64,000 nucleotides of DNA, from contig FN649731.1 in NCBI GenBank assembly GCA_000310025.1, positions 721,836-785,835 on the forward strand. The letters run 5' to 3'. The notes under the pieces were generated by a model, which was not told the origin of the DNA, searched no databases, and worked only from the letters and a program-made list of their open reading frames with translations. The stretch is from Ectocarpus siliculosus. Lineage: Eukaryota > Sar > Phaeophyceae > Ectocarpales > Ectocarpaceae. Shown here one piece after another: positions 1-64,000 of the stretch. The first letter of the stretch is position 1; each line of letters opens with the position of its first letter. A program made the translations under genes and the position numbers.

Positions 1-54
1 AAAATAAAAAAGCAACCCCCCCCCCCCCCCCCCCCCCCCCCGACCAACCCGCAC

Positions 55-3000
55 CTTGCTAGACGAGGCGAGCTGGTCCCACTCCGAGGCCCTGGTGAGG
101 GCGTCCATCCACCCTTTCCCGTCCACCTCGTCGGCCGCGTACAGGTTAAGCCCGCCGCCCCCGGTCTCGCCGCCGCCCAGCACCGTCACCCGGAAGTTGA
201 CCCCGGAGACCTTGGTGACCCCCTTCACCTCGTGGACGGTGACCGGCAGCTCCGTGACGACGTACATAGGGGTGTTGTCCCGGCCTTCCTTGGGCTTCAT
301 GTCGTACACCTCCAGGGAGGACCCCACCAGGCGGTACCACATCCGCTCCTTCATCACCTGGAGGAAGTACATGTACGTACATGCATGCACACGGAAGGCG
401 CCCGGGTCAGATAAATAGTTGGGTCGGTACGGATACAACATTTTGGAAGGTGGTCCTGAAAAGAGATCGGCACCGTTCTTAGCGTGAAGACGACGACAGT
501 TGGCTTTGTTTCCGTATTGATTCTGTGTTTATTACTGTTTTCGTCTATTCAAGGTATTCAAAGGATCTAACCAAGACTCAAGATTTTCAAAGCATACCAA
601 AACTCAAAGTGTCTACCTGATAATCGATCCCCTACCCCCTTTGCCAGGCCAGGCTCCAACCACCACCACCACCACCAACAAGTCAGCGTGCCGACCCCCC
701 CCCCCCCCCAACAAAGGTCTCCTTTACGTACCATGTGTTTTCTCAGGAGCTCCCCCTCGTAGTGGCGCACGTGTCCCTTGGGCACGAAAGGCTCTATCCC
801 CATGGTACCCCCCCACCTCGGACCGCCCCCCTCCGCCGCGCTCAATATACGTGCGACGCCCAGGCTGTTCATGAGCTGCTCGGCAAAGAAGGACTCCTGG
901 AAGCACAGGAAGGCAGGTTGGTGTGCACAAGGTGCATACAGAAGTAGGTGCAAAGTGGTTAAATAGGGATAGGGTAAAGTTAGGGTTGGTTTTGCAGAAA
1001 CAACCTGCATATGCATACGCGTGCAAAGAGTGCGTGGGTGAGTTTTGTTTGCAGATAAGTTGAGAGGTATATGTGCCAAGGTGCAGCATAACTTTGTAAC
1101 CTTGTGGGTTTCATTGCAAAACAGCAAGAGGAATATGCATAAAAGGTTCAAGGTGCAGAGATGTAGGCGCGAGAAACAATCATGAGAGGAAGGCAGCCAG
1201 CCAGCTTGCCCAAAAATGTGTCCCGTGAGGTGGAGTTTAAGCAAAAACAACGGCCAAAAATGGCCAAAAATGTACTATACCCCTACGTGTGATCGTCAAA
1301 AACAGAAGCAGAGAAAGAGAAAAAATGCATCCGCGGCGGCGGGGGGCAGGAGGGTTCCGCGTTTATCAAATTAACACAGGGACACACCTGGAAATGGACG
1401 ATGCGGGCGACAATGCCGTTCATCATCTTCTCGCGGTCCTCCCACGCCCGGGTCATCCGGTTGCAGCAGCTGCTCAGCTTCTTGTCGAACTCCACCGTCA
1501 CCTCGTTCAGCTTTTTCGTGTTCCTTTTCGGTCGATCGAATCCAATCCATTATCCCCATCCATCCATCCATCCATCCATCGAGAGAGAGGGTGGTGGTGA
1601 TGGTGTCGTCGTCGAGCAGCGAGACACACCCAGCCAGCCGCAGCAGCAAGCGGGTTCGGGGGGGTAGAGCGGGAGTGAGTGAGGACCAGCTTGCAGGAAA
1701 CGGAACATGTGCAACGCACGAGCGAAACTCGCTCGGTACCCAGATCTGGGCAGCATCCAATATACACCGGCGCAACTTTTGGTGCACACTTTTGCTTTTA
1801 CACACTTGTGCTTGGTGCAGACGCGCTGGCCGCGCGACACACAACGCTTGACCCAGCAACAGTAGCATACCTTTTCAGCTTCTCGGCGGCTTGTTTGGCG
1901 TCCCTGCTGTCTCCGCGCGTTGTCGCCCGGGCTTCTAGCGCTCTAGCCTGAGAATCATCAAAAAACAACAACCAACACGAAAAGCGTCGCAACACCCAAC
2001 AAAGGCGGTGGAACAAGGATTCAATACTTTCCTCCGACACTCGCGATCCGTGCATGCACACGCGTAGAGGGTCTCGAAACAGCGGTCTACATGTATTCTT
2101 GCGGACCACGACAGTACAGAGAAGTTAGTTCACCGGGGAAGACGGGGAGGAACACGGGTTGAGTGAGCCACGGAGAAAAAAGAAAATGGGGAAACGAAGG
2201 TTGGGGAGCGAGTGACAGTAACCATTTTTTTTTTTTTGCATGGACTTGATTTGATACAAGCTTACGGCGAGCAGTGGTCATGGTGGTCACTAGGGCACCA
2301 CCGCACAACGACGCACCTTTTGGGACAGGTCCTCGACCTTGAGACGGTAGTGGTCGTGCTGGACTCGTATCTCGTTGAAGTCCGTCACCAGGCCCTCGAT
2401 GCTCTCGAGCTGGGATGTCGACATGACAGACAGGCAGACAGACAGACAGGCAGGCAAGTCAGTTAGATAAGGGTCCAAGCGATCAAATATGCCACACGTT
2501 CTCCCTACAGACCGGGGGAACACGCGGCCGGCGGGAGCGAGGCAGGGTTATCTATCTCGCATCTTGATCTCTCCGACATACCCGGTGTTGGTTCCTCGGC
2601 ACACACGCGCGCAAAATCGGTACTCGTCCTTCTCCTCTCAACCATTGTAGTGATTACTTTTTCTCGCCGGGCAACATAATGGTAGAACGTCAAAACTACC
2701 GATGCCTCCCCCTCCGCCGCTGCCGGGTTAAAACGTTTCCACCCAAAAACGTTCCATGTCTTCCTACGATGCTTACTGTTTGTGTGTTGCTGCTGCGTGC
2801 GCGCATAGATACCTTGGTGGGTTCAAACCTAACCCCTAACCCGCTGCTCTTTCTCACGCCTGCTGCTGTCTGTAGCTGCCTGCAGCTTCCACTTGGTGTT
2901 TGCAAAGGGTGACCAGATCTTATCAAAACTCAAATCAACGCCTGTTGATGTCTATCGACAACTGCAGCTCGCACTTGCTGCCGGAAGGAAGGTGTACCAG

Positions 3001-5952
3001 TACTTGCTTGTCGCTACTCACGTCTCTGAGCCACTCTCCGATCGGCTCGACGACTCCCTTCACAAGCGCCTGCTGCAGCTGGCCGGCGTAGCCGCTGTGC
3101 CCCATGTCCTGGGCCTCCTTGAACGCCACCGCCGGCTTGAAACCCCGCTCGCGAACGAGGTAGATGTGAGAGGCGTCCTCCCCGACCCCTCTAGCGGCCT
3201 CCGTCATTCGAGCTAGCTGTTCGCAGAGAAGAGAGACAGAGAGAGAGAGAGCGAGAGAGAGAGCGGTTCAAGGGTAGGGGAAAAAATCGTAAGAATAGCT
3301 AAAATTAAATGCAACAAATTCAATACCAATTTATCCTATGCATATGCACGGAACCTGTTACCTGTGGATATATTTTGTAGGGATGGATTTTGTTGTGTTA
3401 AAAATGAAGAAAAAGAAAAAAGAAAGGAAAAAGAAAAAGAAAGGGGAGAGCGGAAAGAGGCAAAAAAGGAGAACAAAACACGGACACGGATGTTGTCGCA
3501 GAGTCTGTGGTCAAGTCAGTTCGCGCTACCTGCGCTGGGTGTTGTTTTCTGTTGCTGTGGTTTTTGTCTCCATGGCAGCAGCAGTGTGAAAGGTCCCGAC
3601 CTCAATCCAGCGTGTCGCCCCGTTTTCCGTACTCTTTTTTTTTTATGTTCTTAATTTGACACAACGAATCCATCTCTGTCTGAGAGTCTAAGATAGATTA
3701 GCAATGATTTTTTTTCTTCTTCTTAATATGACACAACGAATCCATCTCTATTATCATAGAAAAGAGGCAGAGACAGATTAGCAAATATTTTCTAGGCAAA
3801 ATGATTTGAACCACATATATCGTTCCAAACGAAACTGCTCAATGAAAAGTACTTCCACCCGCAAAAACTTCTTAACCCCAACAGCTATAGACGACAAGCT
3901 CATTTCCGGAAAAAATTCACAGGGCCAATCCAGGCAGACACGAGGCAAGGTTGTATAATACCGTAGGGCAAGAACTGCAAGTTCAGAAAAAACAACGATG
4001 GAACACAAATCTAGGGTGGGGAATGCATGTACATGTGTAACTCAACCTCCGCAAAATCGAGAACGCTGTCACGCCGAAAGCTCGCGTTGAGCACGTCATC
4101 ACCGATGAAATCATGTCGAACGAATGCGAACACTGTACCATGGTTTGTAGTGTTGCCAAGGTGTTGCTGATTTATTCTCGTTTGTAGATATGATGTTGGA
4201 GGTAATAACAAGTCTGGATGAGTTACATATTTCGCGACGATTTCATGATCAGCGTTGCGACCTACAGCAGTACATGCATGTTTCTCTATAGATCCCCTCA
4301 AAGCAACGCACAGCAGTGATATCCCCTGAACAGATGAAACAGACGATTGCTTGGAACTGCGTACTTCAACCGGTACTACTGCTGTACGTGATGATTGTGC
4401 GATTCTTCCTTTTTTCTTTGTTTCAACTCAAGCCAGCGGTTTAGGATGTCTCTCAAGCTCTCGACTGTCTCGAAGCTTTAGATATCTACGTACCAGAGGC
4501 GAAGCCGCTGTGAAACACCAAGATAGATTGACGCGCCGAAAAAAAAAAAGAAGCGACGTCGTCGACAATACAGCCAACGCGGGTCGAACGAGGCGGTACC
4601 ATGTGGGGCACATGAACGTCTTGAACACACGCTGTTGAACGGTAGATGAGGTCATGTTTTACTTTCTAAAATCTAAAAATATTTCTGGAGAGATTTTGAG
4701 AAAAAAGGAGAAGGAACGTTTGTCAAGAGGAGGGAGGAGGAGCTACCGCGTGGCGCCGAAAACAAAAAACGACATGTGTCAGACAGGTGGTTGACACTTC
4801 ACAACCCATAGAACGCCAATAGAGATGACGCACGGCTCGGCTGCCAAAACGGGAACCCCCACGAGAAACAAGGGAGGCATCAGGGTGAGAGGGGAGAGAG
4901 GGGCTGCACCACCTACAGCTTTAGTTGTCATTTTTTTTTTTTCCGTCGTGCTGAGCGAGCAACGGCTCAAGGAGCGAGAGACACCGACCGACGACTAAAC
5001 GTTCACGTGCGCGAGTGCCTTAGTGGCGAGGGTTAGGTGGCTGTCAGGCCTGCGAGCAGCCGTCGACGGCCGTGTCGTGAGTCTCCCCCGCCCGCGGCGA
5101 GCGGGGTGGAAACGAGTCTAAACAACCAACCCAACAGTCCCGGGGACCAAAGCAGACAGCAGCAAGCGGTTTCGGGTTGGAAAAGAAAAGGAAACCCCCC
5201 CCCAACGTAAACTAATGTTGCGCACCCTCACGTCACGCTCGCGCGTGACAATATGACCACCACCGCTGCTAGGCAAACGATGCGTGCCTCTGCACGGAGC
5301 GGCCAGCATCGCATGCTGCTGCGATCGGGGCGAACCGAGAGCAGCTATTGTATTGTTGTTGCGCAACAAGACACGAGAATCTCGACGTAACGGCCCACCC
5401 CCTCCGGACCCCAAAATATCGTTTCGAGAAATTGTCGTATGGCGAGACGCTTTTGCTCTCCTCGACTGGCGGACTACGGGTGGTTGCAAAGGGCAGACGC
5501 TAGAGGCAATGCTCTGCACTCCGGTCCGGCGGGGGTTGCACGGCGGAATAGTCAGAGGTTAGCAGGTGTCGGCAGCTATGTCTCGGGCTGGTGCCCCTAT
5601 CAGCAGCGGAAGCTGCATGTGGAGATGGAGGACTATTTTCAGGGCATGAAACAACAACAAAAAACGATCTCTACAACAACAAAAAAACTCGCGCTTGTTG
5701 TTGCATCATCAGCAGCAGCCCTGGGCGATGCGTTGCAACATGTACGCGACACTACTAGCTGTGAAACGGACGACCCACCTGCAGAGCGTAGGCCGACAGG
5801 GACTCTTGCATCTCCTCGACGTAGTGCGTGAGCCAGGTGTATTTCTCGTGGGCCTCGTCGAACATGGGGCAGAATCCCACCTTCCTCAAGCCCATCTTGA
5901 GGAGGAGGCGATGCCCGATCCGGGATCGCTTGGTCGCCGTGCCGGCGGACAT
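55..5952 (-). CDS. BAR-PH domain protein, multi-exon, 3' part beyond the left edge
   Basis: Minus-strand exons read as 5952-5779, 3216-3022, 2409-2317, 1947-1871, 1523-1388, 896-732 and 357-55. All junctions have AG acceptors and GT donors, and the phases agree, giving about 381 residues. Residues about 15-270 are charged, helical and heptad-like, with the layout of a BAR domain: an early KVGFCPMFDEAHEKY stretch, then GVVEPIGEWL, then FNEIRVQHDHYRLKVEDL, then an ESFFAEQL helix. The last visible exon (residues about 281-381) is a PH domain: it opens MKERMWYRLVGSSLEVYDMK and ends with a WMDALTRASEWDQL helix. BAR domains bend membranes as dimers and PH domains bind phosphoinositides, so a role in endocytosis or small-GTPase control is likely. 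ACAP, APPL and GRAF share this order and carry ArfGAP, PTB or RhoGAP domains next; that part lies off the window. The start is the ATG at 5952. The acceptor of the fifth exon (before 1523) lacks a good pyrimidine tract. Confidence 0.8.
3647..3790. repeat. Two-copy tandem duplication in an intron
   Basis: Two diverged copies of about 70 bp, at about 3647-3715 and 3719-3790. They share the string gacacaacgaatccatctct and a following gattagcaa. They lie in the first intron (3217-5778) of the BAR-PH gene. No coding meaning is visible. Confidence 0.75.
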
Positions 5953-8081
5953 CTGTAGGGGACCTCTTTGCTCCACGTCTCTCCGGTTCCTCTTTCTGTT
6001 GCCCTTCTCTCGTTTCTTCCTTGGGATTCCTTGGGAGAGAAGAGACTTCTGTGCCCCAGATGATGTTGTGGAAAAAATGTGTGTGAGAGTGTGTGTGCTC
6101 CAGGTTGGTGCGCGGGCTAGACAAAGCGCGGGGGGCACGCGAAATGTAGTGACTAGTAGTGACACGCCTATCATTTTGCGGCTGGATTGGGGCCGCTGGA
6201 ATGGGATCGGATCGTCCAAATCAAACACATTTTGTCTAAGAACAAAGGGCGGCATGCAGCAGCTTGAGCAGCAGCTGAATCGGCGAAGGCATAGAGATGC
6301 AGGTGAGAATGACTTGGAGGGCCTGTCGATTGCGCTGGACCTTCTTATGAGGAGGCTGTAGTCGCCTCCGGCGCACGTGTATGTACGCCGGATGTACCAT
6401 TTGCTCTCGGGGTAAAAAAATTCTACAATGTAGATGATCGCGGGTACTACTGCAACTACCCGCCGACAGCGGACTTCCTTGACAGATGTCACATGCAACA
6501 GGTGCAATTGGTGTGCGAGCACAGCAAGACATGGGGGACATTGCCTTTGATAGGCTGTTGTTGAACACAACGAACGGTGTGGCATGTGGCGTACATCACA
6601 CCGCCGGCGGACACACCCAACACATACTCCCAAGTTGAAAAAGTCAACCTTGGCTCCTCCCGATCTGCTATCCCTCTCACCCAACCCGCACGTGGGAGAA
6701 CGATGCGATTATGTATTGTCTTGCGCGTGCAACAACACCCGTGGCTTCTTGTGGGCCTAGCGCCCAGCCTCATGTCGTCAAATCTACGCTTCGCACTTAC
6801 ACACGCTCCTTCCCCATCACCTTGTCTACTATAGTTTTTGTTTATAATTTTGCAGTCGGTTGGGGCACATGCTTCCAGGCGCAGGAAGTTTGAAAATGCT
6901 TCGCGCTGCCGAAACACGTGTCACACTCCGACGTCATGCCAACCATGCAAAACGTCCATGTTCCGAAGAAGCGCAGGTCAAGGCACCATTGCATACTATA
7001 ATACGTCTTCGTCAAAAGTCATTGCTCACTGACGAAAAAAGAGTCAGTACACACACCACACCGATGAAAAACCAACGTCATTGAAGTTCAACATGCTCCC
7101 CTGTGCAATGAAGAAACGCGAGTACATAATTCCAAGATGTTTCGTTCCAGCCCGAAAAGTCGCTGCAGCGCACAATCCCACATGTCCCATCTTCTGCTGG
7201 CGTCACTGAACCTTCACACAGCAAGGACTTCAACACACACTCTTCACAGTAAGCCCATCATGATAGCGCACCCTTGATGGGAACATCCGCAACGTTTTGA
7301 ATACTATCTGTCACAAGAGAACCCCTGCTCAGTTCCGAGGCGTCGGTAACAGCACAAGTTCGACATTACGGTGCAGTATTCCTGCTGCTGTGCCTGAGAA
7401 TGCGACAGGGATCTCAAAACGTGGCGGCTGCAACCTCATTAACGTGGGGTTGTCAGGAGGGGGGGGTTCTCGGTTCGTTTGGTACAGGCGGTCATTTCAT
7501 CATCTCGACGCTCACGTTCACCGAGAAAAAACAACGCCGATAACACGGTACGCAGACAGCAGTGTTGGTACATGGAGGTACTGTAGACACGGGTCGTGGA
7601 CATGCCCCAGGTTTCCAGCCCTCGGCCTGCGACACACGTCCGCCTTGGGTATCATTTGTCATCCCCGTGACGTGTCTCTACGGGTGGATGTGTTTGTTCT
7701 ATCTGTGCGAGGACACGTATGACATCCGGGACGCAGGCGTCTCACCCCCGCCTCATGTAGATCTTTTGGTAGATACACCGTGTCGACGTCATTTGGTAGA
7801 TACACCGTTGGGGATGGAGCGAGGATACCCCGCCGACGAACGGCACACGTTTTTGTTTCTTTGCTTCCGGTGCAGTGGCCCTCCTGGTCCTGGTGCTGGG
7901 CATCGGTGCTTGCAAGGTTGCGACGACACCGTCTGTGGGCACACCAACCATTCTGTGTGTGTTCCTGACCCCCCTATCGTTGCCCTTGTATTTCCCTGCC
8001 CTGCTGGCGTCTTGTCGCGGTACATGTCTGCGTGCCGCGAAAAAAGGCGGCAACACTAGCCCGAGCCGAACCCCGCCTGGA
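5953..8081. other. Intergenic region between divergent genes
   Basis: This 2.1 kb lies between the minus-strand BAR-PH start and the plus-strand repeat-protein start, so it should hold both promoters. I saw no coding pattern on either strand. The only structure noticed is a short direct repeat, ttggtagatacaccg, at about 7767 and 7795. The frame of the repeat-protein gene stays open upstream of its chosen ATG, back to about 7875. Confidence 0.5.
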
Positions 8082-11000
8082 ATGAGACACCGAAGTGTCA
8101 ACGTCGTGCCGGCGTTGCCAGCCTCGCCGCCGCCATCGAGAGGAGCGGCGGCGGTGGGGGCGGCGGCATCTCCCGCAACGGCGGCCGATCCCGAGCCTTC
8201 CGTGTTGGCTCCTGGCTCTCCTGCTACAACCGCTGCCGCTGCCGCCGCCGCCGCCGGCACGGGCCCGTCCCTTTTGGACGTGAGCTTCCTGGTCGCGTCG
8301 GGCGGGTGGTTGGACCTCGCCAGCGGCAAACACCTGCAGGAGGCCTCGGGCACGCTGTGCCGGGACTGCAGGGAGTACGTCGGCAGCCACCTGCGGGTGG
8401 ACTACTCGACACCGCGGGCACTGTGGCCGCTCAGGACGGTCGGTGTCGTCCTCTTCGGCAAGGGCCCCGGTGGCGGCGGGAGGGTGCACGGCATCGGGAA
8501 CAGCGCCGCCGCCGCGAGCGGCGGGGTCGGAGTCAGGCGGCTAGCGGGTGGGTTTATCGGGAAGGAGAACGCGGGCGGCACAGGCTACCGGACCGGCGCC
8601 AGCAGCAGCGCGAGCGGCGGAAAAGGAGGGCTGCTGTCATCGCGGTTGCAGCAGCAGTACGGCTGGAAGGGGCGGTCGATCCCTCCCCTCCGCGTGACGA
8701 CGATGACTTGGGAGAGGCCGCTGAGCGACCTGGCCCACGGGCGCGCGCTCCCCCCGGGGCTCCACAGCCTGCACTTCGCGTGCAGCTTCCGCTACTTCGA
8801 CGTCGGCTGGGTCTCGTTCCCCACGAGCCTGCTGAGCTTGTCCTTCGGACAGAACTTCGACCAGGTATGTATACGGTCAGCCACATAGCTAGCTATGTAC
8901 CGTAGGGTCCCACAGGATACCACTCCCCTTGGACCCATCGTTCAAAGATTGATTCCTGTGCAGCGAAAGCCGTACCGGGGTCGAAAATGGCGGCGACGTT
9001 GGAAACGCCTCTCTCGTCGAGATCTTTCCGAAACGTTTATTGTAGTTTCATGTATACATCATCTTTGTCGTGGAGTAATCGAGCTTCCGCCCAGGGGGTG
9101 TGGTATCTTGCGCAACCTACGGCAGACGAGTCTGACAACCCCCCGACACTGATGTTGGTGGGTGGGTTTCCCCACTGCTGTGCGGCGGTTCAGTCGGTCG
9201 TCGTCGAAACGCTCTGCCGTACCCAGCTATTTTATTTTGCGGAGCGAGATGCAGCGCGGGCTTGAGGGGCGCAGCATACTAGAACAGGGTGTAGGGATGC
9301 GGCCGACATCAGTATGTCGCGCTTCGATGGCACGGTTTTGATTTGTCATGCTAGAGACCTCGCATGCCTCGGGCACACAACCCTCTTGACCCGTTTGCGA
9401 CCCAACAAGCTCAGGCAATACCGCGACTTCAGGCTCTGTACTTCGTGCATCAGCTGGGTGTACGAAATGTATGTTCATGTACCATTTCGCCTGTTTTAGT
9501 GCCTCGGGACATATTTCGCCGGCGGAAGTCAATCTTTTCTCACGGTTCTTTCTCATGGGCACGCACGAGGGTCGTCGGTACATTACCGCGCACGCCCGAG
9601 GACCGCAACCCACCCTTGGCGCGTGTACTTGATGCCCAAAGTTAAAGAAAAACTGGCTCTATACCCCGGGGACGTGTTCCGCGGGAAGAAAGCCTTCCCA
9701 AGAAGTACAAAAACGTTTTCTGCTTTCGAAAAAACAGAAGAATTAGAGCACACAAGTCCCACAGAACATGGGCAGCACCACGGTACTACCGTAATACACA
9801 AGAGCAAGTGATCAACGCAACGCAGCGGATTGCAGCAGCAGCAGTAGGACCTGCATCAAAGACGCCGCTAAAACACACACGAATTAACGTACCCGCGAAC
9901 AGCGGTCCAAGCAGCAGGAGGAGGACCTGCAGCAAAGATGCCACTAAGGCACACACAACTAACGTACACGCGAACAGCAACACCGTATGACTATACAAGA
10001 GCGAGTGGTCTTACGCAGCGGATTTAAGCAGCAGCAGGACCTGCAACAAAGACGCCGCTAAAGCGCACACACCCTCACATACACGCGAACAGCAGTCGCA
10101 TCAGCAGCAGGACGACAGCAGGAGGACTTGCAAGAAAGACGCCGCTGCAGCACACACGAACTCACGTACAGGCGAACAGCAGTCTGTGAGAAACAAAAAA
10201 TACACCGCCCATGGAGCAAGTTCCACGCAAATTCTGCACGTTTGTATTGTTTTCCTTAAAGAGCGCTTTAAGTCCTGGAATTTCGTTGAATCTTTACGCT
10301 CTAGAGAAATAGATCGTGACACCATTTGTTAAATGCCGAGGATCTACTGCCGTGTCTTTGCAGGCAGGAGGTTGGTCCCCATTTATCCGATCACCGATGA
10401 TGCAATCAGCGGTGGTAGTAATAGCAGTCAGTCAGGAATACAGGAAGGCATCACAACATACATATCGATGTGTGTACTACGTTCAAAACAGTGGAGTTCC
10501 GCTCGAGTTATTGGTTGTGTGAACAGTTCGCCCTTCATCACGAATATTCATTTCGGAGTGAATCTTTCCAGATTGTTGGTGAACCTTTCGCCCTTCCTTG
10601 AGGTTGAATCTTTGAAGCTCACACAAAATGAGGAATACGTTGTTTGTGAATAATGCCGCTCCCATACATGTGTAGCTGAAATGAAGTGCTAATGCAGCCA
10701 GTCCCGGGTAACAGAATAGTAGGTAGCTGCTCAGAAGAGTGCGCCGATGGGTATGCGTACACACGTTATAAAGAATGAAGCTACTGGATCATGGAAAGAA
10801 ACAAAAAAAAATCAACATCGTCTATTAGATTGCTCCGAGTAATATTCCTGATTGGTTTATTGAGTGGTGAACCTTTCGCCCTTGCGTTGGATCTTCACAG
10901 GTCACGCATAATATAAAATATGTTTTCGGTTATACGGTTTCTATGTACATAGATAGATACTTCAGAGTAGATCAAATGAACTTCTTGATGCAGTCAGCCT

Positions 11001-14000
11001 CAGGTAACAGAAGGGGTATGCGTATAGGTACCTATTGTGAAGACTCCGCTGATGGGTATACGTACGTTCTAAACCCACCCATGAGCTGGACTGGATCATC
11101 TGAAAAAAATTGTCCAAAATCACAGCACGACCGTTCCTCCTCTTAGATTCCTCGGAAAAAAAATTCAGATTGAATCTTTCTTCATCAACGATCCTTTTCT
11201 GAATGGGTATAGGTACATTAATCTATATCCAAAATCACATTTATTTGAGCTTTAGTCCTATTATTGGAATTCGTTTAATCTTTAACTCTGTTCGTTTGCG
11301 TGTGCAAACTAATGATTGAATCGCTATTGCCGATTAGCCGCCAGGGCCGCGGCTGAAATGAAGGGCTAATGCAGCCAGTCTTGGGTAACAGAAGGGGTAT
11401 AGTAGGTAGCTGCTCAGAAGAGTGCGCAACGTCCACCAGTGTTCGACATTCAACTACCTGGTCACGGTTGCACCAACGACAGCCACAACAACAATAACCA
11501 AGGCGACCGTGATGACCAAAACAACGGCAACAACATCGGAAATGACAACGAACGGCAATAACCCTTCCAGTGGCTCTGACAGCAACGGGTCCTGGCATAT
11601 TGTCGACGAAATTGGTGATGGTGCATGCCTACCGCGATGTATCGCCCGTCGTGTCTTCCATGATCCTAGCATGCACTCTTCGGTCCGAGGGCAACTCATC
11701 GACCACATAACGAACAACCTTCATATCCCCATCCCAGGCTCAGGTCAAAATACCTTCTTCCAGAGCATCGCAGCGGGGATATATTCAGAACACGTTCAAA
11801 TAGCCGGTCATCCTCAGCAAACCTATCAAAGTGTCGCACACTACCTTCAACTCATGGCAAACCCAAGCACCTACTGAACGGGAATAGAGATTGTAGCTGC
11901 CCAACAGCAGTTGTACAACATTAACATCAAAACTACACTCGTTGGTCAACCGTACCCGCCTCCACCGTCCGATGATACGTGCGATTTATTATACGGCCAC
12001 CAGCACTACCGCACGCTACGATACAACCCCTAAATTCATTTCCATTTCCTCTTGCTTCGCCCCCGGGAGGCCATTGCACCTGCATCCCGAAGGGGAGCCT
12101 TGTACATATATTATATATATATATATATATGTAGCGGTTGCGACGCCGGCGTTACCGAATTTCAAGCAGAGTCAATTGCTCCAAAATAGTCGCACACAGC
12201 GGTGTTGGGCCGGAGCTCACTGCAAGTGTAGCAGATTTTTGTTTGCTGGGGTGGTCCTATCGGTGACCCTATCAGCGAAACGTATGAGCACGATCTGTAC
12301 GCAGCCTCATTTTGTACACCACCAGTCAGCATCGAACGCGGTAGTTGGTGATGAAGGAAGGACATCGGTATTCAGCGGGTAGTAAAACAAGGGTCAAAAC
12401 CAGGGTCGCCGGGAGGCATGTGGATGGCCCGCCTTAAACAAAGCAGAAGAAAGCATGCGGACGAACGCGTGAGCCTAGAACCTGCTCAAAAAGCATTTCA
12501 ACGGCAGGCACCCAGCCGTGCCAGGCGAAGGGCGGGTGTTCGTACGGCAGTGAATGGACAGGGGTTCAGTCGCGTAGCGTCACGCTTGTTTTGAAGCTCC
12601 TGCCTCTTTGTCATGCCTTTCCCGCCCCTTTCTCCCGGCCCTTTGGAACGCCAGGGCATCGACAGCATTGCGTGGCCGCCCTCCCTGCAGAGGCTGACGT
12701 TTGGATGGGAGTTCAACCAGGTGTATTTTATGATTGGGGTGATGTGACGTGTTCGCGGAGTAGGCTTTTCGTCCTCAATCGTGAGCGCAAACTTGGAAGG
12801 CGTTGGTTCAGGAGTCGGTGGTATGAAACAGCACAAAAGCGGGTGCGCTTTTTGCTCTGCTGGTGCCGGTGCTGTCTCTATATCCCGTTAGGGCTACATG
12901 TTGCGCTCTTGCTTCTCCCGTGCGGTTGCTCGTCGTTCGGTCTTGTGGAAGGGTTTTTTTCCCATCTGCGAAGACCGACGGACTCGAGTGGAGACCCTCC
13001 TCCCGTGCACCAACATTGCGGTCGGTTACTATGATAGTTCGACGCCGCTTTGTCGAGGACGTTGGTCAGGTTTTGGCGTAATGAACCATGTTGTTCGGTT
13101 GTGCCTTCTGGTACGGTTTTTTCCCGTCTACGAGGACCGACATGTAGCGGGACGACACGAGTTGGAGACCCTCCTCCCTGCACCAAACTTGTAGTTCGTT
13201 GAGCGTCACCACCACTTCTATCAAGGGCGTTCGCGGATGGTCCCTCAGTCTCTCGCGTCTCGAAGCAGGATGAAAGGATGACGTGCCGTTTCGGGTGGAT
13301 CTGCGCGCTTTAGTCTCGCCGCGTTCGCTTTGTCCGTCAAACAACTGCTGCTGTTTCGGTTGTGTTGTGGGGAGATTGTGTGCACAAGGACGGCGTTGAT
13401 AGTGCCTCGTGTATAAGCGTCCCACGTTTGCATGCCTGTCTGCTGGCTGTCTGGCCCGAAGTCATCCAACCTCAGGTTTATTTTCGTTTTTCCTGGTTTC
13501 TCGTCTGTCCGATACTCTCCATCTGCCTCCCGTGCCTCCCGCGCCTTTCAAAACCAACACAGCCACTAGACGGCGTGCAGCTACCCCCCTCCCTCAAGAA
13601 GATCACGTTCGGACAGTCCTTCGACCAGCCGATCGACCTGGTTTCTTGGCCGCTGGGGCTGGAAGACCTGACCTTTGGAGGCCGCTTCCACCAGCCCATC
13701 CACCGCGTGTCGTTCCCCCCCGGGCTGCGGAGGCTCACCTTCGGGTGGCGCTTCAACCACCCAATCGCCGACGTGCTGTGGCCTTCTTCTCTGCAGAGGC
13801 TCATGTTCGGGAGCCTGTTCAACCAGGTGCGGTTGTGCTTTTTGAGAGGGAATTCGGTGGTCCTCTCGTACTGATCACGTGCTTCCAAGATTGAAACATT
13901 CGAGGCCGCCTTGCCTTTTGCCCCCCTTCCGGTAGGCTGGGGCCCTTTGTACCTCCTACAGGTCAGTTCTCTGTCTGAGATGTACCTCCATATCCGCATG

Positions 14001-17000
14001 TCGAAACCCATGGAATGAATCATTTCTCGTCCCCTGTCGTCGGTTCGGTTCGTATAGGCTTGCGAAGGTGGCTTTGGTGGGGGCCCATCTGTATCCGTCC
14101 GTGTGTGTGCTTTGTGTGGCGTTGGCGTATCGGTGATCTTTGCTTTGGCATAGGCACGTCTTTCAAACCGAGCGTTCAGAACAAGAAGTTTTCTCTCTCC
14201 TCGCCGCAATCTTGCTCCGATCGATGCAACGCGTGTCCGCGATCGAATGTATCTCTCCGTTCTCGCAACAACATCGCAATCAATATTTTCCTATCGCAAC
14301 GTCCCTGTTATTCCCGCTTCTCTTATCCCTTATTCCGCCGCTGTCGCAGCAGTGGCATAATCAGTCTCTCATTGCAATGTTCCTTTTATTCCTAACTCTC
14401 TGTCCTCTTGTTCCGCTCCGACGACAACCACAAACAGCCCGTACAATAAGTGTCGGGTTCCGGAAGCCTCCGCTATTTTCAGCAGCGCCTTTTGGCAACG
14501 TTCCTTTTCATCTCGATTCTCTTCTCTCTTGTTCCGCCCCGACAACAACCACCAACGGCCCGTACAACAAGTGTCGGCTTCCGAAAGCCTTCGCTTTCGC
14601 AGCAGCAGCAGCATCCGTCTTCTCCTATTGTAATATTCCTCTTTGAGAAAATATCTGTCTGTACATATTTTACGATGCATCCCCTGTAGTTTTTTCTCTA
14701 CTGGGTCAACGACAAAAATGTCAGCGCGCCCTCCGTTTTGTTTGGTTTTACAAACTGCAGCCTTCGCAGGAACACGATTTTATTCTCGATTCTCTTTTTT
14801 AGCTTGTTCCGCCGCCCCAACGGCAATGACCACCAACAGCCCGTACAACTTGTGTCGGCTTTCGAAGGCCTCCGTTGTCGCGGCATCAGCACACGTAATT
14901 GGTCTCCCCTTGAACGTTCCTTTTATTCTCGATTCTCTTGTTCCGCCCTCGAAGTCACCAACAGCCCGCACAACGGGCATCGGCTTCGAAAAGCCTCCGC
15001 TTTCGCGGCAGCATCAGTCTTCTCCTGTATTGCAACGTTCCTCATATTCTCGATTTCTCGAATTCTCTCGTTCCTCCCCAACGACAACCAATGACCAACA
15101 GCCCGTCGACGGCGTCGAGTGGCCCAGGGGGCTCGAGCAGCTCCTGTTCGGAAGGGTCTTCAACCAGCAGATCCAGGGCGCCGTCTGGGCCTCCGGGCTG
15201 AGGCTCCTTGCTCTCGGCGACTTCTTCGATCAGGCCCTGACAGGAGTGGCGTGGCCCCAAAATCTTGAGTTCCTCTCCCTCGGAAACAAGTTCAACCAGG
15301 TGTGTGTGTGTGTGGGTTGTGGATAGCTTGACCACGCGCGTTTTGGCAACAAACAAAGAAAAGTGCTCAAATGTTGGAACATAAAACTTGGGGCAAACGA
15401 CACAACCGGTTATGCCCTTTTTGTCAAGAAGCATCAGCTAGGCTTTGGCAACGTCAAACGGGCCTTGGTGATTGGTCAAATTCCACTTGCACCCGGCCGT
15501 GTCCCAACTAGCCCGGGGTATACCGTGCCACTCATCTCCGGAACTGTACATACCTTGATTTCGGAAACCTACCCTGACCTCACGGGTAAATGGGACCCTT
15601 TCGTCGGTCCTTTCCTCCGCAGGAATGCATTTACGCTCCAACCGCAGGATACCAACCATGAACTCTTCCCGCTCCAAAACAAACAATGGCTGGCGCACAG
15701 CACAATCCGGTGGGAAAAGCAACCGAAATTCATGTGTGAGGCATGCGAGATTCGAGTCACGCTCAGAATGTGACCGATCCAGCATGGTTGACACGTCGAC
15801 TCAGTGAGATTTATGTGCCGAGGGGGTGGATATATATATATACACACACACACACGCCGACCGAATCATCATGGAAGGAGTGAGTGTACTACCCTACCTA
15901 CACTTGAGGTTGCGCCGTGCAACCTACAGAATCGTGCCGGAGGAGTGGGGACTAATAAGGAGCTGCCTTCTGACCCAACATTGCGAATAGAATTTTCGGG
16001 GTGTAGTTAATATGGTCGACATGTAGATGTTGCTGGCGTGGGATGATTATAATAGGCGGGTAATTTGTTCGCCCCCACTGCCGCCACACACCCGCACATA
16101 CCACATCTTTGAGTCGTGACAATGATGCTGCTTGCAACAATGCTGGATCGGTCGCGTTCTGAGCGCGACTTTAATCTCGCATGTTTCACGACGTGTCGGT
16201 TGCTTCTCCAACGGAATTGTACTGCAGCAGTAGTGGGCCCTGGAATGTGCCGGCACACGCTGAAATACCAAGTCGTTCTGTACATTGAATGGTGCCGGTG
16301 TCAGGTATTGTGCCCGCAAAATCTCTGGACACATACCGGCAACATTCAGGGCCCACTAATGTACTATGTGCCGGCCATTGGTATCCGATGGTTGGAGCGG
16401 AATCTGATTCCGAAGGAGGAAATGGCCGATTAAATGGTCCCATTTCCCGTCAGATCAGGGTACATTTCCCAAAACAGGGTAAAATTCTGGACAAAAGTAG
16501 CCGTGCCGGCTTATGGGGACACGGCAGGGTAAATGCGTATTCTTTACCAATCAGCTGGGCTGGTTTGTCGCTGCCAAATACTCCGGAGTAAGGTGTGTAC
16601 CCAGCTGAGTCGCCTTTTGACCAGGGTATATACCCTTTTGTGTCGTTTGCCGAACGCATGTATGTTGTGGACCCGAACACGTGAAAAATAGAAACGAAGA
16701 CATTCCTTAAGTATGCGCTTTCCCAACGCTCGGGTTTTTTGCCTGTTGGACTCGGATGACCGAGCCGCTGGACTTTCGAAAACCCACACCAGAACTTTGA
16801 GACTGAGGTCGGGGGTTGCTACCGAACGGGGCCGTGGTACCCGTGCATGATTTTCGATCGGGTAATAATTTAGGGTTGGTTCTTACCGACGCGTTATTCC
16901 GCGATATATGTCCACTGGATTGGAACGTTTGTCCAACGACGGTATGGCGAGTACTGTACTGGTACCGCTCACTGGCGTCTCTTCTCTGCCGGCTGGCCTA

Positions 17001-18000
17001 AATCTCTCGCCGTTGTCGCTTCGACTGCTGCTCTTGCGCGCCGTCTTGTCTCTTTCTCGTGCAGGCCGTCGACGGAGTGGCCTTCCCCTCCCGGCTGGAG
17101 CAGCTCGCCTTCGGGTGGAGGTTCGACCACCCCATCACCGCCGTCATCTGGCCGACCAACCTCAAGCTCCTGAGCTTCGACGGCGGCTTCAACCAGGACC
17201 TGAGCAGGGTGGAGTGGCCGCGAGACCTGAAACAGCTGCAGCTGGGGCGCAGCTTCAACCAGCCCATCTGCGAGGTAACCTTCCCGCGGGGGCTCCTCAG
17301 ACTGGACCTGGGTGACAATTTCAACCAGGTGTGTTACATAGTTGTCAAATGATGTCGTGGGTGTGAGAATTGGAGGGAATGTGTGTTTTGTTACTCAGAC
17401 TGGACCTGGGCCACAAGTGCAACCAGGCGTGTTGATTTATCGTCGGTGTTAGAATTGGAGGATTGTTCAGCTTCGGTTGGCTTGTTCTCGTATGGGTAGG
17501 CACTAAATCAAACGAACAAAATGAAAAAAAAAAATCCAGTGTGCGCTTCCTCTTGTGTGACCCCGGCTGACACGTCAGGTTTGTATTCGCCGGAAGGCCT
17601 GTAAACCGGCGCCAGAATAGATGGGACGAACACACACACAAGGTACTTGCTGACGGAATCTCCTTACGGTTAAAGTTCCTACGGTATGCCTTTGTTTGTT
17701 TGTTTTTTTTCGTATTCGTCTGCCCGCTTGTCAAGCCCGTGGAGGGGGTTCTCTGGCCGCCTTTTCTTGAGAGCCTTTCGTTCGGCCAGGCGTTCAACCA
17801 CCGCATCGACGCCGAGGGGGTCGAGTGGCCGCCCTCCCTGCAGAAGCTGACCTTCGGAGGATCGTTTAACCAGGTGCCATTTGTAGGCTTGCTTGAAGGG
17901 GTATGGGGGCGGGTAGGGCACACACATGGATGGGGTGCTTGTTGACTGTTACGTAATGCGGTCTACTGTGTGCCTTTGGTGTACGTGTGAGACACAGAGA

Positions 18001-18082
<82 letters not shown>

Positions 18083-19844
18083 CACACACACATACACACA
18101 ACAGGGACAAGGGAACGACTAAAACACCAATGGAGGAGGAAATCATGGAGTGAAAGAGAGCAAGAGCTTCGAGCCAGATGACCTTCCTCACAACAAGCGA
18201 CGCAGGGCTAGAGAAGAACTGCCGCAAAATAACTGTAATAATAGTGGCGATGAGCGTAATGGTGGTGAAAGCAAGCAGGAGTGCAAGGTAGCAGCCTTGC
18301 TTCTGTTGCTACCAGTTCTGTCTTTAATCCGGAGAGTAGCGTAGAATCCCATGACGCTCGGTCCCAGGGTCCCAGATCGTGGCCTACAGAAGCATTCTGT
18401 ATTTTCCACCGCACTGAGATTGACTGACGTCTTTTCGTCGGTTAGCGCGGTCGATGCTAGTAAAAAAGACACACAGAGACCGGCAGACAAGAAGACCCAA
18501 ACATGGCGTCGTTGCTCACCGCTCGCTGCGTACCGCTGCCGTCTTTTACAAACGCCGCCCTTGCTCGTGTGCATATCGCTTGGCGATATGACCCACCCAC
18601 CCGCTACCCACCCGCTTACCATGTTTGCGCGTCCGGCTCTCGGCTCCACTCTTGCCTTATACTCCAGCCCGTGGAAGGGGCCAACTTTCCGACTGCCCTA
18701 GAAGAAATTACGTTTGGCAGAGAGTTCAACAAGGTGGGTGCCCTGTTTCCCCCCCCCCGCAGTGCTTCTCCATTTTTTCCGAACGGAAATCGCACAACAA
18801 GCAGCATCGAGTTCTGCGTGCGTCGTGCTTGGTCTAGTTAACTGCAGCATCTCCGGCCGTAGGTCAGGCACGTCGGTCTCCGGAGGTCTCCAACCCCCAA
18901 ACCCGTCGTCTCGATCACCTTTGTGGAGGGGGAAGAGAGAGGGGTCGCGCGATTGAGCCTAGCCTCGGGGGGTAGAGTAAACGGTGATCTCCTTGGCAGG
19001 CTGCCGGCGATAATACCGGCCGCTGTCGTGTCGCCACTTAAAACATGCTGCTGTAGGCAGCAACACCCCTCAGTTCGACTCTGTTTCGTGTTGGCTCCGG
19101 CTCGCCTGCCAGCAAGTTGTCGGCGTGCCAGCACGGATGTGCCACATGTTTAGAGAGCAACTGCCGTGTGGTCGGGGGAGCGTGCGTTATTTCTTGCTGT
19201 TTCGACGGGTTGTCGATTGTCGCCATCGAAATCGTTTTGTCTGCCAATTGGCGTGTGTACGTCAGAAGCGCTGTGGTTCATCCCTCAACCGGCCCTGAGG
19301 ACGCTGCGCCGTGTCTTCGGGTTGTTCCGCTGCATTGCGTTGATTGGTGTTCCCTCTAACTCTCTCTTTCTCTCTCTTCCGGAACGGTGCTCGCATGGGT
19401 TCATTAAATCCAAATCGACCGTGCTACCGGACGAACAGAACGAAATTCGCCAATCTAGTTGCGGGACATCAAACCGCGAAGAACAGCTTGCTAGTCACGT
19501 CACGTTTGCGTGTGTGTGATTTTTAGCATCGGCCGCGCTATCCGAACTTTGTTGTTTTTCTCGTATTTCCCGTACCCGCCTGTCAACACACCGCCACACC
19601 AACCCCAACGAAGGCCCACCACCGTACGCACGTCCTCGTGTTCCCACCGCAGCCGGTGTCCAAGGTCGCGTGGCCCTCGCTCTTGAAGAAGCTGGCGTTC
19701 GGCCACCGTTTCGACCCGTCGAGCCTGAACGGTCTCGTGTGGCCCGAGGGGCTCAAGGCGATACAGCTCGGCCGGGTCTCGAGGGCCGTCAACGACGACA
19801 GGCGCATCCACCCTTGGGGCGCTTGGGACGAGCCCGAAGGATGA
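8082..19844 (+). CDS. FNIP/LRR-like 22-residue repeat protein, multi-exon
   Basis: Exons read as 8082-8864, 12655-12720, 13563-13826, 15102-15299, 17065-17328, 17736-17873, 18668-18733 and 19653-19844 (TGA stop). All join in phase 0, giving about 656 residues. The first 200 residues are Ala/Gly/Ser/Pro-rich around a segment LLDVSFLVASGGWLDLASGK that may be an F-box-like or substrate-binding head (weak). The rest is about 17 repeats of roughly 22 residues with the pattern WPxxLxxLxFGxxFNQPI, close to FNIP repeats of Dictyostelium and to LRRs. Such repeats form solenoid binding surfaces; no enzymatic domain is visible. Most internal exons are exact multiples of 66 bp and end at FNQ. The C-terminal exon degenerates after two repeats and ends WGAWDEPEG. 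Further small exons could be hidden in the long introns. The ATG at 8082 is the first in a good coding context, but the frame is open upstream. Confidence 0.8.
9826..10185. repeat. Imperfect minisatellite, about four units
   Basis: Four diverged units of about 80-100 bp. Each has the form cagcagcag, then (a)ggacctgca, then aaagacgccgctaaa, then cacacacgaa, then a gcgaacagcag end. The array lies in the first intron of the FNIP-repeat gene. No reading frame is conserved across the units. Confidence 0.75.
10672..11432. repeat. Three dispersed copies of an 80-90 bp intronic repeat
   Basis: Copies at about 10672-10762, 10985-11070 and 11353-11430. They share atgcagccagtc, ggtaacagaa and agtaggtagctgctcagaag segments, with diverged ends. 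A related string, gaacctttcgcccttgcgtt, recurs nearby at about 10580 and 10868. The third copy abuts the OTU pseudogene, so the repeats may be remnants of the element that carried it. Confidence 0.7.
11422..12033 (+). pseudogene. OTU-family cysteine protease remnant with one in-frame stop
   Basis: A plus-strand frame opens at 11422, with its first ATG at 11512 after a Thr-rich leader. It shows OTU landmarks: the nucleophile motif IGDGACLPR, a following helix (VRGQLIDHI), a TGIEIVAAQQQLYNINI strand-helix stretch and a final YGHQHYRTL with the expected catalytic His. A TGA at 11875-11877 interrupts the frame at the point where OTU proteins usually have a Trp-Gly region. The frame then continues to TAA at 12031-12033. 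OTU enzymes remove ubiquitin, and OTU domains are frequent cargo of transposons and viruses. The copy sits inside the 3.8 kb first intron of the FNIP-repeat gene, in the same orientation. The single nonsense codon suggests recent loss, or alternatively a readthrough or sequencing artefact. Confidence 0.7.
12108..12131. repeat. (TA)n microsatellite
   Basis: A run of alternating t and a in the first intron of the FNIP-repeat gene, just downstream of the OTU remnant. Confidence 0.85.
12945..13200. repeat. Diverged direct duplication in an intron
   Basis: Two copies, about 12945-13030 and 13110-13200. They share gttttttcccgtct, gaggaccgac and gttggagaccctcctccctg type segments. They lie between repeat-protein exons 12655-12720 and 13563-13826. 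Confidence 0.65.
14330..15101. repeat. Intronic repeat built on copies of the splice acceptor
   Basis: Units of roughly 110-130 bp repeat at about 14413, 14531, 14811 and 14941 and end at the true acceptor at 15100-15101. Each has gttccgcc, then a caacca(c)caacagcccgt core, then a gtcggcttccgaaagcctccgctttcgc segment, then a ttgcaacgttccttttattctcgattctc tail. The core matches the real junction (ccaacag, then the exon start cccgtcgac), so each unit carries an acceptor-like site. An earlier partial unit is visible near 14332. Confidence 0.75.
15355..16690. mobile_element. Foldback element with long diverged inverted arms
   Basis: The reverse complement of about 15355-15793 aligns along its length with about 16131-16690. 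Shared landmarks in order are atgctggatcggtc, tctcgcatg, cggttgctt, ggttggagcg, ggtcccattt, gtcagg(a)gtag/cagggta, gggacacggc, accaatca and tgtgtcgtttgcc. The centre is about 340 bp. No intact coding region was recognised in the arms or the centre. The right arm is longer because a small element is inserted in it (16233-16356). The whole lies in the intron between exons 15102-15299 and 17065-17328. Confidence 0.7.
16233..16356. mobile_element. MITE nested in the foldback arm, probable TA target duplication
   Basis: About 124 bp with inverted ends: gtgggccctggaatgtgccgg on the left and ccggcaacattcagggcccac on the right, differing by an indel and a substitution. TA lies immediately outside each end (16231-16232 and 16357-16358), as expected for a Tc1/mariner-type insertion. 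The left foldback arm lacks this block. Confidence 0.75.
17296..17463. repeat. Duplicated exon end with decayed donor
   Basis: The end of exon 17065-17328 and the first bases of its intron (about 17296-17375) recur at about 17396-17463. The copy keeps cctcagactggacctggg and gttagaattggagg-type ends. It has lost the repeat core and carries gc in place of the gt donor after caaccag. Confidence 0.75.
17994..18082. repeat. (AG)n microsatellite
   Basis: About 85 bp of nearly perfect gaga, in the intron after exon 17736-17873. It produces spurious Arg/Glu and Ser/Leu reading frames on both strands. Confidence 0.95.
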
Positions 19845-20327
19845 TGGGGTCGATGCCGCTCTCGAGCTGCGGCATACAATGGCTGCGGGTGCTCTCTGCC
19901 CTGCCTCCGCTGCTCCTTAGGCTTGTAAATTTTCTGTAGATATGTCTCCGAACGCGCCGGAATCGGTGTGTGTGTTGTTGTTGTGGGTGTCTTGCCTTGC
20001 GAAGCGGGAGCAGGCAACACGGCGCGACGTGTGTATGCAAGCGTAGTACGCCAGCCGCGTGTTTTGATTGGCCGCTGACCGGTTGGTCGCTAATATGTAT
20101 AAACTTGCTCCTTGAGCAGCAGCAGACAGTGCGGAACGGAGTCTTCCTTGGATTCTCTTTTGCGGTTTTATTTGTCCGCGCGAACGGGCGGTCAGAGATT
20201 CCGTTCTGCCGCGCCCATCTTCGTCCCACCCTTACGCTCAGCGGTTGTTGGACCGCTTGCTGTGGGCGTTGATTTTGATTGGCTATTGTAGTTGGTACCG
20301 CTTCTCCACGGATTTTATTGAGTGGCT

Positions 20328-20388
20328 ACAGAGGTAGAAATCAAACCATTCAAGCTGACTTCTCTACTGGTTTGATTTCAGCTTCTGT
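20328..20388. repeat. Imperfect hairpin, possible MITE
   Basis: Arms at about 20328-20348 and 20368-20388 are imperfect inverted copies (acagaggtagaaatcaaacc against ggtttgatttcagcttctgt) around a loop of about 19 bp. A hairpin with a related core, aaatcaaaccatt, lies at 62367-62426. Confidence 0.65.
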
Positions 20389-21284
20389 ACACCTCTTCTG
20401 CACAGGTTTAATTGGTCAGGACCAGCTTTAGTCGGCCGACCGAACGCAATCGGATCGCAGAAAATCTTGCGTGACTCTCCGTACGCCGCAGCATCGCTGA
20501 GTATCTGCCAGGGTGTATTTCCCTTTTGCCTCGCTTTGTCGCAACTTTCTTTTGAGTTTAGGAATGCTTATACTTGTACAGCAATGATAATGTTTCTTGC
20601 CGGCTTTTGTTGCGAGATGATGGTAGATATGACGGTTCTTTTTTTTATTTCATTGTGCTCTCTCTGAGGGGTAGTTGCCGCCAAAACTCTCGTTCGTTGG
20701 AGAATGCACGATAAACGTCATCGTACATCCCCGTTGCGGGAATGGAATGATTGGTATACGGTAGGGTTCCTGCAGCGTTGAGCTAGCTCACTACGCGGTT
20801 TAGGGGTTGCGTCACGGGTTTCTTCCCTTACCACGCACCACGAACGGCTCAGCAACCTCCCGTCCCCCACACCGGGGGGCGCGTCGTTGGGTTCTCTTTT
20901 TCTTCGGGTGTTGCCCCCCTCCCCCCCCCCCCCCCCCCCGCCCTCCCCCGTTTATTTCCGTATCATGAATCGGAGTTTTTGCTGCATGTGAGGGGCGCTC
21001 TTCGGGTTCATACGGGGGGAATGGGGTGGGTGAGGAGGGCGTTTTCTTGGCTGACGGTTTTTCCGAAGGCGAATCGGGAGGTGTTTGTCGCGGGGTTAGG
21101 GTGTGCGCGGCGGGGCATAAATGCCGCCAAAGAACACGTGTGTGTGTGTGTATGGGTCCGCTAGCTAGCATGGCCTGACTTTTTTCTACTGTGTATATTT
21201 GATCACTTTTGCTATGCTCCGCGGGTCGGGGGTGTGTGTGTGCGCTTGTCGGGGGGTGCTTTCGGCAGGACGGGATGGGAATGG

Positions 21285-21560
21285 GCCTACAATACTTGAC
21301 GCACAGAAAGCGCCCGCGCTCAAGAACCTCGAGGCTGGGGTTCTTAGCTGGGAAGGTCATGCTGCGAATGGCCGCTACTAGGGGGGAGTTCTTTAACGAT
21401 CTTACGAACGGTGCTCAAGTTCTGAGATGTTGAGCTTTTTTGGGCTCAGTTTCTTAAGAACTGCCAAGTCCGGTTCTGATATTAGTGCGGGCGCTTTGTG
21501 TATTTTAGCGGTTGATCTAATTACGCCGATGATGCACTCGGCCAGCTGCGCGTTGAGTGT
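21285..21560. repeat. Dispersed repeat, copy 1
   Basis: Aligns with 57530-57800. Shared segments in order are cactcaagaacctc, ttcttag, ggtcatgct(g/a)cgaatgg(c/t)cgct, tcaagttct, ggctcaagtttctta-type, and gcgggcgc. The two copies are diverged and hold no clear coding frame. Confidence 0.65.
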
Positions 21561-22810
21561 TCTCGCGAGTACTACTCCTGAAACCATGCTGGAGGAGGCA
21601 TTCGAAGTTGGCTGTACTGCTTGATACGGCTTGCGTTTGGTGTTCGGTCCGAGAGTGAAGGCACACCGGCCTGAGATTGTTGTTGCTACAGGTGCCTCCC
21701 TTCGTCAAGGTGCATTTATTTCTTGGCCTGTCGTTGTTGCGGCTATGGTCTAGGCGTAGTACCTGTCTATGCATGCGGATGAGTATCATCTCGCTCCCGG
21801 ATACAAAACCCGCCGCGCACCGCTGCTGCTGCTGCTCTTGCTGGTGGTAGCTCACGGTGCTTGCGCTGCTGTGATCGCAAAAGGGGGAGTGACTGGGACA
21901 TGCTGGTGGTGGTCTGATTCGTTCATTTTTTCGATAGAGCTACGATAACACCAGCGGTCACAATGCCTTAATTCTGTCTGTATCTTTTTACTGAAGCTCT
22001 TTGCTGTTCGAGCGGACGTCGGTCTCCGCACCCACGTCGGTCTCCGGGCGCGCCCCGTGATGGATTTGTACACGGCAGCAGCGGTGTCGGTTCATGGTGC
22101 CCTCTGACTCGCGTTCTCAGCTCTGCATGCTCCGGCTACTTAATAATGTATCGTCTACCTAGTTCGCAGCTTAGTCTACCTCTGAAACCCATTTTTTTTT
22201 TTCATACTACATTGAGGTTTTAAGGTCTGTTGTCATTGTATGGACGGAAACCAGGCAGCAGGCAAACCGGTAGCTAGGGGCACTTTGTATGAAGAAAAAC
22301 GCCATTTATCTTGGAGGTAAAATTCACTGGAACAACGTGTGAAATTCACTGCGACCACGTTTTGACCCTCCGAACAAATTGGAGTGGGGCGGTTCTTCTC
22401 TCTCACCAAGTGCATTCTTCACCGAGGGACGTTCCCGGTAGCACTTTCTTTCGTGGGTGGATGTGTGTCGGAGCGTGACTGGGTGGGGTGAATAGAAGCA
22501 AGCTGCTTGCAATGCAAGCAAGAAGCGCGCGCGCACCTCTTTGGCGCACGTTTGGCACCGAACGACGCACACGTTTGTTTGGCACCGACACAACAACAAG
22601 ATTTTCATGCATGGCATGGGTGCTTTCTTTGTGAAACGGAAAAAAACCAACCTGTTCCTTCCGTGTCAACATCATCACGGAGACAACCGCTACATCCGTT
22701 GCTCATTTTTTCGAATCGTGGCAATCGTGGCCCCCTTTACTTTCTTTCTCGTGACTATCGCGGCAGCAGCACGTAGTATGACCCCGAGAGTGAATGAAAA
22801 CTATTTATTT

Positions 22811-22909
22811 GTAGTAGCATTAATTTTGCCTTGCATAGCGTATGTTTTCGTTACCACCGTGTAGTAGCATTAATTTTGCCTTGCATAGCGTATGTTTTCG
22901 TACCACCGC
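22811..22909. repeat. Near-perfect 50-bp tandem duplication
   Basis: Positions 22811-22860 and 22861-22909 are the same sequence, apart from one missing base near the end of the second copy. This implies a recent slippage or unequal-exchange event. Confidence 0.95.
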
Positions 22910-23493
22910 GAGAAGACACAGAACAACATTGATTGGTCTAGGTAGGCCTTAGGCGGGGCGGAGTCGTGCCCATGATAAGGGGAGATAACTTCGACGACCG
23001 ACACAAAGAGTCATGAGAGTCATGAGAGCATATATATTATCGCGCAAAACAACAACCTGTTGTTCGTTGCGTTTGTTGTATAGATCGATGGCGAAGAAGA
23101 TGACACCTGTGCCGTTCTACATGCAGCGCGGGATTCTGAGATAAGCGCAACCAAACGCCTTGGCACTCAGTTCGTGTGCATGTACTGCTGGGCCGTCCCT
23201 GTTTGCTCACTGGTACCTACAGCTGTTGTTTCACTCGTTGTGTGGTACGTATCTTGTGTCAGTGTGTGATTATTTTTCCTTACGTCACACCGCGGTGGGT
23301 TTCCATGTTTCCATTACCTTCCCAGACATGCACTTTTTTTCCTCGCTCACATTTTGGTTAAGTGTGGGACAAGGGGGGGGGGGGGTGATGCTGCTGCTGT
23401 AGTCGAATGTAGTGTGTGGGCGTGTAGTTCAGTTTTTGGGCACGCAATCGTGCTGCAGGGATTGTAGGTGTACCTCTTCGGGCTTGTTGTGTA

Positions 23494-23669
23494 AGAGAGA
23501 GAGAGAAAAGGTGCCCGCAGTTTTCTGATTGGCCAATTTTTTTGACAGGAAATTTCCTTTGGTCGAAAAATCCATGGTCGACCGATGACGTCAGCCACGG
23601 TTGTGACGTCACTTCTCAACAAAATCTCGAAAAATTCAAATTCGCCGTGGGTGACTGATGATTGATGAA
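23494..23669 (+). repeat. Left terminal inverted repeat
   Basis: 176 bp, inverted relative to 39524-39698. It differs at two single bases plus one small divergent patch with a 1-nt indel. It starts with (ag)6 aaaag, then gtgcccgcag, and ends gtgactgatgattgatgaa. It contains perfect palindromes attggccaat (23528-23537), ggaaatttcc (23548-23557), ggtcgacc (23576-23583) and two tgacgtca sites (23586-23593 and 23604-23611). Confidence 0.93.
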
Positions 23670-23987
23670 TTTCATGTCACATCATCAGCTCGTAGCCTGA
23701 TGACTTCGATAATGATTACTATTATTATAGGAGCAGTTATGAAGGAGGAGTGACAAAAAACCGATCACAGGATCTCCTTACTCACGTCACATATAGATAG
23801 CTATTCGGCGGGCCAAGCAGGAGAAGGCGAAAACTGAAAGTTGGATTTGGCTATCTCCCTACTTCCAAACAGTACCCACTTTCGCTCACACTTCTACAAA
23901 TCCGGAGTAACAAACACCGTGGTTGACGATTCGCCCCAATCCGCAGATAAATTTTGTGTCTTACAATTAGATATACAAAACACAGAA

Positions 23988-26555
23988 ATGTTGCACCACC
24001 TCAAAAAAAGACTTGCAGCACCGACGACTAGGTCATCATCCCAACAACAGCCAGGATACAGATGGTGCTACGTGGAGCAGGTGGACCAGGCCGCCCCCCT
24101 CGCAAACAGGAGTAATGGGTGGCGCTACAAAGGGCCACGAGGGGTAATGTATCGTCGCCAGGCGGTCTTCGGAACAGGATACAGGGTTCGTATCTTGGCC
24201 TCGTCCCATGGACCGGGATATAGATGGTTCAACTCGCACCCCGTTGGAGGCGATCCTTCGCTGGTCAACTTTCAATCCTGGGCAAGAAGGATGTGGCGGC
24301 GCGGTTTGGTCCACCCGAGAGACGCCGAGGCGTGGAAAACCGCCTTCATCGACATTGAGGGTGGTGGCCAAGGACAGCTTGTTGTTTCGGCGGCAGATGA
24401 TACCTGGCGAGTGATCCTCTGCTGGGCATCAGCTGGCAGGAGGATCGAAGTCGATCCCCGAGGCATCCCGTTCTCTCTCGTGGACCTTCAGGTCCGATCT
24501 GGCATTGACTCACAGAGTCCGCGTTTCAGACAACTGAACATAGCGTCCTTCGGGCACAGGCTTGTGCAGTATACTCCCATGACCACCTTCGGCAAAATAT
24601 GGCAAGAACAACTCCCCGGAGCCTGCCTCGCTGTCCTCATCGCCGACGCGTGGCGCGACAGTCAAGTCGACCTGCTGACGAGGGAGCGGAGGAGATTTGG
24701 ATTCCGCGATGTAGACCTCACCGGTGCGTTTGTGATCTCATCTGGTGGTGGTCGACCAAAAAAGGGTTCGCCTGTACAAAACAAGAACGCTCTTGACGGC
24801 GGGAACTACTTCCGCAACCTGTATTCGATCCTGCTGGAGCGAGACATCGGGGAAGAAGAGTTCGACACATGGGTTTCGGGGGATACCAAACCACCTCCAC
24901 TGACGTTACGCCATCTCCACAAATGGCTCAATACGAACAAGGCTAACGTCGTTGTGTGGTCACACAGGGGCACTGGCGCCGATGTTGCTGGGCCATCTGA
25001 CGAGAAAACGAATCTCCGACCGCCCACATTGCACGTTGGGGTTCGTGAGGGACACGTTTACCGGCTGGTGCTCGTGGGGCCTTGGAGGGAGCGGTTTGGA
25101 TCACCTATAGACGTGACCATCGAAAACGGCATTCGAACCCACCGTAGATTCCGTCGAATTGCCGAGACGACCGAAGAGGAAGAGGAACCGGATAGGACTG
25201 GTTGTGGAACCAAGACATTCTCGTGTGTCGCTGACATTGTGAGTGACATCCTGGCCAACAATCAAACAGAGGAGGAAGACCACCACCAAGAGATGGCGCA
25301 GAAAAAGCGGAAGCGTGAAAAAGCATCAGAGCCTACGACGTGGTACGCACCGCCGGGAACGGCTCTTGACGAACTGATGCTCCACCTGCACCTCGTTGGA
25401 GTCTCTTGCAGCGGTAGGCTTTCCAACTACAGCCACTGGGACTCCCTGTCGTTACCGGCACACGGTATAACCATCCGAACCTGGTGCAGTGCGAGCATGG
25501 GCGGGCTCGACCCTGATGAGTTCGAGCCCGACCAGGCGACAAGATTGATCGAGCTGCATAATGCGCTGGGTCTAAAGTTCTACCGTGGTGTTTTGGATTT
25601 TCGAGTGTCGAGCCAGTACAGCCAGTCTCTTCTCGCCCTCCTTGAGGTATGCTGGCGAGGGCCTATCGTCGGGGCGGAGGACGTGTCCGGGAGTTCATAC
25701 GGGAGGGAAGACTGGCAGTGTGACATCAACGGGGCACACACGGCGGCTCTGATGAACATGGAGACGGTGCCCGTTTTCGGCCACATGGACGAAGTGGAGG
25801 AGTTCGATGGACACGATATTGAGGATTGGACCCTGTACATTATAGAATTGGATGCACTCGACGAGCCAGACGTTTTCCTGAACGCGGATGTGACGCCAGT
25901 CTTCGGTCGAAACTATAAGCGATACCTCGACCTCATCGACACCGCGCCTCGTCATAGAGTCACCCACTTCGTGCGGCCCTCTAGGACCGTCGGCAGGTGC
26001 CACATTCCCACCCTGGTGAGAGACCTGCTCGAGCATGAGCTGGCTGATTCACTCCTCGAGGATGCCGACTGTGCACGCAAGTTCAAGAAAGGGATATTCG
26101 TGCGAGCCAGCGGCATGTTGCAGCAGAGATACGCAAACAGGATAGATGCCGTCATGGTCACGAGCTGTGACGAGGCTTCGGCTGTGGGTGGAAAAGTCGT
26201 CCCTGTCCTGTGCGAGGTCGATCGCGCGAAGGCCGAGCTTCGGACGGGACAAGGGGAGTTTGGAATCGAGGCACTTCGCACCGGTGATGCATACCTTTGT
26301 TTCGACGCAGAACGGACTTGGTATAGAGATGGCTTCTGGGCGTTAGGTGCGCTCATTCTCGACGAAACGCGATTGCGAGTGTTGGAGGCGAGGAACGCTC
26401 TCGAATCGTGCGGCGCGTCCGACTTTAGTTACCAGTGTGACGCAGTCTTCTTCAGGGGACCTTGCTCGGTTCGGGAGGAGATGAGACTCTGCTTCGGCCA
26501 TTTGTTTAGCGGCGACAAAAAAACTCCGGCACTCTCAAGTTCGAACCAGCCTTAA
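23988..26555 (+). CDS. Diverged family B DNA polymerase (protein-primed-like)
   Basis: The frame is open from 23841 but has no ATG before 23988; an in-frame stop precedes 23841. An upstream exon is possible. Numbering from 23841, motif A is at about 627-640 (CDINGAHTAALM, for DxxSLYP). It is followed by VPVFG and a YIIELDA strand, as in viral/transposon pPolBs. Motif B is at about 747 (KFKKGIFVRASG, for KxxxNSxYG), so the usual Asn and Tyr are replaced. Motif C is at about 864 (YQCDAVFF, for YxDTDS), after a typical GALILDETRLRVLEARNAL helix. The catalytic Asp of A (628) and the second Asp of C (867) are kept; the first is Gln. I could not place 3'-5' exonuclease motifs with confidence. The stop comes only about 45 residues after motif C, so the thumb is missing from this frame and appears in the next one. 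Expected role: replication of the element. Confidence 0.7.
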   Translation: MLHHLKKRLAAPTTRSSSQQQPGYRWCYVEQVDQAAPLANRSNGWRYKGPRGVMYRRQAVFGTGYRVRILASSHGPGYRWFNSHPVGGDPSLVNFQSWARRMWRRGLVHPRDAEAWKTAFIDIEGGGQGQLVVSAADDTWRVILCWASAGRRIEVDPRGIPFSLVDLQVRSGIDSQSPRFRQLNIASFGHRLVQYTPMTTFGKIWQEQLPGACLAVLIADAWRDSQVDLLTRERRRFGFRDVDLTGAFVISSGGGRPKKGSPVQNKNALDGGNYFRNLYSILLERDIGEEEFDTWVSGDTKPPPLTLRHLHKWLNTNKANVVVWSHRGTGADVAGPSDEKTNLRPPTLHVGVREGHVYRLVLVGPWRERFGSPIDVTIENGIRTHRRFRRIAETTEEEEEPDRTGCGTKTFSCVADIVSDILANNQTEEEDHHQEMAQKKRKREKASEPTTWYAPPGTALDELMLHLHLVGVSCSGRLSNYSHWDSLSLPAHGITIRTWCSASMGGLDPDEFEPDQATRLIELHNALGLKFYRGVLDFRVSSQYSQSLLALLEVCWRGPIVGAEDVSGSSYGREDWQCDINGAHTAALMNMETVPVFGHMDEVEEFDGHDIEDWTLYIIELDALDEPDVFLNADVTPVFGRNYKRYLDLIDTAPRHRVTHFVRPSRTVGRCHIPTLVRDLLEHELADSLLEDADCARKFKKGIFVRASGMLQQRYANRIDAVMVTSCDEASAVGGKVVPVLCEVDRAKAELRTGQGEFGIEALRTGDAYLCFDAERTWYRDGFWALGALILDETRLRVLEARNALESCGASDFSYQCDAVFFRGPCSVREEMRLCFGHLFSGDKKTPALSSSNQP

Positions 26556-26632
26556 AGAACCCGCTGTGTGGCGAGAGGAGGGTGTTCGAAGGCATCGAGG
26601 TCAAGCTATCACTTGATACGCTACCACCAGCC

Positions 26633-28249
26633 ATGAGGCAAATTCCTTGCCCACCGAAGCCCCATCTGCAGGTCATTCCTCTGTGGGGTGGCGTCGGCGC
26701 CGGCTTCAGTTCGATGGGAGACGCGCACAACGCCTGGTGTTCTCTAGAGAAAAGCACCAAGCGCAATCTGTGGCCGGAAATATGCGAGGCCGAGTCACCT
26801 TCGAAACTAGAAAGTTTACTCCGCGGCTTGTTGTCTCAGCAAGGTTCAAGAGTGGTGTGTGCGGTGACCGGAGAACACGGAGGGGCGGGGAAGAGTTATT
26901 GTGCCTTCCGCGCTGCGAAGAAAATCTTTAAGACGGGGCTGGTCGTGACCCTCACCAATAGTCTGAGAACGTCCTTTACAGACATGCCATCCGGATGGAG
27001 TGTAAAGACCGCCGATCACCAGCTCGGTTTCTATCTAGGTAATGATTCAGAAATGAGGAAGACGGCGGGGTCGATACGAACGCTCAAGGTCGACGTAATC
27101 ATCATTGAAGAAGCTGCCTATATGCCTCTGCGGACCTTAAGCATGATCCTGGCCGCTGCTCGTTGTAGCGGTACCCACGTGATCGGGACGTACGACACGC
27201 ACCAACTCCAGCCCGTTTGTGAGAGCAGTGGCATGTCGATTAGCAGCGACAACGTCGACAGGAAAGTCATCCTCGAAAAGGCCTTCCCCACATGTTTTCA
27301 CGTCTTCGCGCGCAAGCGGGATAAAACTACCGAAGAACAAGTGGAGATGGACGACGGTCTCTTGTACATTCTGGCCGCAGGAAACAACAGTCAAGAGGCG
27401 CAGACTCGAGCCATCGAGAGGTTTGGTCGTGAATGTCCAACGGGCAACGACCCTAGCCCTTCAGAATTTCACCTCGCTTACACTAGAGACTGTGCTCGAT
27501 TCCACGCCTTTCGAGGTTTGCCGGGGTGCAACGCACCTGGTGGCTGGGATGCGCTGGGGCGTACAACGGTTATCGGTGCACAATACCGGGACCTCGGGAA
27601 CCTGGGCAAGATTCACAAGAATCACACCTACAACATCGTTCGATCCTCAGCAGATGAGATCGTTGTCGCGAGCGCATTCGACTGTGCCGTCAGTCTGGAG
27701 GAGACGTCACTTTGTAGAGCGGTGGCAGAAAACTTGTTCGACCCCCCGGGATCATGCACGGTACACGCCGTCCAAGGCCGTACGGTGGAAGGGAGGCTGA
27801 TCATACACCAGGCTCGACACCGTCACGCTGACGTGCACTGGCTTTACACGGCGGTCAGTCGAGCGACCGGACCGTCGAACGTCAGGGTCATCGACGATGC
27901 TCACCGCCGCGATAGCAACATGTCCGACCGAGAGAGGGCTTCGTGGGTTTCTAGGAAGGTTTCCAGTTATATCTACGCCGACATTGCGTCCGGGCGTCTT
28001 GGATCTGATGAGGGGGGACAGCATAGAGAAGCTCTCGCCCAAGAACTACACCGCGCCTATCGGGGGACGTGCAACTTTTGTCACCATGAACTGGTCTGGG
28101 CCGTTTACAGCGAACGCCAGCCGACTCTAGACCGTCTTGACTGCGCTTTGCCTCACACGATCGGTAATGTGGACGTGAAGTGCTTGAAGTGCAACCGAGC
28201 CAGAGGAAGTCTGGGGAGGGGGAAGTCAAAGAAGAGGAAGACAAGTTGA
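26633..28249 (+). CDS. SF1 helicase with C-terminal HNH-like module
   Basis: The frame is open from 26510, overlapping the polymerase end; its first ATG is at 26633. With residue 1 at 26582, the motifs are Walker A GEHGGAGKS (97-105), Walker B VDVIIIEE (170-177), motif III GTYDTHQLQPV (202-212), motif V CTVHAVQGRT (392-401) and motif VI WLYTAVSRA (420-428). These define a superfamily 1 helicase of the Pif1/RecD type. Residues 497-541 have CNFC, LDRLD, PHTIGNV and CLKCN, the layout of an HNH/zinc-finger nuclease module. The first 80 residues upstream of Walker A read like the missing polymerase thumb. This suggests an original polymerase-helicase fusion. Expected role: unwinding during element replication; cleavage by the tail is inferred only. 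Confidence 0.78.
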   Translation: MRQIPCPPKPHLQVIPLWGGVGAGFSSMGDAHNAWCSLEKSTKRNLWPEICEAESPSKLESLLRGLLSQQGSRVVCAVTGEHGGAGKSYCAFRAAKKIFKTGLVVTLTNSLRTSFTDMPSGWSVKTADHQLGFYLGNDSEMRKTAGSIRTLKVDVIIIEEAAYMPLRTLSMILAAARCSGTHVIGTYDTHQLQPVCESSGMSISSDNVDRKVILEKAFPTCFHVFARKRDKTTEEQVEMDDGLLYILAAGNNSQEAQTRAIERFGRECPTGNDPSPSEFHLAYTRDCARFHAFRGLPGCNAPGGWDALGRTTVIGAQYRDLGNLGKIHKNHTYNIVRSSADEIVVASAFDCAVSLEETSLCRAVAENLFDPPGSCTVHAVQGRTVEGRLIIHQARHRHADVHWLYTAVSRATGPSNVRVIDDAHRRDSNMSDRERASWVSRKVSSYIYADIASGRLGSDEGGQHREALAQELHRAYRGTCNFCHHELVWAVYSERQPTLDRLDCALPHTIGNVDVKCLKCNRARGSLGRGKSKKRKTS

Positions 28250-28331
28250 TTGTGCCGTGATCGACACGTAGCTTTAATGCCCAGAACCCCAAGAAATAAT
28301 ATATGTGGTGTGTGTAACCAACTATCAAATC

Positions 28332-29429
28332 ATGAACAATCTTATTTCACGGTGTGCGAGTCGGCTGGAGGAAAACAAAGACCCAGTACAAGTTCTTGAT
28401 GTCTTGAGAAGCCTGCATCCAGGCTCTCTCAGCAAAAACGTCAGGCGAGTCAGGCGAGAATGGATGCAAGTATACGGTCCCAGCCACAACGACGGCGCTA
28501 TCAGGAAGGACCTCAAACGCATACTCAAAGTCATACAGAGGAAGGCGTCGTCGCTGGCCAAGAAAACCTCAAGTGATTCAAGGAAGAAATATAGCTCGAA
28601 ACAACTAAAAATAGCCGAGCGACGCATCGTTTCGTTTTCTAAGTTGGATTTGTTCGGCAAATGGGCAACGCGAAACTCCATTCATTCCCGGAAAGAGTCC
28701 TTCACTGGGCTTGTTGATATCGACGCGCTCCTACGGAAGGTAAATATACTTCCACCTTACGTTTCCAAGCTGGAACTCACACCGGAAGAAAAGAGCCTTC
28801 CAAGGAAAAGACGCAGAGAGGCTTTGGAAGCGAAGTGCGACAAGGGTATCAAAGTAGTGAACGCAAGCAAGCTCATCGATCTCATGGGAGCAATCATCAG
28901 ATACCCCAGAGCACATCATTTCGAATTAGCGTGCGCTTTGTCGTTTGCTTCGGGGTTGGGGCTGCCTGAGCTTGTTGGTAGTGCTGTTCAATTTTCGCCC
29001 AGTTGTCATGGCACCCACGAAGTAGATATCAAGCTGGGTGGTGTTGAGGGACACCCGAAAGGAACCACCTGCCGGGTACCATTGTTATGCGAATACGAAA
29101 ACTTCGTAGAGGGAGTAAACAAATTACGTGGCATGAAGGAAACGTTCAATCTCACCCCTGCCGAGGTCAATCATCGATACAGTAAATCAGCAAATTTGTA
29201 TGCCAGAAAGCTGCTTCCGGATGTCTGCCAGGGCGGTCATGTATTCAGTGATTTGAGGACCCTGCATGGGGCAGTTAGCCATGAAGTGTTCACGGGACAC
29301 GAGCTGGAATTGAGTGATTGGGTCAAAGTTGCACGTGGTGGTCGGAGTTCTCCTGCCCTAAGCCGGAAGTGCTCGGTTGTGAGAGTGAAAGGGATCAAGG
29401 AAGACGATCACAGGCATTGGACATTTTGA
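28332..29429 (+). CDS. Tyrosine recombinase / telomere resolvase-like protein
   Basis: 365 residues from the ATG at 28332; the frame opens at 28305 with GTG. The N-terminal 180 residues are basic and helical. With residue 1 at 28305, a helix ALSFASGLGLPELVGSA (about 211-227) fits box I of tyrosine recombinases (tGLRisEl), but Gly219 occupies the catalytic Arg position. Box II fits HVFSDLRTLHGAVSHEVF, with Arg318 and His321, more like protelomerases than XerD. The C-terminal SRKCSVVRVK segment falls where the nucleophilic Tyr is expected and has none. The protein is therefore a divergent or inactivated recombinase; alternatively the catalytic residues lie elsewhere. It follows the helicase by 82 bp on the same strand. 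Expected role, if active: integration, excision or end resolution of the element. Confidence 0.5.
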   Translation: MNNLISRCASRLEENKDPVQVLDVLRSLHPGSLSKNVRRVRREWMQVYGPSHNDGAIRKDLKRILKVIQRKASSLAKKTSSDSRKKYSSKQLKIAERRIVSFSKLDLFGKWATRNSIHSRKESFTGLVDIDALLRKVNILPPYVSKLELTPEEKSLPRKRRREALEAKCDKGIKVVNASKLIDLMGAIIRYPRAHHFELACALSFASGLGLPELVGSAVQFSPSCHGTHEVDIKLGGVEGHPKGTTCRVPLLCEYENFVEGVNKLRGMKETFNLTPAEVNHRYSKSANLYARKLLPDVCQGGHVFSDLRTLHGAVSHEVFTGHELELSDWVKVARGGRSSPALSRKCSVVRVKGIKEDDHRHWTF

Positions 29430-31272
29430 ATTCACGCTCCAGACGTCTTATCGTCATCCGGCCCTTGGCCAACCGCCCAAACACAATATTCATTTTTGCC
29501 CTTGATAGCGTAAACACCCACGTTTCGTTTTCCCAGTTGGGGGAAGCACTCCGTTGTCTACTCCATGCTGGCGCCTGCGTAGGCAACACGGTCAACACAG
29601 TGAACTCTAAACCCGAAGGCTCCTAATTGATCACCTTTGGTGACCCAGATAGAGGAAAAAAATGCGCACGATCGCACAATATCCACACACAGTACAATGA
29701 TACAATCAAGTCACAAGAGAACTGTGTTCCCGACTAAAACCCCAGGCACTCGTTCATCTTGACCATCATGTATGAACGAACACACAACGCTTTTTGTACT
29801 CCAAAACATTTCGCATACAATGCATGGTCGAAATCCCACAGTAAAGTTACGAATAACCGCCGACTAATCACCTTCAAAACCACCTCCGAGTGAGAATATA
29901 CACGCTGAATCTGCCGACCAAAATATATATATATGTATCGGACTCATAAATGATAAAGGGAGACGAAAAAACTTCAGTTGGCACGACTCAAGCTAATCTA
30001 TGCAGGAAGCCTGCGGGTGGTCTCTTTCCATTCCCCATCACTTCAACGCCACCGAAGAGCCATTCTTCGTACAAGTCAGAGCTCGTTTTGACTTCCATGT
30101 ATGAACCCACAACACCACTTGCGGTAGACATCAAATGTTCTTATATCTAATAATACAAATAATACCAAATCAAAGTTTCGAACAAAACAATCACAATCGC
30201 TCCGTCGACCCGGCTCATTTGAACATACATTTGATGACTGGGTCGAAATGTAACACACCAGAGCACCCTAACACAGGGCCCATTGACACAACAACATCGA
30301 TTCGCATGCACGAACCCTAAACAGCCCACGGGTAGCCATTGACCATCTAAAGTACGGTGGGTGGTCGTAAAAAATGTCCCTCATGAGGTAAATTGAAGAC
30401 ACAGTCGAGCACAGGAACAAAACGACAAAAACACGAGGCAAAATAATTGTAGTTGGTTGTGCAAGTCTGCTCATTGCTCCGTCGCGCCAGCCATCTCGAG
30501 CCGTTTTTGCAACGTTTCCATGAGTATACATATGCAACTTCTTGCCTTCTCAACGTCACAACGCGCACACGTCCGAAGTACGCGTCAACATCGGTAAATC
30601 TCCACAAACGACAAAATTCAAAAGGGCTCACACGACCCGCTAATGATACATACATGTATACTCGGCCCAGCGAGTACGCACCGCCAAACAATCTCCCATC
30701 CCGTTCTACGGTTGTGTTGTTGTGCGGACCGGGCAATTTGCTACACGGAGAGAGAAGGGTGATACCATGATTGCCTTTGATCCAATCAAAGCCAAAAAGG
30801 GTGTGGCATTTTGATCCCCTAATGTTTCATTGTTCCCCCCCGCATACACGATAAACCCACAAGTCGAATACGCCGAACAACACTTGTTCGACGGCTACCG
30901 ATCGCGTGTCAATCGAAATGGTCGAAATCCAACCGTAAAATCACCAATAATCCAAGACAAATCACATTCAATCGGGTGGCGATCGTTAAATCAACCTTCA
31001 AACCATTCCCCATTGAGGACACAAACACTGAATGTACCTGAAATCTACTACATACATGGTAACGGGAAACGTAAAAACACCACATCTCTCGTGTTCTACT
31101 AGACGGTAGATAACCGGATTCAAGTGTCGGTGATTCGACCTGGGCGTAGGGTGCTAAGTATGCTTGCCACCGATCGATCCAATCGGGGCCATGTGCCGAT
31201 ATTCTCGATATTTCTCCCCTCCAGACTTCATCTGCGAGGAGCGCTATCTACATGGTGGAAACGAGAACCCTA
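29430..31272. other. AT-richer non-coding interval inside the element
   Basis: Visibly more AT-rich than the flanks, with no coding pattern on either strand. Two diverged blocks (about 29820-29935 and 30921-31045) share atggtcgaaatcc(a/c)a, a cagtaaa/ccgtaaaa step, atcaccttcaaaacca and a later ctgaat motif. This points to old duplicated sequence. It separates the convergent recombinase gene and minus-strand gene. Confidence 0.5.
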
Positions 31273-34200
31273 TCACTCCTTCCTCCCCTTGGCGCGGCTC
31301 TTTGCCGGAGCGCCGTTGTGGCGTTGGCTCTGCGATATCCTTTGTACGATCCTCCTAGCGAGGATGTACTTCAGCGCCCAGTGGCACAGTCGCCATGACT
31401 CGTTCACCTTCTCGACCGGCACACAACCGCCGAGTTGGCACCTCGGGTGACCCTCAGTTTCAATGCTGCTGTGGACGGGCAGGATGAGGTTGTCGTGCTC
31501 ATCGAGCTGCCACGTTGATTTGCCCTTCGTCACACCCGCCTCGCTGAAGTTTGGGATCTCGCACCCGCCCTCCGTAATTGGCCCGTCCCCAAACCCGTTT
31601 TTGCCGGCAAACTTGTCGTGCAGCTTCTGGGGGAGGCCAACGCCATCCGCCCCGAAGCCGAAGCAAAAGCCATGCGCTCTCACGGGGTTGAGTTGGCCGG
31701 GGATGGGCTTGCGCATTTTCGCTGCCGCACCGTCGCTGGGGGCGCTGCCCACCTGATTCGCCCCTGTTCCCAAGGCCGCACCTTTTTGTCACGCGTTGAC
31801 GATAACATCCGACGAGAAGAAATAAATGGATATACATGTAAGCCTGGGATCATATACACAAAACGCAGGCACACGAAAAAAGTGACTACACATCAAAGAA
31901 ACACGAGCGATCGACCTGGACGCGAAGTGCTGCCCCAATGCACGCAAAAGGAGGTGGTGTTTTTCTTTTTCGTGACAATGCCTCTGTGGAATTTTCAAAC
32001 GCACACGAGCTTTCGGACGCACTCCTTCGTAGCAGCTGAGTGGGCGCGTTCGACGCATAACAATAACAGCAGCAGCAGCAGCAGCAACAACAACAACAAC
32101 GATCAAGGAATGACGTACCTCCGGTCTTGCCTATGCGTCCACCACCAAGTCGAGACAACGATGGGTGATGTCGGGAAAACGAAAGAACGGGTAAGTAGGC
32201 GCGAGGGAGGGGATCGAGAGAATTCATTTGTAATAGCGAATGATGAGAGAAAAAAGAAGCAATACCCAAGAACAACATGGTCCATCGCACGCCTTGGTAT
32301 CGAGGCATTCCGCTCATGAGGGAGCGGGGATGCCTTGGTTGCGTCGGGTGCGGGGCACACGAATAAGGGAGGCTCGACGATAAGGCAACAACAACAACGA
32401 TCAGGGAATGACGTACCTCCAAGTCGAGAGAGCGATGGGTTGATGATGTCGGGAAAACGTAGACTCACGAAAAAAGTGACTACACATCAAAGAAACACGA
32501 GCGATCGACCTGGACGCGAAGTGCTGCCCCAATGCACGCAAAAGGAGGTGATGTTTTTCTTTTTCGTGACAATGCCTCTGTGGTAATAGCGAATGATGAG
32601 AGAAAAAAGAAGCAACACCCAAGAACAACATGGTCCATCGCACGCCTTGGTATCGAGGCATTCTACTGAGCTCGGGGCGGAGATGCTTTGAGTACATGGG
32701 ATGCCTGTGCACAACTTCAAAGACGGGGGAGCAAATGACTCGACTACAAGGCAATACCAAACAACACCAACAACCTGTTTAGGATATTACCACACTCTCA
32801 CCGGCGACCGAGGCGTTCTTCACGTGCTGGTGGCCGACGCAGGTGCACTCCTCGGCACTCTCGCACGAGCAGCCGGTGATGTTGCAGGAGTTTGCTGAAA
32901 AATATGAGTGTCAAATACACGCGGCGAGAGGGAGGGAATCATCTGAATTCATTGGTAATAGCGAATGATGAGAGAAAAAAGAAGCAATACCCAAGAACAA
33001 CATGGTCCATCGCACGCCTTGGTATCGAGGCATTCCGCTCATGAGGGAGCGGGGATGCCTTGGTTGCGTCGGGTGCGGGGCACACAAATAAGGGAGGCTC
33101 GACGATAAGGCAACAACAACAACGATCAGGGAATGACGTACCTCCAAGTCGAGAGAGCGATGGGTTGATGATGTCGGGAAAACGTAGACTCACGAAAAAA
33201 GTGACTACACATCAAAGAAACACGAGCGATCGACCTGGACGCGAAGTGCTGCCCCAATGCACGCAAAAGGAGGTGGTGTTTTTCTTTTTCGTGACAATGC
33301 ATCTGTGGAATTTTCAAACGCACACGAGCTTTCGGACGCACTCCTTCGTAGCAGCTGAGTGGGCGCGTTCGACGCAATGACAAAAACAGCAGCAGCAGCA
33401 GCAACAACAACAACGATCAAGGAATGACGCCTCCGGTCTTGCCTATGCGTCCACCACCAAGTCGAGACAACGATGGGTTGATGTCGGGAAAACGGTTGAA
33501 CGAGTACAAGAGGTGAGGGCATACCACCACCAACGACAACAATAGGGGTACCCACCAACGACAGCATCTCATCCAACGGGGTCAAACGCACGCAACCGTA
33601 TCAACACATCAAATGCACAAGGGAGCGGGGATGCAGAGAGTAAAACGGGTGCGGGACACACCAGTAAAGCTGTAAATGTTAGTATCAAGTACACGCGACA
33701 CAGGAAGAGTAGATCGTGGGGAAAATAAACGCTAGCCTTTGTCAACTCACGCAACAGCAACTATAACATCATTACATGCAAAAAGAAACGTTTATCAGGG
33801 GCTAGCAGGGAAAGCAGATGCTACAAGGTGCGGAATCATCATCATCATCATCAACAACAACAACAGGTTGCATTCATACACAACCCTCACCGCCTTCCCC
33901 CTTGCGTTCGTTGGTGCTCTTTTCCGCCCCTCGCTCCTTGGCGGTGTAGTTGACGTTACCCCGGAGTGGTGTACGCCCGCTGTCGATCGTCCGCTGGTGG
34001 GCGGCGTGCTTCACTGTCTCCTCCCTCAACGTGGCAATCGCTGCATAGTTCGGTTGCACAGGGCGAATGACGCAGCATGGGCGAAAGGCAAAACATTTAT
34101 GTAGTAACGAGGAAGATGCTGAGACAGCCCGAAATTGAGTGGGACGACGTGTGGTATTCTCGCTTCTGAACTAAACGCACCCACACTGCTACACCTCTCA

Positions 34201-35984
34201 CACCTAGAACCCACAGAGTGGACCAAGAGAGCGGGGACGCTGTGGGACACTACGTACTGTAGACACAAAAATTATGAGCATGCGCGGGGAAACATTTCAT
34301 CATCATCAACAACAACAACAACAACAATAACAACAACAACACTATCTCACCCTTGGTTGAGGGTGTCATAGTGACGCCTTTTCTCTCTCGCTTAGAACAC
34401 CGGCAGCAGTGACAACAACAGCAGCAGCAACAACAGCAACAACAGGAGCAACACTGTCTCACCCTTGGTTGCCGGGGTCGAGAAGTCCCCTGATCGGCCG
34501 ACCTCCATGCCGCGGGTTGTCTTGTCGTGCTTCCCAAGGTTCTTGTAGCCAGAGAAGCAACCCCATCGCGTCACCATCGCCACGAAGAACGGGCCGCTCC
34601 AGCAATATTCCCAGTTGCCGATGACAGTGACCAGGTACACCCAGGGCTCCCCGCCACGCGTGGACCCCTCCTTCGTCTTGACGAGCGACAGCCCGTGTTG
34701 GCCTCGTACCTTCGCCAGTCCAACCACGTTCTTGTTGAGCCAGGGTCCTGTCTGGTACAACGTGTCGCTGAGGCACCGACGGAAAAGGAAAAAAGAGTAT
34801 TGGCGAAGAGTGCAAGCTGTTGCTATTGCACACACACTCTAAGCAAGTGGGAGCAAAACCAAACCCAAAGAAGACACCCGAGGACAAGCGCACGCGCTTT
34901 GCAAAGCGAAAATGCCCAAGGAGACCCTGACCTGCGGGCCGAGAGCACGAACGCGTCGTACAGGGGGATGATCATCGTGGAGTCGGTGACGGTTGTCGCG
35001 GCAACTTCGGGGGTGTTCAGTCTCTGGTCTTCTTCCGAACCGAGGACGACCGTACGTCTCGCCCCCCTTTGTGCCCCACCGATCACTCCTCCGTCGAAAG
35101 TTATCAGTACCTTGTCGTCAGCCTGTACACGCCCGCTACGGTCAACATCCTTCCCTGCTCCCGAGTCGTGAACTACCCTAACTACAAGCCTCGGCACCGC
35201 AATGTTGTTCGCGTTTTTGAACAGCCCAGCGTGTTCGGGGGATTGAGCCTCGGGAAACGCGGCCTCCATCTTGGTCTGCTCTGCTGGCGTCTCCCAGTGA
35301 AAGAGGCTGCCAAGCGCGAGGAACTTGTGCAGCTCGTCGCCGTACGGCTGCTTCGTCCGGAGGGTAGCCCTGATGGCGTCGTTTCGACTAGCGCGCTGGA
35401 ACGAGGGGGCGTCCTTGCTGGGGATGACACCAGGGTGGGGCTCATCTTCGTTGCCGTCTGTCGCCGGCGGCAGGCCATAGTCGAGGCGCCTGCGGAATAT
35501 TTCGACGGCCTTGCGGTAGTGGGACGCCGGGACGACCATCACCACGTCCCCCTTCCCCTTCACGGAAACGGCCCGCACCGCGACGTTCCCGGGCCTGGTG
35601 GGGATGTCCGCCACGAACGACGTACCAGTAGTGGAGAATGCCGTCTGTTCCCACTGCGGAACGTCGGGGAATGAAGGGACGGAAGGCGGTAATGTGTTTC
35701 GAAACGAAGCAATATCTTGCTGGTGTCTTGCTGGTCGAATGCATATGCCACACAATCTGGTAAAGCTGTCGATTGAAAGCAACCATCACCGACATCGCGG
35801 GGGGGCTGGACCATCCTCTTCGCTGTACAGTACTCACGATCAAGGGTTCCTCCTCTTCTAGGTCGTCAACCTCCGCCACCTCGGCAAACGGCAAGTCCCG
35901 GAAGAGGTCCAGATCATCGCTCTCGTCGGCGCGAGCACGTTTTCGCGACTGGTGGCCACGTGAAATTATGAAAGGCACGCACAT
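31273..35984 (-). CDS. Element cargo gene of unknown function, six exons
   Basis: Minus-strand exons read as 35984-35838, 35653-34932, 34767-34463, 34040-33891, 32894-32802 and 31763-31273 (stop). All five introns have GT..AG ends, and the phases agree (0, 2, 1, 1, 1), which is strong support. The product is about 635 residues. An N-terminal hydrophobic stretch MCVPFIIS is followed by a basic RKRAR and an acidic EVDDLEEEEP run. The second exon has beta-rich segments (VAVRAVSVKGKGDVVMVV). The third has a Trp/aromatic-rich stretch (WEYCWSGPFFVAMVTRWGC). The fifth is cysteine-rich (SCNITGCSCESAEECTCV), and the C-terminus is basic (KSRAKGRKE). I do not recognise the family. A capsid or attachment protein is conceivable for such an element, but nothing proves it. 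The third coding base is often G or C, so composition is typical for this window. Confidence 0.65.
31865..33480. repeat. Nested repeat array in introns of the cargo gene
   Basis: One block, cgaaaaaagtgactacacatc through the (cag)n/(caa)n tract, occurs at about 31872-32110, 32466-32586 (partial) and 33190-33420. A second block, aatagcgaatgatgagag through gatgtcgggaaaacgtag, occurs at about 32232-32465, 32585-32665 (partial) and 32957-33187. Long stretches are nearly identical. The copies lie on both sides of the 93-bp cysteine-rich exon at 32802-32894. Confidence 0.85.
34341..34485. repeat. Duplicated splice-donor segment with CAA repeats
   Basis: The donor end of exon 34767-34463, read on plus as aacaacac then tgtctcacccttggttg, recurs at about 34341-34366 as aacaacac then tatctcacccttggttg, each with a CAA/CAG microsatellite beside it. 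The inner copy could act as a second donor or as the end of a small extra exon (phase 1 would fit). Confidence 0.7.
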
Positions 35985-38900
35985 CACCGTCAGCAGCAGG
36001 GCGCGAGAAAGCGGCCTGTGGGCATCACTTACGTGTGTCTCTTTATCTTCAGGGTTGATCCTAGCGATTTACCCCCGCTCTTTCAACGATGAATAAAACG
36101 TGGTATATTTCTCGTTGGCGTCTTCATCGTGAAAGGCAGAAAATACGGAGCATGATACATGACAAAACCATCTCCGAATTTCGAACTCCCCTGGAGCAAC
36201 TAAGTTGACGCACGGCAATCTTGGTATCGACAGCCTAGAATCTGAAGCATGGAACAGAGGGGGAGGAAGAAGGGAACACAAGCAGGTGGGTGACACGCGG
36301 CCTCACTGGCGTGTACGCAGGATTATCGACCATGTAAGACAACGTATACTTTCCTTCTCTGGAAACTTGATGCTGTAAGCGGTGGGCATCGTTAGCTCGG
36401 GTTGGAACGGAATGGAGTGAAACCAGGGTGGGCTTGCTTGCGCTTGGAACAAGTAAGTTCAATCGCATACCTTTCCTTTTCGAGTCACAGAAAGAACGGC
36501 GTTCATTCTTTTGGCGTCAGATACACGACGAAGAGAGAAAGGAGAGTGTGAGGGGTGGAGGCGACAGCGATCAAAAACGGAAATCCCTTGTGAGGCGTGT
36601 TGGATGGTTTGAGCGGGAACATGCGTGCTAATTCGTCTGCTTACGATATCCCTTTCGGCACCCCCCACCACCCCGGTCAGTCGACGGTAACCACATACTT
36701 CACAAATCCCCAATGTCGCAGGCTCATTCGTCATTATTGTCACTCTGTTCGCCTAGAATCAGCCTAAAAATGACGCGCACAACAACAGCCCACTTATTTT
36801 CTGCTTGCACGAGAACGGTCCTATTCTGTTTTCGAGGGTTCGGTCACCATTTCGAAAACATGTTTGTAGCCCATGACGGAAGGCGAAGTTGGGGTGACAC
36901 AGAAAGAGCGTCGGCGCACTCCATGTTGGTAAGTGAAATGGCGTGAATGAAGCAGGCCAGGGAGGGCTTCTGTCTACGCAATCATACAGAGAAGAGTGCA
37001 CATGTACTGGAAATCCCCAAGAAATACCGAATCAAACGCCTAGACTAATGGAAGCAATAACTCTTTCACCACGGATCGAGGGAACTAAATACAGCTATGT
37101 ATGACGGTGGACAGCAGCGTTGATCACTCTCACCCGTGCTCCGGCCGGCTTTCTGCCCGTGTTGGGCGAGGCGGCGGGGGAAAGTGGAGGGCGTCGAGTG
37201 GATGCCTTTCTCGGCTCCCTTGGTGATTCGAAGGCCTATTGGATGCAAGATAGCAAGGTGCACACGGGTGATACCGTGAGTGTCGTAAGCGGACTGTGTA
37301 TGTCTGTTGAGTACAGTGAAGATTTCGGGGATTTTTAATGACACGATGTGAGCACCACAATCGGCATAGGGGTTATGCGTCTGTATATCATTCGCCACTC
37401 TTACATCTTCGCTTGGTGGCGTGTTCCAGTTGTCGTCTGTCCCCCGCTTCGTTGGCGTAGTCTCGGGATGTGCCATCGCGGTCCTGGTGTTTGGAAGCAG
37501 GCAGTCGGATGCGCGGAAGCAAACAGCGTTCAGTTTCGTCGACGGGCGTTGTTGTCCATCCAGTTTCGCTTGATGTGAGTGGAGTCTAGTGAATGGGCTC
37601 GTGGAGCCCAGTGAATGGGCTCGGCGCCCCCCAATGTGTTTGACTACATACAGCACTTGGTCAACAGTTGAAGTGATTTTATATTCGAAACCGCCCCTCA
37701 TCGCTACAGGACAGTCTGGGTTGAACCAGTGTAAATGAATGTTGTTCACGCAACAAGTTTGGCGATTAAGTGTAGACTACATTGTCATTTTCTCGTGGTG
37801 ATACGTTCCAAGCCCTGTTCCAACCATTGTGGTACCGGGACTGTGCTGATGCAGTGAAAGCGTAAGTTCGACTTCAAGCTACGGGGGAAAAGTTGTACAG
37901 TATGGCTTGAATATCTTTGGTGTGCGGGGAGAGAAACGAAGAGGGAGACAGAGAGGGCAGACAGATGACGGACAAAGAGACAGACCGAGCGAGGGGAGAA
38001 CGGGACGGTACTACGAAATCACCTGTTCGCCGAGGGGTCCGAGCGGAAGCTTCTGCAGCTATGAATACCGAGGGCAAAACTTGAGCGGGGCAGCAAACGG
38101 TTGCCAACGCCCTTGTCGAGCACACACTTGGTGGTGCGCTCTTCGGGATGTGTGACAAGAAACAGCCGAATCTACTACGCTGCGAAAATACGCGTAGATG
38201 TGCAGGCTGGAGGACGACACACACCCGGCCTTTTGATTTGTAAAGGAGCAAACCGAGGTCATAGTATCCCCCTGAACTCTCAGAGCACTGCTGGGTGGGC
38301 TTTTTGCCTGGGTACTATGGCACACGAGATCCAATGACCACGGGAAGCGTCATTGAAGGGCAGAAACATCTCCGACCGACATGCACTGTTTGAAATTCAA
38401 CTTGTGTTGATGATCGCTGCTGCGAGTGCAGCCTATGAGCAGGGGAACGTGCTGATGTGACAACCCTCGAGAAGAGTACCAGATGAACCATCAGGACAAC
38501 AGCTCGTTTGGGCTGGACACGCGGGTGTGCGGCCTCGCCACTGCTGTTGCATCACACATACACAGATCCCTCCGCGATGAATCTGCTTTGTAGCGAAAGA
38601 AACTCTTAAACTCTCTCGCTCGCTCTGTCTCTCTATCTCTCACTGTCTGCGTGTGTGTCGTCCAAGTGAACCTCTCCCTCATGCGCGGAATGCAGGGAGG
38701 CGGAAAGCCACACTGCCCTGCTCACCTGTACTCTTGTTCGTTGGTGGGTCGTAGTGATGGTTGTTATCTGCGGTTGCGCGTTTTGGGAGGTGGGGGCACA
38801 GAGGACAGGAGTCGACGGGGTACCCACCAATGTATATTCAAAAATTCAAACGTGTTTCGGAGGTCGCATGCAATACCGAAGACGACTACAAGGCGTAGGC

Positions 38901-39523
38901 GAATCCACCGGATTTTTATCAGTGACGGCCACCTTCGCCTCAGTCACATGAAGAAGGTTCCGCGGATACGGTTATAGTCTAGCAGTCATGTTAAGAATCA
39001 CTTATGAAGAAGTTGGAAGGATAGTCTATAGTCTAGACACAGCAGTAGTAGAGATTACGTATATATTGAAAGTGAGCCTCTCTCGAGCAGGACGAAAACA
39101 AGGAGAGTAACAGGGGTGACACATCAGGCGGTGATGATCTGTATACCTATCCCTCTTAACAGCAGTTATTACTTGCTGTTCAATGACAACCAAAGTGGAG
39201 TCCTCGACCGGGGTGCAATATAGAGAGAGGTGGGGTAATGAGCGGGTGTGACTGCTGTGTTTTCCTGTGACGATTGTTTCGCATCAAGATTTGCCTCTCT
39301 CTCCTGCGTATGTGTGTGCAATTTTCTGAAAAATCCGTCCACCCGTCCGTCATGTGGATGTGGTCGGTAAAGCCTGGATCGATTCACGCGACAACTCGCT
39401 CATCCGGCACGATCGATGCTTGATGGGGTTTGGTTCCTTCGATAGTCCCGCAGGGCACGAATGAAAGCATCCGTGAGGTCGGCGATGCGTGGATGATGTT
39501 GTTGTTGTAGGTGGGCTCATCAG
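35985..39523. other. Right part of the element, no confirmed gene
   Basis: I could not define a gene here. A short plus-strand frame at 37120-37338 has coding-like composition (for example AFLGSLGDSKAYWMQDSKV) and ends in TAA, so it may be the last exon of a small gene. An overlapping minus-strand frame of 227 codons (37749-37066) is probably its shadow. Short near-palindromic tatagtctagc/tctatagtctaga motifs occur near 38976-39040. Confidence 0.4.
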
Positions 39524-39698
39524 TTCATCAATCATCAGTCACCCACGGCGAATTTGAATTTTTCGAGATTTCACGAGAAGTGACGTCACAACCGTGGCTG
39601 ACGTCATCGGTCGACCATGGAATTTTCGACCAAAGGAAATTTCCTGTCAAAAAAATTGACCAATCAGAAAACTGCGGGCACCTTTTCTCTCTCTCTCT
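39524..39698 (-). repeat. Right terminal inverted repeat
   Basis: 175 bp, the inverted partner of 23494-23669. Read outward it ends actgcgggcac, then cttttctctctctctct. The attggccaat palindrome of the left copy is broken here by one base (attggtcaat on the complementary strand). The other palindromes are kept. Confidence 0.93.
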
Positions 39699-42186
39699 AC
39701 CCTTTTCTGCTAATAATAGTGGGCGTGTTCTTTAGATCTTCCTCTTGCCTCGCATGGTCGTCGCAAGAGGCAGTCGTTCCGTCCGTGAAGAAAAATAAAT
39801 AACGACAGGTCAACACGAAGTAGATACAGAGCAGAGATTACATGGCGGAAAGGGAAGAACAACATTGTCGCGGTGCCAACGACGGGGAGGACAAAGCAAA
39901 AAAGCAAAAACACGTGCCTTGACAGGCAAGCTGCGCTCGACAACGCACACAATTAACAAACACGTACTTGTACGTTTTCATTTTTTCATTGGTTTGTTCA
40001 CAAAAAAAAAGAAAGAAAACAAAAAACAGAGGACAAAGAAACAGCCAACAAAGCAGGCACGCAGCAGGCAGGTAAAAACACGTACCGCCCGCACATACGC
40101 ACGTACGTTCAAATCGATCTGTCCGCGTGTGACCAAAACCCGAAACATGACAGGTGCGACATGGGGGACCCCAACATTATATTTTTACTTTACATACGCG
40201 CACGGACCTTGCGTTTCCGCGTATCCGAACCCGAGATAACGCCCCCCGTCCCACAACGATCTCTTGCAGAGCCCAACAGTAAACCGCACACCGAGAGCTA
40301 AAGCAGGCAAGCTGGGAAGTAGTGATAGCAATGGCGGGGGGGGGGGAGTTGAGACCCAGACAGCTAAGCCGGAAAACCGTAAAACCACATTAATTGCATT
40401 AACTAGCACGAACAGCAGCGAGGACGTGGAAACAAGGCTAACATACTGTGAACAAGAGCTAGCTGCTTAAAAATATGGACGGATCAGACATACTATGGTC
40501 CTCAACTGAAAGTCGAGGAGAGCAAATGAACATGGGAAAAACGAAAAAACGAAAAACATAGGGAGGGACACAGCAGCATGGAAAAGGAAGGCACAACGCG
40601 GCTCGCTACCCTTATACGTCTCCCTAACCCCCCGACATACGCCGCTACAAGACAGCAAGACCAGCTACTCTTCGCCGGCAATCTGTTGTAGTTTTCAACG
40701 GACGCGCGTGATACAGCAGTACAGCTACGGTACAGTCAGTTTCCGGGGATGCTCCTCTAAGCAAAACAAAAAGCAAGGGACATTTATCTCAACTTCACCG
40801 CACCACGCACGCTAACGGAACACAGCAGCAACAACACCAGCATTTAGTTCCGCCGAAAGAGGAACGGGGCTGGGGGGGGGGCAGCCACGCCAATGAGTGA
40901 TAGGCGCACAGCGCATATCAAACAAGGCGCGAACTTCGCGCGCTAAAAGACCCCCGCGGGAAGCCCCCACACACCCCAACCGCTTCCTTTCTTCCGTACT
41001 TCACCGGCATCAAATAAGAGTGAGAGACAAATATCTATCGAGACGTGCTGTCCATCACGTGCAGCATGCGCACGCGCGCGGCCATCTTCAACAACGTCCC
41101 TTCCCCCGCGCGCGGCCACGCCGGGGCTGAAGGAAACTAAACATTTCAATTGAAAAAAGCTCCGAGCTTCGTTCGTACAACAAGTGGAGGCAAGGTCAGT
41201 TTTTTTTTCCCAGACTGGCTTTTCAACTGGCCCGACCACCCTCGGGGGAAGGCCGCCGCGCCCTACACCCGTGGTACAACCTAAGGCGAGAAACAACAAC
41301 CAAAAAACAGAAAAAAAACGAGGAAAAAATTTCGCCGTTCTGACGCTGACGCGCCCCACGATGGGGACAGACAGATTGGACAAAAGAAAAGGAACACGCC
41401 TCGTTCCCAGCTACATTCCCCCCCCACCCCCCTCTCTATCTCTCGGTTTACGGCCGGCATAACCGTGGTAGGCGTCTGTCAAACCGCGGCGCGATCAATT
41501 CACACAGGGCAGAACTCCAACTACGAGACGCTTCCGCTGACGGAAATATGAGAACAGGACAGGCCGTCACACTAGACCCTCCCCCCCCCCCGAACAAAAC
41601 GATACACGACCGTTTTTACAAAATCGGGGTCAAGACGCGGAGGAAGCGGAAACGCCAACACACAGCAGGGTTGTCCTCGGGTCGAAAACGGCGCTAGGTG
41701 CCCCAACAGCTACCGGTCAACGAAAGCAGCAACAGCTATTTAGCTTAGCTCGCCGCGCCATCACTGCTGGCAGAGCGTCTTCACGGGAGACAAAAGCGGC
41801 GACGGCGACGGCGACGGCGGCAGCAGCTACAGGCAGCAACTAACCACGAGAGACACTTCACGGACCGAGCACGATGCGTGCTAGTCACATAAAAGCCTCA
41901 GGACGCCCTTTTCAAGATCGCACGGCAGGGGTCGCACGTGGCACTCTTACACTAGTATCCCCCGCTTTTTTTGTGTGTGGGTCTGCCTCACACACTCGCC
42001 ACAACTACCAACGTAGCACACAACGCCAACGCCTTAGATCCAAGGACGCATCTCTGACAACCCCAAAAGCTATCAAGCCCCGCCCCCCCCGGGCGGGGAC
42101 CCCACCGAAAAATCTTCCTGCCGCTTCCTAACCAAAACGCCTGCGCATATCGCGCCCTACCGGTTAAGCCTGCCCCCTCGTAAGTA
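39699..42186. other. Gene-free, GC- and simple-repeat-rich interval
   Basis: Between the right end of the element and the stop of the next minus-strand gene I see no coding pattern on either strand. It holds A-rich tracts near 40001-40050, a G run near 40336, a C run near 41580 and a gacggc run near 41797. Confidence 0.5.
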
Positions 42187-45100
42187 TCAACCGCGGAACG
42201 TGGAGGGAACCGAGCCTGGCTCAGACTCGGACTCTCCAAAACCACTACTTGGGCCAGGCGCCGAAACGGAGCCGCTGCCCCCGCCGCTGCGGCCGCTTGA
42301 CGCGGGAGCGGCGCCCGCCGGCACCGGCCCCTTGGTGGCCGACGACGACGGCGCAAATCCGGACGCAGCGCTGCCGCCCCTCGCTGCTGCCGCAGCCGCT
42401 GCCGCTGGAAGGGCCTGGTTTGGTCTTCGTTCTTGCCCGTCTACGGTCGTCCAGGCCTGTTCGTGACAGACATATTGGGGGGGGGGGTCAACTCTAGGCT
42501 TTGTGAGGTGGCTCCTCTGGGCGAGTGCAGGAGTCGGTGGTATCGCACGAAAGGACGGCAGACGGAGGGGGCTTCGCAGAAACATGCGGGAGAGGGGGGA
42601 GGGGCATTTACCATTGGCAATTTCGCCCTCTCGTGTCACCCCCACTGTGAGACAGAACACCGCTGTTCCTGTCCCAACTAGACGGCATCTAACAACGGGG
42701 CGCTCGATGTTCACGCTTCTGCTATACATTCAATTCACATCGGAAAAATCTTGTGCAACTACAACTATCTTCCCTTTTTCAATTTTTATTCTTGCGTTGT
42801 AGCAGCTATACCGATGGCTCGAATGATGTACATACGCCCATGTCGCCACATGTGTAGGTCACCGGGGAGCGGGGTGGGATCTACTAGCCCCCCCGTCGTG
42901 CGGGCATTGCTAGAGCCCCCACCCGACACGAAAAAAAAAAAAAATACCTGCGGTCCATCAAGCGAAGGTCGTGAGTCAACAGAAGGCCGCGGCTCCTTCG
43001 GCAGCGTGGACGCCGCTTGCGAATACGGAGGCGGGCTGCCGAGCCGTGCGTAAGACGAGTTCACGATCGACGGTTTTCGTTCATTCCGCCGCCGCCGTCG
43101 AATATGATAAATCGATGCGATCCGAGCGCCGTGCCCCCCCCAAAAAATCGCCGCCGGGTGTGAGCATCAAGCCGAACCGTGGAACGAATGGGTTTGATGG
43201 TGTCGTCGTCGTCGTCGTGACCACCGAAGAAACGCCGCAGAAAAGATGGCGAACGCGTCGAGATCACCACGTTTGTACAATATGACGTCCATCACCGAGA
43301 CGGGAGAAAGAGAGAAAAAACGAAGAAACATAAAAAAAAAAAAATGAGTCAAAGAAGCGGGTGGGGTATGGCTCTTGCTTGGTCTGTTCACCGCTCTAGC
43401 TGCACACACACACACACGCCAAGGATAAAGGGTAAGTGCCAAAGAGAGCGTGCCTCCGCGAAAAAAAAAAAAAAACGCAACAAGTGCAGAGAGCAGAAGC
43501 AAGCAAGGAGGGCGCGCGGGAGACGAAGGCCCAGGGCGAGAGAAGACGGACGGGGCGCATTCGCGGCACTCGGCATTTCCAAGACATAATGCCCGACAAA
43601 CAGCGACCCACAAAGAAAAAAAAAATCATACTGCCATGAGGTCACGGCGACACAGCAGCAGGGCGGTATCTTCTTGCTCAAATAGCACAGGGGAAGTGCG
43701 CCGCGTAGATATTTAGTGCTGTAGCCCTCTCCCGTCGCGTCTTGCGTGTTGTGACACCTTGCTCATCTCTATTTTCAGTCTCTCTTCTTCCTCGTTCCCC
43801 TCACCTCCCAAGATTGAACCCAGACGCCTCGTGCGCCACAGCCGCGGCCGTGGCCGCGGCAGCCGCAGCCGCCGCGGCGGTAGCCGCCGCCCCTCCCATC
43901 CCCACCCCCACCAAGCCGCTGCCGCCCAACCCGTGCCCCCTAGGCACTCCGCTGGTGGACCGGTGCGGGTACGGGTTCGGGTTGTACGTTGGCGGCGGCA
44001 GCATCCGGGCCGCCCCTCCCGCCGCCGCCGTCCCGTCCCCGCCGCCGCCGTACGGCGCGGGGATCTGTCAACAGTCAACACAAAAAAAAAATATTGGTCG
44101 CACGGGATGTAGGATTAGAAAAAAACGGAACGGGGATTGGGCATCTCTTAAGAGCAAAAAAAGAGAAAGAGAAAAAAGAAGCAGCAACAAGCGGATCAGC
44201 GGCTTCCAACTAAGCCCTCCCCCGCCCCCCCTCACCTGACGGTGGCCGACGCCGTGCGCCACGATCTCCCCCCCCCCGCGCCCCGCGTTCACGCCGGCCG
44301 GGATCCCCCCGGCGCCGTTGCTGCTGCCGCCCCCGTTGGACGCGTGGTAGGACGTCCGATCGCTACTCATCTGGCTCGCGCCGAAGTGGCTCGGCACCGG
44401 CCCTGGGTACTGCGATCCCCCCAGGCTCGACCCGTCCCCATACTGGCTATGGCCGTAGATGCTACCCGACGCCCGGGAGCGTTGGCTCGGGCCGTACGCG
44501 CTAGGGCCGTACGCGGACTGGGAGAAGACGGACTGGCTGAAGTGGCTGTAGACGCTGGGGGAGCGCGGGCCCTGGGAGCTGGGGCCCTGCGCGCCGGGTG
44601 AGTCTCCGAGAGCGTCGTACCTACGGAGTGAAATTATTTTTTTATTTCGGCACGGCGTAAAATGGCGATAGTGTTGGTGTTGCGGTCTTATTGAGTTCAA
44701 TGGGTATTTCGGGAGAAAGAGATGGTGCCACATGCATAAGGAGTCACCAAAGGACGTGAATGAGAGAGAAAACCCGAAGGACAGACACCAAAGGGTTCGC
44801 GCTTCTTGCCCCACAAAGAGAGAGAGGACTGGGCGTTTCCTCATTGGATCAGCCCGTCAGCGCGGTCTATGCCATGTAATATTGGAGCTATACGCTGAGA
44901 CGAACGTCTTTTCATTGGCCAGCCTGCTAGTGCGGTCGATGCCAACAACAAAACACACACACACACAAAACACACTCACCTTTCCCCGTCCTCCTGCGAA
45001 GCCTGAGAGCCGTACTCCTCGTTGTACAGGCGGTTCTGCTCGTCGTCCCGGGCACTAATCCCGTCCAGCTCCTGCACCCCCTCCAGCATCTTGACTCCCG

Positions 45101-45422
45101 AACGGCCGACGCCTCTGCTGGCGTTCGAGTGGAACCCATGGCTGTCAGACTTGTCGTGAGATGCCGACCTTTTCACCGACTGCCCGATCGTGCCCGACTA
45201 GTTCGTTAGTTGGTGTTGGCGAAACGGAAAACAAAGGGTGGGGGGCGGGGGGCGGGGGGCGGGGATGGTCGGGGACGAGGGCCGCGAACGCATGACATGT
45301 TTTTTGTTTTTCGGGTTGAAACCGGCGTCTTGTTACAACCGCCGGGAAATTGGCCGGCTACACGTCACGAAGAAGAAGCACACACGCAGTCACTATTTTT
45401 TTCTGTCTCCATCAATGTCTCG

Positions 45423-45457
<35 letters not shown>

Positions 45458-48400
45458 GTTCTCTCACCTTCACCCTCGTCATGGCTCCTGGCGTAGAGAC
45501 CTCGATCTTATCGATGAAACGCCCTGGGCAAATCATCGAACAGAGAAAAGAAGAAAAAAAAACGTGAACTCCCTAGTTACCAGAAAGGGTCACAGCAGCT
45601 TTGCAACAGAACCAGAATACTAGGTGGTGGTGCTGGTGGTGAGTTACGTACAGGGAGTCAAATATGGGGGGGGGGGGAAGAACAGCAATCGCATGTAGTG
45701 GCCATGGGGAGAGTCGTGGCAGTCGAGCCACGGCCTTGAAAGGTCCTGTTTCGTTCTACAGCAGTAGCAGTGCAGAGTGGTCGTCCGTGTTCGGATGATT
45801 GTATTGTGGCCTCGAAAAAGTCTTGCGCCGTCAATGCATACAGTAGTGCAGGAACCAAGAGAGATGGGCGTCGTCGTGCATAGCCCCTTCTGATTCACGC
45901 CGCCGTCTTACGTGCGGTGAGCAACACCGGCTTCCTCTGCGAGTGCTGCTACTGCTACATACCACCGACGCTACCGTACACTACGAAAGCCACCTTGCGC
46001 GCTGGTGTCACGCCTCGCCCCCGTGCGGTGTCCCTTCCCTCGTACCGCCCCCTGCAACCCTGCAATTGTCAAATTTCACCTCTTCTCTTCCGTCTCGCTT
46101 TGCACCACACCACAATCCTGCTGCCGCTAGCTGTACATACAGATTGCGCCTTGACTACGAGACAAGACATCCATGCTGCTTTTTGACTCGAAGCAGAGCA
46201 GATCACCACCACGTTTAACTCTACCAAGCTCCAGTCCAGCCAAACCGCCCCCGCCCCCCCCCCCCCCCCGTTTGCAATCGAGGTTGGGTTCTCGTCGCTT
46301 GGCAACGACCGTTGTAAAACAAGCCGTCGCCCCCGGTGTTCGCCATTGGGGTTGGGTTTTCGTCGCTTGGCAACGACGTTGTAAAACAAGCCCCGCCCTC
46401 GGTGTTTTGCCATCGGGATTGGGTTTTCGTCGCTAGGCAACGACGTTGTAAAACAAGCCAATTCACTTCGTGGAACTCGGCAACCAGGTAACCGGGTTTT
46501 TTTTACCCGTTTTTTTTTTGCGGTAACCATGAATGGTGGTCGAGTAGATCATGTTGTGCGGGGTGGAGAACCCTCACTCCGCGCAAGGGGGATAATCGCA
46601 CCACATTTTGTGTTAAAAATGGTCAAGCACCCTCGAGGCAGTTTCACAGTGCTTACAGCTGTGTCTGGAAGTGAAAACACCAGAAAATAAACTAAGTCAC
46701 ACACAGCTGTCATCCGTACGCAAGGAAGCAAGCACAAGATGCCAAACACCCTTAGCAGGATGCAGCGCACCCTTCATGCGACTCGCCGAATACATCACGG
46801 TGCTTCGCGCTTGGTGATGTGAGAGCCTGGTCCGGTGAGAACCCGGCGTGCTCCGTCCCGGCTTTGTAGGGATGCGAGGTCAATGGTCTAACGACTACGG
46901 CATGCACGACTATGAGAACACCCCCGCCCCCCTCTCCATCGAAAACACGCCCCCAGAGGTTTTCCAAAGAAACATGACAAACCAAACCAGACAAACGCAA
47001 AACACAAGCAAAGGCGTTCGTTCGATACACCACACTCTTACCGGCTAGCCAGGAGATCGCCACCACCATCGCCGACAGCATGAAGGGCAGCTGCAGGTTC
47101 CACAGGACAACGGTCGGGGTCAACAATCCGTGGGGGGGGGGGGGGTTAGCGCCAATTACAAGGTGAAGGGTGGCAGATGATATCGGGGCGTTGTTCTGAA
47201 GCAGGGCAACTGGAACAAGTCGTTAACAATGCTGTTGTGTAAAAGTACCATTTCGATGTCTTTACTGTACTGCTTTGGTTCGGCTTTCTCTTGCGGCAGT
47301 GGATGCTTTCTCACACTTCCTTCTGAGGGGCTCACGGGGGGATCGTCGGTCGGCATAGTATCGCCACGATTGGACCTCGTCAGACAATCCGGGGCTCATG
47401 TCGTGAAAATTAGGTCGCGGGGACTGGCTCTATTTCCCGGGGATGCCTTCGGCAAATAGACATCCCGAACAACCCAGATGCTGGAACCCATGAACCGGGG
47501 TATATACGCCATTGTTGGCGACTTGCTTGCGGTCGCCAGTCCAACCGTTCTTGGGTTGTAGTTGGAAGTAGACACGAAATCAAAGAAACTAGCAGGTTTC
47601 CAGCCCTCAGGCCACATACACCACGACGCTAGGCCTAACCAGGTCTAGCCTACTCCTGAATCCTGAACCCTAAACCACACCCCAAGCTTGGTTGGTGTGC
47701 AGTGGGTGTAGGTCTTGATCGCTGTGCCCAAATATGTACTGGAACGCGCTGCGCGCTCGCGCTCGCTAACGCTGGCGTGAATACCCCTCGCGGGAGCCCA
47801 CGAGACTTCCCAGACTGCCCACGAGACTTCCCAACCAAGAGAGGTGTCATTGAAACTGCCGAGGTGTGTGGGGGAAAATGCTGTGGGCGGTTCTGCGTAC
47901 ACACAATCCCAGCAGTGGTGTCATTCGCGTGCACATATGCATACATTCGCAGAAATAGAGCTCGCACCAAGGGCACCAGTTGTGGACAAAATGCTGGCCT
48001 AGAGGAAACTCGAGGTTAGAAGCTCTTTGTTCAAAACCACTACGATGGTACTTCGAAGCATGTGCTTCAGAGAAGCGTTCTCGGCACCAAGACATACAGG
48101 GGTTTCAGCTTCGCGCACCAAGACACAAAACACGCGGGCCTCCCCGCTCTACTCGCCTCGTCGGGCCAAGCCAGCGTCTACGAGCGATAGATAGCACAGC
48201 AGGAGGAAAAGCGAGACGAGCAGCAGCTGGGGATGTTTGAGCCCCTCCGGTACCAGCCATGAAGACCCCCCCCCCCCCCCCAACACAATCATAACCGCCG
48301 GTCAAGAGCGGGAGCCACTCGCCGGCGCAACTATTGCGAAGATTCCACCGACCACTTGGCGGCGCTACAATATCGACGCATTGCTTGCATGTAGAGCACG

Positions 48401-49971
48401 GGTAGGGATAGGTGGTAGGAGCCAGCCAGGTCGTCGTGAGGCAATCACGACGTGTTTCCAGAAATACCTTGTGTACAATATCTACTCATAGCGCTACTCG
48501 ACTACTGCTGCGGGTGTGTGATCGCAAGGCTAACTTGATAATATTATCCCACTGAGCGTGGGAGATGCAAAATCAGCGGCGGGGGCGGCGGCGGCGGCGA
48601 TGGCGGCGACACCCTCTCCCCGGAGACCACAAGACACCAAACGATGGCTGCACGAACTTAGATAAATCTACACGGAAATTATCCACCCTCAACTGCGTAC
48701 CAATCATCAAGTTTATGACGTTACGGGGATGATGCTTCTATGTATACTCTGTACGCACGCGTGGTCGTTGTGCAGAAAAAACGCGCTAATATATATTGGT
48801 GTGAGGCGTTTTCTTTCCGACAACAAAGACATCGTGCCGCGCGACTGCGTAGATGACGTGATGGTAAGTACGTACCATATACCAAGGGTCTTGTTGTGTA
48901 GCGGTTCAAAGCAGTGGTCAAGTGTCCATCCCCTCAGATCATAGGAAATCTTGGAGCGGACTACCCGCCGGCTGCTATGCAAGTATTCCATATAGCGCAC
49001 ATGAGCGAGCGGAACGCGGGAATCCACCCCCTTTTGACAATAATACGTATGTGCAGCATCAGTTTGGTACTCTCAGATCCGGAGCCCCGGGGGCGGCGGC
49101 CAGTGCCACACGCCTGCCCCAGGCTTTTCGACGCATCGAGACCACAGTAGCAGCAGCAGTTACCAACACCAAACAAGAGAAAGAGTCGCTGCAGTACACA
49201 GCATTTGGACGTTTGTCAAGAAAGTTTCGGAAAATGCGGGTGGTGTGTGCACATCACCCAGGCTGATAAATATGATACTGCGCGTGTGTTCGCGTTTTCG
49301 GGCACAACCGCCGTTCTTTCATAGAGAGGGAGAGGGAAAGGTGGGGAAAATGTCGACAAAATTCGGAGAAAAGCATGTGGAAGGACTACTTCGCTAAAAC
49401 TGGCCAGGCAGGGAGGACGAGTAAGGCGTGCTAACGCTACACCAACGTTCAAGGAGCGCGATGGTTTGGCCTCAACTCAAGGGTTTTAGACGTTTTGGGC
49501 AGAGGCTCTCACATGGGTGCTGCTGCTGCTGCTGCTGCTGCTGCTGTGCGTTTTCTATGTTCATGGAGGAGCAGAGGATGATACGTACATCGGCAGGTAA
49601 ATGGTTTGAAAATGCTGCCTCTCTTTTTTTGCGCACATCTACATACAGCGGCAGCTCTTTGGGCATTGCCTACAAGTGTCTTGCATCCAAAAGACACGGC
49701 CTTCTCGCCCATGCCGCGTCTGCTCGCCCCCTCAAACATATCGAGGATCTACGAGAGAAGAATTTTCAACTCAAAAAGCGTGAGCAACGTGCATACGTTA
49801 GCGAGAGCGAGAGGAGAGAGAGACACAGAAAAGAAGGCGAGCTAAAAAGAGAAGGGCAACGCCAACGCTGGCACTCACCACTTTTGAGAACAGGCTCTCG
49901 GCTCCTGGCCCGTACGGGAAGGTCGGGTAGTTCTGAATGGTGCAATCTATCTCGCATGGCTCAGTCGTCAT
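42187..49971 (-). CDS. Probable membrane protein with long low-complexity tail
   Basis: Well-supported minus-strand exons are 45523-45468, 45197-44980, 44620-44236, 44064-43805, 43035-42948 and 42456-42187 (TGA). They join in consistent phase and give a tail of about 425 residues rich in Ser, Gly, Ala, Tyr and Pro (SVYSHFSQSVFSQSAYGPS, then poly-Ala). Upstream, an exon near 47126-47049 encodes a membrane segment (FMLSAMVVAISWLAG) whose donor phase fits 45523. Another hydrophobic exon near 48251-48158 encodes LLLVSLFLLLCYLSLVDAG. A likely first exon at 49971-49879 starts MTTEPCEIDCTIQNYPTF. Links between the upstream exons are unsettled: no AG acceptor is visible before 47126, where a poly-C run sits, and exons may be missing. 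I do not recognise the family. The tail is probably disordered and cytosolic. Confidence 0.55.
46270..46459. repeat. Three-unit minisatellite, about 67 bp per unit
   Basis: Units starting at about 46283, 46351 and 46417 share ttgggttttcgtcgct, then ggcaacgacgttgtaaaac, then aagcc. They lie in an intron of the minus-strand membrane-protein gene, next to a poly-C tract. Confidence 0.85.
47796..47837. repeat. Two-copy 21-bp tandem repeat
   Basis: gcccacgagacttcccagact is followed directly by gcccacgagacttcccaacca. Intronic or intergenic; no function is visible. Confidence 0.85.
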
Positions 49972-50921
49972 GGGTGCCTCGTGCCCTGAGTCCCTCTCTC
50001 CCGCCGCTGCAGGCCTCCGAACGCGAGAGGGGGGCGGCTGGACGCCTCTCCCTCTTTTAGCCCCGCCCCTTCGAATCGACCCTGTTCTGCGTTGCGACGC
50101 CCTCTCTCAATAATCCACAAAGCGCTCTCTTTTGGTCTCCGCCAAAAGAATTTCCTCACCAGCTGCACCTTCCTCCCTCTCCCGTTTGGCTTAGCGATGG
50201 CGAGTCTCTTGAATCAACCAACTCTAACCACCAGAACACCAGTAAAGCTTCCCTCTCCCCTCCGCTCTCTCTCGCTAGAGATAACCCTAGGCCCAGGGTA
50301 AACAAAGGGTTATCTCTCTAAATTCTAGTCAGATGGTCCCCGGCTTTTGAAAATGACCATCCGCCACGTTCTTCCGAGCCGTTGAGAGAGAGAGAGAGAG
50401 AGAGCCAATTTTCGTCCTACAACGCTCCACACCAAGAGGCGAAACGCCAAACCGCAGCGCAGCGATACACCCTCGACTTCCGCTTTCCGTCTCCCTAAGG
50501 CTGCCCGCTCCTGTTGCGCTCCTTGGGTACGAGGACTAACTGCCCCCTTGCCGTCCGTCTGTATGGTGCGGGTATTGTGGGTGTTTTTTCACTCACCATG
50601 CCAACATTTTTTTTCTTCTGTTTTTTCACTCCCCGATCCTCAACCGCCTCCTAGAGGGTTTCACTATCAAGGCGGGGGGGGGTACGTGAAAAACACTGCC
50701 TGCTTGTAGAGACAGCCCACCTTTTTCTTCTTCTCTTGTGTCCATCATCATCCACAGTTTGCCGTGTGTAGAACACACAAGGAAGACCTTGGTTAGCCCA
50801 CAACTGTTGAGCACGCGAAGGGATTGCATGCTCGCCGCGTGCGACCTCGGTGAAATTGTGAAACTCTGTCCGCCGTGCGTCGACGCCAGAGAAGAGGGCG
50901 AAAGCGCAGCAGCACGCCGCC
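49972..50921. promoter_or_regulatory. Probable shared promoter of two divergent genes
   Basis: This 950-bp gap separates the likely minus-strand start at 49971 from the ATG of the OSCA-like gene at 50922. It is CT-rich with a short (GA)n near 50385. It contains a perfect 11-bp hairpin at 50278-50316. No TATA box was identified with confidence. Bidirectional promoter function is inferred from the arrangement. Confidence 0.4.
50278..50316. repeat. Perfect 11-bp stem hairpin
   Basis: gagataaccct (50278-50288) and agggttatctc (50306-50316) are exact inverted copies around a 17-bp loop. Flanking ctag and attctag may extend it imperfectly. It could be a solo MITE or a regulatory palindrome. Confidence 0.75.
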
Positions 50922-53900
50922 ATGAGCGCCGCTGTGTGGGACGCGGAAAAGGGAGGAGCGACTGCTGCCGTAGCAGCAGCAGCAGCAGCAGAAGGTTCGG
51001 CGGAGAACTGGGAGCCGGCGTCGCAGGCTGGGATCGGCGGCGGCGTCGACTCGGCGGGAGGCTCGGGCTATCCCGAGACGAAGGACAACGGCGAGGATGC
51101 CGCCGCGAACCTTTTCGGGAACGATATTCCGGACGAGGACGGGGGGACGGGCGGCGACGGCCCTGCTATCGTGATAGCTTCCATCCCCCCGGCGGCGGCC
51201 GACGGGGTCGTCGGCAGGGGCGGCGGGCTCGGCACCCGGGGCTCGGCGGCCGGCACCGCCTTTGCCTCGGGAACGAGCACGCTGACGAAGCGCCGGAACT
51301 CCATGGCCTTCGAGATCGCCCGGGTGGAGCGGGCCGGCAAGGCCGTGCTTGCGAACCCCGAGAAGGCCAAGCGGGCCTGGGAGCTGTCCCGGCCGCGCTT
51401 CGTTGAGGAGAGCTCGGTCCACGGGCCGGCGATGGGAGGGAGCGGCGGCGGGGGAGGGGGAAGGGAGGGGAAAACGAGGGCGCGCTTGCCCCCCGGGCAG
51501 GAGAACAGGAACGCGGTGCCCTACGGCGTGTGGAGCACGAGCTGGGCGCAGATGGGCGACTTCGGGCTCGACGTGGGCATGTATTTCGTGACCCTCGCCC
51601 AGCTTGTCGGGGCCGTGCTCGTGTACGCGGCGCTCTGCGTCGTGGCCATGGTCCACTTCTCTAGCGAGAACTACTCTGGGCAGCAGGTGATGATTGTGAT
51701 TTTTTTTCTCCAGTGTCTGCCTTGCCCACCTCTTCTCGTATTCAGCCCATATTCCGCTGCTACGGGTTTTTGCATTGCGGTGTGGGTGTCGCAAGGTGTT
51801 TCGTGTGGGCGTCCACACTACATGCTGTCGAGTGCTTTCCAAATTCCAAACAAGTCAGATTGCCGGTTCCTATTTTGAGGGTATGTTAGCCTGTGACCAC
51901 GGGAATCGACCGCGTCGAGTGTTGGATCAGTACGGACATACGAAGGTACTGGGTAGAGAGAGATCGGAACGGTTTGTAATGTGAAGACAGCAACAACAAC
52001 AACAGCAACAACAAATTTATCTCCAGTACGCCTGTGGTGCGAAAGTGTCGTGTTGCTCCGCCTGCTGCATGTCGCCGGTGGTGGCCACGCCTGCCGTCGG
52101 CCTCCTCTGAACCAAAGGACCGCCGTGCCACTGCTGCTTGTTTTCAGCATCCGCCTGCCGAAAGCTACCGCGAAGGTTGAGGCTCTTGAACAGGACGACG
52201 CCCCAGCGTACTATTGTGCTTGATGGCGTTCGAAGGCTGTTACAGCAGTACAGCGTGTATGTAGGATGTAGTACGGAACGCACGACAGATGGCCAAAACC
52301 CCCGCATTTTCCTCGCCGCCTTGTGCGTGTGGTTTTGCCTCTTCATTACAAGCACACAGCGATCGCGAGGAAAAATCCCCATCATCCCGTCATTCTCCAC
52401 ACCCTCCCTCCCTGCATTGACACACGGCCACTTGTCAAAAGATCCCTATGTATAGGTTGACAGGTGGACATGGGTACGTGCACTGGATGCCCTGGGCTAG
52501 CTGCCTCGTCCATCGTCTTGACTGACGTGATTCCCTTTTTGCAGGCTACGTACTGGTTTTAATGTGGTCGGATTTTTTTTTTTTCAATTTCCGATCTCCA
52601 GTGCGCGATGTGATATGATATCGTACCTCATCACCAGCACTGGGGCGGGCATTTGCTGTGTTCTACGTAATTTACATGCTTTACTACTCTGGTCGCCATG
52701 AAATTAAAGGCAAACACCGCCCGAGGAAGAAAAGGAAAAGAATTCCTCTCCCCCGGCTGGTGCTAAACCATACTACCAACAACCCGAATGTGTAGGCCAG
52801 GTGCTAAGAATCGTTGGATGGAAAAATCAAAAGGAGTACCAGTATCAAAGAACACCCAGAAAAACACTTCCGTTTTTCTTCTCTGTCGCGGACTGCTTGC
52901 CTCGCTCATGTTGGTGGGTGGGCTGGTGTTGCCTTGTGTCTGCCGAGCTCTGCCCAACGGGTGTGTAAGTGGGGTCACAAGTGAATTAGCAGCAAATGGG
53001 CGATTATTTCCCTTTGCCCCTATTGTTGTCGGTCCCTGTCCCTGCTACAGGTGCGTGCATCTTTCTTCGTTCTACTTGTTTAAAAACGCAACGGATTCCA
53101 TGTGTACGTAGTACACCGACAGCACCACGTAAAAAGTGTCATGCATGGCTACGATTCCCCTGTGGGTTGCGGGCTCACCAAGACAGCAGTTCGGTGGCCG
53201 TCTTGTGTGTGTCTTGAGTATGTATGTACCACATGGTTTGAGGACGTTCACGAGTTCCCGAGAGATGCCGCAGTAATGGTCGGCCTTCGCAACTCCACCC
53301 CACCCTCCGAGACCACGGCCGGTGTTCGCATGCGTCAATTTTGAGTTTTGAATGTTGTACTGCTGTAGAGAGTTGCCGCAGTCGTCCTTTCCCCCCCCCC
53401 CCCTCTCACTAAAGAAAAACGGCAAGTACGGGAAAAAAGAAACACGGCAAGCACGGACACGCGTTTCAGCGTTTCAGCGGTTTTGTTACCCTCGGGCTCC
53501 TGTTCGCGGTAGTTCAACATGTGATGCTCGTGTACAACATCGGTCTTTTCTCGCCAGCACACGAACGTTACGACGACAGGATCATCCCTCTGGTGCTGTT
53601 GACATTCAAAGACAGCAGTACACAGCAGCGCACTTTGTTTGTGTGTGTGTATGGATGCATATTCAACAATGGTGGTTCCATCCTCGCAAGCTGTGGACGT
53701 ACAAGCCTCTGGTGCGAGACCAGACCCTGACGCCCTGCTTAAGTTTGCTGTGGACTCAATATGTAGGAGAAATGAGGGGTTTCTCACGCGTCCTCTTGTT
53801 GGTTTACACCCGGGGGGACCTGTCACTTAAAAATAGTGTGAGGCGGTCCACCCGAAGTGGCATGCAAAGCATACATACGTAATGTCTTTCACGTAATGGA

Positions 53901-56900
53901 GGAGCTCTTTGAAATAGTGTTGACATGATTTTGCCACCAACTCCCCGAAAGTATTCTCAGCACCTCTTTCTGGATCAATCGAGAAGCGTCCGCTCGATTG
54001 GCGAGAATACGCCAAGGGTTCGACGTTTCAAAATGCTAGGCATCAGACAAGGTTACCTCGGGTAAATCCGTATTTTGGGGGGCGGGGAGACTATTAATAA
54101 ACGCACGAAGAGACAGCTCAAGCTTCCAGTTGAACTCTTATCCCCGATTATTTTCGGTCATTTACCGCCAATTCGTGTTCAAAAACTCGATTGTTGTTTG
54201 AGGCTTCCCGCTCCTTGTGTGTGGGAACAAGTCGCGTCTCAAGCACCACATAAGCTTCTAGGCGAACGTATTGTTGTCTCGAGTGCGTTTTTTTTTTTCT
54301 GAAGAGTCCAAGTTTGTGGGCATTTGCGACACCTGAAACGTGGCCTGCTGAGCTCTAGCAAGAAATAGGGAACGATTTGTAAAGGAAGGCGAGCCTACCC
54401 TTCCCCCTTCGTAACACGCTCTCTGCTGCTAAGCATGGAATCATTTGGGGTGGAGGGGCGGGGTGGTGTCGGCTGTCTTGCGTGTACCCCACTGCTGCTG
54501 GGTTACACGTATGTACACCTATCCTCCGTTTTGTCGAGGGGCCGCAGCAGTAGTGCACGTGACGAAGTCACGCACAGCTGTTTCGAAGCGCTGGAACTAT
54601 TTTCTCTTGTATTTCGTTGGTGCATCGCGAGTCAAGCACGGAACTACTGCCTTGTCGTAAACTGACGTCCCAAAGCATTAGTGTGAACGTTTTCTTGCAG
54701 CAAGTGCTTGGCGCACCTCGCACTGACAGCAATGCATGCTCTGGGTGGAAACGACTGCCCTTGTTGTTGGCGCATTTATTCGCGAAGCTCGTCGTTCCGG
54801 ACACCATTCGTTCGGAGAAGCCGGAGCCGCCGGTGTTGACAGCGGTGTTCCGTTAATGTTTAATGTCGCGTCTGGTTTCCGCTGTCACTCGAGGTTGAAG
54901 TACTTTTCGGGTGCCTGGCGCTGCCGCTGCGTGCACTTTGTGTATTGAGCTCTCGTGGGCCCCTCCGGCGCTGGTCCCGTGCATGCCGCGCTTCAATTTT
55001 CTTGTGTCCTGGTTGCTCATGACACAGATCACGCGCCCTGCGCTGAGGTGGTACGAATAGGTTTTTTGCTGTTGCGCACCGGTCGTGTTTTGCTACCCGT
55101 GCGGTGCACTATGATAATATTCCGGCACTTAATGCTGCTGTCTGGCTATTGTGCGCAAAGATCGGAGAGACTTGACTTTTGAATCCCGTCCTAATTCGCA
55201 ACCCCGCTACACCTTCCGTCCGTCGCCAGCACCTCTGCTGCCGCAACCGTACCTATCGCGTACGTACCGAAGCCCTCCCCCTCCCCCCCCCCTTTTTGCT
55301 GCACCCGCTGACAGGCGGGAGTGCGGGCCGACCTCAGGGGCTCCGCGGTTTGCACGGCCTCTAAGGAGGTGCTGGCCTTCCCGCGGGATAGCTGGGACTT
55401 TAGAGACACGTTCGACAGGAACGACTGCCCCCTCGACTCCAAGCAGGGCTACGCCGACATGGCGGGCGTGCTGCTGCTGTTCATGCTGCTGCTGCTCCTG
55501 GGGAAGGCGCAGGAGAAGGCCGCCGAGTACACCGCGACACAGGTTAGACATAATTTGTTGTGTTGTACGTTTGTTTTTTCATGGCTTTGTATCAGCGCTC
55601 ACAGCAGCTCATACAGCGGCTGTTCATTTACAGGCTAACCGGCTGTATCTATCTAGTAGGATTGGCAGGGAGCGGGGCAGGTGTCGGTGGCATTGACGGT
55701 GGCATCTTGTACATGGCTGACAACGGAGATCGTAGTAGCGTCGCTTGGCAGCGCGAAGGCGCTCTCGCGTGTGCGTGTGTGTGCAGCGCCGGCGCTATGC
55801 GCGCATCTCTTGAGCAATGGGATGTTTTGCAATTGTTGGCTTGGTTGCTGGTTGGTCAGGCAACGCCGGTGATGTGCGCATGTCTGTTGAGCGATTGGAT
55901 AGTGCACAGGTTGTGACTTGGGTGCTGGTTGGCCAGATAAAGTCATCGCTGGACCCTGCTCGCTCTTGAAACCAAACGCTTGTATGTATCGCGGGGAGGG
56001 GGAGGGGAGTTGCGCTACATGGCCGCGGATCGTATCGCTCGTGAGCAGGGCAGTAGATGTTCTTTGACACCGAAGGCGGCAACAAATAGAGGCGATTAGC
56101 GAGACTCGTTGATAGCAGTCATGTTACCATGAGATAAATACCAGGGTTCCCTTTCGGGAGTTCGGTGACTTGCCTACTGGGGTCGACGCAAGAGGTCATG
56201 GTCAGCTAAAGACGTGCCGAAGCACCACGATGAACCTTGTAGTTGATCCGTAAGAAAAGTATGCTCAGCCGCTTCCTCCTCCTTAGCTACTGCTCGCTAG
56301 TGTTTCTGTCTCTTATCTCTCGCTTCCAAGGAAAAACAACGAGTTCATCTGTTCATCTTCGTCTTCCGCAGACGAATCAGACTTTTTGGGCGAAGTAGGG
56401 AAAAACTCACAACGACAGCAGTGCTTTTCTTCCACGAAACACAACCGAGTCCCTTATCTTCCGGATATCAATCAGGCTTAGTGGCAAACAAGTCACAACT
56501 CATGGCTGTTTTTTCGCGCAGATCCACTCGGCCCAGCCATACACGGTGAAGGTGTCAAGCCCTGACCCCCTTGCGGACGACCCCGAGCGGTGGAGGAGGC
56601 TGTTCGCCCAGTTCGGGCACGTCTCATACGTGACCGTCGCTCGCGGCAACGGCGCGCTGTTGCGGGCGATGGCAAATCGCAGGGCCGTCGGCCGCCGGCT
56701 AGAAAGCAGCACGCCCGATGTCGCGGAGGTGAATTGCTTAGAATCGGGAGTAGTTAGCACAGCACGACCGGCATGCCGTGTGTTTTTGTTTCTTTGTAGA
56801 CAAGTGCTTGGCCCGGTCTCGCGCGGGCTTGTAGAGGACAGATGACGCGAGGCGTGTGTGGAGAGGAAGATATCTCGTGCATGTTGAGGCGCAAAGGTGC

Positions 56901-59900
56901 CCAAGACCTGGGTACATTAACTGGTGGCTGGTAGTTCGAGCGCCTGCCTGTGGCATGTCGTAAGTGTTTTGTTCATTTCCGCTCTGCTGTGGAGTTATTA
57001 TGGTCTCATGCTGTTTGTTGACGTGCAGGGCCTGTGTGACCTTCGTAGACAGCAGTACCTCTTACTGGCCTCTCCTCGTAAATGGGCAAAAGACATGGTG
57101 CAGTGGTCTCTAAAGCTAGAACAAAAGATGATACACACGCCTGAACACACGCATACATCGATGGTGGCTTCCCATGCAGCTATTGTAGGTATGCCATTGA
57201 ATTATCTTTTGTACTCGCTCTGGCGGGCCTTTTTTTTTTGTTCTTGTTTTTATTGTTTTTACAAGTAACCTCCACTGCGTTCAGTCCATGAAGCCTAGTC
57301 TGACGATGAACATTCATCTTTTCGCTCCGCCGCGTGTTTTTTCTATTTTTTGTTTGCCCCCTGCTGTAGATTGTGGAGGCGTACAGGTCGGTGGACACGA
57401 AGGAGCCGCCCACCTCGGGTGCTGGAGGATGGTGGAAGGCGTTCTTGCGGCCTTGCGGGTTCTCCAGGGTACGGTATCGGCAAAGCGCGTGTTGCCTCAT
57501 TAGATGGATTTTAATTTTTTACGATCACGCAAGGGACTACAGGGCACACCCGCACTCAAGAACCTCTATTTAGTTCCGAGGGTTGGGTTGTTACTGTGTT
57601 CTTAGGGTCATGCTACGAATGGTCGCTATATATATAGGTTTTAGTGTAGGGGATCTTAACCGGGCTCACAATATGGTGGTCAAGTTCTTAAAATCTTGAT
57701 TTTTTTTAGGCTCAAGTTTCTTATCTTAACTCCTGGGTTCTGAAGCGCGGGCGCGCTCTGTACCCGTTGGAGATACGACCACAGTAGTCTTGTTATTTTG
57801 TTTGTTACAACTACTGTTCCTCGTCCTTTGGTTTAGTTGGTGTATTCTCCTGCCCGGTAAGCGCGCGCCCACGCGCGTGTGTTGCTCGGTAGCATAGAAC
57901 ACGCTACCACTCTATTTTGCCACTTGCCCGCTGGGGCGACGACGCTCTCGGAGGGTCGAACACCCTGAACGTTATTTTTTTTTATTTCGTTACGGCGGCC
58001 TCAAGCTTGTTGGTCTATGTGCGCTCTTCTTGTCGGCATAGTGAGCATCGACACTGCATCCGCGTCAGTTGGACCAGTGCGGATGTTGTAGAAGAAGGCA
58101 CTCAGCTATACTTTTCGTTGTGAAGGCAGCAACAACAACCGCCGTATCCGGTTGGCCAGCAAAAACGACGCCAATCTGTCTGAGCGCGGTGTGATGTGTG
58201 CGCGGTTGGGCTGTGATGATGTCGCGTTAGCAGGACACGAAGTTCTGGGCGCGGGAACTGTGGGACGCACATCGGCAAGTGGAGGGCGAGATCATGAAAG
58301 GCATGCACGACCAGGGGCTGCCTGTGGTGAAGGTGAGTGAGGCCTTGCGAAAAGGGGAATGAGGAAGGGGTCGACGGAGATCGTATCGGGAAGGAAGGGT
58401 GCAAAAGAGTAATAAAGTTTAAAGTTACACCGAAAGAGGAGAGAGGGAGAGCGGTCGCCAGAGAGACAGAGAGGGGGAGGGAGTCGGTCACTTCTCGGTG
58501 CTGTTTTCACGCCGCCGGAATCTATACATACAATGAAGACCTCATCCTTTGGTTTGTTTCCCCTGCAGGTTTTCGTGACGTTCGAGTCGGATCTGAGCCA
58601 GGCGCGGTGCCTGTCCCACATGAGCCGTGGTATCCTCGACGCCCCTGAGGAGCAGCACATGTACACCAACCCAGACGGTAAGAAAAACACACCAAACATG
58701 TCCAGTGTTTTTTTTTTTTTTTTGCAGTTGGGGTTGGTTTTGCATATGCGTTGCTTTTTGGGGAGAAGGCGTTGGAAGGTCGGGGGCGGGCGCTAGGAAT
58801 TTTTTGTGAGGAGCCTTCAGAGGGCGCCAGTATCTCGTGAACAATTCGCGTGGTTTTGTCAGACTCGCTTTATTGATGTCTCTTGTGCGTGTTGCGTTGT
58901 TGCCGCTGTCTACGAAGTCCTGGCTGACCCGTTGCCAGCGTTGGCCTAAAGAACGACGCAAACCTGGTGGTGGGGGTCAAAGCAAGACATGGCATGCCCT
59001 TTCGTGGCCTTGACCCGCTGTCTCTCTCCATTTCTGTGTGTGTCTTTCTCTCCCTCTCTCTTCCCCCCCCCCCTCTCTCGATTGCTCGCCGACGGTTTCG
59101 TGATGCGGCGTAACAGGGTTCAAGACGGCGCTGCACGTGATGCCGGCATCGCCCGCGTCGGAGGTGCTCTACGAGAACCTTCACATTGGCGCCATCCACA
59201 GGATCGCGGCACAGGTGCGGTAGATAGGCGTGTTTGTTGTAACCTGGTGATGTTGATGTATACATACCACCCAGAAAGCCCCTGCGTAGGCATGTACCAA
59301 GGTTTTTCATGTTTGGTGCGATCGGAGCGATCATGGGCATGTTTTTGTTTTGGTTTTGCGATTTTGGCATGCTGTGATGGAGATGATGGTGATGCAGAAA
59401 AAAAATGGATGATTCATCCTCTGCTCTATATCTGTTGTTGAAGATTGTCTAGGCAGCGCCAAATGCCAGAATGCGTCGATGCCTGCCTTCCATGGAGGTA
59501 TGTGGTATGTCCCCGGTGTTCATCTGGCGTCACCCCCCGCCCCGCCCGGGTATTTCTCCGAGAGAAGGTGCTTACGTTCGTGCTGACGACCATGATCGTC
59601 ATCATCTCCTTCCTTGCGGCCCGCGAGCTTGAGGCCATCGGCGTTGTCGCGACGGCGTTGGTGATTACGGTCGTGGATGTCGTTCTGCCTCCCCTCGTGC
59701 GCCTCATCTGTTCCGTGGAGAAGCACCACAACTCCGTCTCGCACGACCTGAGCGTCATGAACAAGGTTGGTGGAGTTATTGGGGGGAGCAGATATCATCA
59801 CCGACGTGTTGGTGGCACTGAAGGCTCCTGTTAGGGGACCCCTTTTTTGTCCGAGGACAGCAATCGGGGTTGCTTCCTTTTTTTTTTTTTTTTTTTGGGT

Positions 59901-62900
59901 CGTGGGAACCTTATGTGTAAAGGTCTGCATTCAAAGACGAGGTCTCGTATAATTGTTTCGCTTTTTTCGTTCTGCCTTTTATGTCGCTCACCCTAGTTCT
60001 GTGTATATAGAAGTGCTGTTGCCGTACCGCGCTGCGGCTACGGCAGTAGGTGGTGTGTGCTGCTGCTGGATGTTCTACAAATACTCCTTTTTTTGCTTGC
60101 GCAACCCTCGTGCGTCCCTGCTGCTGCTGATGATGATGATGCTGCTGCTGCTGCTGCTGCTTTGTTAGCTTACACTGGCGCGCTGGGCCAACCTCGCGGG
60201 CATCCCCTTCTGGCTGAACGACCGCCTGGGGACTCTGACCGAGAGCAACCTTGAGCTGGTCGTGACGGTGCTCTGGCTCAACGCCTTCGTCCCGACGTTC
60301 ATCCGCTTGCTGGACATCCGCGGCAGGTCGGTGATTATTTCCCTCGCCCTTTTTGTATTTTCGGTAATAGACTAGGATGTTTCCATTCTGCTCTTGGCTC
60401 ATTTATTTGTTTTGCGGGTGCGGACTTGTTGACGTGGTGTTGATCGTGTTACGCGTCTGGCTGCATCGGCTATTAATTAAACACGAGTTAGTTTTGTGCT
60501 TTTGTACCTGGCAAGCTAGCGGTGTTGGGGTCTTCTCTGAGTTGCATTCATCGCTAGCTCTGTGTGTGTTTTGTGTGTGTTTTTGCTGTCAGCACCCGGC
60601 TGACCGGTGGAAAGACGTCAGTCTCGGTGCGGCTGAAAACAGGAATGCTTCTCAATGTGTGTGTTTTGAGATCGACGTCCTCCGCCTTTAAGGCTAGCGC
60701 CGCTCTTCTCGCTGGGGGAGGGGGGAGGGGCATACGTGAATGTCCACAGCACACACACACGGTGCATATTTTTCTTGTCTGGGTGTCCATTGAGGTTCTG
60801 TTCTATAGCAACCGCATTCCTCTCCCCGCCTTGTCTGCCTGCTGCTCCTTCTCCCTTCCGGTACATGATTTTCTTTTTTTTGCTGCCGTTGTCGGCGGGA
60901 CAGGTGGTCCAGGAGCGTCCTCGCTAAGAAGGAGGTGCTGCAGGCGGCAATGGACTCGCACTTGGAAGGCTCGCGCTTCCACCTCTCCGACAGGTAGTTT
61001 TTAAGCCTGGTGCTGTTGTGTGTTGGCTCTTGTGTTCGCACGGCCCTTGGCAGGATTTTTGATCGTATTTTTGTGTTGAATGCATGCGCGCGTTCATGTT
61101 GTTCGTTTTCATCCAACCTGTCTGGTCTTGCGTGCTGGAGCGGTCGGGCGAGGTATCTCATTGACAGTGCTCGAAAAATGACGTACTTGTTCTCCCCTCG
61201 GGGTTACTAGCGACGACGACATGCGCTTACATGAGTAACCCCCCCCCCCCCCCCCTGCGTCCGACAGGTATACGGATACGACCAAGACAGTCTTCGCTTG
61301 CCTGGCCTACGCCCCCGTCCTCCCGATCGCTATGTGGATCGGCCTCCTCTCTCTGTCGTTGTCGTATTGGTCCGACAAGTGGCTTTTCGTTAAGGCGTGG
61401 CGGACCCCGCAGCCACCGGGCAACAGCGGCCGCGTGGCGAGGCTCGCCAGGAGGCATCTGGCGCTGGCCGTGCTGGCGCACTGCGTGTTTGCGCTCTACT
61501 ACTACGCGGGCTGGCCTTTCGACCGCATCTGCCGCTTCGATGTGCGTGCGTGAGGCGCGATGCCCACCCCCCCCCAATCAAAAGAACAAAAGATAAAATA
61601 AGGAGGTGTAGTGAAGTGTGCATTGTGGTGGTGGCGATAGTAGCAAGAGGCGCAGCCTCACCTGCCAATTGGCGTTTTTGCTTCTTGCGGTCCAGCCGGT
61701 CGTGGGAAGACATGAGCCCCCTGGTCGCTGAGACCAATTCAATGATTTTTGCACTTCACGACAACAAGAACAATATGCACTTAGTCAACAAGTTCTCAAA
61801 TGACGATGATGTGATGTCATGCCCAGCCGCTCTGATTTTATGGTTCCGATAAAGTTCGTCCGCCCCCCCCAACCCCTCCCACACACACGCGTACTTGTGA
61901 TAAGAAAGCGTTCTTGTTTTTTGTCCCGCGACAAGACTGACGTCTTTTCATTACATTCAGCCGCCATCGATGCTCATTTGAGAAAACGCGCACGCTACAT
62001 TCACGCAAGCAGCAAGGTTGGATAGAGTGCTCGCAAGAGGGCACCGGGCTTATCGAGGCCGAGACTCAGTCGTGGATGACGGGGCCGCAGAAGACACTCG
62101 TCGACGTGTTCTCCGCTCTTAACGTGGCCTGGCTCGTGATACTGCTGGTGTTCTACTACCTGCAGTCCATCATGAGGGGGATCTCTCTGGTCGTGAAGGT
62201 GCGTTGGTCGTACTCCTGCTGCTGCAGCTGCTGCTGCTGCTGCTGCTGTCCTGGTTGTTGCTGTTGCGATGTGGGCAATTGTTGTTGATGCTGGTTTGAT
62301 GCTGCTTTTGGAAGCCGAAAGTGCCGGGGCAAACGGACCCAACGACTAACTTTGGTAGAATCTAAAAGCCAAAATCAAACCATTAGACTAGTCGGCGCTG
62401 ACTAGTATAACGTTTTGATTTTGGCTTCTATATGCTGCTTTTGTTTTTGCTGTTGTGTGTCGCCGGTGCGATTGTATTTGTTGTTGTTGTTGGTGGTGGT
62501 GGTGGTGGTGCTGTTTCCGTTGTTGATACACATATCGTTCAAAGTTTTGGCGGGGCTCTGTCCGTGTCTCGATGGTGCACGAAAGCTGGCTGGTGTCCAG
62601 ACCTCTTTTCATTTCTGCCTGTTTTGCCCGTTTCGTGTAGTGGGCTACCGCTCTCTACCACACTTGTTCATCTAATCCGTCTTGTAGTTGTTTTTGTTGC
62701 TGCTGTTTTGCCCACGTCAATGAGCTCACCCACAAACCGCGTGATTTCGCCGTTGTTGCTGCTGATTGTTGTACGCGTCAACAACAACCGTTCTCTCACC
62801 CACTCCCCGCCGTTTTCCCCTTTCCCTCCGCGTATAACGAAACGAAACAAGCAGGGGGCCCCGCGAAAGCTCCGATCGAGGCAGCACATGCCTTTCAGTC

Positions 62901-63931
62901 AGCTCACCAGCAGGTTAGTGAAATGATTTCATGGGGAAATTGATCAGGGAGGAAGGGGGTACGCAGACCCAATCTCAACATGTTAACCGGCGAAGGCCAC
63001 TGTAGCGAAGGGGTGTGGACGCGCAGAGCGGGGGGGGGGGGTTACGATCGAAAACGGTGAATTTGTGCTGAATATGAAAGGAAATCTCCTTCGAGAAGAA
63101 TGCGGAGACGGCACGGAAATGTGATTGGCTACAAGGGTGCGGGGGTGCGTGCCCACCAAGACGGCAATCTTCACTTCAAATCCCCCCCACCCCTCGCAAA
63201 ACTTACAGGTGACTTCGTTTTGCACGCGTATGAAGACACACACGGCTGTGCTGAACGATTCGAACCTTATCCCCAATACCATCGGCCCCGCTGTCGCCCT
63301 TGCCCCCCCACGGTCGCCGATATGGCGATGATGGTCATTTGCCATTTTTCCTTGCCTTGTCTTGTCTTGTCTTGTCCAGGTATCAGCACGACGTCGATGC
63401 ATACGTACCACAGATCAAGTCCTCGCACCAGCCCCTGCCGCTGCTGGCGTGCGACCTCGACTTTGTGGAGCCGGAAACTATCCCGTGGCAGGTGATTTCC
63501 AAGTTTCTTTTCTGGGTGATTTTTTGCGGTGCTGTAGTTGCCATGGTGGCGAGCGCGGCTGTTGGTTGTGGCCACAGAGTAGTACGGACGGGGGAACAGG
63601 TCTCTCCCGCTGCGTAACGCGTAACGCAGCATTGTTTGCGAGCGTTAATTGTGCGTGTGATGACAGCGACGCCGGTAGTACCCACCAACCATCTCCTTCA
63701 CGCCGCGACTTTGTTTGTGTTGTTTCGCACGCAATAACAACGACAACGACAACGACGATGATGGCGCCATACATGAATACAGGTGGACGGGCACAAGGGC
63801 GACAGCTTCGAGGACTACTGCCTCAGCAGCTCGAGGGACATGCCGCGGACCTCGCGCTACCAGCGCGCCCGGCTCTTCAGCCTCTGCGTGCACTACCCTC
63901 CGCCGGCCCCCTTCGAGGCCATCGGCAACGG
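50922..63931 (+). CDS. OSCA/CSC1/TMEM63-family mechanosensitive channel homologue, partial
   Basis: Exons read as 50922-51686, 55315-55542, 56522-56728, 57370-57468, 58234-58332, 58569-58677, 59117-59214, 59565-59765, 60169-60326, 60904-60993, 61268-61541, 62028-62198, 62855-62913, 63380-63491 and 63783-63931, continuing off the window. Phases agree throughout (about 940 residues). After a Gly/Ala-rich leader, TM0 is at about 220-245 and a second membrane segment (MAGVLLLFMLLLLLG) is at about 302. The PHM7-like cytosolic domain follows: YTVKVSSPDPLADD, VSYVTVARGN, then VFVTFESDLSQARC, and APASEVLYENLHIGAIHR-type residues before the channel core. Core helices include VLTFVLTTMIVIISFLAA and the family signature YTDTTKTVFACLAYAPVLP, then SYWSDKWLF. 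Relatives are calcium-permeable channels opened by membrane tension or hyperosmolarity. The acceptors before 59565 and 62028 are weak. An unlisted exon between 51686 and 55315 cannot be excluded. Confidence 0.85.
57530..57800. repeat. Dispersed repeat, copy 2
   Basis: Diverged partner of 21285-21560, in the intron after exon 57370-57468. It retains cactcaagaacctct, gggtcatgctacgaatgg, gtcaagttctta, ggctcaagtttctta and gcgggcgcgc. Confidence 0.65.
62216..62246. repeat. CTG triplet repeat in an intron
   Basis: A run of ctg units just downstream of exon 62028-62198. Similar CTG runs lie in introns or gaps at about 49519-49548 and 60141-60162. Confidence 0.8.
62367..62426. repeat. Hairpin, possible MITE related to that at 20328
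   Basis: agccaaaatcaaac (from 62367) pairs with gttttgattttggct (ending 62426), with inner gactagtc and gactagt motifs. The aaatcaaaccatt core is shared with the hairpin at 20328-20388. Confidence 0.7.
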
Positions 63932-64000
63932 GTGAGCGTGGCCGAGCTTCGCGCCAAGCTCTCTATTATAGGCGATGAGAGGGGGGGGGGGAGCAAGAGT

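Follow-up and report, generated by a model that had tools for sequence, protein, structure and literature searches.

A multi-copy family of inverted-repeat elements in Ectocarpus with a fused replication gene and a telomere-resolvase relative lacking the aligned tyrosine

Two inverted repeats enclose 16.2 kb of the window, the 64,000-nucleotide stretch of Ectocarpus siliculosus DNA analysed here, and raise the question of what kind of element they bound. The original prediction proposed an element that recalls Polintons in size and PolB but differs in its other genes, possibly of an undescribed family, with polymerase, helicase-HNH and recombinase-like genes and an intron-bearing gene on the opposite strand. 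The features are as follows.

23494..23669, plus strand: left terminal inverted repeat (TIR), tip AGAGAGAGAGAGAAAAGGTGCCCGC
23988..26555, plus strand: first of the two frames of the fused replication gene (start ATG 23988), covering the N-terminal region and a DNA-polymerase-B-like palm
24789..24827, plus strand: OTU-like motif ALDGGNYFRNLYS, with Asn where OTU protease has Cys
25650..26495, plus strand: palm-like region; motif A DINGAH, motif B KKG..V..SG..QQ, motif C Y-x-C-D-A-V (second Asp only)
26510..28249, plus strand: second of the two frames, with the SF1 helicase and the C-terminal HNH
26849..27868, plus strand: SF1 (Dda-like) helicase domain, AAA_30 to UvrD_C_2
28025..28246, plus strand: HNH / endonuclease VII-like tail, CxxC ... 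CxxCN
28332..29429, plus strand: telomere-resolvase-like protein, 365 aa, related to ResT/TelK and a C16 provirus protein; catalytic Tyr absent, as is Arg I in this copy
29430..39523: variable right arm, common to copy C3 and shared in part with C9a (67-70%)
31860..33478: direct repeats in the right arm, three of 198 nt and two of 300 nt
32279..39698: C3-like part of the right arm, 99.6% identical to C3 (left core, 90.8%)
34859..36017, minus strand: arm gene in three broken frames; intact 422-aa homologue at G000:C9:185034-186299
39524..39698, minus strand: right TIR, ~97% identical to the left

The two TIRs agree at 170 of 175 aligned bases (97.1%), close to the ~96% first estimated, with 98% identity between 23494-23617 and 39575-39698 and 100% between 23622-23669 and 39524-39571. 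The 189-Mb Ectocarpus genome contains at least 58 TIR matches at E<=1e-3, a lower bound from 40 scored of 118 first-look candidates; a single array (C9:175244-177220), matched in pieces, accounts for 17 of them. These matches exceed chance. An inverted pair, spaced 4.4-16.2 kb, is present in 7 of the 13 regions examined, the window counted among them (window, C3, C9a, C18, C54, C9b and C15), and the paired copies have the same left core. Large copies span 11-16 kb with TIRs. The right TIR arm of C17 is just 52 bp, and five of the 13 regions have no proper pair within the stretch examined. The window element is genuine and belongs to a multi-copy family.

Some TIRs are without a partner inside the stretch examined. 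The C271 and C457 core genes have no TIR among the matches listed, nor in the stretches examined, which end near the gene. Solo repeats with the genes unlinked to them, the arrangement that the original prediction set against a single element, are not what the paired copies show.

The compact plus-strand gene block lies at 23838-29429, as predicted. Its polymerase and helicase-HNH parts had been taken for separate genes, making a block of three. This arrangement is rejected: a single unbroken polymerase-helicase-HNH frame of 1,412-1,485 aa is present in six other copies (C17, C18, C54, C12, C455 and C457). The frame is broken in the window, C3, C9b and C271, and the break near 26525 in the window is a one-base length difference relative to C17. 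The order along the fused protein is: the N-terminal region with the OTU-like motif; the palm; the SF1 helicase; and the HNH domain. With dN/dS of 0.09-0.40 in 14 of 15 pairs (the remaining pair is saturated), the fused gene is under purifying selection.

Profile searches support the proposed SF1 helicase and, in relatives, the HNH tail, but return no match for PolB. The window helicase domain is found by Pfam at E 2.7e-4 and 1.9e-4, both below the cut-offs, and the helicase of relatives matches phrog_325 at E 4.5e-11. The HNH tail of relatives matches phrog_1035 (E 2.7e-4) and phrog_15463 (E 3.5e-4). The HNH piece of the window has no Pfam match; in the PDB its best match is to a complement receptor (1.6e-4), with no stretch passing alone, and the others are chance matches. 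The palm matches no polymerase profile in the Pfam or PDB searches, and its profile reaches an hhalign probability under 1% against 21 phi29-like polymerases (26 of 36 loci taken, five dropped for interrupted frames). Among 53 sequences, many of them partial, CDA is present in 35, motif A in 41 and motif B in 24; these motifs suggest a PolB palm, putatively of the protein-primed type and active as a polymerase. Asn occupies the place of the OTU-consensus Cys in 28 of 28 proteins showing the OTU-like motif (of the 53), and the His is replaced in several. Relatives of the replication protein are found in brown algae and in the yellow-green algae Tribonema and Heterococcus; others are unnamed records.

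The protein encoded downstream was predicted to be tyrosine-recombinase/protelomerase-like. At the family level this appears right. Of the 12 members, 10 match PF16684 with E no higher than 10, the best at 2.1e-5; the seven scores listed run from 19.8 to 24.6 bits, short of the cut-off of 27, and the C17 copy has no match. A PDB profile search returns ResT at E 0.0048. The nearest relative found is a gene in a provirus of this genome (C16, 4.53 Mb), which scores above the PF16684 cut-off; in a single comparison, the C3 copy matches the provirus resolvase at 27% over 311 columns (E 2e-18).

The active site is a different matter. In the C16 provirus protein, the places taken to be catalytic are occupied by Arg, Lys, Arg, His and Tyr. 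None of the 10 element sequences has Tyr at the aligned place, and a working tyrosine recombinase is rejected on this ground. The MAFFT alignment puts Leu in the Tyr column in all 10 rows, and an ungapped count from a conserved Trp puts Ser there in five and Lys in five, with Cys at the next place in the Lys rows. As to the other catalytic places, Arg II is Lys in 7/10, His is kept (ungapped) in 3/10, Arg I is Leu in the window and C17 copies, and no element row has Lys at the KKK columns of the provirus protein. A Tyr lies farther along, at place 29 after the Trp, in two element rows and is not conserved. Despite the absent catalytic Tyr, the gene is under purifying selection, with dN/dS of 0.17-0.37 in 11 of 28 pairs, the other 17 being saturated. 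No yellow-green alga is named among the 12 relatives found of this protein; the two-gene core is thus seen here in brown algae.

The right arm has a different history from the core. The window core resembles C17 and its arm resembles C3, and comparison with the remaining copies finds repeats only in common: right arms differ and swap between copies. DNA comparison, which diverged genes may escape, reveals no arm block common to the seven large copies. The minus-strand arm gene, found in only three copies, is the one predicted to bear introns. Its pieces occupy three frames, with an overlap of 19 nt or a gap of 17 nt between them, whereas the C9 homologue is one 422-aa frame, so frameshifts fit better than introns. 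The arm ORFs, with part of the small ones scanned, yield nothing in Pfam better than E 0.03. No rve integrase, capsid, ATPase or protease is matched in Pfam by the core and arm ORFs scanned, in agreement with the predicted lack of the first three.

The ends bear on how the element moves. Polintons/Mavericks make a target-site duplication (TSD) of 6 bp. Repeats abutting the seven paired copies measure 0-4 bp with a mean of 1.14 bp, as compared to a mean of 1.45 and a maximum of 4 in a mispaired control, and TSD-type transposition is rejected. Duplications beginning at the TIR tip occur in C9a, C9b and C455. Telomere resolvases act on palindromic replicated telomeres, and the TIR tips would make such a palindrome if fused; no exact tip-to-tip palindrome is found, and one imperfect case is present in C26, its TIRs 77% and 96% like those of the window. 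Searches with the joined flanks of C3 and C15 find no empty site. IMG/VR scans with queries A1, A2, A6 and the provirus resolvase find no relatives, and tblastn against phages gives two weak matches for P0033 (E 6-7) and none for P0049.

Together, the data favor, at a probability of roughly 0.6, a joint reading: an integrated, capsidless, transpoviron-like self-replicating family, whose core is two genes, one for a Tlr1-like-helicase protein of ~1,400-1,500 aa and one for a telomere-resolvase relative that handles DNA ends without cutting. The family is probably virus-derived. We infer polymerase activity, priming, a linear form, roles for the HNH domain and the resolvase relative, and an integration route, which together would give the following cycle: the replicase would copy the element as a linear molecule, starting from the TIR ends; the HNH domain may nick or cleave TIR junctions that are branched or palindromic; the inactive resolvase might bind TIR ends or single strands and protect, anneal and recombine them; and linear copies would re-enter chromosomes through end joining or tip-mediated recombination, without a TSD. 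TelA with a mutated Tyr is reported to retain single-strand annealing (PMC7861564). The HNH tails of such proteins have been read as inserted homing endonucleases (PMC11071308); if this applies here, the tail would therefore have no role in the cycle.

A more tentative reading, on the doubtful side of possible, is a phaeovirus satellite. The element would be a nuclear, vertically inherited, hairpin-ended linear replicator of polinton-like virus (PLV) or transpoviron descent that captured a phaeovirus-type resolvase and lost cutting. It would replicate on virus reactivation and rely on the viral resolvase in trans to resolve its TIR junctions, its own inactive copy binding or competing at the ends and the right arm serving as exchangeable cargo. 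Consistent with this, the C16 gene keeps the full Arg-Lys-Arg-His-Tyr set and passes the PF16684 cut-off, giant viruses are parasitised by transpovirons, and the algae with replication-protein relatives (brown algae, Tribonema, Heterococcus) are also ones where phaeovirus-like recombinases are reported. One study reports a telomere resolvase gene in every Ectocarpus phaeovirus provirus that it covers (PMC13236599). Against it, no TIR lies near C16:4.53 Mb among the 58 matches listed, the resolvase-like gene is not found in yellow-green algae (12 relatives), the host range is equally that of a single algal clade, and a resolution site shared with the viral resolvase is an assumption of the model. 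Descent by decay from an endogenous PLV, its capsid genes lost or unrecognisable, is unlikely: PLVs have the Tlr1-like architecture, and TIR-bearing copies of 11-16 kb would suit such an origin, but the seven large copies have no arm block in common by DNA, the Pfam scans of the arm ORFs are equally bare, and the core genes are under purifying selection.

There are two further readings. In one, which is improbable, a nick made in the target by the HNH domain would be extended by the fused palm with help from the helicase. The nuclease, helicase and palm motifs in a single chain, the missing TSD and the direct end duplications that start at the tip, which resemble template jumps through GA-rich microhomology, are in keeping with such target-primed copying; copies with two TIRs are common, unlike the one-sided truncations expected, and the literature takes HNH tails as inserted homing endonucleases (PMC11071308). 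In the other, the resolvase-like protein is a transposase in which Ser or Cys replaces Tyr and recombines TIR tips into a target. The ungapped residues (Ser, or Lys followed by Cys) and the selection on the gene suit this proposal, which is nevertheless highly improbable given Leu throughout the MAFFT column, the absent KKK Lys and the changes at Arg II, His and Arg I. We know of no switch of the nucleophile from Tyr to Ser or Cys in the telomere resolvase family.

If the capsidless self-replicating family is the correct reading, multicellular algae harbour in their chromosomes, in many copies and free of capsid genes, persistent replicators of the Tlr1-like kind, which have been described in PLVs and in the transpovirons associated with giant viruses. 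It would also mean that a telomere resolvase that does not cut is conserved on a mobile element of eukaryotes. The family could open a new route to study self-copying and coexistence with giant viruses. Ectocarpus offers a tractable host in which phaeoviruses can be induced (PMC13236599), so hairpin ends, capsid loss and the interplay of virus and satellite should be testable.

No description of this element family is among the papers listed by the literature searches. Its TIRs and own replication gene are supported; the separate PolB and helicase-HNH genes first assigned to it are not. It is like Polintons/Mavericks and PLVs in being a large TIR element with PolB-type replication, and differs from them in having no TSD and, in the ORFs scanned, no recognised rve integrase, ATPase, protease or capsid. 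With Cryptons and other YR transposons it shares a YR-superfamily gene and the absence of a TSD; it differs in its large TIRs, its own replication protein and the lack of an intact YR active site. Among telomere resolvases (ResT, TelK, TelN and the phaeovirus gene), its protein aligns over most of its length with the provirus protein and matches PF16684 below the cut-off; the aligned Tyr and most other catalytic places are changed.

Transpovirons are linear DNAs carried by giant viruses; they have TIRs and are about 7 kb in size. The element resembles them in its TIRs, few genes, Tlr1-like replication protein and lack of a recognised capsid gene; it differs in lying in an algal nuclear genome, in its many copies (the large ones 11-16 kb), and in its resolvase-like gene and exchanged right arms. 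Transpovirons share zinc-ribbon and transposase-subunit genes with Sputnik (PMC3671162); a general Pfam scan matches neither in the arm ORFs covered. Tlr1-like helicases, found in Tlr1 of Tetrahymena, PLVs and transpovirons, combine a palm of protein-primed fold with TPR1/TPR2, an SF1 helicase and an HNH or GIY-YIG tail in one protein, keep motifs A and B and lack the first Asp of motif C, and every PLV and transpoviron analysed retains the Cys and the His of the vOTU (PMC11071308). Compared with this published description, the element differs in the Asn at its OTU-like Cys place, in its varying His and in its relatives, which were found in brown algae, in yellow-green algae and in unnamed records. 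It agrees in the palm-SF1-HNH order (the palm by motif only), the missing first Asp and the upstream OTU-like motif. Tlr1-like helicase elements and transpovirons are a closer comparison than the Polinton.

Taken together, the copies of this element suggest, with a probability of about 0.6, that it is of Tlr1/transpoviron type and lacks recognised capsid genes: it would copy itself as a linear molecule with TIR ends, handle its ends with a non-cutting resolvase and enter the chromosome without target duplication. The expected pair of ~175-bp inverted repeats does enclose 23494-39698, with the same base at 170 of 175 aligned positions. These terminal inverted repeats (TIRs) comprise:

23494-23617 with 39575-39698, inverted, outer TIR arms, 98% identical
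23622-23669 with 39524-39571, inverted, inner TIR arms, 100% identical

When the 189-Mb genome of the alga (G000, in which the window is C6:721836-785835) was searched with the 176-bp TIR, at least 58 matches were obtained at E<=1e-3 (40 of 118 candidates scored). One array, C9:175244-177220, supplies 17 of these, as pieces. An inverted TIR pair is present in 7 of the 13 regions examined, the window counted.

Lengths of paired copies, by contig, and of C17
window, 16,205 bp
C3, 15,597 bp
C9a, 11,346 bp
C18, 11,952 bp
C54, 12,294 bp
C9b, 12,530 bp
C15, 4,356 bp, short, without core genes
C17, 15,217 bp, right TIR arm of 52 bp only

No proper TIR pair was found within the stretch examined at C12, C1, C483, C139 or a second place on C18, and the core genes of C271 and C457 have no TIR among the matches listed or in their flanks, which stop close to the gene. 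The C18 copy is probably young, since its TIRs are identical over the 258 bp compared. No empty sites for the C3 and C15 insertions were found within G000.

The first step of the proposed mechanism would be self-copying as a linear, TIR-ended replicator of Tlr1/transpoviron type. The left ~5.9 kb, common to the seven large copies compared (71-97% identity; C9a with gaps), carries two genes. The first, the fused gene (palm-like region, SF1 helicase and HNH), is a single stop-to-stop frame of 1,412-1,485 aa in C17, C18, C54, C12, C455 and C457. The window copy differs from C17 by one base in length near 26525, which splits its frame into pieces of 905 and 579 aa; the C3, C9b and C271 copies are broken as well. 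The separate polymerase and helicase-HNH genes of the original prediction are therefore not borne out, as one frame spans both in six other copies. Of the 15 pairs that these open frames form, 14 give a dN/dS of 0.09-0.40 and one is saturated. The helicase part has 27 matches in G000; the resolvase-like protein encoded by the second gene has 30, including eight full-length open frames.

In the helicase region, Pfam AAA_30 and UvrD_C_2 both match below cut-off, and the Dda-like helicase phrog_325 is matched by a Tribonema relative (E 4.5e-11) and two Ectocarpus relatives (E 1.4e-10). The C-terminus resembles HNH/endonuclease VII (phrog_1035, E 2.7e-4; phrog_15463, E 3.5e-4). Under strict expressions, and with many gene models partial, palm motifs A, B and C, the last being (Y/F)-x-C-D-A, are seen in 41, 24 and 35 of 53 sequences, respectively. 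No polymerase profile in Pfam or PDB matched the palm, and hhalign probabilities against 21 phi29-like polymerases stayed below 1%. A further, OTU-like stretch has Asn in the place of Cys in all 28 proteins showing the motif; its His varies.

The right arm, the variable part between the core genes and the right TIR, contains long direct repeats in the window (31860-33478; 198 nt three times, 300 nt twice) and CAA/CAG-rich tracts. To the right of the core, the window has only its TIR in common with C18, C54 and C9b, which have arm parts common among themselves. Its arm matches C17 in short repeats only and C9a in two stretches at 67-70%, one of which is the arm gene. Comparison to C3 gives 99.6% over 32279-39698. 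As the window core is nearer to C17 (97.5%) than to C3 (90.8%) while 32279-39698 is nearly that of C3, the window copy is, on these identities, a mosaic. By similar comparison, the resolvase-like gene also switches partner between copies: between the window and C3 its dN is 0.31 with dS saturated, although the fused-gene region has ~91% DNA identity.

The mechanism would next have the DNA ends handled by a non-cutting relative of telomere resolvases. The protelomerase likeness originally predicted for the second core protein stands as a family resemblance. PF16684 (ResT/TelK catalytic domain) is found at E<=10 in 10 of 12 members (best 2.1e-5), seven of the matches scoring 19.8-24.6 bits, below the 27-bit cut-off; it gives no match in the window and C17 copies. 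Against PDB, the family profile finds ResT (E 0.0048) and TelK (0.36), with alginate lyases alongside from 0.9 upward. In G000, PF16684 matches three element places below cut-off and exceeds it at C16:4529765-4530238 (60 bits), at the following gene:

G000:C16:4529288-4530316 (L037:1024-2052, a stretch taken from C16), telomere resolvase gene, 342 aa, apparently intact

This gene, its neighbourhood viewed to 3.5 kb, is a probable member of a phaeovirus-like provirus; the protein encoded next to it looks VWA-like. Aligned over 311 columns, the C16 protein is 27% identical to the C3 element protein (E 2e-18 when only these two are compared). It shares its C-terminal W-T-F with several element proteins and, along 42-44% of its own length, matches protelomerases of the phages phiHAP-1 (E 5e-4) and PY54.

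A working tyrosine active site is not supported. With active-site places named after those of ResT/TelK and residues read from the C16 protein, none of 10 element rows has the catalytic Tyr at the aligned place; two have a later, unconserved Tyr. MAFFT places Leu opposite it in all 10, and ungapped counting from the conserved Trp places Ser (five rows) or Lys with Cys one place on (five rows). By the same count, His is kept in three of 10. Arg I is Leu in the window and C17 and Arg in the other eight rows; at Arg II, seven rows have Lys and three (window, C17, C9b) keep Arg. The provirus KKK columns contain Lys in none of the rows, although the loop there is gapped. dN/dS of the gene is 0.17-0.37 in 11 of 28 pairs, the others being saturated. 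It is thus plausible that the protein acts at DNA ends without cutting them: Tyr-mutated TelA is reported to retain single-strand annealing, an activity of its N-terminal domain (PMC7861564), and TelN to shield hairpins from a nuclease (PMC12624138).

Finally, chromosomal entry would leave no target duplication. Direct repeats abutting the seven paired copies are 0-4 bp (mean 1.14; C9a 4; C9b measured with its outer right TIR), against a mean of 1.45 and maximum of 4 for mispaired ends. Direct duplications beginning at a TIR tip occur at three loci (C455, C9b, C9a), and two further loci in G000 carry joined TIRs:

C455 left end (L041:220-3063), tandem duplicate of the terminal 1.45 kb from the TIR tip, 99.7-99.8%
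C9b right end, 534-bp duplication from the TIR tip, 99.3%, with an extra 26-bp tip
left of C9a (L011:386-2721, G000:C9), 19 TIR-tip matches in direct orientation, units of 18, 28, 54, 76 bp and longer
C26 (L050:433-642), two TIRs tip to tip, 6 bases between matches, 77% and 96% like the window's, of different subfamilies
C23 (L051:379-616), 238-bp foldback of two TIRs, tips outward

Many units of the C9a stack, whose source is a diverged TIR subfamily, begin with GAGAGAGAGAGAAAAGG; the arrangement resembles the product of repeated returns to the tip. The C23 foldback is like a miniature non-autonomous derivative. A search by exact pattern for tip-to-tip TIR palindromes came up empty, as did its control.

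Relatives of the fused protein occur in Ectocarpus species, Pylaiella, Hapterophycus, Laminaria, Tribonema and Heterococcus (28 and 40 proteins, in overlapping sets). One Ectocarpus siliculosus database protein matches 70% of the query at 100% identity, which places G000 in Ectocarpus or close beside it. Of the 12 resolvase-like relatives found, one is named, from Laminaria digitata, and none is named as yellow-green algal, so that only brown algae are shown to have the two-gene core. Brown algae, Tribonema and Heterococcus are also reported to have phaeovirus-like recombinases (PMC13236599). This range fits a satellite of such viruses, and also fits plain descent in one clade. In their main texts, one review of giant viruses in brown algae mentions no polinton, transpoviron or satellite (PMC12993054), and a recent survey of Ectocarpus transposons mentions neither Maverick nor Polinton, PolB, Crypton or HNH (PMC12477816).

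Among the papers listed by searches of open-access text, none describes such an element or its combination of a Tlr1-like replicase with an inactive telomere resolvase, arms that can be exchanged and life in a chromosome. The replication protein itself resembles a known type. Figure 7 of PMC3671162 presents Tlr1 protein trees (A, SF1 helicase; B, Tlr1 6F) and lists Ectocarpus siliculosus among its species, so an Ectocarpus homologue of a Tlr1 protein was probably already seen in 2013; the legend names no tree for it, and the passages available describe no element. A dinoflagellate polinton-like virus (PLV) is reported to have an SF1-PolB fusion in reverse order (PMC12721341). In PMC11071308, Tlr1-like helicases have the order vOTU, palm, SF1 helicase and C-terminal GIY-YIG or HNH, with a motif C without the first Asp. 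The PLVs and transpovirons described there differ from the fused protein at the OTU-like motif, where the latter has Asn for Cys and a variable His, but the domain order is alike and motif C lacks the first Asp in both.
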